From: Wenjunlia vitaminophila DSM 41686
Lineage (GTDB): Bacteria > Actinomycetota > Actinomycetes > Streptomycetales > Streptomycetaceae
Assembly (NCBI RefSeq): GCF_000380165.1
Contig: NZ_KB904675.1
Location: 1-52,363 of the forward strand
Direction of reading: 5' to 3'
Length of the DNA: 52,363 bases
Position numbers and translations under genes: made by a program. This document shows, piece by piece, positions 1-52,363 of this stretch. The notes under the pieces are model-generated. The model was not told the origin of the DNA. It saw only the letters and a program-made list of their open reading frames with translations, and did no database searches. The stretch's first letter is position 1, and each line of letters begins with the position of its first letter.

Positions 1-166
1 TCGCGGTCGCGGCAGTGGCCACGAAGGCCACCGCCTGGTCCGCGATCCGCTCGGCCCGCTCGCGGGACTGCCCGTTGTGGACGATCACGAAGTGGGTGAG
101 GCTGTCGAACAGTTCCTCACCAGCCGCCGCGCGACCAATCTTCTGGTCATTGGCCGTTGCCGTCAT
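1..166 (-). CDS. Hypothetical protein, C-terminus cut by window edge
   Basis: The leftward frame opens at an ATG whose upstream sequence reads AAGGAG, six bases before the start, so the start is well supported. It runs without a stop to the window edge; the first 55 residues are visible. They begin MTATANDQKIGRAAAGEE and are mostly helical and charged, with no signal peptide or membrane segment. I do not recognise a family. It shares direction with the two small genes to its right and probably belongs to the same accessory module. Its base composition is less G+C-rich than the core genes further right. Confidence 0.6.
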   Translation of the reverse strand, partial: MTATANDQKIGRAAAGEELFDSLTHFVIVHNGQSRERAERIADQAVAFVATAATA

Positions 167-316
167 GCGAATACTCCTTGAGTGTCGCTGTGCTCTGGCA
201 CTTGCGCCCGCATCGGTCGCCGAGACACGGCCTATGGCGACCGGGGGGGATGGGAGGCCGACCCGAACGGGGACGGGGGAGCCAGGGAAGGTGGCACCCC
301 GTTCGGGGCGGCCGGT

Positions 317-415
317 CTACTGGCTGATATCGAGGGCCATGCCGATCACCAGGCCACACGAGCCGCTGACCATGAGGATGAACAGGACCCCGGCATACCG
401 GCCGATGGCGCGCAT
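317..415 (-). CDS. 32-residue single-span membrane peptide
   Basis: A short frame starts at an ATG whose A is the last base of the upstream gene's TGA stop (TGATG), which implies translational coupling. The 32 residues consist of a basic start (MRAIGRYAG) and one hydrophobic segment of about 20 residues containing a single cysteine, ending in DISQ. It looks like a small membrane-anchored peptide. Function is unknown. Support comes from the coupling and the hydrophobic pattern only. A chance frame is possible but less likely given the exact overlap. Confidence 0.45.
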   Translation of the reverse strand: MRAIGRYAGVLFILMVSGSCGLVIGMALDISQ

Positions 416-645
416 CACAGCCCGTCCCGACTGTTGCCGTTCTTGATGGCAAGGCGGGCGCTCAGTTCTTCCCGCGCGGTCGGGGCCACCACGTTGTCCG
501 GCAGGGCATCCCACTCGACGCCTCCGCCGACGGGCCTTATCTGCACCCGGGCGCCGACCTCGCCCATGACGACGCCGATACGTCCACTGGCAGTGTCCTT
601 CGCCAGTTCACCGATGCCTGGTCTGGTCTGCTGGTTGCTCGCCAT
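415..645 (-). CDS. Small conserved actinobacterial hypothetical protein
   Basis: The product is 76 residues from the chosen ATG (MASNQQ). Further in-frame ATG codons lie at 657, 669 and 699, so the true start is uncertain. A GGAGG lies 13 bases before the one at 669. The central part (TASGRIGVVMGEVGARVQ followed by RPVGGGVEWDA) matches, from memory, a small soluble protein common in Streptomyces accessory regions and often near HTH regulators. Its biochemical role is unknown. It is divergent from the HTH regulator at 765 and coupled by TGATG to the 32-residue peptide. Confidence 0.6.
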   Translation of the reverse strand: MASNQQTRPGIGELAKDTASGRIGVVMGEVGARVQIRPVGGGVEWDALPDNVVAPTAREELSARLAIKNGNSRDGL

Positions 646-702
646 GCGGACGAGCATCCTGCCGCTCATCAGGACGTCGGAACCTCCGACAAACCCCACT
701 TC

Positions 703-712
703 GGGACGTCCC
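703..712. promoter_or_regulatory. Palindrome in divergent promoter region
   Basis: GGGACGTCCC is a perfect 10-base palindrome between the leftward small genes and the HTH regulator. Two further GTCCC half sites follow within about 30 bases (near 727 and 738). It is a candidate autoregulatory operator for the regulator at 765. The assignment is positional only. Confidence 0.3.
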
Positions 713-764
713 GCGTCGGGTAGAACGTCCCTAGTGCCGTCCCCGGCTGTTAGGAGAGATTGGG

Positions 765-1508
765 ATGCCGAACGAGAGGTTACGTGCTGCCATGGCGGCC
801 GGCGGCTGGACTTATGCCGCCCTTGCGGACAAGGTCGAAGTCGACCCCAAGTCCGTTGAACGATGGGTCAATCTGGGGCGTACGCCGCGCCGGGCCACAG
901 CCATGCTGGCAGCGGAAATACTAGGAGAAGACGTGCACGCTCTTTGGCCCGCGCTCCGGCAGGCACGCCCTGCCCGCGCTGTCAGTCCGGAACTTGTGGC
1001 TCTCTACGACCAGCGGGCGGACATCCCCGTGTCCACCTTCGTGGACATGCTGACCCAGGCGCGTGAGCACATCGACGTGCTGGTGTACGCCGCCGTCTTC
1101 CTGCACGAGGCGTACCCGCGGCTCAACGACTTGTTGCGAGAGCGAGCGGACGACGGGTGTGCGGTCCGTATCGCGATCGGCGACCCGGACAGCACGAATG
1201 TCCAACAGCGTGGCGCGGAGGAGAGGTTCGGCCACGGGATTGAGTCCCGTTGCCGACTCGCCCTCATGCACTACCGCCCGCTCGCCGGGGTACCTGGCAT
1301 CGAGGTGCGCACCCATGCCACCACCCTCTACAACTCGATCTATCGTGCGGATGACCAGGTGCTGGTCAATGCCCATGTCTGGGGCGTGAACGCCTACGGC
1401 GCTCCCGTGTGGCATCTCCGACGCAGCGGGAAGGGCGGCATGTTCGACACCTACGCCAGCAGCTTCGACGGGGTGTGGGAATCCGCGACGCCGGTACGAG
1501 AAGGGTGA
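765..1508 (+). CDS. HTH regulator with C-terminal DUF5919/PLD-like domain
   Basis: The product has 247 residues. The ATG follows AGGAGA with good spacing. Residues about 4-55 form an XRE-like helix-turn-helix that begins with a WTYAALADKVEVDP stretch and a KSVERWV recognition helix. From about residue 72 the protein resembles the domain I know as DUF5919, a phospholipase-D-like fold without an HKD catalytic motif. Marks are RIAIGDPDS near 146, then LYNSIYR and LVNAHVWG. It probably regulates its own module and the divergent leftward genes, perhaps sensing a nucleotide or stress ligand through the C-terminal domain; this is inference. The Nudix gene starts 3 bases after its stop, so the two form an operon. 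Confidence 0.8.
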   Translation: MPNERLRAAMAAGGWTYAALADKVEVDPKSVERWVNLGRTPRRATAMLAAEILGEDVHALWPALRQARPARAVSPELVALYDQRADIPVSTFVDMLTQAREHIDVLVYAAVFLHEAYPRLNDLLRERADDGCAVRIAIGDPDSTNVQQRGAEERFGHGIESRCRLALMHYRPLAGVPGIEVRTHATTLYNSIYRADDQVLVNAHVWGVNAYGAPVWHLRRSGKGGMFDTYASSFDGVWESATPVREG

Positions 1509-1510
1509 CC

Positions 1511-1981
1511 ATGGCACGGACCGAGTACTACGACGACCCAGCGGCACCGGAGCCGAACAGCCTGGTGATCGCCGCGTCCGCCGTGGTCACCGACGACGAA
1601 GGGCGCGTACTCCTTCAGCGCCGCAGGGATAACGATCTATGGGCGCTGCCAGGTGGCGGCATGGAGATGACCGACTCACTCCCAGGAACGGCCGTCCGCG
1701 AGGTGAAGGAAGAAACCGGACTGGACGTAGAGATCACCGGGCTCGTGGGCACGTACACCGACCCTCGCCACGTCATCGCCTACTCGGACGGTGAGGTGCG
1801 CAGGCAGTTCAACGTCTGCTTCACCGCTCGTGTGATCGGGGGCCGACTCGCGATCTCGGACGAGTCCACGGAGCTGCGGTTCGTCCAGCCGGAGGAGATC
1901 GATCAGCTGCCGATGCACCACACGCAGCGGCTGCGGATCCGCCACTTTCTGGAGCACCGTGAGCAGCCCTATCTCGGCTGA
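1511..1981 (+). CDS. Nudix hydrolase
   Basis: A 156-residue single-domain Nudix protein (nucleoside diphosphate-X hydrolase family). The Nudix box spans about residues 50-72, with REVKEETGL fully conserved. The upstream glutamate of the G-x5-E-x7-REU pattern is an aspartate (MEMTDSLPG). The metal-binding REVKEE core is intact, so activity is plausible, but the substrate cannot be read from sequence. The ATG sits 3 bases after the regulator stop, so co-translation is likely. Integrative elements of the pSAM2 type carry Nudix-domain genes linked to immunity, which gives one possible role here; that is inference. Confidence 0.85.
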   Translation: MARTEYYDDPAAPEPNSLVIAASAVVTDDEGRVLLQRRRDNDLWALPGGGMEMTDSLPGTAVREVKEETGLDVEITGLVGTYTDPRHVIAYSDGEVRRQFNVCFTARVIGGRLAISDESTELRFVQPEEIDQLPMHHTQRLRIRHFLEHREQPYLG

Positions 1982-2011
1982 TCGCGCCCTCAGCACTCGC
2001 TTTAGGAGACA

Positions 2012-2492
2012 GTGCACCACCAACTGCCCCCGGTACGGGTCGGCGATGACGTAGACCGGGATGCAGGCGCCGGCGTACGCCCGCGGCTTGAGCTCGTAGT
2101 CCCGGGCCCGGCTGGTCGGGGAGACCACCTCGAAGGCGATCTCGATGACGCTCGCCTCGTAGACCGCGTCGTTCCGCTCCACCTCGGCCCGCGGCAGGAC
2201 GATCAGGTCAGGGCAGAGCTCGGAGTCCTCCCGGGGGAAAGGGGTGATGGTGTCGCCGGTGACGTTCGATGATGGTATTGAGGTGGAAGGCGCGTGTGGG
2301 CGACAAGATGATCTCTCCGTGGACGACCTCGGCCCGGTAACCCTCGGGCACCTCGACGTGCCGAAGGGTGCTACGTGCGACTGCCAGCTCCACGGTCACG
2401 CGGGGCCCCTCTCCCGGCGGTGACCCCTCGGGGCGACGCTCGGGGTCGGTGGTCGGCTCGGTTTGACGGTGGTCGTCTGCCTGGGGCGTCAT
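2012..2492 (-). pseudogene. Broken Uma2-family (putative endonuclease) gene
   Basis: Leftward from an ATG that overlaps the stop of the upstream gene (ATGA), the first frame reads GYRAEVVHGEIILSPTRAFH, the N-terminus of Uma2-family proteins. It goes out of frame near 2266-2272 and stops at 2208. The other frame carries the continuation: VTGDTITPFPRE, LCPDLIVLPRAEVERNDA, VVSPTSRARDYELKPRAYA and IPVYVIADPYRG. About 12-16 residues normally found at the junction are absent, so the lesion is a small deletion plus frameshift. After VVH near 2012 homology ends and the frame runs antisense into the Nudix gene, so the 3' end is also lost. The gene is dead or yields a short fragment. Confidence 0.8.
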
Positions 2493-5026
2493 GCCGGTTC
2501 GTCCTCGAGTTCAGCCGTACCGGTGATCCGGTGCAGGGGGAAGGTGCGGACCGTGTCCGTGGCGTGGTCGTAGGCGGTGACGGTGCCGCCCTCGACCCGG
2601 ACCGGGGTGACGACGTGCTGGCTGGCCGCGCCCTCCGCGTTGACGCAGCCGATCCACAGCGTCTCCCCGGCCAGCACCGCCGCCTGGAGCGCCGCCCGGG
2701 TGTCCGCGGCGGCCGAACGGGGCGCGGCGCCCGGCGGGGGAACCGCCGGGCGGCGGCGCACGGTGGCCGCCTTGTCGCCGGCGCGGATCGCCTTCAGGGC
2801 GGCCTCGACCAGCGCCTCGTCCGGGGCCGGGGGCCCGGAGGCGACCGGGGTGGGCGCGGACCGCGGCGGGGTCCGGTACACGTCCTCCCGGGCGATCAGC
2901 ACGTCGCCCTCCGCCGACTCCGCGGCCGGGGCGTGGCCCAGCTCCCGCAGCACCTCCAGCAGCCGTTCCGGCGGGCACTGCGCGGCCACCGCGGTCGGGG
3001 CCAGCCGGCGCAGCCCCAGGCCGGCGCAGCGGCGGTCGGCCAACAGCTCGGTGAGCACCGCGGGGTCGTCGCAGCGCAGGTACGCCGAGGCCGCGCCGAC
3101 CCGCAGCCGCCCGTGCCGGCGCGCCACGTCGTCGATCAGGTAGGTCAACGGCTGCGGCACCGGGGTGCGCGAGTGCCGGGCGAGGAACGCGTGCAGGTCC
3201 ACGGCGCCGTGCCCGGCGTCCAGGGCCCGGCGCACCGACTCCGGGGTGAACCGGTACACCGTCGCCCCGCCCTTGGACTCCACCTCGGCGGCGACCCCGA
3301 GCAGGTCCGCGAGGGGGCGTCGCAGCGGGCCCGGGGCGACCGCGGTCAGGTCCGCCTGGAGCAGCACGTGGTCCAGCGGCTCGGGCAGCAGCGGGGCGAG
3401 GTCCCCGGCGGCCCGGCCCCCCGCCAGCAGGGCGCGCCCGTGCCCGGACAGCGCACCGCGGCCGGTGACGCCCAGCAGTTCGGCCTCGTCGGCGGTCCAT
3501 CCGGTCACCGCGACCCGGAAGTCCTCCGCGGCCCCGCGCAGCGGACGGTCCCAGCGCAGCCGCGCCAGCAGGGCCCCGCGGTCCGCCGAGGCGCCCGGGG
3601 GGAGCTCGGCCAGGAGCCCGAGCAGCCGGCGGCGCAGCTCCGGGGCGAGCGGGCGGTCCAGGTCGGGGCCGAGCGGCGCCAGCACCCGACCCCGGCTGTC
3701 CTTGCTGCCCACCAGGCCCGGGACCCGGGTCCCGGCCAACCAGGCCCTGGCCAGGTGCTCCCACCGGTCCTCTGGGGCGAGCCGCAGCCACTCGTCGTAG
3801 CCGGGCGTGGGCGCCCAGCGTTCGTCGGCGTCACCGTCGCTGGCCAGCAGCCCGGCGGCGAAGCACAGGTCCAGCCAGAACGCGGCTGTCCTGTCGTCCG
3901 TCTCCAACGCCGCGGCGGTGCGCCGCAGCTCCCGCACGCTCAACCCGCCGGCCCGCAGCACCGGCGGGCCCCCGGTGTTCCACCGCGCGAGCAGTTCCTC
4001 CGCGGTGCGCACCGCGGTGAACGCCTGGCCCGCGGCCATGCCGTCCACCGTTCGCGGCTCGTGTGCCACGGCGGTGACCGCGGGCGGCTCGGGCTGGAGC
4101 TCGCGGTGCGCCCGACCACCACGCAGGTGCAGCGCCACCTCGCGGGGCAGCACCACGGTCCGTGGCCCGGCGGGCAGCAGCAGCCCCCGGGCGAGCAGCC
4201 ACTGCACGCCGGTGGTGGCCTCGCTGGCCCGCACCCGTCGCACCCGGCCCGCCCCGCCCCGTCCGGTCCGTGCGCGCCCGGCGGGCTCCCCGGCGGCCGT
4301 GTCCGTGCCGGCCCCGGTGGCCTTCCGGTCGTCGCCGCCGCCGTCCGCCGGGCCGGTGGCGTCCGCGCCGAGGACCTCACCGTAGGGCGGGCCCCAGACC
4401 AGCTTGTCCAGGACGTCGTGCGCGCCCGGCGGGGCCTGTTCCAGCAGCGCGGTCATCCGTTGGCGGTCCTGGAACAGCGCGGTCAGGGCCGTCACCGCGC
4501 TCACCGCGTCGTGGGTCGGGGGAAGCCCCACGTCGGCCAGCAGGTCCTGCACCCTGGCCGGTGACCAGCCGGCGACGCACTCGGCGAAGCCCGGGCCGAG
4601 TCCGGTGGACGAGGGCGAGGCCGGGGTGGGGGCGAGCAGGTCGTGGGCGGTGCGCACCAGGTGGAACCGTTCCGCGCCGCCCCAGACCAGGGCCAGCTCC
4701 CGCAGCCGCTCCAGCGCGCGGTCCACCGACGCCGGGTCCACGTCGGGCAGCAGCGCGTGGAGCTCGTCGGGGGCGCAGGCGTCACCGCTGATTGCGAGCG
4801 CCTCGGCGGTCTGGAGGGTGAAGCGGTCGAGCTGCTCCAGCGCCCGCAGCACCGAGGCGCGGGTCCCCGCCCTGGTGGCGAGCTGGGTGAGGTCCGAAGG
4901 CACCGGGGCGAGCAGGTCCGGCCGGGAGCGCAGCAGCGCGGCCAGCGCCCCGTCGGGTCGGGCCCGCAGCTCCTCGGCCAGGGTGCGGGGGGCGGCCCGG
5001 GACCCCGTTCGCTGTGCGCTGCTCAT
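2489..5026 (-). CDS. Helicase C-terminal-domain (XPB-associated type) protein
   Basis: The product has 845 residues. Its ATG is preceded by AAGGAG at 5-base spacing. It matches my memory of the actinobacterial helicase-C-terminal protein (Helicase_C_3): an N-terminal set of winged-helix-like repeats (ARPDGALAALLRSRPDLL), a long middle region, and a C-terminal part with LQADLTAVAPG and YRFTPESVRRALDAG. The last 80 residues (LWIGCVNAEG to HRITGTAEL) resemble a WYL-like effector fold. No Walker A/B helicase core is visible, so it is probably an accessory DNA-binding protein. In relatives it often neighbours an XPB-type repair helicase, which is not seen here. The broken Uma2 gene is coupled to its 3' end. 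Confidence 0.8.
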   Translation of the reverse strand: MSSAQRTGSRAAPRTLAEELRARPDGALAALLRSRPDLLAPVPSDLTQLATRAGTRASVLRALEQLDRFTLQTAEALAISGDACAPDELHALLPDVDPASVDRALERLRELALVWGGAERFHLVRTAHDLLAPTPASPSSTGLGPGFAECVAGWSPARVQDLLADVGLPPTHDAVSAVTALTALFQDRQRMTALLEQAPPGAHDVLDKLVWGPPYGEVLGADATGPADGGGDDRKATGAGTDTAAGEPAGRARTGRGGAGRVRRVRASEATTGVQWLLARGLLLPAGPRTVVLPREVALHLRGGRAHRELQPEPPAVTAVAHEPRTVDGMAAGQAFTAVRTAEELLARWNTGGPPVLRAGGLSVRELRRTAAALETDDRTAAFWLDLCFAAGLLASDGDADERWAPTPGYDEWLRLAPEDRWEHLARAWLAGTRVPGLVGSKDSRGRVLAPLGPDLDRPLAPELRRRLLGLLAELPPGASADRGALLARLRWDRPLRGAAEDFRVAVTGWTADEAELLGVTGRGALSGHGRALLAGGRAAGDLAPLLPEPLDHVLLQADLTAVAPGPLRRPLADLLGVAAEVESKGGATVYRFTPESVRRALDAGHGAVDLHAFLARHSRTPVPQPLTYLIDDVARRHGRLRVGAASAYLRCDDPAVLTELLADRRCAGLGLRRLAPTAVAAQCPPERLLEVLRELGHAPAAESAEGDVLIAREDVYRTPPRSAPTPVASGPPAPDEALVEAALKAIRAGDKAATVRRRPAVPPPGAAPRSAAADTRAALQAAVLAGETLWIGCVNAEGAASQHVVTPVRVEGGTVTAYDHATDTVRTFPLHRITGTAELEDEPA

Positions 5027-5239
5027 CGGTACTCCTTGCCTGGGTCCCTGCTCCATCCCGGGAAGCGGAAACCCGGCCGGCGACGGCGGGAACCCCCGCC
5101 GTCGGCCAGGGGAGGACGTCAACCGCTCAACACTAACCGCAGCGACGGGAACGGGTCCTGTCCCCGCGCCAGTGCTTACCGTTGTCCGGACGGGATCACG
5201 ACCGCCGCGGCACGGGCACCGACGACGTTGAGGGCTGGG

Positions 5240-6184
5240 ATGGGGAACGAGACGGAGCGGTTGATCGACGACTACCTGGGCCAGGTCGGGGAGCTGGCCC
5301 GGCGCACCCTGCCGTCCGACTGGGGCGGGGACCTGGTGGCGCGGCTCCGCGAGGACATCGAGCGGGAGCGCGCCGAGGAGGAGGACAGCCCGGCGGGGAT
5401 ACGGCGGGTCCTGGGCCGTCTCGGCAGCCCGGACGAGGTGGTGGAGGCGGAGACCTGGCAGCGGGCCGCCGAGGGGGTGCCGCCGCCGTTCCCCGGCGAC
5501 ACGAGCCAGCAGGGCATGGTGTTCGAGCCGGACCCGGACGCGCAGTGGTGGCGGAAGCCGGGCCGGGACGACGGTCCGGACGACGCCGCGTCCCTGCCGG
5601 GGCCCGGGAGCGGGGGGGAGCGCCCCGGCGGACCCGGTGGCCCCGGGGCGGGGGACGACACCGCGGACCAGGACGGGACCGGGCAGGACCACGGGCCGGC
5701 CGCGGGCCGCTTGCCAAGGTGGGTCCGGGCCGCCGCGACGTCCCGGCGGTCAACGGAGGGCGCCGCCGGGACGGAGGCGGGGACTGACGCGGGGGACGGC
5801 GGCCCAGTGGCCCGGGGCGGGCTGCTGAGCGGCCGGGGCCTCCTCCTGTCCTGGCGGGAGCTGGTCGCGGCCGGGCTGCTGGTCGGCGGGCTGGTGGCGA
5901 ACCAGTGGATCGCCCTGGTGGCCGGCTGGGCGCTGGCGTACTTCTCCGGCCGGCTCAGCCGTTTCGAGGCGAAGCTCGCGGCGGTCGGCATCCCGCTGCT
6001 CTCCGTCGGGGCCGCCGCCGTCTACCTGTGGGGCCGCGCGGAACGCCGCTGGGGCGAGCCCCTGCCGGAGGGCGAGTTGCGGTCGGTCCTCGCGGACCTG
6101 GTGCCGTTGACGGTGGGGGCGGCGGCGGTCGGCTCCGCGCTCTTCCTGCTCTGGCGGGCGCACCGCCACTCGAGGACGGGTTGA
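5240..6184 (+). CDS. HAAS-domain-like integral membrane protein
   Basis: The product has 314 residues from an ATG after GAGGGC. Residues 1-75 (LIDDYLGQVGELARRTLPSD, then LREDIERERAEEE and RVLGRLGSPDEVVEAE) look like the HAAS/DUF1700 signalling domain, which often precedes membrane segments and accompanies PadR-type control. Residues about 95-195 are low complexity, rich in Gly, Pro and Asp. The C-terminal 115 residues contain about four hydrophobic spans. Role unknown. It is divergent from the helicase-like gene (213-base gap) and 67 bases before the WD40 gene. Confidence 0.7.
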   Translation: MGNETERLIDDYLGQVGELARRTLPSDWGGDLVARLREDIERERAEEEDSPAGIRRVLGRLGSPDEVVEAETWQRAAEGVPPPFPGDTSQQGMVFEPDPDAQWWRKPGRDDGPDDAASLPGPGSGGERPGGPGGPGAGDDTADQDGTGQDHGPAAGRLPRWVRAAATSRRSTEGAAGTEAGTDAGDGGPVARGGLLSGRGLLLSWRELVAAGLLVGGLVANQWIALVAGWALAYFSGRLSRFEAKLAAVGIPLLSVGAAAVYLWGRAERRWGEPLPEGELRSVLADLVPLTVGAAAVGSALFLLWRAHRHSRTG

Positions 6185-6251
6185 CGGACTGTCACAGGGA
6201 TCTGCCACCGTGTCCGCCGACGGTTTCCCTATGTCCCGAGTGAGTTGAAAC

Positions 6252-8936
6252 GTGAGCGGTTCCCCGGCGGCTGGTGTGCTCAGCCCGAACGTCCTGAAGC
6301 AGATCGAACGACTGGGGGGCCGGGTGCCCGACGGTTTCCGGCCCCGGGACTGGTCGGTGCCCACGCCGGCAGGCGAACACCGGGTGCCCCCGGCGGTGCA
6401 GGAGTTCCTGGCCGTGGAGTGGCCCTCCGACCAGGGGCTGTGCACCGACGACGAGTTCCGCTGGGAGGTGCACCTGCCGTCGGACTGCGAGGTGGGGCGC
6501 CTCGTGGTGGAGGACACCCCACGGGCCTGGTACGCCGTCGGCTGGGACGAGGGCCAGTGGTTCCTGCTCGTCGATCTCGCCGAGGCGGACACCGACGACT
6601 TCCGCGTGTACCGCGTCGACCACGACGGGAGTGACGACGCCAGCAGTTGGCGGTACCTGTCGAGGCTCCTGGACGATCTGCGGATGGTCAGGGACCGGAT
6701 CGTCGTCCCCGACACCGTCCTGGCCGGCGAGGCCGCTGCCACCTCCGCCGGGGCCGACGAGGTGGTCACCGACGCCCACTCCCTGGTCAACGCCGACCCC
6801 CTGACCGTGATGCCGCTCCTGGACGGCGTGACGACCGAGCGCGGTGAGCAGGCTGCCTCGGTGTACCGGGCCTCGGTGGGCCGGCACCACAACGCCGGCG
6901 CGGCGGTCCGCCGGCAGTTGCTCGCCCTCGACGCGGCGCGCCTCGGCGAACTCGGCCTGTCCCGGGAGCTCGCCGAGGTGCCGGTGCCGGGCGCGCCGCC
7001 GCTGGACTGGACGGTGGAGTGGGCCACCGGCGCGGCGCTCGACCGGCGGCTGCGGCTGCGGCTGCCCGTCGCCGGGCCCCAGGCGTTCGCCGAGCTGGAC
7101 GGCCGGACCGTGGCGGTGACCGTGCACGCGTGGAAGCTCCACGTCCACGACCTGGCCACCGGGCGGAGCCTCGTCGAGGCCCACCTCGAGTGCGACCAGG
7201 AGTTCGCGTCGCTCGCGGTGGCCGAACTCGACGGGCGGTGGATCGTCGTGACGGGCAGCAACTGTCCGGGCTGTGACCGCCACGACACCTGCCGGGCGGA
7301 GTTCCGGCGGTGGAACCTGGCCGACGGCAACCCGGTCGGTGCCCCGGTGCGCGCGCACCCCAGGTCGGTCAACGCCCTGGCCGTCGCGGCGGTGGACGGC
7401 AGGCCGGTCCTGCTCAGCGGCGGATACGACTGCGTGCTGCGCATGTGGGACCTGCGCACCGACGAGCCGATCGGCGAACCCGCGGTCGGGCACCAGCGCG
7501 GGGAGGAGTGGGAGCTGGGCATAGGCGGCGTGGCCGTGACCGAGATCGACGGCCGGACGGTGGCCGTCACCGGGGCGGGCGACGGCACGGTGCGGCTCTG
7601 GGCGCTCGGCGAGGGCTGCGTGCCGGGACAGCTCATGACCAGCGGCGACGACGGGGACACCTGGATCACCTCGGTGGCCGTCTGCCGGCTCGACGGCCTG
7701 CCCGTCGCGGTGACCAGCGGCGACGACGACGTGCGGGCCTGGGACCTGTGCAGTGGCCGGCAGTTGGGCGCGGTGGTGACGCGCGGCTGCACGCGTTCCG
7801 ACGTCGTGGAGATCGACGGGCGGCCCGTGGTGGTGACCGCCACCTACGACGGTTGGGTGCGCAGGTGGGACCTGGCCACCAGGGAGGAGATGGGCTCCCC
7901 GGTCAACGTGTTCACCGGGGACCGGCGCGTGGTCAGCGCGGTGGCCGCGGTGCGGGTGCGGGGACGCGCGGTCGCCGTGGTCCCGGACTACAGGGAGACG
8001 GCCGTGGTGGACCTGACCTCCGGAGGGTCGGACCGGACCGGTGTCGGCCACTCGGACGCCATCAAGGCGCTGGCCGTCGCCGACTCCGACGGCTCCCCGG
8101 TCGTGGTCACGGGCGGCGATGACGCCACCGCCAGGATCTGGGACCTGCGCGACGGCTCACCGGTGTGCCCGCCGCTGTCCGGCCACTCGGTGTGGGTCAA
8201 CGCGGTGGCCGTGACGCGCGTCGGCGATCGCCCCGCGGTGCTGACCGCGGACGGCGACGCCGTCCGGGTGTGGGACCCGGCCACCGGTGAGCTGTCGCGG
8301 CGGATCGAGGCCCTCCGGGCCGATGGCGGGCACCAGGTGCTGACGCTGGCCGCCGGCCGGGTGGGCGGCCGGGACGTGGCGGTCACCGGGGGGTATGACG
8401 GCCAGGTGCTCGCCTGGGGCCTGGGGGACGCGGCAGCGGTGGTCCGTCCGACCCCGGTCGGGCCGGGGAAGTACCTCTACTCGGTGGTCGAACTGGCCGG
8501 GCGGCAGGTCGCCGTGGCGGGGGACGGCGCGGTGGTGCGGGTCCTCGACCTGCTCAGCGGCGAGGAACTGCGCTCCCTCGACGAGGGTGCCGGCGTCGAC
8601 GCGGCCACGGTGGCGCGGTCGGGGGAGCGGGTGTTCGTCGCCTTCGCCACCTACGGGGAGCTGGTGGTCCGGGACCTGGCGAGCGGAGCACGGGTGGGCG
8701 CGCTGGCCGGCACCGGCTCGACGAAGGCGCTGGCCCTTGCTGACGTCGGGGGGCGCCTGGTCGCCGCCAGGGCGGGCTTCGACCGGACGGTGCAGGTGTG
8801 GGACGTGGCGGAGGACCGGCCCCGCCCGACCTCGTTGACCTTCCCCGAGGAGGTGAACGCCCTCGCCCTCACCCGCGGGGGCCGCCTGGTCGTCGCCTTC
8901 GGATCGGACCTGGCGGTGCTGTCGCCGCGGGGCTAG
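6252..8936 (+). CDS. Large WD40-repeat protein with SUKH-like N-terminus
   Basis: The product has 894 residues from a GTG; no strong ribosome binding site precedes it. Residues about 1-140 look like a SMI1/KNR4 (SUKH) fold, with VPPAVQEFLAVEW, a WFLLVDLAEADTDDFRVYRV stretch and a terminal helix; this is judged by eye. Residues 150-270 form an unassigned helical linker. From about 275 to the end there are roughly a dozen WD-type blades, such as GDGTVRLWALG, GDDATARIWDLRDG and DAVRVWDPATG, with alternating VAVTxxDGRPVVVTG strands. The protein is cytoplasmic (no signal peptide) and probably a scaffold. The blades are full length, with no enzymatic domain. Confidence 0.8.
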   Translation: MSGSPAAGVLSPNVLKQIERLGGRVPDGFRPRDWSVPTPAGEHRVPPAVQEFLAVEWPSDQGLCTDDEFRWEVHLPSDCEVGRLVVEDTPRAWYAVGWDEGQWFLLVDLAEADTDDFRVYRVDHDGSDDASSWRYLSRLLDDLRMVRDRIVVPDTVLAGEAAATSAGADEVVTDAHSLVNADPLTVMPLLDGVTTERGEQAASVYRASVGRHHNAGAAVRRQLLALDAARLGELGLSRELAEVPVPGAPPLDWTVEWATGAALDRRLRLRLPVAGPQAFAELDGRTVAVTVHAWKLHVHDLATGRSLVEAHLECDQEFASLAVAELDGRWIVVTGSNCPGCDRHDTCRAEFRRWNLADGNPVGAPVRAHPRSVNALAVAAVDGRPVLLSGGYDCVLRMWDLRTDEPIGEPAVGHQRGEEWELGIGGVAVTEIDGRTVAVTGAGDGTVRLWALGEGCVPGQLMTSGDDGDTWITSVAVCRLDGLPVAVTSGDDDVRAWDLCSGRQLGAVVTRGCTRSDVVEIDGRPVVVTATYDGWVRRWDLATREEMGSPVNVFTGDRRVVSAVAAVRVRGRAVAVVPDYRETAVVDLTSGGSDRTGVGHSDAIKALAVADSDGSPVVVTGGDDATARIWDLRDGSPVCPPLSGHSVWVNAVAVTRVGDRPAVLTADGDAVRVWDPATGELSRRIEALRADGGHQVLTLAAGRVGGRDVAVTGGYDGQVLAWGLGDAAAVVRPTPVGPGKYLYSVVELAGRQVAVAGDGAVVRVLDLLSGEELRSLDEGAGVDAATVARSGERVFVAFATYGELVVRDLASGARVGALAGTGSTKALALADVGGRLVAARAGFDRTVQVWDVAEDRPRPTSLTFPEEVNALALTRGGRLVVAFGSDLAVLSPRG

Positions 8937-8963
8937 CCACGGCTGGGAGCGGTCCCCGGCCGG

Positions 8964-8996
8964 CCCGCCGCGTGGTGCCGGGCACCACGCGGCGGG
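8964..8996. terminator. Hairpin between convergent genes
   Basis: A nearly perfect inverted repeat (arms CCCGCCGCGTGGTG and CACCACGCGGCGGG around a 4-5 base loop) lies between the stop of the WD40 gene and the stop of the iron-binding lipoprotein gene. It has no U-tract, as usual in this G+C range, and could serve both directions. Confidence 0.7.
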
Positions 8997-9004
8997 TGGC
9001 GGGG

Positions 9005-9973
9005 TCACGCCGTGAGGTGTGCCTGCATCTCGTCGAGGATCTTGTCCGCGGCGGTGTAGCCGATGCCGACGATCCACAGGTCGTCGTTGACGGCGAAGGC
9101 CCGGTCGTTCTTGACCGCCGCGAGGTTCTTCCACAGCGGGCCGCCCGTGACCTCCTTCTCCTTGGACTTCTCGGGCGAGCCGTAGGTGGAGTAGAAGATC
9201 ACGTCGCCGTCGGCCTTGTCGATCTTCTCGGGGCTGACCTCCACCTTGAACGTCTCCACGTCCTGCACCTCGGGTCGCCCGAGACCGACGTCGGCGAGGA
9301 TGGTGCCGATGTAGCTCTGCCGCGCGTACAGCCGGATGTTGGCGCCCTCGACGAAGCGGACCACCGAGACCTCGGTCTCCTTGGCCCTGGCGGCGCCGCC
9401 CACGGCCTCGGCGACCTCCTTGGCGCGGGCCTGGTAGTCCCTGACGACCTTCGCCGCCTCGTCCTTCTTGTTGAGGGCGTCCGCGTGGAGCTCGAAGTTC
9501 TCCTTCCACTCGTACCCGGTGGCCTTGGTCATCACCGTGGGGGCGATCTTCGACAGCTCGTCGTAGCGCTGGGCGTCGCGGTCGCCGTTGGTGAGGATGA
9601 GGTCCGGCTCGAGCGCCAGGATGGCCTCCATGTTCGGCTGGCCGATCGTCCCCACGTCCTTGATGCCCTCGACCTGGTCCTCGCCGAGGTAGTTGAGGTA
9701 GCCGTCGGCCACCTCGGTGCGGGTGCTGCCGACCGGCTTGACGCCCAGCGTGAGCGCCGTGTCGAGCTCCGCGGTGTCCAGCACCACCACGCGCTCGGGG
9801 CGCACGGGCACCTGTACGGGCCCCTGGGGGGTCTGCACGGTGCGTTTGCCGCCGTCCTTGCCGCCCTTGGCCTCTGCGGAACCGTCGGAGTCGTCGGACC
9901 CGCAGGCGGCTGCGGACAGGGCGGTGGCGGCGGCGAGGGCGGCGACCAGGGCGGTGCGCAGGGTTCGGTTCAT
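9005..9973 (-). CDS. Iron-siderophore ABC transporter substrate-binding lipoprotein
   Basis: The product has 322 residues. The N-terminus is a lipoprotein signal with a basic start, hydrophobic core and ATALSAAAC; C24 is the probable lipid site, although the -3 residue is Ala rather than Leu. The mature part is a FecB/FepB-type periplasmic-binding fold: VRPERVVVLDTAELDTALTL, then GQPNMEAILALEPDLILT and VGIGYTAADKILDEM. It binds a ferric siderophore outside the membrane and delivers it to the two permeases. It is the last gene of the leftward operon, 20 bases after the ATPase gene. Confidence 0.93.
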   Translation of the reverse strand: MNRTLRTALVAALAAATALSAAACGSDDSDGSAEAKGGKDGGKRTVQTPQGPVQVPVRPERVVVLDTAELDTALTLGVKPVGSTRTEVADGYLNYLGEDQVEGIKDVGTIGQPNMEAILALEPDLILTNGDRDAQRYDELSKIAPTVMTKATGYEWKENFELHADALNKKDEAAKVVRDYQARAKEVAEAVGGAARAKETEVSVVRFVEGANIRLYARQSYIGTILADVGLGRPEVQDVETFKVEVSPEKIDKADGDVIFYSTYGSPEKSKEKEVTGGPLWKNLAAVKNDRAFAVNDDLWIVGIGYTAADKILDEMQAHLTA

Positions 9974-9993
9974 GGAGGTGTCTCTTTCGGTGG

Positions 9994-10884
9994 TCAGGGG
10001 TGGGGCAGCGCGTCGTCTTCGGTCCGGGCCACCTCGGTCGGGGTGACCCCGGTGCGGGTGTCGTCGCCGTGGCCGTGGGGCCGCCAGGGCGGGCCCGGCA
10101 CCACCAGGGGGTCCCCGGTGACCGGGTCGGGCACCACCACCGCGTCCAGGCCGAAGACCTCGCGGACCAGTTCCGCGGTGACGACGTCCCGTGGACGGCC
10201 CTGGGCGATGATCCGGCCGTCCCTCATGGCGACCAGGTGGTCGGCGTAGCGGGCGGCCTGGTTCAGGTCGTGCAGCACGGCGACCACGGTGCGGGCCCGG
10301 CCGGTGTCCCGCGCGGCGTCGGACGCGAGTTGACGGACCAGGTCCAGGACCTCGATCTGGTGGGCGATGTCCAGGTAGGTCGTCGGCTCGTCGAGGAGCA
10401 GCAGGTCGGTGTCCTGGGCCAGTGCCATGGCGATCCACACCCGCTGCCGCTGTCCGCCGGACAGCTCGTCCACCATCCGGTCGGCGAGTTCGACGGTGGC
10501 GGTGCGTTCCATCGCCACCGTCACCGCTCGTTCGTCCGCCTCCGACCACTGCTGCCACCAGTGCTGGTGCGGCTGGCGGCCCCGGGACACCAGGTCGGCG
10601 ACGGTGATGCCCTCCGGCGGCACGGGGGTCTGCGGGAGCAGGCCGATGGCGCGCGCCACCTCTCGGGTGGGCACGGAGCGCAGTTCCCTGCCGTCCAGCA
10701 GGACCGTGCCGCCGGCCGGTCTCAGCAGGCGTCCCAGGGCCCGCAACAGGGTGGACTTGCCGCAGGCGTTGGGGCCGACGATCACGGTGACCTCGCCCGT
10801 GGGGACCTCCAGGTGGAGCCCGTGGACCACGGTGCGGCCCTCGTAGGCCAGGGTCAGGTCGCGGGCGGCCAGACGGGTGCTCAA
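9994..10884 (-). CDS. Iron-siderophore ABC transporter ATP-binding protein
   Basis: The product has 296 residues, starting at a TTG that overlaps the permease stop (TTGA). No better start sits nearby. All ABC ATPase motifs are intact: Walker [10 protein letters not shown] (residues 37-45), signature LSGGQRQR, Walker B LLLLDEPT and the switch histidine in AVLHDLN. The pattern [17 protein letters not shown] is typical of FecE/FepC-type iron importers. A C-terminal extension of about 40 residues is Pro- and Asp-rich. It powers the permease pair encoded upstream. Confidence 0.93.
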
Positions 10885-11978
10885 CGGGGGCCTCCGGAAC
10901 GGGCACGGACGATCAGCCACAACAGGTAGGGGGCGCCCACCGCGGCGGTGAGCACGCCCACCGGCAGTTCGGTGGGGGAGAACAGCCGACGGCCCAGCAG
11001 GTCGGCGAGGACCACGATCACCGCCCCGGTGAGGGCGGAGCAGACCAGCGGGGGCTGGGCGGTGCGGGTGAGCCGGCGGGCGATCTGCGGGGCGAGCAGG
11101 GCGACGAAGTCCACGGGTCCCGCCGCGCCGGTGGCCACCGACGCCAGGACCACGCCGATGCCGACCAGGCCGAGGCGGACCCGGCCGAGCCGCAGGCCGA
11201 GCGCCGTGGCGGTGTCGTCGTCGAACGCCACCGCGCGCATCGCCCACCCCGCCCAGGCCAGGGCCGGAAGCCCGAGCAGCAGCACCCAGAACAGGGGCTC
11301 GGCCTGGTCGTAGCCGCGGCCGTTGAGGCTGCCGGTCAGCCACACCTTGCCCTGTTGGGCACGGAACTGGTCGCCGTGGGTGAGGAAGAGGTTGCTGAGC
11401 GAGGACAGGGCCACGGAGAAGCCGATGCCGATGAGCACGAACCGCTGGGCGTGCAGCCCACCCCGCCAGGCGAACACGTAGACGAGTGCGGCGGCGGTGA
11501 TCCCGCCGGCCACCGAGACGTAGGGCAGGGTCTGCCAGGAGGTGAGCCCGAAGGTCAGCGCCGCGACCGTGGCGGCGCCCGCGCCGTGCGAGACGCCGAT
11601 GATGTCGGGGCTGGCCAGCGGGTTCCGGGCGACGGTCTGGATCAGCGCGCCGGCGAGCCCGAAGGCGACGCCGACGAGCAGCGCCACGGTGAGCCTGGGC
11701 AGCCGCAGGGTTCCCACGACCAGCTCGTCGGGGCTGGGCTGGCCGAGCACCACCTTCACCGCCTCGACGGGCGAGGTGGTGGTCTCGCCCAGGCAGAGCG
11801 AGGTGACGCAGACGGCGGCGAGCAGCGCGGCCAGGGCGGCGGCGACCGCCACGGCCCTGCGGTTCACCAGCAGCGAGGCGCCCGGGCGGCGCAGCACCGC
11901 GTAGCCGGCGGGGCGGGCGACCCAGGCCGGCCCCCCCGAGGGGGCGGCCGCGGTCGTCGCGGGCGGGTTCCCGGTCAT
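10881..11978 (-). CDS. FecCD-family iron-siderophore permease (second)
   Basis: The product has 365 residues from an ATG overlapping the preceding permease stop (ATGA). A Pro/Ala-rich cytoplasmic N-terminus of about 45 residues precedes 9-10 hydrophobic spans. FecCD landmarks are [32 protein letters not shown] with [22 protein letters not shown] and [20 protein letters not shown]. It forms the membrane channel as a heterodimer with the other permease. Confidence 0.93.
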
Positions 11979-13045
11979 GTCGCCACCACCGTGCGCCGGC
12001 GCACCAGCGCCACCAGGAACGGGACGCCGATCAGGGCGGTCATCACCCCGGCGGGCACCTCGGACGGGGGGAAGACGATCCGGCCGACCACGTCGGACAC
12101 GAGCAGCATCGTCGGCCCGAGCAGCGCGGACATGGCCAGCACCCAGCCGTGCGCGGCCCCCACCAGGCCGCGGGCCAGGTGGGGCACGGTGAGCCCGACG
12201 AACGCGATGGGGCCGGCCGCGGCCACCGCGGCCCCGGTCAGCACCACCGCGGCCAGCGCGCCGACCAGGCGCACCAGGGCCACGTTCTGACCGAGTGCGG
12301 TCGCCACGTCCTCGCCCAGCGCCAACGCGTCCAGGCCGCGGACCACCAGCAGCACGAGGCAGCCACCGAACGCCACGACCAGCAGCGTCACCCAGGCCAC
12401 CCGGGTCTCCCGGCCGGAGACCGAGCCGACCTGCCAGAACCTGAACTCGTCCAGGGCCGCCGCGTTGGTGGTCAGCGCCGCGGAGACCACGGAGGCCAGG
12501 AAGGCGTTGATGGCGGCGCCGGCCAGCGCCAGCTTGACCGGGGTCGCGCCCTCGCGCCCGTGGGCGGCGACCGCGTACACCAACACGGCGGCCACCGCGG
12601 CGCCCAGGTAGGCGAACCACATGTACCCGTACAGGTCGTGCACCCCGAACACGGCGATGGCCAGCACCACGCCCGCGGCGGCGCCGTGGCTGACCCCCAG
12701 GATTCCCGGTTCGGCGATGGGGTTGCGGGTCACGCCCTGCATGACCACCCCGGCGACCGCGAGCGCGACGCCCACCGCGATGCCCACCAGGGTGCGCGGC
12801 ATCCGCAGGTCGCGCACCACCTGGGCGTTCTCGGTGTCCCCGCCGTGGATCAGGGCGTCGAGGACCTGGTCCGGCGGGATGTGTCGGGCCCCGACGGCGA
12901 GGCTGAGCAGGACCGCGAGCAGCAGCAGGGCCCCGGCGACCAGCAGGGCGCCGACGCGGCGCCGCAGCAGCGCCCCCCGTGGCGGCCCGCCGCCGTCGGG
13001 GGGAACGCCGCCCTGACGGACGCCGCTGGTCGGTTGGGTGCGCAT
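11975..13045 (-). CDS. FecCD-family iron-siderophore permease (first)
   Basis: The product has 356 residues and is the first gene of the operon. It shows FecCD motifs: [54 protein letters not shown] and [19 protein letters not shown]. About nine membrane spans. An iron box lies 96 bases upstream of the start, so transcription should fall when iron is plentiful. The operon order is permease-permease-ATPase-lipoprotein with three short overlaps or gaps. No siderophore biosynthesis gene is adjacent, so it may import an external or unlinked siderophore. Confidence 0.93.
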
Positions 13046-13140
13046 CGTTCACATTCCGTCGTGGTGGTGTCGCGTCATGCTGTCCGGGCGGGCGGTGTCG
13101 TGGGGGACGGGCACGGTCGGCGAAGTGCACCGGCCGCAGG

Positions 13141-13159
13141 TGAGCTTAGGCTCAGCTAA
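13141..13159. promoter_or_regulatory. Iron box (DmdR/DtxR-type operator)
   Basis: TGAGCTTAGGCTCAGCTAA agrees with the 19-base DtxR/IdeR/DmdR consensus (TTAGGTTAGGCTAACCTAA) at 15 of 19 positions by my alignment, including the central TTAGGCT and terminal CTAA. It is upstream of the iron-uptake operon, and the same window encodes a complete DmdR1-type repressor at 47446. Confidence 0.8.
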
Positions 13160-13337
13160 CCTCGCTCACAATACGTTCCCACCGTCACCGTGCGGTGGGC
13201 GGCCCCGCTCTGGTCGCCGCAGGTCAGGGCCGCGGACCGGAGAGGTGGCCGCGAACGGTCCAGAGTCGCTGGTCGGCCGCGGCGGACGCCCTGCCGGAGT
13301 GCCTCCGGGTGACAGCCCCGGGGGACGGTCGGGGACA

Positions 13338-13982
13338 ATGGGACACATGTTCACCACTGGGCCCCTGACCGTCGGTTTCGACCTGGACATGACGTTGATC
13401 GACTCCCGTCCCGGCATCCGCGCCGTGTACCAGGCGCTGGCCGAGCAGACGGGGACCTACATCGACGCGGACCTGACGGTGACCAGGCTGGGCCCCCCGC
13501 TCGCGGAGGAACTGGCCCACTGGTTCCCGGCCGAGGAGGTCGCCGCCATGGTGCGGCAGTACCGGGCGCTCTACCCGGTGCACGCCATCCACCCGACCAC
13601 CGCGATGCCCGGCGCCAGGGAGGCGGTCGCGGCCGTGCGGCGGCTCGGTGGGCGGGCGATCGTCGTCACCGCCAAGAACCAGCCCCAGGCCCAACTGCAC
13701 CTGACGCACCTGGGCATCGACGCGGACGCCCTGGTCGGTGACGTGTGGGCGGAGGAGAAGGCGGTCGCGCTGCGCGAGCACCGGGCCGCCGTGTTCGTCG
13801 GGGACCACCTGGGTGACGTGCGCGGGGCGCGGGCCGCCGGGGTGTTCAGCGTCGCGGTGTGCACCGGGCCGTGCGACGCCGACGAACTGCGGGCCGCCGG
13901 GGCCGACCTCGTCCTCCAGGACCTCACCGGGTTCGCGGAGTGGCTGGAGGTCTACGCCCGCACCGGGTCACCGGACGCCTGA
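13338..13982 (+). CDS. HAD-family hydrolase (phosphoglycolate phosphatase-like)
   Basis: The product has 214 residues. Two ATG codons nine bases apart (13338 and 13347) are both possible starts; a GGGGAC lies before each. The catalytic DxDxT motif is FDLDMTLID (D15 and D17), followed by a cap domain, a lysine in VVTAKNQPQ and the acidic motif VFVGDHLGD. This is a soluble phosphatase of subfamily I. The substrate is unknown. It is divergent from the iron operon. Confidence 0.87.
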   Translation: MGHMFTTGPLTVGFDLDMTLIDSRPGIRAVYQALAEQTGTYIDADLTVTRLGPPLAEELAHWFPAEEVAAMVRQYRALYPVHAIHPTTAMPGAREAVAAVRRLGGRAIVVTAKNQPQAQLHLTHLGIDADALVGDVWAEEKAVALREHRAAVFVGDHLGDVRGARAAGVFSVAVCTGPCDADELRAAGADLVLQDLTGFAEWLEVYARTGSPDA

Positions 13983-14011
13983 CCGGCGGCCGGCCGGGGT
14001 GCCGGGGGGGC

Positions 14012-14251
14012 TCACTGCGCGGCGCGGGCCTGTCGCCGCTGCGCCCGGATGGACCGCAGCAGGCCGGCGCCCGAGATCAGGAAGCCCACTCCCATCAGCA
14101 TCGACACCAGGTAGGCCGCGGTGGGCAGGGGGTCGAGGTCCAGCAGCAGGGGCACCACGGTGACGGCCGTGGCCACCGCGCCGACGAGGAAGACCGCAGC
14201 GCCGACGCGGACCAGGACGTCACCGGGGTCCCGGGGGGTTTCGTTACTCAC
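14012..14251 (-). CDS. Small two-span membrane protein
   Basis: The product has 79 residues from a GTG. Two hydrophobic spans (about residues 13-37 and 46-64) are followed by a strongly basic C-terminus (RSIRAQRRQARAAQ). No family recognised. It lies convergent to the HAD gene and divergent from the cold-shock gene, a position where I recall a small conserved membrane protein in Streptomyces. The start is chosen because the upstream extension is Pro-rich and lacks a better ribosome binding site. Confidence 0.6.
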   Translation of the reverse strand: MSNETPRDPGDVLVRVGAAVFLVGAVATAVTVVPLLLDLDPLPTAAYLVSMLMGVGFLISGAGLLRSIRAQRRQARAAQ

Positions 14252-14473
14252 CGGTCCAGGGTAGGCCGCTGGGGGGAGGAGGGCGCTGACGGGAGTAGGA
14301 AGCGCGGCGAGGTCAGGGGATCTTGCCACCGGCTGGGGGACCATTAGCCTGGTGGCAGCGGGTTACCGGTGCGTCCGGTCGCCCGCGACACTGCGTTTCC
14401 GTTGCTTTTCCGTGTGCCTTCCGGTACGCGAACCGCTTTGAGTTTACCCATCGACGCGAGGACGAGGTCTGAC

Positions 14474-14857
14474 GTGCCTACCGGCAAGGTCAAGTGGTTT
14501 AACAGTGAGAAGGGCTTTGGCTTCCTCTCGCGCGACGACGGCGGCGACGTCTTCGTGCATTCGTCGGTGCTGCCCGCAGGGGTGGACGCACTCAAGCCGG
14601 GGCAGCGTGTGGAGTTCGGGGTGGTGGCCGGGCAACGCGGTGACCAGGCCCTGTCCGTGATCCTGCTGGAACCGGCGCCGTCGGTGGCCGCGGCGCAGCG
14701 TCGCAAACCGGATGAACTCCTGCCGATCGTGCAGGACCTGACCACCCTGCTCGAAGACGTCGCGCGGTCGCTGCAACGGGGCCGCTACCCGGAGAAGACC
14801 CACGGCCGCAAGATCGCCGGGGTGCTGCGCGCCGTCGCCGACCAGTTGGACGTCTGA
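14474..14857 (+). CDS. Cold-shock-domain protein with C-terminal extension
   Basis: The product has 127 residues from a GTG after GAGG. Residues 1-65 are a cold-shock domain with both RNA-binding motifs: KGFGFL (RNP1) and VFVHSS (RNP2). It is about 60 residues longer than CspA; the extension (LLPIVQDLTTLLEDVARSLQ, then KIAGVLRAVADQLDV) is helical. It probably binds single-stranded RNA or DNA. The leader is long (over 200 bases from the divergent gene) and less G+C-rich just before the gene, as often seen for csp genes. Confidence 0.92.
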   Translation: MPTGKVKWFNSEKGFGFLSRDDGGDVFVHSSVLPAGVDALKPGQRVEFGVVAGQRGDQALSVILLEPAPSVAAAQRRKPDELLPIVQDLTTLLEDVARSLQRGRYPEKTHGRKIAGVLRAVADQLDV

Positions 14858-14860
14858 CGC

Positions 14861-14920
14861 GCCCCCTGCCCCCTGCCCCCTCCCCGCGCCGGTGCACGAG
14901 GGCGGGGGCGGGGGTGGGGC
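14861..14920. repeat. C-rich triplet repeat facing a G-rich run
   Basis: Three exact tandem copies of GCCCCCT (14861-14881) are followed about 20 bases later by GGGCGGGGGCGGGGGTGGGG. The two halves can pair as a long G+C hairpin, or the G-rich run could form a quadruplex. It sits between the convergent cold-shock and mqnD genes and probably terminates transcription. Confidence 0.5.
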
Positions 14921-14924
14921 CGGC

Positions 14925-15857
14925 TCAGGGGAACGTCAGGGCGTCCGGAGCCGTCGGGGGGACGATGCCCTCCGCCGCGGCACGGTCCAGCAGCCCGCGC
15001 ACCGCGGCGTACCCGTCCTCGCCCAGGTCCGCCGTGAACTCGTTGACGTACAGCCCGATGTGTCGTTCCGCCACGGCCGGGTCCATCTCCTGGGCGTGCT
15101 CGGCGACGTAGTCCCGGGACGCCTCGGGGTTCTTCCAGGCGTACCGCACCGACTCCCGGGCCGCCGCCGCCAGACGGCGCAGCTCGGTCCCCCCCAGGTC
15201 GCGTCGGGCGATGATCGCGCCGAGCGGGATGGCCAGTCCGGTCTCCAGTTCCCAGGACTCGCCCATGTCCGCCAGGCGGTGCAGGCCGTAGCGCTGGTAG
15301 GTGAACCGTGCCTCGTGGATGACCAGGCCCGCGTCCACCACACCGTCCCGCACCGCCGGCATGATGTCGTGGAACGGCAGCACCACGATCCGCCCCACCC
15401 CGCCGGGCACCGCCCGCGCCGCCCAGAGCCGGAACAGCAGGTAGGCCGTGGACCGCTCGCTCGGCACCGCCACCGTCCGGCCCGCGAGGTCCGCGGGCCC
15501 GAGGGCGTCCCTGGTGAGCACCAGCGGCCCGCAGCCGCGGCCCAGGGCGCCGCCGCACGGCAGCAGGGCGTACTCGTCGAGCACCCAGGGCAGCACCGCG
15601 TAGGACACCTTCAGCACGTCGAACTCGCCGCGTTCGGCCATCGCGTTGGTGATGTCGATGTCGGCGAACGTCACCTCGATCGGGGGCGCGTCGGGGACCA
15701 GGCCGTGCGCCCAGGCGTGGAAGACGAACGTGTCGTTCGGGCAGGGCGAGTACGCGATCTGCAGCGGCGCCCCCGAAGCCCCGGGGCCGTGCGGGGAGTT
15801 CTGTGGGTCCCCGGGGAGGTGCTGGTCGCGCCGGGGTCGCTGCGGCTCGGGGTTCAT
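14925..15857 (-). CDS. mqnD: 1,4-dihydroxy-6-naphthoate synthase (menaquinone, futalosine route)
   Basis: The product has 310 residues. It converts cyclic de-hypoxanthine futalosine to 1,4-dihydroxy-6-naphthoate. The family signature YSPCPNDTFVFHAWAHGL begins at about residue 36, and a periplasmic-binding-like fold follows (ADIDITNAMAERGEFDVLKV, LVIHEARFTYQRYGL). The 32 residues before the conserved part are a Pro-rich extension not usual in the family. The ATG overlaps the mqnB stop (ATGA), so the two are coupled. Other mqn genes are not in the window. Confidence 0.92.
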   Translation of the reverse strand: MNPEPQRPRRDQHLPGDPQNSPHGPGASGAPLQIAYSPCPNDTFVFHAWAHGLVPDAPPIEVTFADIDITNAMAERGEFDVLKVSYAVLPWVLDEYALLPCGGALGRGCGPLVLTRDALGPADLAGRTVAVPSERSTAYLLFRLWAARAVPGGVGRIVVLPFHDIMPAVRDGVVDAGLVIHEARFTYQRYGLHRLADMGESWELETGLAIPLGAIIARRDLGGTELRRLAAAARESVRYAWKNPEASRDYVAEHAQEMDPAVAERHIGLYVNEFTADLGEDGYAAVRGLLDRAAAEGIVPPTAPDALTFP

Positions 15858-16672
15858 CCGGACTCCACGGGGGACGGCGGGGGAGCGGGGGCGTGGGTGA
15901 CGGTGACTCCGAGGTGGGGCGGGAGGGCGGCGAACGCCTCGGCGAGGGCGTCGAGCGCGGTGCCGATCCGCCACGCGTCGCGGTCCCGGGGACCGACCGG
16001 GTTGGACACCGCCCGGACCTCCAGCGCCGGGACGCCGTGCCCCGCCGCGGCCTCGGCCACCCCGAAGCCCTCCATCGCCTCCGCCACCGCGTCGGGGTGA
16101 CGTTCGGCCCGCGCGCGGGCGGTGCGGGCGGTGCCCGTGGCCGTGGAGACGGTGAGCACCGCGCCGGACACCGCGCCGAGGGCCCGGGCCACCCGGGTGA
16201 CCAGGTCGTGGGGCGGCCGGTGGACGCAGACGCCGAAGCCCAGCTCCCGCACGGACAGGAACCCGGTGGGGCCCTCGGCGCCGAGGTCCGCGGCGACGAT
16301 CGCGTCGGCGACCACCACCGAGCCGACCGGCGCCACCGGGAGGACCCCTCCGGCGATCCCCGCGGACACCACCAGGCCGTAGGGCTCGGCGCGCAGCGCG
16401 GCGGCGGTGAGGGCGGTGGCCGTCCCGACGGCCGCCGCGGCCGGTCCGACCCCGGCGGCCAGCAGGTCCAGCCGACGGCCCGCGGACCCCTGGTCGTCCC
16501 CGGCGGCACCGGGTGTCGGCGCGCGGGTCGTGACGCGGTGCAGGGTCAGCCCGCCGGGCAGCGGCACCTGCTGGGGCGGCTCGGCGCGGCCGGGGCCCGC
16601 CCACCGGGCCAGGCCGCGGGCGGCGGAGTCCCGCTCCGCCGCCACGGCGGTCACCACCAGCACGCGTCGCAC
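15854..16672 (-). CDS. mqnB: Futalosine hydrolase
   Basis: The product has 272 residues from a GTG. It belongs to the nucleoside phosphorylase/MTA-SAH nucleosidase fold: VLVVTAVAAERDSAARGL at the N-terminus, then DLLAAGVGPAAAAVG, GIAGG, and a C-terminal EGFGVAEAAAGHGVPALEVR with RAVSNPVG. It removes hypoxanthine from futalosine in menaquinone synthesis. It is coupled to mqnD and lies 16 bases downstream of the DUF2771 gene. Confidence 0.92.
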   Translation of the reverse strand: MRRVLVVTAVAAERDSAARGLARWAGPGRAEPPQQVPLPGGLTLHRVTTRAPTPGAAGDDQGSAGRRLDLLAAGVGPAAAAVGTATALTAAALRAEPYGLVVSAGIAGGVLPVAPVGSVVVADAIVAADLGAEGPTGFLSVRELGFGVCVHRPPHDLVTRVARALGAVSGAVLTVSTATGTARTARARAERHPDAVAEAMEGFGVAEAAAGHGVPALEVRAVSNPVGPRDRDAWRIGTALDALAEAFAALPPHLGVTVTHAPAPPPSPVESG

Positions 16673-16688
16673 GACGGGGGACCGGCCG

Positions 16689-17162
16689 TCAGTCGTTCAG
16701 CTTGACGGTGAAGTTCCACACCCCGTAGAAGGTCTGGTCCTTCAGGGAGCCGGAGATGATGGAGAGTTTGATCGACTTCGTGCGTTCCCCGGTGCTCTGG
16801 CTGACCGGGAAGAAGGAGTCCGCGCTCCAGCTCCGGTAGGTGTGGTCGGTCGGGTCGGTCTGCGGCCGGCCGTCGATCGCCAGGTACCACATGTCGTCGG
16901 CGATCGACTTGTCCACACCGAGCCTGAGCTTGTCGCCGGTCTCCACCGTGATGGTCTCGCCGGGCTTCTGCTCGATGCAGGCCATGGCCTTCTCGAAGGA
17001 GATCTTGTCCCCGTCGTTGTAGCAGCCGTCCTTGGCCTCGGTGTGGACCGTGTCGGTGTCCGCGGTGACGTACGCGAGTGGGGTGGGCTTCTCGCAGGCG
17101 GCGAGCGCGGCCACCCCGAGCACAACGGAGCCGATCACGGCGGCACGGCGGCGATTCGTCAT
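16689..17162 (-). CDS. DUF2771 lipoprotein
   Basis: The product has 157 residues. It has a lipoprotein signal with a canonical lipobox LAAC (C23). The mature domain contains three further cysteines and ends in FYGVWNFTVKLND. It matches my memory of DUF2771, a Streptomyces lipoprotein family beside mqnB with no known function. It lies in the same leftward cluster as the menaquinone genes and is probably co-transcribed. Confidence 0.85.
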   Translation of the reverse strand: MTNRRRAAVIGSVVLGVAALAACEKPTPLAYVTADTDTVHTEAKDGCYNDGDKISFEKAMACIEQKPGETITVETGDKLRLGVDKSIADDMWYLAIDGRPQTDPTDHTYRSWSADSFFPVSQSTGERTKSIKLSIISGSLKDQTFYGVWNFTVKLND

Positions 17163-17245
17163 GGGGCTGAGGCTACCCGTCGGCGTTCGCGTCCCACCCT
17201 CGGGGTGGGCCCGTGTGTGCCACCGCACACCGGCTCCGGGCCGGG

Positions 17246-18595
17246 TCAGACCGTCCGCGGGCTCGCGGTGCCGCGCCGTCCGGCGGCCAGCAGCGCCCGC
17301 GCGGTGGCCAGGCAGCCGAGCCCGACCAGGCCGGCGGCCACGCTCAGCCCCAGCGAGCCGTTGAGCGGGAGCATGATCCCGATCGCGCCGCCGAACACCC
17401 AGGACATCTGCAGCGCGGTCTCCGACCGGGCGAACGCCGACGTCCGCACCTCCTCGGGCACGTCCCGCTGGATCAACGCGTCGAGGGACAGCTTGCCGAG
17501 CGCCTGGGCCAGCCCGGCCGTCGCGGCCACCAGCGCCACGGTGACGATGCCGTGCCACACCGCCGCCGACACGGTGGCGGTCAGGGCCAGCGCCAACACC
17601 GTGGTGATGATCGTCTCCGGGGCTCGGGAACGCCGTAGTCGTGAGGCCAGCGCGGTGCCGAGCGCGTTGCCCGCGCCGGCGGACACCACCACCACCCCGA
17701 GCGACGTCTCCGCATTGAGCCCCCCGATCGGGTGTTCGCGGAGCAGGAACGCCAGGAACATGGTGAGGAACCCGGAGAGCGCGCGCAGCGAGGCGTTCGC
17801 CTGCAGGGCGTGCAGCACGGAGGAACCGACCGCACGCAGGCCGGGACGGCGCTGGCCCCTGTCCTGGCCCTCCTCCGCGACCCCCACGGTCTCCCGCAGG
17901 TTGACCATCCGGGCCTTCTCCTCGCCCTTGGCCGAGTCCACCTTGGGCGGCAGGCCGAACGCCAGCATCGCGCCGACCACGAACACCGCGAACGCCCCGT
18001 ACAGCGGCCAACCGGGGCCGATCAGGTGCAGCCCGGCACCGACCGGTGCGGCCACCGCGGTGGCGAGCAGCCCGGCGAGGGTGACCCGGGAGTTGGCTTT
18101 CACCAGGGTGATCCGGTCCGGCAGCAGCCTGGGCACCACCACGCTGCGGACCACCCCGTACGCCTTGGAACCGACCAGCACCCCCAGTGCCGCCGGGTAC
18201 AGCTCGAGGCTGGCGTTCTCCACCGCGCCGGCCATCGTCCAGGCCAGCACCGCCCGGGCCAGCATCGACATCGCCATGGCCGCGCGCCGCCCGTGCGGCA
18301 CCCGGTCGAGCAGCGGTCCGATGACCGGGGCGAGCAGCGCGAACGGAGCCATGGTGACGAGGAGGTAGAGCGCCACCCGCCCCCTGGCCTCACCCGTGGG
18401 CACCGAGAAGAACACCGTGCTGGCCAACGCCACGGTGATCAGCATGTCGCCCGCCGCGTTCACGGCGTGCAGCTCGATCAGTTTGCCGAGGCCCGACTCG
18501 CCGGCTCCGCCCGAGTGGGTGGACCGGCGAATCCGGGACCCCAGTGCCGCGGCCACCCGCCCCAGTGCCCGAGCCGGCCAGGTGGCCGCGCGCAT
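17246..18595 (-). CDS. MFS transporter
   Basis: The product has 449 residues from an ATG after GAGGGGG. A more distal in-frame GTG at about 18652 is possible. A basic N-terminus precedes about 11-12 hydrophobic spans (LIELHAVNAAGDMLITVALA, FFSVP, APVIGPLLDRVPHGRR). The GPLLDR..HGRR element fits the MFS loop 2-3 motif. Around residues 220-250 there is a charged cytoplasmic loop. Substrate unknown. It is the first gene of the leftward cluster with DUF2771, mqnB and mqnD, 83 bases upstream of DUF2771. Confidence 0.85.
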   Translation of the reverse strand: MRAATWPARALGRVAAALGSRIRRSTHSGGAGESGLGKLIELHAVNAAGDMLITVALASTVFFSVPTGEARGRVALYLLVTMAPFALLAPVIGPLLDRVPHGRRAAMAMSMLARAVLAWTMAGAVENASLELYPAALGVLVGSKAYGVVRSVVVPRLLPDRITLVKANSRVTLAGLLATAVAAPVGAGLHLIGPGWPLYGAFAVFVVGAMLAFGLPPKVDSAKGEEKARMVNLRETVGVAEEGQDRGQRRPGLRAVGSSVLHALQANASLRALSGFLTMFLAFLLREHPIGGLNAETSLGVVVVSAGAGNALGTALASRLRRSRAPETIITTVLALALTATVSAAVWHGIVTVALVAATAGLAQALGKLSLDALIQRDVPEEVRTSAFARSETALQMSWVFGGAIGIMLPLNGSLGLSVAAGLVGLGCLATARALLAAGRRGTASPRTV

Positions 18596-19075
18596 GACGC
18601 CCCCTCGGGCCCGGCGGACGGGGCCGGTCCGGATCGCACCTTTCGTTGCCACCCGGCCATAGTGCCTCACCGGGCCGGCGCCGGCCCCCGGTGGAGCGCA
18701 TTCCCCTGCTCTGATCGACGGGGGAGTCCACCATGCGGTCGGGGTGGTGCGGTGCGCCGGGGCGGCGCCCCGGGCGTCAGTGCGCGCCCCCGTGTCCTTC
18801 ACCGGAGCGTGGCCTGGCCGGGGGGCTCACGGCGCGCGGCGCCCGGTCCGGGTGACGAGTGGTTCTTTCCCGGTGTGCCCCGCGCCGGGTACCGTGCAGC
18901 GGGCAGCCGACCGGTGCGACGGCCGCGAGTTCGTTCCAGCAGAATGGGGGACAGAACCGCGTGCCGACGACAGCGTCGACGCGGACCACGCCCACCCCGC
19001 AGGGGTCGGCGCAGGTGGTCCGCTCCGCGACCGGGCAGGCGCCCTCGAGATACGGCTTAGGAGAGAATCGTTCTT
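18596..19075. other. 480-base divergent intergenic region
   Basis: This region separates the divergent MFS and DUF3027 genes. Several open frames cross it but none has a convincing ribosome binding site or coding pattern. It ends with GGCTTAGGAGAGAATCG, which supplies the ribosome binding site for DUF3027. No repeat or RNA gene seen. Confidence 0.5.
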
Positions 19076-20002
19076 GTGAGTGCTGCGATGCGAAGCCGTA
19101 TTCCGGACCGTCTGTGCGCCGAGGCCGTGGAGCTCGCGCGCGCGGCGGCGGAGGAGGCAGCGGGGCCCGGCGGAGTTGGGGAGCACCTGGGCGCGGTGGC
19201 GGACGGGGACCGCGTGGTGACCCACTCGTTCGCCTGCAAGGAGCCTGCCTACCGCGGCTGGCGGTGGGCCGTGACCCTGGCCAGGGCCTCCCGCAGCAGG
19301 TACGTCACGGTTGACGAGTTGGTGCTGCTGCCCGGACCCGACGCGGTGCTGGCCCCCGAGTGGGTGCCGTGGAGCGAACGGCTCCGCCCCGGCGACCTCG
19401 GCCCCGGCGACCTGCTGCCGACCGAGGCCGACGACCTCCGCCTGGAGCCCGGCTGGACCGGCGCCGACCAGCCCCCACCGAACTCCGTCGAGGCCAGGCT
19501 CGAGCAGCCCTACGCCGAGGAGGCCGGGGTCCAGGACGCCGCCGTCCAGGAGGCGGTGATCCAGGACGTCGTCGCCCCGACCGTCGGCAGCATCGCCGCC
19601 GTCGCCGAGGAGATCGGCATGGACCGGGCGCGGGTGCTGTCCCGGTACGGCCTGACCACCGCGGCGGAACGCTGGGAGGACAGCTTCGGACCCCGCACCG
19701 CGATGGCCCAGGCCGCACCCGCGCACTGCGCGACCTGCGGGTTCCTGGTCCCGGTCGCCGGCTCGCTGCGCCAGGCGTTCGGGCTGTGCGCCAACGAGTA
19801 CTCCCCGGCGGACGGCCATGTGGTCTCCCTCGGCTTCGGCTGCGGCGCGCACTCCGAGGCCGCGGTGATGCCCCGGCCCCCGCAGCCCGCCGAGCCGGTG
19901 CTCGACGAGCTGCGTGACGTCGAGTCGGTCACCCTGCACCCGGAGCGGGCCGAGGACGACGCCGAGGAGCCCGCGCAGGCGGAGGTGCCCGGCCGGCCCT
20001 GA
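19076..20002 (+). CDS. DUF3027 protein
   Basis: The product has 308 residues from a GTG preceded by TTAGGAGAG. The N-terminal part (LCAEAVELARAAAEE, CKEPAYRGWRWAVTLARA) and the C-terminal cysteine cluster (HCATCGFLVPVAG, then LCANEYSPADG and GCGAHSE) match the DUF3027 family as I recall it. The cysteines and histidine suggest a zinc-binding fold. There is no signal peptide. It sits 102 bases upstream of the sacsin-like gene, and this pair is conserved in Streptomyces to my knowledge. Function unknown. Confidence 0.85.
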   Translation: MSAAMRSRIPDRLCAEAVELARAAAEEAAGPGGVGEHLGAVADGDRVVTHSFACKEPAYRGWRWAVTLARASRSRYVTVDELVLLPGPDAVLAPEWVPWSERLRPGDLGPGDLLPTEADDLRLEPGWTGADQPPPNSVEARLEQPYAEEAGVQDAAVQEAVIQDVVAPTVGSIAAVAEEIGMDRARVLSRYGLTTAAERWEDSFGPRTAMAQAAPAHCATCGFLVPVAGSLRQAFGLCANEYSPADGHVVSLGFGCGAHSEAAVMPRPPQPAEPVLDELRDVESVTLHPERAEDDAEEPAQAEVPGRP

Positions 20003-20104
20003 CCTGCCCGCTGACCGGCTGACTCCCTCCGGGTGCCACCACCGCACGCTGCTGTACCGTCGCCGGGTCAGCTTCCGATCAGCGTGTGCGGCGAGGGAGA
20101 AGCA

Positions 20105-23100
20105 GTGACCACGGCAAGGGTGCTCAGTGCGACCGGGGGCGGCGACCCCTTCGGAACCGCGGCGTTGCGCCGCTCGGTGCTGGACGCCTGGTCCGCGTCC
20201 CCCGCCCGCTTCCGGGAGGACGCCAACGCCGAGGAGGACCTCGCGCTCGGCGGCTACCGCGACCGGCTGGTGGTGGAACTGGCGCAGAACGCCTCGGACG
20301 CCGCCGCCAGGGCGGGGGTGCCGGGCCGGCTGCGGCTGACCCTGCACGCCGGTTCCGGCGGGCCCGGGTTGCTCGCCGCGGCCAACACCGGCGCGCCGCT
20401 GGACGCCGCCGGCGTGGAGTCGCTGTCCACGCTGCGGGCGTCCGCCAAGCGCGACCAGGCCCCCGAGGGGGTGGGCCGGTTCGGCGTGGGGTTCTCCGCG
20501 GTGCTCGCGGTCAGCGACGCCCCCGCGGTGATCGGCCGCACCGGTGGGGTCCGTTGGTCGCTCGCCGAGGCGAGGGAACTCGCCGAGGAGGCCGCCGCCG
20601 CCTCGGACAGCCCCGGCCTCGCCGACGAGGTGCGCCGGCGGGCCGGTCACGTCCCCCTGCTGCGGCTGCCGCTGCCCGCCGAGGGCACGCCCCCCGACGG
20701 CTACGACACCGTGGTGCTGCTGCCGCTGCGGGACGGCGCCGCCGAGGACCTGGTGAGCCGGCTGCTCGGCGCCGTGGACGACGCCCTGCTGCTCACCCTG
20801 CCCGGTCTGGCCGAGGTCGTCATCGAGACCCCGGAGGCGACCAGGACCCTCACCCGGGCCGACGAGCCGGGTACGGTCGCCATCACCGACTCCTTCGCCG
20901 GCACCACCCGGTGGCGGGTGGAGCACACCGGCGGGTCGCTCGACCCGGAGCTGCTGCGGGACCGCCCCGTGGAGGAGCGGCTCCGCCCGTTCTGGTCGGT
21001 GACGTGGGCGGTCCCCGTCGGCAAGGACGGCGCCCCGACCCGCCCCGACATCGCGGCGGTGGTGCACGCCCCGACCCCCACCGACGAACCGCTCGGCGTA
21101 CCGGCCCTGCTGATCGGCTCGTTCCCCCTGGACCCCACCCGCCGCCACGTCGCCTCGGGACCGCTCACCGACTTCCTGGTCGAGCGGGCCGCCAGCGGCT
21201 ACGTCCGGCTGGTGCGGGAGTGGACGCCGGTGGACACCGGCATCCTGGAACTCGTCCCCGGGCCGCTGGGCCGCGGTGAACTGGACGCGGCGCTGCGACG
21301 GGGGGTGCTGGAGCTGCTGCCGCGCACCCTGTTCCTGCCGTCGGCCGCGCCACCGCAGGAGGACGCCCCGGTGGTCCTGCGGCCGGTGGACGCGGAGCTG
21401 GTGGAGGGGGTGACCGCGGCCACCGTGGACGTGCTCGCCGAGGTCTTCCCCACCCTGCTGCCCGGCGGGCTCGAGCGCCGCGTCGAACTGCGCACCCTCG
21501 GGGTGACCCGGCTGCCGCTCGGTGAGGCCATCGACCGGCTCGCCGGCGTCGAACGCCCCGCCGCCTGGTGGCACCGCCTGTACGACGCGCTCTCCGGCAC
21601 CGACCCCGACCTGCTCGGCGGCCTCCCGGTGCCGCTCGCCGACGGCCGCACGGTGACCGGCCCCCGCCAGGTCCTGCTGCCGCTGCCCGACGACGCGGCG
21701 GAGCCCGACCTCGACCTCGACCGGCTGGCCAGGCTCGGCCTGAAGGTCGCGCACCCCGAGGCGGCGCACCCGCTGCTGGAGAAGCTCGGCGCGGTGCCGG
21801 CCACCCCGCGGGCGGTGCTGACCACCCCGCAGGTGCGGGCGGCGGTCGCCCAGTCCCTCGACGCGGAGGAGGCGTGGGACTCCGAGGGCACCCTGTCCGC
21901 CGACGAGCTGGCCGAACTGGTGCTCGGACTCGTACGGGCGGCGAACCTCGGCCCCGGGGACGAACCGTGGCTGGGCGCGCTGGCCCTGCCCGACGAGGAC
22001 GGCGAGCTGGCGCCCGCCGCCGAGCTGGTGCTGCCCGGCAGCCCGTTCGAGGCCGTGATCCGCGAGGGGGAGCTGGCCGCCTGCGACCCGGAGCTGCTGG
22101 TCCGCTGGGGTGAGCGGCCGCTCACCGCCGTCGGGGTGCTGGCCACCTTCGCCCTGGTGCGGGCCACCGACGTGGTGCTCGACCCCGACGACCTGGAGCC
22201 CGACGAGGGCCTCGACACCTGGGCCGAGGACGTCGGGCTGCTGGACGCGGTGGACGTGTGGTGCGAGGACGTCCTGGACCAGTTGCCGCAGACCGAGGTG
22301 CCGCCGGTGGCCACGGAACTCGTCGCGGTCCGGGACCTGGACCTGGTGGACGACGCCGCCTGGCCGCGGGCACTGGCGATGCTGGCCCAGCCCCCGCTGC
22401 GCGACGCCCTGGTCGCCCCGGTGCGGGTGCTGCTGCCGGACGGTTCCACCGAACAGGTGCGCCCCTACACCGCCTGGTGGCTGCGGGACCACCCGGTCCT
22501 GGACGGCCGCCGCCCGGTGGGGCTGCGGGCCGCCGGCACCGATCCGCTCCTCGACGGCCTGTACGACGAGGTCGGCGCCGATGCCGAGGTCCCGCTCCCG
22601 GACGACCAGGTGCTGCGGGCCCTCGGCGTGCGCACCTCGGTGGCCGCGCTGCTCGACGAGCCGGGCGGCCCCGCGGAGCTGCTTGCCAGGCTCGCCGACC
22701 CGGAGCGCGACGCCACCCCCGCCCAGGTGCACGGCTGCTACGCGGCGCTGGCCGATCTTGACCCGGCGGTGCTCACCCTCCCCGACGAGCTGCGCGCCGT
22801 CGTCGGCGACCGCACCCGGGTGGTGGACGCGGCCGACGCGCTGGTCGCCGACGCGCCCGACCTGCTGCCGCTGGTCGAGGAGGAGCCGCTGCTGCCGGTG
22901 CCGCCGGGCCTCGCCGACGACCTGGCCGAGCTGCTCCAGGTCCGCAGGGCCAGCGAGGTGTACCGGGCCGAGGTGGTCTCCGAGGGCGAGCGCCACCGGG
23001 TGCCCGACGAGGTCCTGCGGCTCCTGCCCGGAGCGCCCACCGAGTACGACGAGCACGAGGAGCTGCTGGTCACCGCGGGCCCGGACACGGCGCCCGGATC

Positions 23101-23278
23101 GACCGTCGAGGTGGACTGGCGGTACACGGGCGGCCGGCTGCACGCCGCCACGGTGGAGGGCCTGGCGTCCGGCCTCGCCTGGTCCGCCGGGCAGTGGCAG
23201 CGCCGGTTCGAGATCGCCGCGCTGCTCGCCGACCCGGACAGGACCGCCGAGCTGGCCCGGGACCGCTGGTTCGACTGA
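20105..23278 (+). CDS. Sacsin N-terminal ATPase-like (GHKL) protein
   Basis: The product has 1057 residues from a GTG after GAGGGAGAAGCA. The N-terminal 200 residues form a GHKL/HSP90-like nucleotide-binding domain: the N-box VVELAQNASDAA (N62), AAANTGAPLD in place of the usual D-x-G loop, and the glycine lid EGVGRFGVGFSAVLAV (about 121-136). The remaining 850 residues are acidic and mostly unassigned. No HSP90 middle domain was recognised. Soluble, no signal peptide. Possible role as an ATP-driven chaperone or remodelling factor; this is inference from the fold. Confidence 0.85.
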   Translation: MTTARVLSATGGGDPFGTAALRRSVLDAWSASPARFREDANAEEDLALGGYRDRLVVELAQNASDAAARAGVPGRLRLTLHAGSGGPGLLAAANTGAPLDAAGVESLSTLRASAKRDQAPEGVGRFGVGFSAVLAVSDAPAVIGRTGGVRWSLAEARELAEEAAAASDSPGLADEVRRRAGHVPLLRLPLPAEGTPPDGYDTVVLLPLRDGAAEDLVSRLLGAVDDALLLTLPGLAEVVIETPEATRTLTRADEPGTVAITDSFAGTTRWRVEHTGGSLDPELLRDRPVEERLRPFWSVTWAVPVGKDGAPTRPDIAAVVHAPTPTDEPLGVPALLIGSFPLDPTRRHVASGPLTDFLVERAASGYVRLVREWTPVDTGILELVPGPLGRGELDAALRRGVLELLPRTLFLPSAAPPQEDAPVVLRPVDAELVEGVTAATVDVLAEVFPTLLPGGLERRVELRTLGVTRLPLGEAIDRLAGVERPAAWWHRLYDALSGTDPDLLGGLPVPLADGRTVTGPRQVLLPLPDDAAEPDLDLDRLARLGLKVAHPEAAHPLLEKLGAVPATPRAVLTTPQVRAAVAQSLDAEEAWDSEGTLSADELAELVLGLVRAANLGPGDEPWLGALALPDEDGELAPAAELVLPGSPFEAVIREGELAACDPELLVRWGERPLTAVGVLATFALVRATDVVLDPDDLEPDEGLDTWAEDVGLLDAVDVWCEDVLDQLPQTEVPPVATELVAVRDLDLVDDAAWPRALAMLAQPPLRDALVAPVRVLLPDGSTEQVRPYTAWWLRDHPVLDGRRPVGLRAAGTDPLLDGLYDEVGADAEVPLPDDQVLRALGVRTSVAALLDEPGGPAELLARLADPERDATPAQVHGCYAALADLDPAVLTLPDELRAVVGDRTRVVDAADALVADAPDLLPLVEEEPLLPVPPGLADDLAELLQVRRASEVYRAEVVSEGERHRVPDEVLRLLPGAPTEYDEHEELLVTAGPDTAPGSTVEVDWRYTGGRLHAATVEGLASGLAWSAGQWQRRFEIAALLADPDRTAELARDRWFD

Positions 23279-23287
23279 CGCCGCACG

Positions 23288-23333
23288 CCGCCGGCACCCG
23301 GGCCGGGTGCCGGCGGTCGGGGGTCCCGACCGC
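23288..23333. terminator. Two consecutive hairpins between convergent genes
   Basis: Arms CCGCCGGCACCCGG and CCGGGTGCCGGCGG (23288-23316) form a strong hairpin. A second smaller one, CGGTCGGG-GGT-CCCGACCG, directly follows to 23333. They lie between the sacsin-like gene and the P-type ATPase gene, which converge. Confidence 0.65.
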
Positions 23334-23387
23334 CGGTCGGCGCCCGCCACCCAGGGGTGGCTTACCGGCCCACCGCCGCGGGGTTGG

Positions 23388-25874
23388 CTACCGGCTCACC
23401 GCTGCCTCGTGGTCGTCGTCCGTGCGCCGCGGGGCCGCCTCGTCCTGCGACTGCCGGCTGAGGTACCGCCAGACGCCCTCCAGGAGCACCGCCGCCACGG
23501 CGGCCACCGCGACGCCCATCCACGGCCCCTGCACCCCCACCAGCTTCAGTTCGAAGAACTTCTGCAGGTACGGGGTGATCAGCACGACGACGAACCCCAA
23601 CGCCATCGTCAGCACCAGGCCGATCCGCCACCAGGTGTACGGCCGGGCGATGATCGCCAGCACCCACATGGCGACCAGGAACAGGGTCAGGGTCGCCACA
23701 CTGGTCTCGGCGTCCAGCGCCCCGTTCCCGGTGTAGTGGTGCCGGGCGATCATGTAAGAGACGAAGGTGGCGGTGCCCGCGATGATCCCGGCGGGCAGCG
23801 CGTAGCGCATCACGCGCTTGACGAAGCCGGGCCGGGCCCGCTCCCGGTTCGGCGCGAGCGCCAGGAAGAACGCCGGCACGCCGATCGTCAGGGACGACAG
23901 CAGCGTCAGGTGACGGGGCAGGAACGGGTACGGGAGCTGGAAGATCGCCACCAGCATGGCGAGCAGCACCGAGTACACGGTCTTGGTGAGGAACAGGTTG
24001 GCGACGCGCTCGATGTTGCCGATCACCCGGCGGCCCTCGGCGACCACCGAGGGCAGCGTGGAGAAGCTGTTGTTGAGCAGCACGATCTGCGCCACGGCGC
24101 GGGTGGCCTCCGAACCGGTGCCCATGGAGACGCCGATGTCGGAGTCCTTCAGCGCCAGCACGTCGTTGACCCCGTCCCCGGTCATCGCCACGGTGTGACC
24201 GCGGGCCTGGAGCGCGCCCACCATCTCCCGCTTCTGCTGCGGCGTCACCCGGCCGAAGACCGTTCCGGCCTCCAGCGCCTTCGCCAGGGCCTCCGGGTCC
24301 GAGGGGAGTTCCCGGGCGTCCACCGGGTTCTCCGCGCCGGGCAGGCCGAGCTTGGCGGCCACCGCGCCCACCGACACCGCGTTGTCCCCGGAGATGACCT
24401 TCGCCTGCACGTTCTGTTCCGCGAAGTACCGCAGGGTGTCGGCGGCGTCAGGACGCAGCCGCTGTTCGAGCACGACCAGGGCGAACGGCTCGGGCGCCGC
24501 GGCCACCTCCGGGTCCTCCAGCGCCCTGGTGGTGCGGGCGAGCAGCAGCACCCGCAGGCCCTGCCGGTTGAGCTCCTCCACCTCGGCCAGCGAGGTGTGG
24601 CCGGTGGGCAGCAGCACGTCGGGGGCGCCGAGCAGCCAGGTGACGGCCTTGCCCGAGGGGTCGGGGAACGACGCGCCGCTGTACTTGCGGGCCGAGGAGA
24701 ACGGCAGGGTGCCGGTCGCCCGCCAGCCCTCGGGCGCCGGGTAGGCGTCGATCACGGCCTGGAGGCTGGCGTTGGGCCGCGGGTCCGCGGCGCCGAGCGC
24801 GCCGAGCACCCGTTCGGCCTGTTCCTGGTCGCCGTCGAGGACCCGCAGCTCCTTGACGTCCATCCCGCCCTCGGTGAGGGTGCCGGTCTTGTCCAGGCAG
24901 ACCACGCTCACCCGGGCGAGCCCCTCGATCGCGGGCAGCTCCTGCACCAGGCACTGCTTGCGGCCCAGCCGGATGACCCCGATCGCGAACGCCATGGAGG
25001 TGAGCAGCACCAGGCCCTCGGGGACCATCGGCACGATGCCGCCGACCATGCGCCGGACGGCCTCCTTCCACCCCTCGTCCTCCACGTAGAGCTGACTGGC
25101 GATCAGGGCCATCGCGGTCGGGACCATCAGGTAGGTGATGAACCGCAGGATGGAGCTGATGCCGCTGCGCAGCTCGGAGTGGACCAGGGTGAACCGGCTC
25201 GCCTCCTCGGCGAGCTGCACCGCGTACGCCTCCCGCCCGACCCTGGTGGCGGTGAAGGCGCCGGTGCCGGCGACCACGAAGCTGCCGGACATCATGGGGT
25301 CGCCCGGGCGCTTGAGGACCGGGTCGGCCTCGCCGGTGAGCAGCGACTCGTCGATCTCCAGTCCGTCGGCCTCGGCCACCACGCCGTCCACCACGACCTT
25401 GTCGCCGGAGCCGAGCTCGATCACGTCGTCCAGGACGATGTCCGGGGTGCTGACCTCCACGCTGCGGCCGTCCCTGCGGACCAGGGGCTTGGCCTCGCCG
25501 ATCACCGCGAGGCTGTCCAGGGTCTGCTTCGCCCGCCACTCCTGGATGATCCCGATGCAGGTGTTGGCGACGATGACGAAGCCGAACAGCGAGTCCTGGA
25601 TCGGCGCCACCGCGAGCATGATGACGAACAGCACGCCGATGATGGCGTTGAACCGGGTGAAGACGTTGGCGCGGACGATGTCGGCCATGCTCCGCGAGGA
25701 GCGGACGGGGACGTCGTTGACCTCTCCACGGGCCACCCGCTCGGCCACTTCCGCGGTGGTCAGTCCGCTCACCCGGGTGGTGGACTGGTCCTCGGGGGAA
25801 GGGGCCTGACGCACCGGGGCGTGGGCGCCTGACCGGTGGGGGTCGTCAATGCCGTTGTCGAGCCGGTTCTCCAT
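23388..25874 (-). CDS. P-type cation-transporting ATPase
   Basis: The product has 828 residues. It has the actuator motif TGEADPV (about 180-186), PMVPEGL in the fourth membrane span (about 282-288), the phosphorylation site DKTGTLT (D328) and the hinge TGDGVND followed by ALKDSDIGVSMG. About ten membrane spans, with no N-terminal heavy-metal domain. It resembles the calcium/magnesium-type branch more than copper or cadmium pumps, but the ion cannot be fixed from sequence. The ATG at 25874 is chosen over an upstream one at 25928; no strong ribosome binding site precedes either. Confidence 0.9.
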   Translation of the reverse strand: MENRLDNGIDDPHRSGAHAPVRQAPSPEDQSTTRVSGLTTAEVAERVARGEVNDVPVRSSRSMADIVRANVFTRFNAIIGVLFVIMLAVAPIQDSLFGFVIVANTCIGIIQEWRAKQTLDSLAVIGEAKPLVRRDGRSVEVSTPDIVLDDVIELGSGDKVVVDGVVAEADGLEIDESLLTGEADPVLKRPGDPMMSGSFVVAGTGAFTATRVGREAYAVQLAEEASRFTLVHSELRSGISSILRFITYLMVPTAMALIASQLYVEDEGWKEAVRRMVGGIVPMVPEGLVLLTSMAFAIGVIRLGRKQCLVQELPAIEGLARVSVVCLDKTGTLTEGGMDVKELRVLDGDQEQAERVLGALGAADPRPNASLQAVIDAYPAPEGWRATGTLPFSSARKYSGASFPDPSGKAVTWLLGAPDVLLPTGHTSLAEVEELNRQGLRVLLLARTTRALEDPEVAAAPEPFALVVLEQRLRPDAADTLRYFAEQNVQAKVISGDNAVSVGAVAAKLGLPGAENPVDARELPSDPEALAKALEAGTVFGRVTPQQKREMVGALQARGHTVAMTGDGVNDVLALKDSDIGVSMGTGSEATRAVAQIVLLNNSFSTLPSVVAEGRRVIGNIERVANLFLTKTVYSVLLAMLVAIFQLPYPFLPRHLTLLSSLTIGVPAFFLALAPNRERARPGFVKRVMRYALPAGIIAGTATFVSYMIARHHYTGNGALDAETSVATLTLFLVAMWVLAIIARPYTWWRIGLVLTMALGFVVVLITPYLQKFFELKLVGVQGPWMGVAVAAVAAVLLEGVWRYLSRQSQDEAAPRRTDDDHEAAVSR

Positions 25875-25949
25875 GGGAGGAACGTTACGTGGCGGCGGTG
25901 AACGGTGCTTGAACCCGGTCGGGAACACCGTTCTCGGGGAGGAGACGGA

Positions 25950-26243
25950 TCATCCCTGGGTCTGACCTGACTGGTCGCCCGCGCCGTCGCTGACCTGTGC
26001 CTGCTGACGGTGCCGCTCGATCGCGTCCCGGCGTCGGCGCACGTACCACAGGCCGATGAGCCCCAGACCGGCGCCGGCGAGGCAGGTCCACACCCACCAG
26101 GCGTGTCCGTGGTCGGCGTACCAGCCGTAGAACGGGAGCTGGACGAGGAACAGCACCAGCCAGACGATCGTGCCGCCGGTGACGATGGCGACGTCGTTCG
26201 CCTCGAGCGGTTCTGGGGCCGGACGCCGGGGGAGCTTTGCCAT
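25950..26243 (-). CDS. DUF2530 membrane protein
   Basis: The product has 97 residues. It carries two hydrophobic spans (about 20-38 and 48-66) around YGWYADHGHAWWVW and then WYVRRRRDAIERH. This matches the DUF2530 family as I remember it. It is followed leftward by the P-type ATPase, 75 bases away, and may share a transcript. Function unknown. Confidence 0.8.
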   Translation of the reverse strand: MAKLPRRPAPEPLEANDVAIVTGGTIVWLVLFLVQLPFYGWYADHGHAWWVWTCLAGAGLGLIGLWYVRRRRDAIERHRQQAQVSDGAGDQSGQTQG

Positions 26244-26396
26244 GGGGGAAGCCTACGGCTGCGGGGTGCCGCCGTGTCCTGGAGGACGGGGCCGCGGGGC
26301 CGGTCGACGGTGTGACCGGCTGCGTTCCGGGGTACCCCGCAAGTCTCGGTGGGACACGTGGTGACCACTGGGTCGAACGGGTGTCCAGTCAACTTT

Positions 26397-26426
26397 CTTT
26401 AGTTTGTGTAATGAGTTATTCTAAAG
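26397..26426. promoter_or_regulatory. AT-rich inverted repeat before the MarR gene
   Basis: CTTTAG and CTAAAG flank an 18-base AT-rich core (TTTGTGTAATGAGTTATT) that ends 3 bases before the ATG. In such G+C-rich DNA this stands out. A MarR dimer site overlapping its own promoter and ribosome binding site (AAAGAG) is likely, giving autorepression and control of the downstream transporter. Confidence 0.5.
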
Positions 26427-26429
26427 AGC

Positions 26430-26864
26430 ATGCCGGAACTCTCCGAGGAGGACCTCACCGCGGTGAGCAGCCTCCGGGCCGCCGTGATGCGGCTCTCGCG
26501 CCGACTGCGACACCAGCGGGTGGACGAGTCGCTGAGCCCCACCGAAATGGCGGTGCTCGGCACCCTGTGCCGCTGCGGCTCCTCGACCCCGGGCGAACTG
26601 GCCCGCAAGGAGCACGTCCAGCCGCCCTCCATGACCCGCATCGTGGCGATGCTGGAGGCCAAGGGACTGGTCCGCAGGGAGCCCCACCCGCAGGACCGTC
26701 GCCAGATCGTGGTGACGCAGACGGAGCAGGCCGAGGCGATCCTCGAGGAGAGCCGCCGGCGCAGGAACGCGTGGCTGGCCGAACTGGCCGGCAACCTCAC
26801 CGAGGACGAGTGGCGGACCCTGCGCGACGCCGCCCCGGTGCTGGAGAAGCTCGCCGAACTGTGA
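26430..26864 (+). CDS. MarR-family regulator
   Basis: The product has 144 residues, the normal length. It contains a MarR winged helix: TEMAVLGTLCRCGSSTPGEL, recognition region PPSMTRIVAMLEAKGLV, and a wing REPHPQDRRQIVV. The N- and C-terminal helices form the dimer interface. It lies 47 bases upstream of an MFS exporter gene and probably represses it, releasing on binding of a small hydrophobic compound. Confidence 0.93.
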   Translation: MPELSEEDLTAVSSLRAAVMRLSRRLRHQRVDESLSPTEMAVLGTLCRCGSSTPGELARKEHVQPPSMTRIVAMLEAKGLVRREPHPQDRRQIVVTQTEQAEAILEESRRRRNAWLAELAGNLTEDEWRTLRDAAPVLEKLAEL

Positions 26865-26911
26865 GATGCCGACCGCGCCAGCGCGGCCCCACCGGAAAGG
26901 AGAGGACACTC

Positions 26912-28405
26912 GTGAGTTCGGCCCCCGGACCCTCCGGCGTCGCCCCCGAACCCGAACCCGAACCCATACCCACCCCAGCAGGCGCGTCCGCGCCCGAACC
27001 CGCCCCCGGACCCGAGTCCCCCGATCCGGAGTCCGCCCCCGCGCCCGGGACGCCCACCCCCGCAACGCGCACGCCCCCCGCGGCGAAGCCCAAGAGCCCC
27101 GCCCGGGGCACCTTCGCCAGCCTGCGGAACCGCAACTACCGGCTGTTCGCCGGAGGCCAGGTGGTGTCGAACACCGGCACCTGGATGCAGCGCATCGCCC
27201 AGGACTGGCTGGTGCTCACCCTGACCGGTTCCTCCGCGGCCGTCGGCATCACCACGGCGCTCCAGTTCCTGCCGATGCTGCTGTTCGGTCTCTACGGGGG
27301 CGTCCTCGCCGACCGCTACCCCAAGCGCGTCCTGCTGTTCCTCACCCAGAGCGCCATGGGCCTGTTCAGCCTCGTGCTGGCCGCGCTCACCCTGTCCGGC
27401 GCCGTCGAGGTCTGGCACGTGTACCTGATGGCCTTCCTGCTCGGGCTCGCCACCGTGGTGGACAACCCCACCCGGCAGGCGTTCGTCGTGGAGATGGTCG
27501 GCCCACGGGACCTGCGCAACGCCGTCAGCCTCAACGCCGCGAACTTCCAGATCGCCCGGATCGTCGGCCCCGCCATCGCCGGCGTGCTGATCGCCGCCGT
27601 CGGCAGCGGCTGGGCGTTCGCGTTCAACGGCATGTCCTTCGTCGCCCCGATCGTCGCGCTGCTGCTGATGCGGGACGCGGAGCTGCACCACGTCGAGCGT
27701 GCCCCCAGGGAGAAGGGACAGCTACGCGCCGGGCTCGACTACGTCGCCGGCCGCCCCGAACTGATCTGGCCCATCGTGCTCGTCGGCTTCGTCGGGACGT
27801 TCGGCTTCAACTTCCCCATCTGGCTCACCGCCTTCGTGGACGACGTCTTCCACGCCGACGCCGGCACGTACGGCCTGCTCAACACGCTGATGGCGGCGGG
27901 CTCGCTGGTCGGCGCGCTGCTCGCCGCCCGCCGCGGGACCACCAGGATGCGGATGCTGGTCGGCTGCGTGCTGCTCTTCGGGGTGCTGGAGGTCGTCGCC
28001 GCCCTGTCGCCGACCTACTGGCTGTTCGCCGCGCTGCTGGTGCCGCTCGGGCTGGTCGGCATGACGTTCAACACCACGGCCAACTCCTCGGTGCAGCTCG
28101 CCACCGACCCGGCGATGCGCGGGCGGGTGATGAGCCTGTACCTGATGGTGTTCATGGGCGGCACACCCATCGGCGCCCCGCTCGTGGGCTGGGTCACCGA
28201 CACCTACGGTGCCCGGGTGGGGTTCCTCACCGGTGGCCTGGTGTCGGTGTCGGCGGCGGTCGTCGTCGGCCTCGTCCTCGCCCGCGCCGGCGACCTCAGG
28301 CTCAGCGTGGAGCTGCACGGCGGCGGGGGACGCCCCCGGATCGCGTTCGTCCCCCGCGACCACCAGCGCGACCACCAGCCGGAGAAGGTCGCCGCGGCGG
28401 CCTGA
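26912..28405 (+). CDS. MFS transporter (probable drug exporter)
   Basis: The product has 497 residues from a GTG after AAAGGAGAGG. The first about 65 residues are Pro/Glu/Ala-rich and disordered, including a PEPEPEP run. Then come about 12 membrane spans typical of the DHA3/enterobactin-exporter-like group: LRNRNYRLFAGGQVVSNTG, WMQRIAQDWLVLTLTG, GVLADRYPKR, ATVVDNPTRQAFVVEMVG. With its MarR neighbour it most likely exports a toxic or signalling compound. Confidence 0.9.
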   Translation: MSSAPGPSGVAPEPEPEPIPTPAGASAPEPAPGPESPDPESAPAPGTPTPATRTPPAAKPKSPARGTFASLRNRNYRLFAGGQVVSNTGTWMQRIAQDWLVLTLTGSSAAVGITTALQFLPMLLFGLYGGVLADRYPKRVLLFLTQSAMGLFSLVLAALTLSGAVEVWHVYLMAFLLGLATVVDNPTRQAFVVEMVGPRDLRNAVSLNAANFQIARIVGPAIAGVLIAAVGSGWAFAFNGMSFVAPIVALLLMRDAELHHVERAPREKGQLRAGLDYVAGRPELIWPIVLVGFVGTFGFNFPIWLTAFVDDVFHADAGTYGLLNTLMAAGSLVGALLAARRGTTRMRMLVGCVLLFGVLEVVAALSPTYWLFAALLVPLGLVGMTFNTTANSSVQLATDPAMRGRVMSLYLMVFMGGTPIGAPLVGWVTDTYGARVGFLTGGLVSVSAAVVVGLVLARAGDLRLSVELHGGGGRPRIAFVPRDHQRDHQPEKVAAAA

Positions 28406-28515
28406 CCGTGCCGCCGGGGGCTCCGGCCGCCGGGCGGTCCCGGGCCGCCGGCCCGCGCGGACCGGAACCGCCGCCGAGTTGCGCGGGCCGGGGGCGTCCC
28501 CACCATGGGGAAGGG

Positions 28516-28532
28516 GGGAGCCGCCGGCTCCC
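28516..28532 (+). terminator. Short hairpin in MFS-hydrolase gap
   Basis: GGGAGCC-GCC-GGCTCCC lies inside a longer purine/pyrimidine mirror. It could end the MFS transcript or attenuate read-through into the hydrolase gene, whose ribosome binding site begins 22 bases later. Confidence 0.4.
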
Positions 28533-28565
28533 TCCCCCTCCCCGGAACACGCACGGAGGAGCACC

Positions 28566-29537
28566 ATGGCAGGTCTCCCACCGCCCCCCACCCCCCTCCT
28601 CGAGCCCGAGGCGCAGGAACTGGCCGAGGCCACCTCCCCGCACCCGCGGATCTACGAGGTGCCGCCGGAGCAGGGCCGCGACATCCTCGCCGGTCTCCAG
28701 TCAGGCGAGGGGGTGAGCAAGCCCGCCGTGGACGAGGAGTGGGTCACCGTGGACGCCGGCCGGTGGGGCACCGTCCGCACCCGCCTGCTGTACCCGCGCG
28801 GGGTGTCCAGGCCGCTGCCGACCATCCTGTTCATCCACGGCGCCGGATGGGTCTTCGGCGACGAGAAGACCCACGACGGCCTGGTGCGCGACCTGACCGT
28901 CGGAGTCACCGCCGCGGCGGCCTTCCCGGTCTACGACCGGGCGCCCGAGGCCAGGTACCCCACCCAGATCGAACAGAACTACGCCGTCGGCCGCTGGATC
29001 GTCGAGCACGGCGCGGAACACGGCCTCGACCCCTCACGCATCGCGGTGTGCGGCGACTCGGTCGGCGGCAACATGTCCGCGGTCCTCGCCCTCATGGCCA
29101 AGGAGCGCGGCGACGTGCCGCTGCGGGCCCAGGTGCTGCTCTACCCCGTCACCAACGCGGACTTCGACACCGCGTCCTACCTCCAGTTCGCCGAGGGCTA
29201 CTACCTCACCCGCGAGGGCATGATGTGGTTCTGGGACCAGTACACCGCCGACCCGGCGCAGCGCGCCGAGGTCCACGCGTCGCCGCTGCGAGCCAGCGTG
29301 GACCAGCTCAGGGGGCTGCCGCCGGCCCTGGTCATCACCGACGAGGCCGACGTGCTGCGCGACGAGGGCGAGGCCTACGCGGCGAAACTGCGGGCGGCCG
29401 GCGTGGACGTCACCGCGGTCCGGGTGCTCGGGATGGTCCACGACTTCCTGATGCTGGACAGCCTGCGCGACGCCAAGGCCACCACCGTCGCCCGCCACCT
29501 CGCCGTCCAGACGCTCCGGGAGGCCCTGCACGGCTGA
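28566..29537 (+). CDS. Alpha/beta hydrolase, hormone-sensitive-lipase type
   Basis: The product has 323 residues from an ATG after CGGAGGAG. The oxyanion-hole motif is HGAGW (usually HGGGW), the nucleophile elbow is GDSVGG, and the acid and histidine are in TDEADVLRDEG and MVHDF. It hydrolyses ester bonds of small acyl compounds; the substrate is unknown. It follows the MarR-MFS pair, so a joint role in handling a xenobiotic is possible. Confidence 0.9.
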   Translation: MAGLPPPPTPLLEPEAQELAEATSPHPRIYEVPPEQGRDILAGLQSGEGVSKPAVDEEWVTVDAGRWGTVRTRLLYPRGVSRPLPTILFIHGAGWVFGDEKTHDGLVRDLTVGVTAAAAFPVYDRAPEARYPTQIEQNYAVGRWIVEHGAEHGLDPSRIAVCGDSVGGNMSAVLALMAKERGDVPLRAQVLLYPVTNADFDTASYLQFAEGYYLTREGMMWFWDQYTADPAQRAEVHASPLRASVDQLRGLPPALVITDEADVLRDEGEAYAAKLRAAGVDVTAVRVLGMVHDFLMLDSLRDAKATTVARHLAVQTLREALHG

Positions 29538-29619
29538 GGGCCCGCCCGGGTGCCCGGTCCCGGCGGGCAGGGCGCCACGGGGCACCGGTCGGGACCGGTT
29601 CCCGGCGGACCGACGGGCG

Positions 29620-29706
29620 TCAGCCGAGGGCCGCCGCGGCGACGACGACCACCAGCAGCAGCACGAAGGCGGAGGTGAGGACGCGGGCGCGGGTCTTGGG
29701 GTTCAC
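29620..29706 (-). CDS. 28-residue single-span membrane peptide
   Basis: It starts with a GTG that overlaps the stop of thpR (GTGA), implying translational coupling. The sequence is a short basic head (MNPKTRARVLTS) and one long hydrophobic segment rich in Val, Leu and Ala. I have a weak recollection of similar tiny proteins next to this gene in Streptomyces. Function unknown. Confidence 0.5.
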   Translation of the reverse strand: MNPKTRARVLTSAFVLLLVVVVAAAALG

Positions 29707-30290
29707 GGCTCCACGGTAACGCCGGGCCCCGGCTCCCGACCCAGGGGCCACTGCCCGACCGGGGAGTAGCGCGGGGGCTGCCCCACCTCCCCCGGGTCGC
29801 TGCGCATCAGCAGCAGCGACGTGACCACCCAGGACGTGCCCTGGAACGACGCCAGGGCGTCGGCGAACGGGCGGAGCCTGGTGGCGGCGGTGTTCCGGGT
29901 GCGGGCCAGGGTCAGGTGGCCGTGGAACGGGCGGCCCTCCATGGGGATGCCGACGCGTCGGCCCGCGGCCGTGGCGGACGCGGCCAGCCGTTCCAGCTCC
30001 GGCCGCCCCTCCGACATGCCGACCCACAGCGCGCGGTCCCCGAACCGGCCCCCACCGGCCAGCCGGACGGTGGGGGGCTGGTGGCGTGCGGCGGCGCGCC
30101 CGAGTCGGGCGGACAGCTCGGGCAGCACCACCTCGTCCACCTCGCCGTAGAAGGCCATGGTCAGGTGCCACCCCTGCTGGTCCGCCCAGCGCAGCCGGTC
30201 GGCGTCGGGCAGCCGGCGGACCTCGGACACGACGCCGGCGAGTTCCGCGACGGCGGGAGGCGGTGGTTGTACGGCGGCGAAGAGTCTCAC
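29703..30290 (-). CDS. thpR: RNA 2',3'-cyclic phosphodiesterase (2H superfamily)
   Basis: The product has 195 residues from a GTG after GGACGG. The two 2H catalytic motifs are HLTM (H42, T44) and HLTL (H125, T127), correctly spaced. It starts VRLFAAVQPPPP, close to the usual RLFVALxPP of this family. It opens 2',3'-cyclic phosphate ends of RNA. It is divergent from the aldo/keto reductase and coupled to the 28-residue peptide. Confidence 0.92.
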   Translation of the reverse strand: MRLFAAVQPPPPAVAELAGVVSEVRRLPDADRLRWADQQGWHLTMAFYGEVDEVVLPELSARLGRAAARHQPPTVRLAGGGRFGDRALWVGMSEGRPELERLAASATAAGRRVGIPMEGRPFHGHLTLARTRNTAATRLRPFADALASFQGTSWVVTSLLLMRSDPGEVGQPPRYSPVGQWPLGREPGPGVTVEP

Positions 30291-30410
30291 CCGTCCAGTG
30301 TGCCCCGGCCCGCGCCGTCCACCAGGGCCACGCGCGCCGCCCCACCCTCGCGCCCCGGCCGCCGGTACCCCCTTGCTTCGAGCGGACTCCAAGGCGTTGG
30401 CTGGTCGCCC

Positions 30411-31400
30411 ATGGAGTACACGCAGCTCGGACGCACCGGACTCAAAGTCAGCCGACTCGTGCTCGGCACGATGAACTTCGGCCCGCAGACGGACGAGGCC
30501 GACAGCCACGCCATCATGGACGCCGCGCTCGACGCGGGGCTGAACTTCTTCGACACGGCCAACGTCTACGGCTGGGCGGAGAACAAGGGCCGCACGGAGA
30601 GCATCATCGGCAACTGGTTCGCCAAGGGCGGCGACCGCCGGGACAAGGTGGTCCTGGCCACCAAGGTCTACGGGAACATGGGCCCGGACGGACCCGCGTG
30701 GCCCAACCACGACAAGTTGTCGGCGGTGAACATCCGCCGGGCCGTGGACGGGAGCCTGCGGCGCCTGAAGACCGACCACATAGACCTGTACCAGTTCCAC
30801 CACATCGACCGGGACACCCCGTTCGACGAGATCTGGCAGGCCATCGACGTGCTCGTGCAGCAGGGCAAGATCCTGTACGCGGGGTCCTCCAACTTCCCCG
30901 GTTACAAGATCGCCCAGGCCAACGAGGCCGCTGCCAGGCGGGGTTCCTACGGGCTCGTCAGCGAGCAGTGCCTCTACAACCTCGCCGAACGCCGCGCCGA
31001 GATGGAGGTCATCCCGGCGGCCCAGGACTACGGGCTCGGGGTCATCCCCTGGTCGCCGCTCCACGGCGGCCTGCTGGGCGGCGTCATCAGGAAGGAGGCG
31101 CAGGGGGGCCGCCGCGCCTCCGGCCGCGCCGTCGAGGCGTTGGCCGACCCGGAGGTCCGCGGGAAGGTCCAGGCGTACGAGGACCTGCTCGACAAGCACG
31201 GCCTCGAGCCGGGGGAGGTGGCGCTCGCCTGGCTGCTCGCCCGGCCCGGGGTGACCGGCCCGATCGTCGGCCCCCGCACCGCCGACCAGCTCCACTCCGC
31301 GCTCCGCGCCGCCGAGCTCGAGCTCTCGCAGGAGCTGCTGGCCGCGCTGGACGAGATCTGGCCGGGCCCGGGGCCCTCCCCGGAGGCGTTCGCCTGGTGA
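30411..31400 (+). CDS. Aldo/keto reductase
   Basis: The product has 329 residues from an ATG. The catalytic tetrad is visible: D48 and Y53 (FFDTANVYG), K85 (ATK) and H130 (LYQFHH). The C-terminal NADPH-binding part has GPIVGPRTADQL. It begins MEYTQLGRTGLKVSRLVLGT, as in the YghZ/YajO-like subgroup. It probably reduces an aldehyde or ketone with NADPH. No ribosome binding site is strong, so a leader extension is conceivable. Confidence 0.92.
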   Translation: MEYTQLGRTGLKVSRLVLGTMNFGPQTDEADSHAIMDAALDAGLNFFDTANVYGWAENKGRTESIIGNWFAKGGDRRDKVVLATKVYGNMGPDGPAWPNHDKLSAVNIRRAVDGSLRRLKTDHIDLYQFHHIDRDTPFDEIWQAIDVLVQQGKILYAGSSNFPGYKIAQANEAAARRGSYGLVSEQCLYNLAERRAEMEVIPAAQDYGLGVIPWSPLHGGLLGGVIRKEAQGGRRASGRAVEALADPEVRGKVQAYEDLLDKHGLEPGEVALAWLLARPGVTGPIVGPRTADQLHSALRAAELELSQELLAALDEIWPGPGPSPEAFAW

Positions 31401-31551
31401 CCCACCGGCTGTTCGGGCCCATGGCCGGCCCGGTCCACGGCTGGCCTCGTCCATGGCTGGCCGCCGTGGTCCGGGTCGCCCGGGACCCGGTGCCGCCGGG
31501 CGGACGGGCTTTCCGTTGACGTCACCGCCCTCGAACGGCGCGCGACAGGGA

Positions 31552-31587
31552 GAAGGCGGCCGTCACCACACGGTGACGGCCGCCTTC
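31552..31587. terminator. Perfect 16-base-stem terminator
   Basis: Arms GAAGGCGGCCGTCACC and GGTGACGGCCGCCTTC enclose a 4-base loop (ACAC). It stands between the aldo/keto reductase and the convergent membrane protein gene, and should work in both directions. Confidence 0.85.
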
Positions 31588-31616
31588 GACGTACGGGTTG
31601 CGCGAAAGGGCTCGCG

Positions 31617-32123
31617 TCAGGCGCGGGCCTTCATGGCCGCCACCGCGCCGCCGCCCAGGGCCAGCAGCACGCCGATCAGCACGAACCACAGGCCGACACC
31701 GGCGGTGATGTCGAACGGCTCGAGAAGCTGGTCAACCTGCTCGGACGGCACGCCCTCGTCCTCGGCCTCGGCACGCACGGCGCGGTCGGGGTTGATGAAG
31801 TTGAGGACGGCGAACACCAGGGTGATCAGGGTCGGCAGCAGCGAGGACGCCGCGACCTTGGTGTTCTTCATCGCCATGCCGGCGATCAGCAGCACTCCGG
31901 CGAGGCCGGAGGCGAGCAGCGTGAAGAGGCCGTCGCCCTTCATGCCGCCCGTGCTCTCCGTCTCACCCATGATCTCGGCCGTGGACCAGCCGAGGAAGGA
32001 ACCTATGACGACCAGGGCGGAGCCGACGAGACCGACGAGGATGGGAACCATGGGGAACCCGAGCGCGGCGCCCCCCGACGGCGCCGCAGGTCGGGTGTAT
32101 GTGTTTGGACCGTAACCACTCAT
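31617..32123 (-). CDS. Four-span membrane protein
   Basis: The product has 168 residues from the ATG at MSGYGPNTY. An in-frame TTG at 32159 is an alternative. After a Gly/Pro-rich head come four hydrophobic spans (PILVGLVGSALVVIGSFLGW, GLFTLLASGLAGVLLIAG, LPTLITLVFAVLNF, GLWFVLIGVLLALGGG). Between spans three and four lies an acidic extracytoplasmic loop (about residues 111-134). Family unknown. Confidence 0.75.
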   Translation of the reverse strand: MSGYGPNTYTRPAAPSGGAALGFPMVPILVGLVGSALVVIGSFLGWSTAEIMGETESTGGMKGDGLFTLLASGLAGVLLIAGMAMKNTKVAASSLLPTLITLVFAVLNFINPDRAVRAEAEDEGVPSEQVDQLLEPFDITAGVGLWFVLIGVLLALGGGAVAAMKARA

Positions 32124-32369
32124 GGCCGGAACGCTAGGAACCGGCGCGATGGGCGGCAATCTGGTTAGCCCTTATGTCGCCAATGCCAGTGATGTCTCCA
32201 CAAGATATCCTCAACTTGAGCTCAACCTTTCCTCAAGAGTAGGGCGTCTTATTGAAAGCGCTGCTCAACAGCCGGCCCGGGCTTGCCCGTTCCACGTCGC
32301 AGAGCGTGCTTTTCCAGCCACCCAGCGGATCGCTGATCCGTTGTCAGTGGTCAGGTGCAGACTCGGTCC

Positions 32370-32906
32370 ATGGACGAGGAGGAAGTGCTGCGCTGTCTCG
32401 CCGAGGCCGACACCGGCCAGCGCCGCCCCGAGCTGGAGGAGTCGCGGTACGCGGCGGTGGCCTACCCGATGGCCCCCGAGGAGACGGACGACGGCGGGGC
32501 GTGCCCCGACGAGGACCCGAGGACCGACTGCATCGGCACCCTCGGCGAGGCGACCTCGGTCTACGACGCGCTCGACCTGATCGCCGCGAACGTGGTCGCC
32601 GAGGACGTCCTGGACCGCCTCCTGGGCGAGCTGGCCGACGTCCGGGCCGGGGACGAGCCCCCGTTCCTCTCCGGAATCCACTCCAGGCGGCGACGCGCGC
32701 TGGCAGCCGTGGTGCTGGGCCACCTGTCCCCCGTGGACGTGCTCACCGACGGGTTCGACCGCGACCCCTACCTCGGCCCCGCGCCCCTGAAGTTCCCCGG
32801 CTCCCGCTTCGTGTTCTTCATCAGAGCCGCCCCGCCGCACGACGAGGTCGCCTACGGCATCCTCGAGCTCCAGCCCGTTAGCGACCCCACCGACGCCCGG
32901 GCGTAG
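32370..32906 (+). CDS. Hypothetical acidic protein
   Basis: The product has 178 residues from the ATG at MDEEEVLRCLAEAD; a GTG 15 bases upstream is an alternative. It is acidic and soluble, with no membrane span. The C-terminal half reads LKFPGSRFVFFIRAAPPHDE. No family recognised. The preceding 200 bases are AT-richer, with a perfect TTGAGCTCAA palindrome near 32214, and probably hold promoters for this gene and the leftward membrane protein. Confidence 0.6.
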   Translation: MDEEEVLRCLAEADTGQRRPELEESRYAAVAYPMAPEETDDGGACPDEDPRTDCIGTLGEATSVYDALDLIAANVVAEDVLDRLLGELADVRAGDEPPFLSGIHSRRRRALAAVVLGHLSPVDVLTDGFDRDPYLGPAPLKFPGSRFVFFIRAAPPHDEVAYGILELQPVSDPTDARA

Positions 32907-32991
32907 CTCGCCGCCGCCCGCGGCGACACCGCGGCCATCGCCGCCCTGCTGCGCCCTCATCCAATCCCCGAGTTAGCTGGTTGATTCCTTC

Positions 32992-33501
32992 TCAGTGGCC
33001 TTCCCAGCCGTGGAGCGACACCCCCGGTCCTCCTGCCAGGTAGGACCTCAGTGCCTTCGCTGTGCTGGGCACGAAGTGATCAGGAAGGGCTGTGCAGTCT
33101 GTCCAGCAGACCTGGGAGTGCTTTGCAGGTTCGGCATTGGTGAGGGTGCCCGACCACTCATGGGTGGCGAAGACGACAGTCAGGAAGCCGTTGGGGGCCT
33201 CGACGCCCCAAGCTGCATGGATGAGATGGACGGGCCGCAGAGCCTTCTCATCAACGATGAGGCCGGTTTCCTCATATAGCTCCCGGGTGGCCGTCTGGGT
33301 GATGGGCTCGCCTGGCGCACTCTTGCCGACGGGAAGATCCCACATACCCTGAGCGAACTTCGCGTGAGGACCGCGTTGTAACAGAACAACTTGGTCAGTG
33401 TCGTGATCGTGGACGATCACGGCGGCAACGAGCAAGGTCATGGCTTCCGTAGCTGGCCTCAATGTTGCGCCAGCGTCAGTTGTCTGAGATTCGGTCACCA
33501 T
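32992..33501 (-). CDS. Nudix hydrolase
   Basis: The product has 169 residues from an ATG after GAAGGGA. The Nudix box is complete: GKSAPGEPITQTATRELYEE with TGL. The N-terminal 20 residues are a polar leader. It starts 31 bases after the HTH/TPR regulator gene in the same direction, so they form an operon. Substrate unknown. Base composition is clearly lower in G+C than the flanking core genes, which suggests later acquisition. Confidence 0.9.
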   Translation of the reverse strand: MVTESQTTDAGATLRPATEAMTLLVAAVIVHDHDTDQVVLLQRGPHAKFAQGMWDLPVGKSAPGEPITQTATRELYEETGLIVDEKALRPVHLIHAAWGVEAPNGFLTVVFATHEWSGTLTNAEPAKHSQVCWTDCTALPDHFVPSTAKALRSYLAGGPGVSLHGWEGH

Positions 33502-33532
33502 GGTCCCTTCGTCAGCAGAGGATATGCGCATG

Positions 33533-34885
33533 CTAGGCCAATGCCTCGTGTACGTGACAAAGCAGCTCCGCTGCCCCCGGTACTCCCCGTCGCTGGTACA
33601 CCCTGAGTGTGGAGCGCATTGATGAAACCGCTTTGCGTGTTCGTTCAGAGGCCACACCCTGGATGAGGTCAAGCGCGTGCTTCCAGGTGGCAACGGCCTC
33701 GTCTGCGCGGGCCTGGGCAGCGAGACTGTCACCGAGGTCGGCATACGTGAGTGCGTGCACCCGCCTGTACTTCTCTGGGTCCCAACGCGTCAGGGCCGCA
33801 CGGTGCTGCTGCTCCGTACCGGCGTGGTCGGCCAGGTCGGTCAGAGTTCGGGCGGTGTGGCTCGCCACGGTGCCGGCGGCCGGACCGCTGATCCGTGAGA
33901 AGGAAGGCTGGGGTTCGTCGTCCCTGATGATGGCTTTTTCTGCGAGAAGGAGGGCTCTCGCGGCGGCTGTCTTCTCCCTGATCGCGGCGTAGGCGCGAGC
34001 GTGAGTGACGTACAGGAGTGCCTCCGTTTTCCCGTCGGAATGTCCGACGCCTCGACTGAGTGCTGCCTCAACGAGTTGGACACAATGACGGGGCTGTTTC
34101 AGGGTCAGTGCCTGGTGAGCCAGGGCGCGCATCATCCAAGCGGCATGGGCGCGAGGATCGGATTCGCAGGCCAATTGGTAGCCAATTTGGTAGTACCGCT
34201 GAGCTGCGCCCTCATGGCCCAGGTCATGGTGCTTCCAGCCGGCGAGGTACGCCAGTTCCGCAACGGCGCCGAACGCACGTCGCCGTGTCTGCTCGGACGG
34301 GAACCGCAGTCGCAGTATCGGGGCAGCGGTGTCGGCCAGGTACGCACTGACAGTGGTCAGTCCGTGGCCGCCACCCAGGAGCTCGTCGGCGGCGCCGAAC
34401 GCAGCCGTGACCTGTCGGACAACATTGACTTCCTCATCACCAACCGCGCCCGTGCCCGAGCGCGCCTGGAGCAAGCGGGACACGTTGTCGTGGTCGTAGC
34501 CCAGTGGCATGGCGACCCCCGCGGTGGTGAAGGCGGCAACCGCCAGGAAACGGCGGCGTTCGACATCCGCACGTCCCAGTTCGGTGGCGGCCACAACGGG
34601 GTCGTTGCTGGCAGGAGCTGTCTCCTCGCCGGTGTGTAGTCCGATCTCCGTCAGGGTGACGGTCCGGCCAGCCCGACGGGAGAGCGCCTCGGCGATGTAC
34701 CCGCTGGTTCTCCCCGACGGCCGCGCGCCGTTGACCCAGTGGCACACCGCTGACTTGTTGGTCCGCAGGACCTCGCCGTTCTCGGCCGCCACTCTGCGCA
34801 CCGCATAGGCGAGTGATTCGTACGAGCAGCCCACCGCCGTGATGGTGTCCCGCAGTCGCACGTTGGGCTCTCTCCGTGCTGCCAC
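33533..34885 (-). CDS. HTH regulator with TPR-like C-terminal domain
   Basis: The product has 450 residues. Residues about 10-85 form a divergent XRE-type DNA-binding region (NKSAVCHWVNGARPSGRTSG, IAEALSRRAGRTVTLTEIG). An RRRFL motif near 110 precedes a short hydrophobic stretch, as in the Streptomyces regulator family that includes the gene at 50549. The rest is helical TPR-like repeats (GAAQRYYQIGYQLACES, HRAALTRWDPEKYRRVHALT). It probably controls the divergent ATP-binding gene and its own Nudix partner. A palindrome lies 26 bases upstream. Confidence 0.85.
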   Translation of the reverse strand: MAARREPNVRLRDTITAVGCSYESLAYAVRRVAAENGEVLRTNKSAVCHWVNGARPSGRTSGYIAEALSRRAGRTVTLTEIGLHTGEETAPASNDPVVAATELGRADVERRRFLAVAAFTTAGVAMPLGYDHDNVSRLLQARSGTGAVGDEEVNVVRQVTAAFGAADELLGGGHGLTTVSAYLADTAAPILRLRFPSEQTRRRAFGAVAELAYLAGWKHHDLGHEGAAQRYYQIGYQLACESDPRAHAAWMMRALAHQALTLKQPRHCVQLVEAALSRGVGHSDGKTEALLYVTHARAYAAIREKTAAARALLLAEKAIIRDDEPQPSFSRISGPAAGTVASHTARTLTDLADHAGTEQQHRAALTRWDPEKYRRVHALTYADLGDSLAAQARADEAVATWKHALDLIQGVASERTRKAVSSMRSTLRVYQRRGVPGAAELLCHVHEALA

Positions 34886-34910
34886 GACGCCTCCAGAGGG
34901 GTCGCTAAAC

Positions 34911-34922
34911 CGGGTATACCCG
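34911..34922. promoter_or_regulatory. Palindrome in divergent promoter
   Basis: CGGGTATACCCG is a perfect 12-base palindrome in the 190-base region between the HTH/TPR regulator and the divergent ATP-binding gene. It is a candidate operator for that regulator. Confidence 0.45.
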
Positions 34923-35075
34923 CGCTACGTGGTTGCCACAGTACTTACCGTGAGGTGCGGAGGTTGACTGAACACCGGCTGCCGCGGTTTCGGCTGAACC
35001 GAGCGGCCCCTGATTGACGCCCCCGCGCCCCCTGTGGGCCGTGCGGGGGCCGCTCTCCTTGGAGGAGTTCGTGCC

Positions 35076-35543
35076 ATGTCCGCTCTGAGGTTCTTCGCCC
35101 CGGCTGCGGGTTGGGCGGTGGCGCCTGTCCGGCGCCGTGTGCTCGCCCAGCTACGCGCCTGGAACGCGCCGTTGGACGAGGAGGTCGCGCACGCCGTTGA
35201 AGTGGTGGTCTCCGAGTTGGTCACGAACGGCGTCGTCCATGTCGGTGGAGTGCTCACCATCGGTCTTCACCTCGACGGCGACCGGCTGATGGTCGAGGTC
35301 TGTGACAGCAGCGACCGGACGCCGCGGATGCGTGCCGCGGCTGACGACGACGAGTCGGGGCGTGGGCTCGTTCTGGTTCAGGCACTTGCCCACCGCTGCG
35401 GTACCCAGTCCGTCCGCGGGGGGAAGAGGACGTGGGCGGAACTGCGCCTGGGTTCGTCCCGCACCACGGCCGGTGACGGCGTGTTCAGCGAGGGCGGTCG
35501 TCCTCGCCGCAGCACGACGGTCACGCCTGGACCGTGTTGGTGA
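35076..35543 (+). CDS. RsbW-like ATP-binding protein (anti-sigma type)
   Basis: The product has 155 residues from an ATG after GGAGGAG. It is a single histidine-kinase-like ATPase domain of the RsbW/SpoIIAB type: N-box VVVSELVTNGVVHV, G1 box VCDSSDRTPRMR, G2 ESGRGLVLVQALAHRCG. Streptomyces genomes carry dozens of such genes beside HTH/TPR regulators, and the same divergent arrangement is seen here. It probably acts as a switch kinase or binding partner in a sigma/anti-sigma-like circuit. The C-terminal 30 residues are disordered. Confidence 0.88.
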   Translation: MSALRFFAPAAGWAVAPVRRRVLAQLRAWNAPLDEEVAHAVEVVVSELVTNGVVHVGGVLTIGLHLDGDRLMVEVCDSSDRTPRMRAAADDDESGRGLVLVQALAHRCGTQSVRGGKRTWAELRLGSSRTTAGDGVFSEGGRPRRSTTVTPGPCW

Positions 35544-35583
35544 CGGAACGTGGAACCAGCACCGCCCGGAACGACCCGTGGCC

Positions 35584-35979
35584 TCAGGCCAGTTCCCCGG
35601 AGGCCCGCAGGTCGTCGAAGAGGAGTTGGTCCACGGGGGGCACCAGGGGACGGTCCGCGTAGGAGAACCAGGCCGTCTCCTCGATCTCGCTGCTCGGGGC
35701 GAGGGTGCCCCGGTACTCCGCGGTGTAGCAGCTCATCCGCACCACGGCGCCGTCGGGCAGACCCGGCCCTGTGGCCTCGTAGGTGCCCAGGTGCACGGCG
35801 GTGTCCGGGGCGAGGTGGACCGTCAGCTCCTCCTCGATCTCCCGGACCAGCGTCTCCAGGTCGCTCTCCGTCCCCTCCCGCTTGCCGCCGGGGACGTAGA
35901 AGACGTCCTTGCCCCGGGGGCGGGCGCACAGGATGCGTCCGCCCTCGATCCGCACCCATGCCACGGTGTCGATCAGCAC
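35584..35979 (-). CDS. Nudix hydrolase
   Basis: The product has 131 residues from a GTG. The Nudix box reads GGKREGTESDLETLVREIEE with EL following; the final glycine is replaced by threonine. The metal-binding REIEEE core is intact. It begins LIDTVAWVRIEGGRILCARP, like small 8-oxo-dGTPase-like Nudix enzymes. Substrate unknown. It is the third Nudix gene in the window and the second within 3 kb. Confidence 0.87.
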   Translation of the reverse strand: MLIDTVAWVRIEGGRILCARPRGKDVFYVPGGKREGTESDLETLVREIEEELTVHLAPDTAVHLGTYEATGPGLPDGAVVRMSCYTAEYRGTLAPSSEIEETAWFSYADRPLVPPVDQLLFDDLRASGELA

Positions 35980-36031
35980 CTCGCGCCACCCCCTTCCACC
36001 GGAACCCTACTGCGCGGCACCCGCCACCGGC

Positions 36032-36091
36032 CCCGTCACCAGGGCGCCCGTCACCAGCACGCCCGGCACCAGGGCACCCGCCACCAGCCAC
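36032..36091. repeat. 15-base tandem repeat, four copies
   Basis: Units starting CCCGTCACCAGGGCG recur at 36032, 36047, 36062 and 36077 with small variations (CCCG-[TGC]-CACCAG core). It is intergenic, between the SGNH hydrolase stop and the Nudix start. Because 15 is a multiple of 3, it reads as pentapeptide repeats in both directions, but no gene supports it. Confidence 0.7.
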
Positions 36092-36116
36092 CAGGGCGCC
36101 CCGCACCCGGGCCGGG

Positions 36117-36809
36117 TCACCGCGCCGGTACCAGGTACTCCCCACCCACTCCCCACGCGGTGTGCAGCACCGTGGCGAAGGCGGCGGCGATGCGGTGTTC
36201 GCCGCGGGGGGTGGGGTGGGTGCCGTCGTAGGTGTCGGTGGGCAGGTGCCAGGGGTCCGGCGGCTGTGCCAGCAGCAGCGGGGAGGCGGGCGTGTTCAAA
36301 TCGTTGACGGCGTCGCGCATCCGGGCGTTGAGGTCGGTGACCTGCTCCTGGAACGGCGGGTCGGTCCGCGCCCGGGAGTTGGGCAGGACGGGGAGGAAGA
36401 CCATCCGCAGGGACGGGTCGGCGGCGCGGGCCTGGGCGACGAAGCGGCGGAGGTTGGCCTCGGTGTCCGCAGGTCCGGTGTAGAAGCCGAGGTCGATCAG
36501 GCCGAGGAAGACCAGCAGCAGGTCGGGGCGGTGGAGGGTGACCGCGTCGCGGATCACCGGCGCCATGTGCAGCCACCCCTCGCCCCAGCCGGCGAGGTGG
36601 CGCCGGGCGTCGGCGGGGAAGGACGGGTCGCCGTAGTGCTGGGACACCGCGGCGTCGGCGGCCTTGTCGTACAGGGCGGTGCGGGGACCCACCAGGTGGA
36701 ACGAGGACGGGCCCGCCGTCGCCCGCAGGTGTTGCCACAGCCGGTACCGCCAGGTGAAGTCACCGCTGCTGCCGACGGTCATCGAGTCTCCGACGGGCAT
36801 GATCCGCAT
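36117..36809 (-). CDS. SGNH/GDSL-family hydrolase
   Basis: The product has 230 residues. The block I motif MPVGDSMTVG holds the nucleophile S9, and the C-terminal DGTHPTPRG supplies the Asp/His pair. It lacks a signal peptide in this reading, so it may be cytoplasmic or secreted by another route. It is probably an esterase, perhaps acting on acylated carbohydrates. It is divergent from the propeller protein gene, 59 bases away. Confidence 0.88.
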   Translation of the reverse strand: MRIMPVGDSMTVGSSGDFTWRYRLWQHLRATAGPSSFHLVGPRTALYDKAADAAVSQHYGDPSFPADARRHLAGWGEGWLHMAPVIRDAVTLHRPDLLLVFLGLIDLGFYTGPADTEANLRRFVAQARAADPSLRMVFLPVLPNSRARTDPPFQEQVTDLNARMRDAVNDLNTPASPLLLAQPPDPWHLPTDTYDGTHPTPRGEHRIAAAFATVLHTAWGVGGEYLVPAR

Positions 36810-36868
36810 GGGCCCATCATGGAGGAGTTGGCGGGGTCAGGGGTGGTCGGGGGTGGCAGGCTGTCCCC

Positions 36869-37927
36869 ATGCGCGTACACGTGTCGCCGGCCGCGCCGGT
36901 CGCCTTCCTGTTCGGTGCCGTGACCGCGGTCTGGGGCCTTTCCGCGCCGGCCGTGGCGGCGGACGGTTCCCGGGTGCTGTTCTCGTTCCAGGACGAACGG
37001 ATCGCCGAGTCCAGCGGTCTCGCCGCGAGCCACCGGCACCGCGGCGTGTACTGGACGCACAACGACAGCGACGACGGCCCCTACGTGTACGCCGTGGACT
37101 CCCGGGGGCGCACGGTGGCCACCGTGACCCTGCGCGGGGTGGACCCCCGCGACGTGGAGGGGATCTCGGTGACCCCGTCAGGCCAGGTGTACGTGGGGGA
37201 CATCGGCGACAACCTGGACGGCGAGTGGCCCGAGGTGTGGATCTACCGGTTCACCGAGCCGGAGCAGCTCGCGGACACCACCGTGGACGTGGTCAGGTAC
37301 CGGGTGCAGTACGCGGACGGGCCGCGGAACGCCGAGGCGCTGATGGTCCACCCCCGCACGGGGCGGGTGTACATCGCCAGCAAGGAGACCGCCGACAGGG
37401 CGGGGCTGTACGCCGGGCCGCGGGAGCTGACCCCGGACGGGGTGAACACCTTCACCCGGGTGGACCAGGTGCCGTGGGTGACGGACGGCGCGTTCTCCCC
37501 CGACGGCCGCCACCTGGCCCTGCGGGGGTACCTCTGGGCGTCCGAGTACACGTGGCGGGACGGGAAGCTTGGCGACCGCAGGCGGCTGCCCGCGCCGCTG
37601 CGCGGCCAGGGCGAGGCGGTGACGTACACCGCTGACGGGCGGTCGCTGCTGTTCGGCAGCGAGGGCGCCGGCAGCGACGTCTGGCAGTTCGACCTGACCG
37701 AGCCGGAGGAGGAGGCCGACGGGAAGGGGAACGCGGGCGGCGAGGGAAGCGATGCGGAAACCGACGGCGACCGGGGCAAGGGCGGGGACTCGGTGGACGA
37801 CCGGGGCGGGGACACCGCCGACGACGCCTCGGGGCAGCGGGACACCACGTCCCGGGTGCTGCTCGGCGTGCTGGCCACGGTGGGTCTCGTGGTCGTGGTG
37901 CTGCGGCTGTTCCGGCGCCGCAAGTGA
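36869..37927 (+). CDS. Secreted membrane-anchored beta-propeller protein
   Basis: The product has 352 residues. A signal peptide is predicted with cleavage after AVA (residue 30). Propeller-like strands follow: GVYWTHNDSDDGPYVYAVDS, VEGISVTPSGQVYVGDIGD, AEALMVHPRTGRVYIASKE, GQGEAVTYTADGRSLLFGSE. A Gly/Asp-rich spacer (about 275-320) leads to one C-terminal span ending in FRRRK. It faces outward, tethered to the membrane. Substrate or partner unknown. Confidence 0.8.
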   Translation: MRVHVSPAAPVAFLFGAVTAVWGLSAPAVAADGSRVLFSFQDERIAESSGLAASHRHRGVYWTHNDSDDGPYVYAVDSRGRTVATVTLRGVDPRDVEGISVTPSGQVYVGDIGDNLDGEWPEVWIYRFTEPEQLADTTVDVVRYRVQYADGPRNAEALMVHPRTGRVYIASKETADRAGLYAGPRELTPDGVNTFTRVDQVPWVTDGAFSPDGRHLALRGYLWASEYTWRDGKLGDRRRLPAPLRGQGEAVTYTADGRSLLFGSEGAGSDVWQFDLTEPEEEADGKGNAGGEGSDAETDGDRGKGGDSVDDRGGDTADDASGQRDTTSRVLLGVLATVGLVVVVLRLFRRRK

Positions 37928-37972
37928 ACGGCCGCCCCGGGAGGGGCCGCGGGAGCCCGCCGCCGGACGCCT

Positions 37973-38008
37973 GAGGGCGGGCCAGGCCCCCAGGCCCTGC
38001 CCGCCCTC
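37973..38008. terminator. Hairpin between convergent genes
   Basis: GAGGGCGGGC and GCCCGCCCTC form a 10-base outer stem around an imperfect inner stem. It lies between the propeller gene and the convergent serC gene. Confidence 0.65.
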
Positions 38009-38033
38009 GTGCGGTCCGCGGTGGAGCCGCGTG

Positions 38034-39176
<1,143 letters not shown>

Positions 39177-39404
39177 TCACGTCCACGAAGCGGTCCACGC
39201 CGTGAGACGACCGGCGTGGCCCCCCGGCGCGCGCCCGGGGGATAGCGAGACCCGACGGCCGGGGGACGCCGACGGGGGGTCGGACGGGCCGGGACCGGGA
39301 GATAATTTCTGGTTGCGCGTGCTGGGAGGCGACACGGCGGCGCGCGGGGGAGCGGCCGGCGCCCGGCTGTGGTTCCGGGGCCGGAGCGGCGACGGGAGGC
39401 GCGG

Positions 39405-40985
39405 ATGCGCGGAGAGCTGCTGGACGGCCGGTACCGGCTGCGGGAGCCGTTGGGTTCCGGCGGCATGAGCGAGGTCTGGCGGGCCGAGGACGAACGGATG
39501 TGCAGACCCGTCGCGGTGAAGATACTCTCCGCTGCCCGGCGCGGCGCCGACGCCGCGGTCCTCGCCGCCAGGTTCGCCCGCGAGGCCCGCACCGTGGGCA
39601 ACCTGTCCCACCCGCACATCGTCACGCTGCACGACTACGGCGAGGACGAGATCGACGGGCGCCGGGTGCTCTACCTGGTGATGGAACTGTTGGTGGGCCA
39701 GGACCTCGGCCGGGTCGTCGCGGACGGACTGCCAAGCACCCACCAGGTGCTGGACTGGGCCGAGCAGATCTGCGACGCGCTGCAGGCGGCGCACCGAGCG
39801 GGCGTGGTGCACCGGGACGTCAAACCGGCCAACGTCCTGTTGACCGCCGCCGGCACCATCAAGGTGCTGGACTTCGGCATCGTCCGGTTCGTCGAGGGCG
39901 CCGCGGCGCGCACCACCACCCTCACCGAGACCGGGGCGGTGCTCGGCACCCCGGCGTACATGGCACCCGAGCAGGTCGAGGGCCGGGCGGTCGATGCCCG
40001 CACCGACCTGTACGCGCTGGGTTGCGTGCTGTACGAACTGGTCACCGGGGAGCCGCCGTTCAGCGGCGACAGTTGGAGCGCGGTGCTGGTCAAGCACGTG
40101 ACCGAACCGGTGGTCCCGCCCAGCAGCCGGGTTCCCGGGCTGCCCCGGGAACTCGACCAGCTCATCCTCGACCTGCTGGCCAAGGAGCCGGAACACCGAC
40201 CGGGGGACACCGCCGAGGTGACGGCACGGCTGCGGGCGGTCCGGCGCCTGGTCGGGAACGGCCCCGGGGCGGCGCCCGCCGTCCCGTTCGGGAACGACGT
40301 CCGGCCGGGCGTCCCGGACGGGTTGGGCGCGCCGGACGTCGAAGGGCTGGACGTCGAAGGGCCGGACGCCGCGGGGCAGGACGGCGACCGGGTGGTCGCC
40401 GGGTGGGTGGGCGCCGGAGGGCTGGTCACCGGAACAGCGGTGGCGGTCCCGCTGCTGGCCCTGGACGGACCTGCCGCCTGGCGGGTCGCGGCGGCGGGGG
40501 CGGCCGGCGCGGTGGTGGCCGCGGCGCTGTTCCGGCTGGTGATCGGGGTGGTCAGGACGATGACGGCGCGACGGCCGTTCCTGGAGGTGTGGGCCCTGTT
40601 CCTGGCCCTGGGGCTCGGCGCGGTGGGCGCGTCCCGCGACGCGCTGCCCTGGTGGGCGGAGCTGCTGGTCGGCGCCGGGGTCGCGGCCTGCGGGTACCCG
40701 GCGGGGGTCGCGGCGGAACGGACGGTGCTCGTCGTGGACCGCCGGCCCCGCGCCGCCGCGGACGCCGCCGCCTACCGGGAACCGGGCCGGGTGGTGGCGG
40801 TGCTGGCCGGGCCGCTCGCCGGAGCCGTCGGGTTCTGCGCCGCGTCCCGGGACCAGGCCGACATGCCCGGCTGGGCCGCGGTGCTCGTCGGCCTCGGGGA
40901 GTGGGCGGTGGCGGGCGCGGTGCTCGCGGGCTGCGCCTGGTACGCCGGGTGGAGGCATGCCGCCACCCGCGGCGCGACTGCCTGA
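39405..40985 (+). CDS. Serine/threonine protein kinase with membrane domain
   Basis: The product has 526 residues from an ATG after GGGAGG. The Hanks kinase domain covers residues 8-275: G-loop LGSGGMSEVW, K39 (VAVKIL), HRDVKPANVLL (D138), DFG (D157), APEQ and DLYALGCVLYELVTGEPPF. A linker with a DVEGLDVEGPDAAG repeat follows. The C-terminal 190 residues contain about six hydrophobic spans and no PASTA sensor. It is likely a membrane-bound kinase sensing within the bilayer. A GATAAT about 100 bases upstream may be its -10 element. Confidence 0.93.
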   Translation: MRGELLDGRYRLREPLGSGGMSEVWRAEDERMCRPVAVKILSAARRGADAAVLAARFAREARTVGNLSHPHIVTLHDYGEDEIDGRRVLYLVMELLVGQDLGRVVADGLPSTHQVLDWAEQICDALQAAHRAGVVHRDVKPANVLLTAAGTIKVLDFGIVRFVEGAAARTTTLTETGAVLGTPAYMAPEQVEGRAVDARTDLYALGCVLYELVTGEPPFSGDSWSAVLVKHVTEPVVPPSSRVPGLPRELDQLILDLLAKEPEHRPGDTAEVTARLRAVRRLVGNGPGAAPAVPFGNDVRPGVPDGLGAPDVEGLDVEGPDAAGQDGDRVVAGWVGAGGLVTGTAVAVPLLALDGPAAWRVAAAGAAGAVVAAALFRLVIGVVRTMTARRPFLEVWALFLALGLGAVGASRDALPWWAELLVGAGVAACGYPAGVAAERTVLVVDRRPRAAADAAAYREPGRVVAVLAGPLAGAVGFCAASRDQADMPGWAAVLVGLGEWAVAGAVLAGCAWYAGWRHAATRGATA

Positions 40986-41063
40986 CGGGCCGGGCGGCCC
41001 CCGGCGGGGCCGCCGCGCCCGGCCGGCCTGGTGCGGTGCCCGGCGCCCGGGTCACCATGGACC

Positions 41064-43967
41064 ATGCGTGACCGGTTGAGTGGATCGGAAGGACGGCCCG
41101 CCCCGGACGCCACCGGCGACCTGGAACGGGCGCTGCGGGCACGGGTCCGCGGCGACGTCGGCTTCGACGTCGGACAGCGGGCCCTGCACACCATGGACGC
41201 CTCCAACTACCGACGGGTACCGCTCGGCGTGGTCGCGCCACGCGACGCGGAGGACACCGCGGCGGCGCTCGCCGTGTGCCGTGAGCACCAGGTGCCGGTG
41301 GTGGCGCGCGGCGGCGGCACCAGCCTCGCCGGGCAGGCCACCGGGGTCGGGGTCGTCCTGGACTTCACCCGCCACATGAACGCGCTGGTGGAACTCGACC
41401 CGCTGACCCGCACGGCCAGGGTGCAGCCAGGCCTCGTCCTGGACGCGCTGCGGGCCGCCGCGGCCCCGCACGGCCTGACGTTCGGCGCGGACCCCTCGAC
41501 GCACAGCCGCTGCACCCTCGGCGGCATGATCGGCAACAACGCGTGCGGTGCCCACTCGGTGGCCTGGGGCACCACGGCGGACAACCTCGAGACGGTGCGG
41601 GTGCTCGGCCCCGACGGCCTGCACGTCGAGCTGGCCGCAGCCGGGCGGGCCGGCCTCGACGCCCTCGCCCGACGGCCCGGGCGGGAGGGAGAGCTGTTCT
41701 CCGGGGTCAGGGAGCTGGTCGAGGGCAACCTGGCCCTGCTGCGCACCGGCTTTCCCACGTTGCCCCGCCGGATCTCCGGCTACCCGCTCGACCAACTGCT
41801 CCCGGAACACGGCAGCCACCTGGCCCGGGCGTTCGCTGGGAGCGAGGGCACCCTCGGCGTGGTCACCGAGGCCACGGTGCGGCTGGTGCCGGCGCCGGCC
41901 GCCACGGCGCTGGTGGTGCTCGGCTACCCCGACGAGGGCGCGGCGGCGGACGCCGTCCCCGGGCTGCTGTCGTTGGACCCGCTCACCGTGGAGGGCATGG
42001 ACGCCGGCCTGGCCGCGCTGGCGTCGGGCGGCGCCGCGCGGAACCTCCCGGCCGGTGCCGCCTGGCTGTTCGTCGAGGTCGGCGCGGACACCCCGGCCGA
42101 GGCCGAGGCGGTCGCCCGGCGTCTGGGGGCGCGGGCCGCCGACGGCACCACCGGCCGCCTGGTGGTCACCGACCCCGCCCACCAGCGCCAACTGTGGCGG
42201 GTGCGGGAGGAGGCGGCGGGGACGGCGACCCGGCGTGCGGACGGCGCCGAGGCGTGGCCCGGTTGGGAGGACACGGCGGTGCCGCCGGAGCGCCTCGGCG
42301 ACTACCTGCGGGCCTTCCGGGCGTTGCTGCGGGAGCACGGGCTCAACGGCGCGCCCTACGGCCACTTCGGAGAGGGCTGCATCCACGTCAGGATCGACTT
42401 CGACCTGCTCGACGAGGCGGGGTTGCGGCGGTTCCGGGTGTTCTCCGGGGAACTGGCCGACCTGGTGGTGGCGCACGGAGGTTCGCTGTCCGGTGAGCAC
42501 GGCGACGGCCTCGGCCGGTCGGAGCTGCTGCACCGGATGTACCGGCCGGAGCTGATCGACCTGTTCGCCCGGTACAAGGACCTGTGGGACCCGCGGGGCA
42601 CGCTGAACCCCGGGGTGCTGGTCCGCCCGCAGCGCCTGGACGAGAACCTCCGCTTCGTCGCCCCTCCCGGCCACCCGGTGCCGGTGGCGTTCGGCTACCC
42701 GCACGACAAGGGGGACTTCGCCGCCGCGGTGCGCCGTTGCGTGGGCGTCGCCAAGTGCCGCGACACCGCCGTCACCACGGGGGTGATGTGCCCGTCGTAC
42801 CGGGTCACCGGCGAGGAACGGCACTCCACCCGCGGCCGGGCCAGGCTGCTGCACGAGATGCTCGGCGGCGACCTGGTGCGGGACGGCTGGCGCTCCACCG
42901 AGGTCCTGGAGGCGCTGGACCTCTGCCTGGCCTGCAAGGGCTGCCGCTCGGACTGCCCGGTGGGGGTGGACATGGCCACGTACAAGGCGGAGTTCCTGCA
43001 CCACCACTACGCGGGGCGGCGGCGTCCCGCCGCGCACCACTCGATGGGGCAGCTCCCGCGCTGGCTGTGGGCCGTGGGCACGGTGGCGCCGGTCGCCGCC
43101 CCCGTGCTCAACGCCCTGGCCCGCACGCCGGTGGCCGCCCTCGCCAAACGAGCCGGCGGCCTCACCCCGGAACGTCCCGTCCCCGAGCTGGCAAGGGACC
43201 CGTTCACCCGGTGGTTCCGCCGCACCGCCGGCCAGCGGCGGCGCACCGGCCCCGCGGTGGTGTTGTGGCCGGACACCTTCACCACCTACCTGCGTCCGCA
43301 GGTGGGCAGGGCCGCGGTGCGGGTGCTGGAGGCGGCGGGGCTGCGCGTGGTGGTGCCCCCGGGGCCGGTGTGCTGCGGTCTGACCTGGGTGACCACCGGG
43401 CAGTTGGACACCGCGCGGCGGGTGATGCGCCGCACCGTCGAGGTGCTCCGTCCAGCGCTGGCCGCCGGACTGCCGGTGGTCGCCCTGGAGCCGAGCTGTG
43501 GCGCCGCGCTCCGCACCGACCTGACGGAGCTGCTGGGCCCCGAGGGGGACGCGGCACGGCTCGCCGCCTCGGTGCGCACCCTCGCCGGCGTCCTCGAGGA
43601 GCTCGCCCCGTCCTGGGAGCCGCCGCGGCTCGACCGGCCAGCGGTCGGCCAGACCCACTGCCACCAGCACGCGGTCCTCGGTGACGCGGCGGAACGCCGG
43701 CTGCGGGCCAGGGCCGGCCTCGCCGGGGAACTCGTCGGTGGCTGCTGCGGGCTCGCCGGGAACTTCGGCTTCGAACGGGGGCACTTCCGGACCTCCGTCG
43801 CCTGCGCCGAGGAGCAGCTCCTGCCCGCGGTGCGGGCCGCGCCCCGCGACGCGGTGGTGCTCGCCGACGGCTTCTCCTGCCGGACCCAGATCGCCCAGCT
43901 CACCGGCGTTCGGGCCCGGCACCTGGCGGAGGTGCTCGCCGCGTCGCTCCCCGACGGGGCGGGCTGA
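41064..43967 (+). CDS. FAD-linked oxidoreductase fused to Fe-S/CCG subunit (D-lactate/glycolate type)
   Basis: The product has 967 residues. Residues about 30-260 form a PCMH-type FAD domain (VPVVARGGGTSLAGQATG, SRCTLGGMIGNNACGAHSV), and residues 270-540 the FAD-oxidase C-terminal domain (GEGCIHVRIDFDL, GEHGDGLGRSELL). Next comes a 4Fe-4S region (CLACKGCRSDCPVG), then two CCG motifs near the end (VCCGLTWVTTGQLDTA; GGCCGLAGNFGFE). It unites the roles of GlcD and GlcF in one chain and probably oxidises D-lactate, D-2-hydroxyglutarate or glycolate. Confidence 0.92.
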   Translation: MRDRLSGSEGRPAPDATGDLERALRARVRGDVGFDVGQRALHTMDASNYRRVPLGVVAPRDAEDTAAALAVCREHQVPVVARGGGTSLAGQATGVGVVLDFTRHMNALVELDPLTRTARVQPGLVLDALRAAAAPHGLTFGADPSTHSRCTLGGMIGNNACGAHSVAWGTTADNLETVRVLGPDGLHVELAAAGRAGLDALARRPGREGELFSGVRELVEGNLALLRTGFPTLPRRISGYPLDQLLPEHGSHLARAFAGSEGTLGVVTEATVRLVPAPAATALVVLGYPDEGAAADAVPGLLSLDPLTVEGMDAGLAALASGGAARNLPAGAAWLFVEVGADTPAEAEAVARRLGARAADGTTGRLVVTDPAHQRQLWRVREEAAGTATRRADGAEAWPGWEDTAVPPERLGDYLRAFRALLREHGLNGAPYGHFGEGCIHVRIDFDLLDEAGLRRFRVFSGELADLVVAHGGSLSGEHGDGLGRSELLHRMYRPELIDLFARYKDLWDPRGTLNPGVLVRPQRLDENLRFVAPPGHPVPVAFGYPHDKGDFAAAVRRCVGVAKCRDTAVTTGVMCPSYRVTGEERHSTRGRARLLHEMLGGDLVRDGWRSTEVLEALDLCLACKGCRSDCPVGVDMATYKAEFLHHHYAGRRRPAAHHSMGQLPRWLWAVGTVAPVAAPVLNALARTPVAALAKRAGGLTPERPVPELARDPFTRWFRRTAGQRRRTGPAVVLWPDTFTTYLRPQVGRAAVRVLEAAGLRVVVPPGPVCCGLTWVTTGQLDTARRVMRRTVEVLRPALAAGLPVVALEPSCGAALRTDLTELLGPEGDAARLAASVRTLAGVLEELAPSWEPPRLDRPAVGQTHCHQHAVLGDAAERRLRARAGLAGELVGGCCGLAGNFGFERGHFRTSVACAEEQLLPAVRAAPRDAVVLADGFSCRTQIAQLTGVRARHLAEVLAASLPDGAG

Positions 43968-43986
43968 CACCGCGGGGCGGGCCCCG

Positions 43987-44020
43987 GTGGGCCTCCCGGA
44001 CGCCGGCCCGGGAGGCCCAC
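43987..44020. terminator. Hairpin between convergent genes
   Basis: Arms GTGGGCCTCCCGG and CCGGGAGGCCCAC enclose an 8-base loop, between the stop codons of the oxidoreductase and citrate synthase genes. Confidence 0.8.
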
Positions 44021-44031
44021 TGTTCGGCGTG

Positions 44032-45132
44032 TCAACCGTTGGTGTCGCGGAACCCCTCGATGTCCTGCGGGTCACGGGCACCGGGCCCGGTGTACCGGGC
44101 GGAGGGCCGCACCAGGCGCCCGGTGCGCTTCTGCTCCAGGATGTGGGCGCTCCACCCGGCGGTCCGTGCACAGGTGAACATCGAGGTGAACATGTGCGCG
44201 GGCACCTCGGCGAAGTCCAGCACGATGGCGGCCCAGAACTCCACGTTGGTCGCCAGCACCCGGTCCGGCCGCCGGTTGTGCAGCTCCTCGAGGGCGGCCC
44301 GCTCCAGTGCCTCGGCCACCTCGAACCGGGGCGCGTCCAGCTCCTTGGCGGTGCGGCGCAGCACCCGGGCACGGGGGTCCTCGGCCCGGTAGACCCGGTG
44401 GCCGAACCCCATCAGCCGCTCGCCGCGGTCCAACGCGCCCTTGACGTACGCCACCGCGTCGCCCGTGCGCTCGATCTCCTCGATCATGCCGAGGACCCGG
44501 GACGGCGCGCCGCCGTGCAGCGGACCCGACATGGCGCCCACCGCGCCGGACAGTGCCGCCGCGACGTCCGCGCCGGTCGAGGCGATCACCCGCGCGGTGA
44601 AGGTGGAGGCGTTCATTCCGTGTTCGGCGGCCGAGGTCCAGTAGGCGTCCACGGCCTTGATGTGTTTCGGGTCGGGTTCGCCCCGCCAACGGATCATGAA
44701 GCGCTCGACGACGCTCTGCGCCTTGTCGATCTCCCGCTGCGGCACCATCGGCTTGTCCAGGCCCCGGGCCGACTGGGCGACGTAGGACAGCGCCATCACC
44801 GCGGCCCGGGCCAGGTCCTCGCGGGCCTGGACGTCGTCGATGTCCAACAGCGGTTTCAGACCCCAGACCGGGGCGAGCATGGCCAGCGCGCTCTGCACGT
44901 CCACCCGGATGTCCCCGGAGTGGATGGGGATCGGGAACGGCTCCGCGGGCGGCAGCCCCGGGTTGAACTTCCCGTCCACCAGCAGGCCCCACACGTTCCC
45001 GAACGAGACGTGCCCCACCAGGTCCTCGATGTCCACGCCTCGGTAACGGAGGGAACCGCCTTCCTTGTCGGGTTCGGCGATCTCCGTTTCGAACGCGACG
45101 ACTCCCTCGAGTCCGGGTACGAAGTCGGACAT
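44032..45132 (-). CDS. Citrate synthase (actinobacterial type 2)
   Basis: The product has 366 residues from an ATG preceded by GAGGAG at 8-base spacing; an ATG 15 bases upstream is less likely. Catalytic residues are in SGPLHGGAPSRV and MGFGHRVYR, and the aspartate lies near the end (EFWAAIVLDFAEVPAHMF). It condenses acetyl-CoA and oxaloacetate, or propionyl-CoA in the methylcitrate variant; the short length leaves both possible. A palindrome lies 172 bases upstream in the region shared with pdxH. Confidence 0.93.
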   Translation of the reverse strand: MSDFVPGLEGVVAFETEIAEPDKEGGSLRYRGVDIEDLVGHVSFGNVWGLLVDGKFNPGLPPAEPFPIPIHSGDIRVDVQSALAMLAPVWGLKPLLDIDDVQAREDLARAAVMALSYVAQSARGLDKPMVPQREIDKAQSVVERFMIRWRGEPDPKHIKAVDAYWTSAAEHGMNASTFTARVIASTGADVAAALSGAVGAMSGPLHGGAPSRVLGMIEEIERTGDAVAYVKGALDRGERLMGFGHRVYRAEDPRARVLRRTAKELDAPRFEVAEALERAALEELHNRRPDRVLATNVEFWAAIVLDFAEVPAHMFTSMFTCARTAGWSAHILEQKRTGRLVRPSARYTGPGARDPQDIEGFRDTNG

Positions 45133-45303
45133 CAGGCGGCTCCTCATGATGTGGTCGACAGATGACGTGTCGCGAAGTCGAAGACCGGCCACCGTGGGGC
45201 GCACGGCTCCGCGGCGTATCCCGGTCATGCCCCGCTGAGGTGGTGGTCACCCGGTCGAGGGGGTCGGACTCGTGTCGAGCACGTCAGGAGGGTCCACACT
45301 ATC

Positions 45304-45317
45304 TCTTGATGTCAAGA
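45304..45317. promoter_or_regulatory. TCTTGA-TG-TCAAGA palindrome in citrate synthase/pdxH divergent region
   Basis: The 304-base region between the divergent citrate synthase and pdxH genes contains TCTTGATGTCAAGA with 6-base arms, within a short AT-richer stretch (45299-45323). The TTGATG could double as a -35 element. It resembles a MarR-family site; I recall the TamR regulator binding citrate-cycle promoters in S. coelicolor but cannot confirm that this is its motif. Confidence 0.5.
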
Positions 45318-45436
45318 TGTTACAGAGTCCGAGTCGGAATCCTGGTGAGATCCCACACACATTCCCGTGTCCGGGTGGTCTCCACCGACCGGCCCGCCAG
45401 GACCGGGTGCCGGGCGCCCGGCTGACGTGTTGCAGG

Positions 45437-46102
45437 ATGTGGCGCGTGGAGTACCCCGACCCCGCCGCCATGCGCCGGCAGTACCGAGCCCAGGGACTGT
45501 CCGAGGCCGACCTCGCCGACGACCCCGTCCAGCAGTTCGAACGCTGGTTCGTGCAGGCCGCTTCCAGTGGGCTGGACGAACCCAACGCCATGGTGCTGTC
45601 CACGGCGGACGGCCACGGCCGGCCGAGCTCCCGCACCGTCCTGCTCAAGGGGTACGACGAGCGGGGCTTCGTCTTCTTCACCAACTACGGCTCCCGCAAG
45701 GGCGACGAGATCACGCAGAACCCGCGGGTGTCGCTGCTCTTCCCGTGGCACCCCATCGCCAGGCAGGTGCTGATCTGCGGCGAGGCCGTGCGGACCACCG
45801 TCGAGGAGACCGAGCGGTACTTCCGCAGCCGCCCCCGGGGGTCACAGCTCGGGGCGTGGACGAGCCGGCAGTCCCAGGTCGTCGCCTCGCGTGAGGAACT
45901 CGAACAGCGCTACGCGGACCTGGAGCGGCGTCATCCGGTGGGAACCCCGGTGCCGGTACCGCCGTTCTGGGGCGGTTTCCTCGTCGTGCCGCACACGGTG
46001 GAGTTCTGGCAGGGGAGGGAGAACCGGCTGCACGACCGGCTCCGTTTCCGTCGGGCCGACGACCATGCGCGTGGCTGGCTGGTGGAGCGTCTCGCCCCGT
46101 AG
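45437..46102 (+). CDS. pdxH: Pyridoxamine 5'-phosphate oxidase
   Basis: The product has 221 residues from an ATG; a GTG nine bases downstream is an alternative. FMN-binding and active-site stretches are present: [20 protein letters not shown] with [16 protein letters not shown], and the C-terminal RLRFRR followed by WLVERLAP. It oxidises pyridoxine or pyridoxamine 5'-phosphate to PLP, the cofactor used by SerC encoded about 7 kb to the left. Confidence 0.94.
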
Positions 46103-46580
46103 GCCGTCCCCGACGGGCCGCCCCGACGCGGGCCCGGAACGTGCCGGGGCCGAGGGCCGGGGGAGCGAGGCTGGTCGGGAAAGGGAGATCGCGCGGGAAA
46201 TGGACAACCCGCGGGCTGCTTCCTGGTCGGCTGGGCCGGAACCAGGCGCCGGACGGACGTACCGGCGAGCCCGCGGGTCGGGTAGCTGCTTGGGATTAGC
46301 CCGCCGCGCACCGCGCTGCGAGCGGGGCGGCTAGCTGGCGGCCACCTCACGCGTCCGACAGTCGATCATTCTCCGGACCACCTCCCTTCTTGTGTGCTGT
46401 CACCGTAAACAGGCACCCAGGAGCAACGCAAGGCAATTAACACCACGGCCAACCCCATCGGCGTACGCGCGTGACGTGCACGGATAGGACCGACACCGTT
46501 CGGAGCCACCCGGAGCCCGACGGTGACGCCACCCGGCAGCGGCCTGGCTCCACCGGCGACGGCACGGGGGCGGTGGGCGG
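46103..46580. other. 478-base intergenic region
   Basis: It lies between the convergent pdxH and SIS-protein genes. The left 200 bases are G+C-rich with several small inverted repeats. The right half (46380-46450) is AT-richer and, read leftward, has promoter-like elements and a tiny frame with a strong ribosome binding site, listed separately. No tRNA seen. Confidence 0.5.
46331..46369 (-). CDS. 12-residue leader-like small frame
   Basis: Leftward, AAGGGAGG stands 11 bases before an ATG and a second GGAG lies directly before it. The encoded peptide is MIDCRTREVAAS followed by TAG. The upstream stretch is AT-richer, with TTGCGT and GTTTAC at promoter-like spacing. It could be a leader peptide, part of a small RNA or chance. 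No same-strand gene follows closely. Confidence 0.3.
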   Translation of the reverse strand: MIDCRTREVAAS

Positions 46581-47330
46581 TCACCGTGTGTAGAAGATCC
46601 GGTCCCGGTGCTCGTCGAACACCTTGCTGTTCCAGTCGAGGCCGCCATCGACGTTGCCGGAGCGGAGCATCGGCGGGGTGCTGCCGCGGGCGCCCAGGGC
46701 GGCGATGGCGCCCGCCACCATCGACTGCATGATGGCGCTGGTGACCACGGTCGAGACGGAACCGAACCTGACCTCCACGCCGGGGGCCTCCAGTTCCGCG
46801 TCGCCGACCTCGATCTTGCTGTCCACGACCAGGTCGCAGTGGTCCTTCAGGAACGTCCCCGAGGCGTGCCGTGAGGTGGTGTGCTCGGCGTACGCCACCG
46901 AGGTCACCCCTACCACTGCCAGGCCGCGCTCCCTGGCGCCCATCGCCATCTCCACGGGCAGCGCGTTCCTCCCGGACAGCGAGATCACCACCAGCAGGTC
47001 GCCGCGGCGCACCGGACTGGTCTCGAGCACCGCGGCAGCGAGTCCGCTCACCCGTTCCAGGGCGCTGCCCAGGGGGGCCGGCACCTCCACACCGGTGCCG
47101 CCCGGGACCGCGAGCAGGTTCACCAGGGCGAGACCGCCGGCCCGGTAGACCACGTCCTGGGCCGGCAGGCTGGAATGGCCGACACCGAACGCGAACAGTC
47201 GCCCACCCTCGGTCACGGTGTCGGCGATCAGTGCCCCCGCCTCGCTGATCTTCTGGGACTCTTCTTCCCTGACCCGCTCCAGGAGGGCGATGGCCGTCTC
47301 GAGGTAGCGGCCGGGCAGCTCGTCAGTCAT
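46581..47330 (-). CDS. SIS-domain sugar-phosphate-binding protein
   Basis: The product has 249 residues. The SIS (sugar isomerase) fold shows FAFGVGHSSLPAQDVVYRAG and VVISLSGRNALPVEMAMGA. It has no fused domain, so it is either a binding protein or an isomerase for an amino-sugar phosphate (UPF0309-like). It is divergent from the iron repressor gene (115 bases), a pairing I recall from S. coelicolor. Confidence 0.88.
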   Translation of the reverse strand: MTDELPGRYLETAIALLERVREEESQKISEAGALIADTVTEGGRLFAFGVGHSSLPAQDVVYRAGGLALVNLLAVPGGTGVEVPAPLGSALERVSGLAAAVLETSPVRRGDLLVVISLSGRNALPVEMAMGARERGLAVVGVTSVAYAEHTTSRHASGTFLKDHCDLVVDSKIEVGDAELEAPGVEVRFGSVSTVVTSAIMQSMVAGAIAALGARGSTPPMLRSGNVDGGLDWNSKVFDEHRDRIFYTR

Positions 47331-47445
47331 GGCCGATCACGGTGCTGGCTGCACGGTGCGCTGTCAATACGGTCGCGAGGTCTCCCGTTGTCGGTGGCAT
47401 GGGTCAGAATTGTTGGAGAGCAACCATGAGGATCGAGGGGCACGC

Positions 47446-48138
47446 ATGTCCGGACTCATCGACACCACTGAGATGTATCTCCGCACCATCCTGGAGCTGG
47501 AGGAGGAAGGTGTGGTCCCCATGCGCGCCCGCATCGCGGAGCGGCTCGAGCAGAGCGGCCCCACGGTCAGCCAGACCGTGGCGCGGATGGAGCGCGACGG
47601 CCTGCTGACCGTGGAGGGCGACCGCCACCTGGAGCTCACCGAGGAGGGGCGGCGGCTGGCCACCAGGGTCATGCGCAAGCACCGCCTGGCGGAGTGCCTG
47701 CTGGTGGACGTGATCGGTCTGGAGTGGGAGCAGGTCCACGCGGAGGCGTGCCGCTGGGAGCACGTGATGAGCGAAGCCGTCGAGCGCCGTGTCCTGGAAC
47801 TGCTCCGGCACCCCACCGAGTCGCCCTACGGGAACCCCATCCCCGGCCTCGAGGAGCTGGGCCAGCAGTCCGAGGCGGACCCGTTCCTCGGGGACGGCAT
47901 GGTCAGCCTCGGGGACCTGGCGCCCGGATCGGACGGCAAGAGCGCCGTGGTCCGCCGCATCGGAGAGCCCATCCAGGCCGACGCCCAGCTCATGTACACG
48001 CTGCGCCGCGCCGGGGTGCAGCCGGGCGCCGTGGTGATGGTCACCGAGTCCGCGGGCGGGGTCCTCGTGGGCAGTGGCGGGGAGGCGGCGGAGTTGGCCC
48101 CCGAGGTCGCCTCGCACGTCTTCGTCGCCAAGCGCTGA
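47446..48138 (+). CDS. dmdR1: Iron-dependent repressor, DtxR/IdeR family (DmdR1-type)
   Basis: The product has 230 residues, the length of IdeR. It has an N-terminal winged helix (PMRARIAERLEQSGPTVSQT with the recognition helix, then VEGDRHLELTEEG), a dimerisation and metal-binding domain, and a C-terminal SH3-like FeoA domain (YTLRRAGVQPGAVVMVTE). All DtxR metal ligands occur at their classical numbers: M10, C102, E105, H106 and H79, E83, H98. Fe2+-loaded dimers should bind iron boxes such as the one at 13141 and repress uptake. Confidence 0.96.
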   Translation: MSGLIDTTEMYLRTILELEEEGVVPMRARIAERLEQSGPTVSQTVARMERDGLLTVEGDRHLELTEEGRRLATRVMRKHRLAECLLVDVIGLEWEQVHAEACRWEHVMSEAVERRVLELLRHPTESPYGNPIPGLEELGQQSEADPFLGDGMVSLGDLAPGSDGKSAVVRRIGEPIQADAQLMYTLRRAGVQPGAVVMVTESAGGVLVGSGGEAAELAPEVASHVFVAKR

Positions 48139-48162
48139 GGCCGCCTCGGCCGCCCGGTGCCG

Positions 48163-48195
48163 CCGCGGGCCCGTCGGACACGGACGGGCCCGCGG
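48163..48195 (+). terminator. Terminator after the iron repressor gene
   Basis: CCGCGGGCCCGTC and GACGGGCCCGCGG form a perfect 13-base stem with a 7-base loop, 25 bases after the stop. Confidence 0.85.
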
Positions 48196-48429
48196 GGTGC
48201 GGGCCGACACGCTGGAAGGGCGGGTGCGCCGGGAGGGCGGAGAGCCCTGGGCGCTGCACCGCGCCCCGGGCTACTCCGCCCTCTGCCCCCCTGGTGACAC
48301 CCGGAACCCCGAGCTTTCCGGGTTTCCCCTTTTCGCGGTCCGGCTTCCCCGTCCGGACCCCCTCCCGCTCAAAGACTCCCCTCAGTAACGGCGGGCAACA
48401 CGTGGGCGTTGTCACTCAAACGAGCGTTA

Positions 48430-48503
48430 TTTGGCGCCACCCGGTCTCTTTGGCGCGTGTGTCCCACATGCATCGAAAGCATGTATCGAAAGTGTGTTCG
48501 ATA
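48430..48503. promoter_or_regulatory. Dense repeat block upstream of serine-less hydrolase
   Basis: Within the 432-base gap before the hydrolase gene there are two TTTGGCGC copies 19 bases apart (48430, 48449), two adjacent 13-base tandem units (ATGCATCGAAAGC and ATGTATCGAAAGT, 48468-48493), and an inverted repeat TATCGAA-N6-TTCGATA (48484-48503) that shares the second unit. This looks like a multi-site operator and promoter. The rest of the gap holds the repressor terminator and plain G+C-rich sequence. Confidence 0.6.
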
Positions 48504-48570
48504 GCCTGAGAAGTGTCCGAAGCAGAGCTGACAGGTTGTGCCAGGTGGGGGAGACCCTGGCAGGACGCGG

Positions 48571-49449
48571 ATGGGGGTGCGACACATGGTTCGACAGATC
48601 GACGTCATGGGCGCCGACGGTGTCAGGCTCACCGCCTGGGAGTTCGGCGCGGGACGCGGGGCGACGGACGGTGGGAGGCGTGACCGCCCCGGCCTGCTGC
48701 TCCTGCACGACCTGATGGGCCGGGCCTCCACGTGGGCGGACAACACCGCCCGGTGGCTCGCGCCCCGGTTCCGGACCGTGGCCGTGGACCAGCGCGGCCA
48801 CGGCCACAGCGAGAAGCCCGCGGGCCCCTACGACCGCGGCTCGTACGTCGCCGACGTCGAGGCGGTGGTGGAAGCCCTGGGGCTCGCCCCGGCCGTCCTG
48901 GTGGGCCACGCGATGGGCGGACTGACCGCCTGGCAACTCGCCGCCAGACGCCCCGACCTGGTGCGTGGCCTGGTGGTCAGTGAGACCAAGGCCTCCACGC
49001 TCGGCGAGGACGGGCAGCGGCGCTGGCTCGACTGGTTCAAGAGCTGGCCGCTGCCGTTCGACTCCCTGGACGCGGTGCGCCGCTGGTTCTCCGAGGACGA
49101 CCCCACCCTGGAACGCCCGAGCCCCGGGCGCGGCGACTACTTCGTGGAGGTGATGGAGGAGCGGGCGGACGGCTACTGGCCCGAGTTCTCGTTCGACCAC
49201 ATGATGCTCTCCCTGGAACCCTGGGCCTTCGAGTCGCACTGGGACGACCTGGCCCTGGTCCACTGCCCGACGCTCGTCGTGCGCGGGCTGGACGGTGCGC
49301 TCGGCCGCGCCGAGGCCCAGGAGATGGTCCGCGCGCTGCCGGACGGACACTACGCCGAGGTGCCGGACTGCGGGCACATCGTCCACTGCGAGCGGCCCGA
49401 GGGGTGGCGTCAGGCCGTGGAGCCGTTCCTGGCGGGCCTGGGGCGCTAG
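48571..49449 (+). CDS. Alpha/beta-hydrolase-fold protein lacking the nucleophile serine
   Basis: The product has 292 residues from the ATG at 48571; the ATG at 48586 and GTG at 48538 are alternatives. The fold is clear: LLLLHDLMGRASTW, AVDQRGHGHSEKP, VADVEAVVEALGL. The nucleophile elbow, normally GHSMGG, reads GHAMGG, so the catalytic serine is alanine. The later acid (VVRGLDGALG) and histidine (DCGHIVHCERPEGW) remain. It may be a non-hydrolytic binder or use another chemistry. Confidence 0.9.
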   Translation: MGVRHMVRQIDVMGADGVRLTAWEFGAGRGATDGGRRDRPGLLLLHDLMGRASTWADNTARWLAPRFRTVAVDQRGHGHSEKPAGPYDRGSYVADVEAVVEALGLAPAVLVGHAMGGLTAWQLAARRPDLVRGLVVSETKASTLGEDGQRRWLDWFKSWPLPFDSLDAVRRWFSEDDPTLERPSPGRGDYFVEVMEERADGYWPEFSFDHMMLSLEPWAFESHWDDLALVHCPTLVVRGLDGALGRAEAQEMVRALPDGHYAEVPDCGHIVHCERPEGWRQAVEPFLAGLGR

Positions 49450-49468
49450 GGCCCGGGCCGGACGGCGT

Positions 49469-50122
49469 TCAGCGCGGCCGGGCAGCCGCGGCGTCCCGGC
49501 CGCAGGCGTAGGCCAGCGCGCCGATCAACTCCTCCGCCTCGGGCAGCCAGCGGTTGGCCGGGGTCGGCGGACGGGCCCAGAGCGTCGGGCCCAGGGCGCC
49601 GACCCGCGACGGGGGCGCGACCACGTGGTCACGCTCCCCACGGCCAACGAGGTCAAGTGACCTCGGCGACCAGCCGAGCTGCCGCACCAGCGTCGGGACG
49701 CGGGCGGCCGAACCCGCGAGGACGAAGAACTGCATGCGGCGGCCCGGGGCGCAGGCCACCGGGCCGAGCCGGACCTCGGTGCGCTCCATCCTGGCCAGGG
49801 CGAGGCAACCCGCCGGCTCGGGCACGTCGATCACGTCGAAGGTCCGCCCGGTGGGCAGCAGGATCGAGGCCAGGGGCGTCTGCGACCACATCCGCCGCAC
49901 CGCCGTGGGGCTGCTGCTCGCCTGTTGCGCCCAGTCGGGCTGTAGCGGGTGCGCCCCCGGCGCGGGGCAGTGCGGCGTGCCACACGAGCACTGCGTGTCG
50001 CCGGCGTCCTCCACCAGCCAGGCTCCCGAGCACACGTCCCAGTGACGTTCCCGGGCGTACCGCATCGCCGACTCCAGCAGCGGACCGTCCAGTTGGGCTC
50101 CCATGGTGTCGTCCACACTCAC
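49469..50122 (-). CDS. Prim-pol (bifunctional DNA primase/polymerase N-terminal) domain protein
   Basis: The product has 217 residues from a GTG after GGAAAGG; an ATG lies 18 bases downstream. The prim-pol features are the cysteine-rich insertion CSCGTPHCPAPGAHPLQPDW, TGRTFDVIDVPEPAG with two aspartates at metal-binding positions, and HVVAPPSRVG. No helicase or primase C-terminal domain is attached. Short stand-alone versions are widespread in Streptomyces chromosomes; their role is not known to me. Confidence 0.82.
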   Translation of the reverse strand: MSVDDTMGAQLDGPLLESAMRYARERHWDVCSGAWLVEDAGDTQCSCGTPHCPAPGAHPLQPDWAQQASSSPTAVRRMWSQTPLASILLPTGRTFDVIDVPEPAGCLALARMERTEVRLGPVACAPGRRMQFFVLAGSAARVPTLVRQLGWSPRSLDLVGRGERDHVVAPPSRVGALGPTLWARPPTPANRWLPEAEELIGALAYACGRDAAAARPR

Positions 50123-50548
50123 TCAACTGCCTTTCCCCAGAGGGGTTACGGCTCGAAGTCGCCAACCTCGGTGCGCGCACGCAGGGCGCACCGATGCACC
50201 ACTGGGGGCGCGCAGGAGGAAGGCAGTCCGGTTCCGGGTAGTCCGCTGGTGGTGTCCTCTGTGGGGCGTACCGCGACATCCCAGGAAATGTGGTGAATTC
50301 GCGCCGAAGTGTGTGGGCAGGATTCCGCCAGGACCGACGCCGTGCGACCGACCCGGCCACGGTGAGGGCCACGGGGGCGTCGAACGGCGGCGCCGGGCAA
50401 CGGCGGTGCCGTGACGTGGCGGTCGCCTCCCGGGGAGCGCCATCAGCGGCAGGAGAACCACACGGGTGAGCCCGGAGCCGGGCTCACGGTCAGCAGGGCA
50501 CCGGGGACACCGTCACCAGCACAGGGCCCTACACACGAAGGAGGGGCC
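50123..50548. other. 426-base divergent intergenic region
   Basis: It lies between the prim-pol and HTH/TPR genes. Around 50289-50325 it is AT-richer (GTGGTGAATTCGCGCC), compatible with a promoter. The right end supplies AAGGAGGGG before the regulator start. No repeat, RNA gene or convincing small frame was seen. Confidence 0.5.
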
Positions 50549-51931
50549 ATGGCCGCTCGACCGTTGGTCGCACGACAGCCGAACGAACGGCTACAGGCAC
50601 TGATCCAGGAGGCCGGCTGCTCGAACGCCGGACTGGCGCGCAGGGTGAACATGTGCGGGACCGAACACGGCCTGGACCTGCGCTACGACAAGACCTCCGT
50701 CGCCCGCTGGCTCCGGGGCCAGCAGCCCAGGGGGCGGGCGCCGGCCATAATCGCCGAGGCGCTGGGGCGGAAGCTGGGCCGTGCGGTCACCCTCGACGAG
50801 ATCGGCATGGCCGACGGCAAGAACCTCGCCTCCGGGGTGGGGCTCCAGTTCGCCCCCACGATCTCCGGAGCCGTGGAACAGGCATGCGAGCTGTGGCGCA
50901 GCGACGTGGGACGGCGGGACTTCCTCACCGGCTCGTCGGTGGCCGCCTCCGCGCTGGTCGAGCCGAGCCGGGACTGGCTGATCACCGGACCCGACCCGCA
51001 CGTGGGGCGGACCGCCGGCCCCCGGGTGGGGCGGGCGGACGTGGCAGCGGTGCGCGCGACCACTCAGGCGCTGGTGGAGCTCGACCACCGTTTCGGCAGC
51101 GGTCACATCAGGCCGGTCCTGGTGCACTACCTCAACAGCGTGGTCTCCGGGCTGCTCGGCGGCTCCTACACCGAGGCGACCGGGCGGCAGCTCTTCGCGG
51201 CGGTGTCCCGACTGACCGAGCTGGCCGGCTACATGGCCGTGGACACCGGGCAGCCCGGCCTGGCCCAGCGCTACTACATCCAGGCGCTGCGGCTCGCCCA
51301 GGCGGCGGGGGACCGCGCCTACGGCGGCTACGTGCTGGCGGCCGGCATGAGCCACCTGGCCGCGCAGCTCGGCAACCCCAGGGAGATCACCCAGCTCGCC
51401 CGCGCGGCCCAGGAAGGCGCCCGTGGCCAGGTCACCCCCACCACCCAGGCGATGTTCTTCGCCGCCGAGGCGCGCGGCCACGCCCAACTCGGTGACGCCA
51501 GGGCCTGCCAGCTCAACGCCAGCAGGGCCATGGAGGCCATGGAGCGCCGTCGGCCGGACGACGACCCCGACTGGATCGCTCACTTCGACCAGGCCTACCT
51601 CGCGGACGAACTGGCCCACTGCCACCGCGACCTGGGTCAGCCCGGCCCCGCCCAGCGGTACGCGCAGGAAGCACTGGCCGGACACCCCGAGGAGCGGGTG
51701 CGGCGGCGAGCGGTTGACCTGCTGCTGCTGGCGTCAGCCCAGGTACAGCAGCGCGAGGTGGAACAGGCCTGCGCCACGGCCGACCAGGGGGTGCGGCTGT
51801 TGACGGCGCTGCGGTCCAACCGGGGTGCCGAGTACCTGGACGACTTCCGGCGGCGCCTCGAGCCGTTCCGCGAGGAGACGGTGGTGCGGGAGTTCAGCGC
51901 GCGTCTGGTTGAGGAGGAGATGGCCGCATAG
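50549..51931 (+). CDS. HTH/TPR regulator, conserved Streptomyces type
   Basis: The product has 460 residues from an ATG after AAGGAGGGG. Residues 10-90 form an XRE-like DNA-binding region (LQALIQEAGCSNAGLARRVN, YDKTSVARWLRGQQPRGRAP). An RRDFLTGSSVAASAL segment near 130 and TPR-like helices follow (LAQRYYIQALRLAQAAGDRA, ACQLNASRAMEAMER). I recall a nearly identical protein in many Streptomyces and consider it core. It is a paralogue of the regulator at 33533. Targets unknown; relatives affect development and antibiotic production. Confidence 0.9.
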   Translation: MAARPLVARQPNERLQALIQEAGCSNAGLARRVNMCGTEHGLDLRYDKTSVARWLRGQQPRGRAPAIIAEALGRKLGRAVTLDEIGMADGKNLASGVGLQFAPTISGAVEQACELWRSDVGRRDFLTGSSVAASALVEPSRDWLITGPDPHVGRTAGPRVGRADVAAVRATTQALVELDHRFGSGHIRPVLVHYLNSVVSGLLGGSYTEATGRQLFAAVSRLTELAGYMAVDTGQPGLAQRYYIQALRLAQAAGDRAYGGYVLAAGMSHLAAQLGNPREITQLARAAQEGARGQVTPTTQAMFFAAEARGHAQLGDARACQLNASRAMEAMERRRPDDDPDWIAHFDQAYLADELAHCHRDLGQPGPAQRYAQEALAGHPEERVRRRAVDLLLLASAQVQQREVEQACATADQGVRLLTALRSNRGAEYLDDFRRRLEPFREETVVREFSARLVEEEMAA

Positions 51932-52130
51932 TTGTCCGCTGGCTGATTGTGGCTGTGACGGCGACCACGCGGCATAGCGGACTTCTGCCGGGCTAGTCGG
52001 ACGATTCGCGGGCCGAGGGTGTCACCGTCCTCGCCGCCCTTCCGTGAGCACGTGGTCGATCGCGAAGCGGAACCGGTAGCGTGACCCGACGGTTGGCAGT
52101 CCACAGCAGAGCCATGAAGCGGGAGTTCCG

Positions 52131-52363
52131 GTGACGTACGGCGGACGGGGAGACGAAACGGGGGGACCGAGAGGCCGGCGTCGGGCGAACTCCGGCGAGC
52201 TGACACCGGACGACCTGTTCCGTCCGCAGCAGCCGCAGGCCCCGGGTGGTTACGGCTATCCGCCTCCGGCTCCGCCGCCGCAGCCGCATGCTCAGGCGCC
52301 GGGTGGCTACGGTTATCCGCCTGCGGCTCCTCCGCAGCAGCCGCAGGCCCCCGGTGGTTACGG
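52131..52363 (+). CDS. Repeat-rich protein, C-terminus cut by window edge
   Basis: It starts at a GTG after GGGAG. The first 77 residues are visible: a basic head (PRGRRRANSGELTPDDLF) followed by imperfect repeats of QAPGGYGYPP with Pro/Gln spacers. The repeats are present at DNA level (GGTGGTTACGG or GGTGGCTACGG three times). Such heads often precede membrane or secreted domains in Streptomyces proteins. Product not identifiable from this part. Confidence 0.7.
   Translation, partial: MTYGGRGDETGGPRGRRRANSGELTPDDLFRPQQPQAPGGYGYPPPAPPPQPHAQAPGGYGYPPAAPPQQPQAPGGY

Follow-up and report, generated by a model that had tools for sequence, protein, structure and literature searches.

The alpha/beta-hydrolase fold, its serine-less members and the alternation of serine with alanine at the nucleophile position are known in general. 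The window, by which we mean the whole analysed stretch of 52,363 nucleotides from Wenjunlia vitaminophila DSM 41686 (source genome of 6.4 Mb in 111 contigs), encodes a protein of this fold in which alanine occupies the nucleophile elbow. This raises the question whether a single strain has lost a catalytic residue, or whether a whole family does its work without one.

Gene start and fold

The reading frame is open to position 49449 and offers in-frame ATG codons at 48571 and, 15 bases further downstream, at 48586. The sequence-only reading of this DNA had begun the gene at the first of these, which is probably too far upstream. We prefer the second, because the orthologues align from it and because a GGGGGTG-type ribosome site, present in the relatives inspected, lies between the two ATGs. 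The features of the locus are collected in Table 1.

Membership in the alpha/beta-hydrolase fold superfamily, claimed by the same reading, is confirmed by Pfam, by AlphaFold and by two structural comparisons. The match of the window protein to PF00561 (Abhydrolase_1) has an E-value of 2.6e-24 and scores 86.7 bits against a cut-off of 25.8, the AlphaFold model has a mean pLDDT of 95.5 and a pTM of 0.93, and VIA-align gave a Z of at least 8 for 1000 of 1000 aligned chains, with 31.7 as the top value. Among the NCBIfam models, the cut-off was reached by none of the 25 of 27 that were listed for the window protein. Among named organisms, the nearest found are Streptomyces species, with 57–63% identity, and the genus is represented by one other genome.

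Table 1. Features of the locus, in positions of the window
Feature	Position	Strand	Remarks
DtxR-type iron regulator, upstream neighbour	47446..48138	+	NF053665, 380.9 bits
Second upstream element, weak in the window (family consensus GTCACTCGAACGAGGGGTGTTG)	48411..48433	+	
Promoter element, window form ATCGAAAGTGTGTTCGATA (family consensus TTCGAATANNNGTTCGATA)	48485..48503	+	window has 3 mismatches
Probable -10 hexamer TAGCCT	48502..48507	+	overlaps the promoter element
Coding sequence, alpha/beta-hydrolase-fold protein, 287 aa plus stop	48586..49449	+	orthologue alignment from residue 1, Pfam, AlphaFold
Oxyanion-loop His41-Asp42	48706..48711	+	HG in 179/180 rows, HD in the window only
Nucleophile elbow GHAMGG (GGC CAC GCG ATG GGC GGA)	48904..48921	+	Ala109 codon GCG at 48910-48912
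Residue 133, acid after the strand following the elbow, Glu in the window	48982..48984	+	aligned with the Asp of 3kxp
Loop D236-G237-A238 (commonest form D-G-E)	49291..49299	+	D236 is an alternative acid candidate
His264, catalytic-type histidine	49375..49377	+	kept in 177/180 rows (lost in three)
Primase/polymerase-domain protein, convergent downstream neighbour	49469..50122	-	PF09250, 2.1e-23

The nucleophile across the family and in control hydrolases

A match at E ≤ 1e-40 was found in 293 of 394 genomes, distributed over 9 of the 17 genera of Streptomycetaceae, so the gene is widespread, not universal. In a class-wide profile search, 39 of 394 genomes had a match at E ≤ 1e-70, every one of them from this same bacterial family. 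The loci compared come from part of the 293 matching genomes, mostly the best-scoring together with a low-scoring set; 197 of 202 loci gave a match, and 180 rows are counted as the family. Omitted from the 180 are a duplicate of the window (L001; the window row itself is counted), two paralogues (L002, L003), two broken or truncated copies (L137, L138), nine Micromonosporaceae-type relatives (L016–L024) and four paralogue rows (L139–L142). A few rows of the set are redundant: L010 and L071 apparently represent one genome, and L015 resembles L102. Over part of the frame, the orthologues in L137 and L118 are apparently frameshifted or altered.

The sequence-only reading had described the elbow as GHAMGG with alanine in place of serine, and the codons bear this out. 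It had also proposed that orthologues be checked for alanine, with serine in close orthologues pointing to a strain-specific mutation or a sequencing error. The nearest relative, at 67% identity, does have serine at the elbow, yet across the 180 rows the position is occupied by serine in 86, alanine in 84 and glycine in 10, and by nothing else. An alternative count over rows with more than 52% identity (175 rows, the window entering twice) gave 85 alanines, 80 serines, 8 glycines and 2 gaps. The residues are spread over several codons, with GCC (65) and GCG (19) for alanine, TCC (55), TCG (30) and AGC (1) for serine, and 10 glycine codons. Given this spread and the 94 rows with alanine or glycine, we reject a private mutation or a sequencing error; the window protein is a genuine serine-less member.

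Serine is present in all nine Micromonosporaceae-type relatives and in the four paralogue rows. The latter are copies that are 39–44% identical, come from four genomes of this bacterial family, and have the elbow GQSLGG and no adjoining iron-regulator gene.

As a control, searches were made for two paralogues from the window's own genome (61 genomes for each) and for PcaD (81 genomes). All control rows have serine (14/14, 11/11 and, for PcaD, 30/30 among the matches listed; 55 rows). Since 10 of the 11 places of the second paralogue set coincide with the first, this corresponds to 45 distinct loci of the same bacterial family, 30 belonging to PcaD and 15 to a single broader family, with serine kept in 45 of 45. 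The control is small, and its rows are mostly 40–60% identical to their own query, and are thus mutually no closer than the serine-losing family. With 94 of 180 rows lacking serine in the family, as against none of the 45 control loci, the loss of the nucleophile goes beyond chance.

Direction of the changes

The serine was lost many separate times, and nearly in one direction. On a FastTree tree of 193 rows, built without the nucleophile column, the observed states need 20 changes, and on a quick IQ-TREE tree of 90 thinned rows they need 21; when branches with support under 95 are collapsed, 14 and 11 changes remain, respectively. Parsimony assigns serine to the root, and outgroup rooting resolves the changes into 13–14 from serine to alanine, 4–5 from serine to glycine, 1–2 from alanine to glycine, and 0–1 from alanine back to serine. 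In 500 sampled parsimony histories, serine was lost 17.9 times on average and regained at most once; non-serine states occupy 29% of the tree length. Under equal rates, zero regains in 18 changes would have a probability of about 0.002, a figure that weakens with one regain and that counts the outgroup branches in the serine length. One of the losses founded a clade of 54 rows, one of which now has glycine.

The catalytic site and the constraint on the protein

Compared with a serine hydrolase, the window protein lacks the nucleophile and has a catalytic-type histidine and what appears from the alignment to be a catalytic-type acid. The sequence-only reading had the Asp and His positions kept. 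This holds for His264, while the acid aligned with the Asp of 3kxp is a glutamate in the window, at residue 133. Across the family, this residue is Asp in 173 rows and Glu in seven, and is thus acidic in 180 of 180. Six of the seven Glu133 rows lack serine at the nucleophile position, a hint of looser dyad geometry after serine loss. The sequence-only reading perhaps meant D236, which would be the alternative acid: a pairwise alignment with PcaD (2xua) sets it against an Asp, with a one-residue gap. Position 236 holds Asp or Glu in 173 of the 180 rows, and position 238 holds Glu in 160 of the 180. The invariably acidic residue 133 and its alignment with the 3kxp Asp weaken the case for an acid in the loop that follows strand 7, be it D236 or residue 238.

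The residue after the nucleophile is Met in 172 rows, Thr in 5, Leu in 2 and Val in 1, the LGRAE stretch is invariant in all 180 rows, and the cap residues W154, P155, P157 and F158 are invariant in a 46-row alignment. All 94 non-serine rows have the acid (Asp or Glu), His108 before the nucleophile and the cap Trp154; 92 of them have His264 and 93 the oxyanion Gly42, the window being the exception. The window protein also carries a one-residue insertion, Asp52 (48739–48741), which is absent from the other 179 family rows.

Purifying selection on the alanine members is as strong as on the serine members: pairs above 85% identity, which are non-independent, give a median dN/dS of 0.14 when both members have alanine (723 pairs) and of 0.149 when both have serine (206 pairs). 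Non-serine rows depart from conserved columns less often than serine rows (median 1.0 versus 3.5), although the large alanine clade helps to define the consensus. The window copy departs at 26 of 145 conserved columns, the second highest value of the 180 rows, where the family median is 2. With a short root-to-tip distance (rank 165 of 180) and a sister, L009, that departs at 13 columns, the window copy may owe part of these departures to an early split, not to rapid change. As they include Glu133 and Asp42, the window copy itself is perhaps non-catalytic.

Promoter and neighbouring genes

The sequence-only reading had spoken of an elaborate promoter, and the element is indeed conserved: upstream of the start, TTCGAATANNNGTTCGATA is found with at most four mismatches in 179 of the 180 family rows. 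Base-shuffled upstream regions (one set) gave best matches with 6–8 mismatches in 174 of 180 cases, and the lowest value, 3, occurred once. The last two bases of the element open a conserved TANNNT, in which the first T and the A are found in 178 of 178 sites and the last T in 177 of 178. Upstream of it lies the GTCACTCGAACGAGGGGTGTTG block, and both blocks (48411–48507) are conserved across the family. An exact copy of the TTCGAATANNNGTTCGATA element occurs once in each of five other genomes searched. The element resembles the LexA (SOS) box, given as tCGAAC-N4-GNNCGa in PMC9380542, but among 178 sites the sixth base is T in 153 and C in 9, and we do not assign the element to LexA. The window copy reads as a more LexA-like palindrome. 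The word 'hydrolase' is absent from the main text of PMC9380542.

In 174 of 197 loci the iron regulator lies upstream of the gene in the same orientation; the 197 count 15 relatives and paralogues that lack it. Of the family loci that hold enough DNA, L047, L078, L112 and L136 showed no regulator, and L135 has it on the other strand. Within 3 mismatches of the one consensus used, the window contains no iron box, which leaves control by the neighbouring regulator unsupported. The portion of PMC12161575 covered contains nothing on the window gene. In 76 of 197 loci the primase/polymerase gene follows downstream in the opposite orientation, although 194 of 197 hold more than 1.3 kb of downstream DNA, so this neighbour is variable or diverged.

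An open frame of 268 codons runs antisense to the iron regulator gene (47404–48210, minus strand). In S. coelicolor, the antisense gene Adm lies opposite dmdR1; open antisense frames are common at such G+C content.

Explanations for an apparently dispensable serine

The serine was lost many times while the rest of the protein was under selection, and the real job of the protein therefore apparently needs no serine. Very probably, the conserved function of the family is serine-independent. We consider the chances about even that this is a capped family in which a His264-acid133 dyad works, or anchors a ligand, without an acyl-enzyme step. The capped pocket would bind a small molecule and the dyad would act as general base or hold the ligand in place; without an acyl-enzyme step, serine, alanine and glycine would all be tolerated at the elbow. 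The cofactor-free quinolone dioxygenases, which share the fold, are described as working in this way. The bias toward serine loss further suggests that any remaining hydrolysis through the serine is of no use or is unwanted. Catalysis by the dyad fits the retained acid and histidine at least as well as sensing does, but several observations count against it: the window has changes at both the acid and the oxyanion loop, and His264 is lost in three of 180 rows; a buried acid and histidine may be kept for structure; free exchange of serine and alanine predicts regains, yet there are 0 to 1, and a stepwise loss of activity would also fit this; and the dioxygenase HOD has a 60-fold higher KM in its S101A variant and carries a histidine (His102) where the family mostly has Met. 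Unlikely in its full detail is a widespread Streptomyces-type, non-hydrolytic dyad enzyme (of the cofactor-free oxygenation, lyase or isomerase type) that would act on a metabolite, sit beside the iron regulator and be driven by its own conserved operator, and whose nucleophile would be a neutral or disfavoured relic, discarded repeatedly.

The signalling or sensor role that the sequence-only reading considered plausible is one of two live readings. Taken as a pure pseudoenzyme, the family would bind a ligand or protein, as sensor or scaffold, with no catalysis in any member, and a serine without a role would drift away. The repeated, near one-way loss of serine under unrelaxed overall constraint, the invariant cap residues and LGRAE stretch, and the altered acid and oxyanion loop of the window copy with its 26 deviant columns are all consistent with this. 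It is not evident, however, why a pure binder would keep an acid in 180 of 180 rows and His264 in 177, and we regard this explanation as doubtful. To our knowledge, no partner or ligand of the family is known. An ordinary serine hydrolase whose dispensable activity has been lost repeatedly, the alanine members being dying enzymes, would account for the serine in the thirteen outgroup and paralogue rows and at the root, as well as for the near absence of regains. It is improbable in view of the equal dN/dS in Ala-Ala and Ser-Ser pairs, the 54-row clade that followed a single loss, the fewer deviations of non-serine rows (from a consensus partly set by the large alanine clade), and the retained promoter and gene position. 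Finally, a His-acid dyad might activate water for residual hydrolysis, with serine merely helping to position the substrate. This shares its anatomy with the dyad reading, and the closest structure, 3kxp, is a hydrolase, but PDB titles show several engineered Ser-to-Ala mutants of related hydrolases; the making of such mutants would imply that alanine normally stops turnover in this fold, and we consider water-mediated hydrolysis highly improbable.

In the open-access literature, we found no description of the family or of its repeated serine loss, and SCO4395, which may be the S. coelicolor orthologue of the window gene, is named in no paper found there. The family is a single syntenic one in which the nucleophile of the fold was lost many times, leaving natural serine, alanine and glycine versions in related species. 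These versions make a nucleophile-free function, and the resulting activity, directly testable by swaps in a model Streptomyces. Calling these genes hydrolases is questionable where serine is lacking, as it is in 94 of the 180 examined.

Comparison with known systems

The best match to the window protein is 3kxp, an E-2-(acetamidomethylene)succinate hydrolase (profile 6.9e-35, Foldseek 2.5e-21), which VIA-align superimposes over 266 residues with an rmsd of 2.6 and the top Z given above. The 3kxp Asp that aligns with residue 133 stands 24 residues after its elbow serine, and the 3kxp His aligns with His264. We take the 3kxp triad to be Ser106, Asp130 and His258, in which Ser106 and Asp130 have this same 24-residue spacing. 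The two proteins differ in that they share 25% identity and that 3kxp has serine at its elbow. The best NCBIfam model is that of PcaD, the 3-oxoadipate enol-lactonase (TIGR02427, 9.1e-30). It is matched at 1e-20 by 43 of 46 members of the window family, but the window protein scores 103.9 bits against a cut-off of 255.85, and PcaD loci keep their serine (30/30) whereas the window family is often without it.

No dioxygenase model is among the listed families matching the window protein, and no quinolone dioxygenase is among the 50 matches listed for each of Foldseek and VIA-align, which excludes nothing. In the part of PMC8961568 covered, no residue signature was found. The likeness to these enzymes lies in the site itself. 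According to the portion of PMC10548524 covered, HOD-type dioxygenases use a His-Asp dyad as the base that deprotonates the substrate, the nucleophile is non-essential, natural alanine members exist, and the S101A exchange in HOD leaves kcat unaffected while KM is 60-fold higher. His102, directly after the nucleophile, is listed among the HOD active-site residues in the corresponding portion of PMC5178339. On the strength of these extracts, the quinolone 2,4-dioxygenases (HOD, QDO, AqdC) and the window family have in common the alpha/beta-hydrolase fold, a dyad of His and acid (the acid at nucleophile +25 in the dioxygenases and +24 in the window family) and, as a sequence pattern, serine or alanine at the elbow in different members. 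They differ in HOD His102, a residue that we assume to be family-defining and that is Met in 172 of the 180 window-family rows. For this reason, our suggestion is that the family may work like the quinolone dioxygenases, not that it is one of them.
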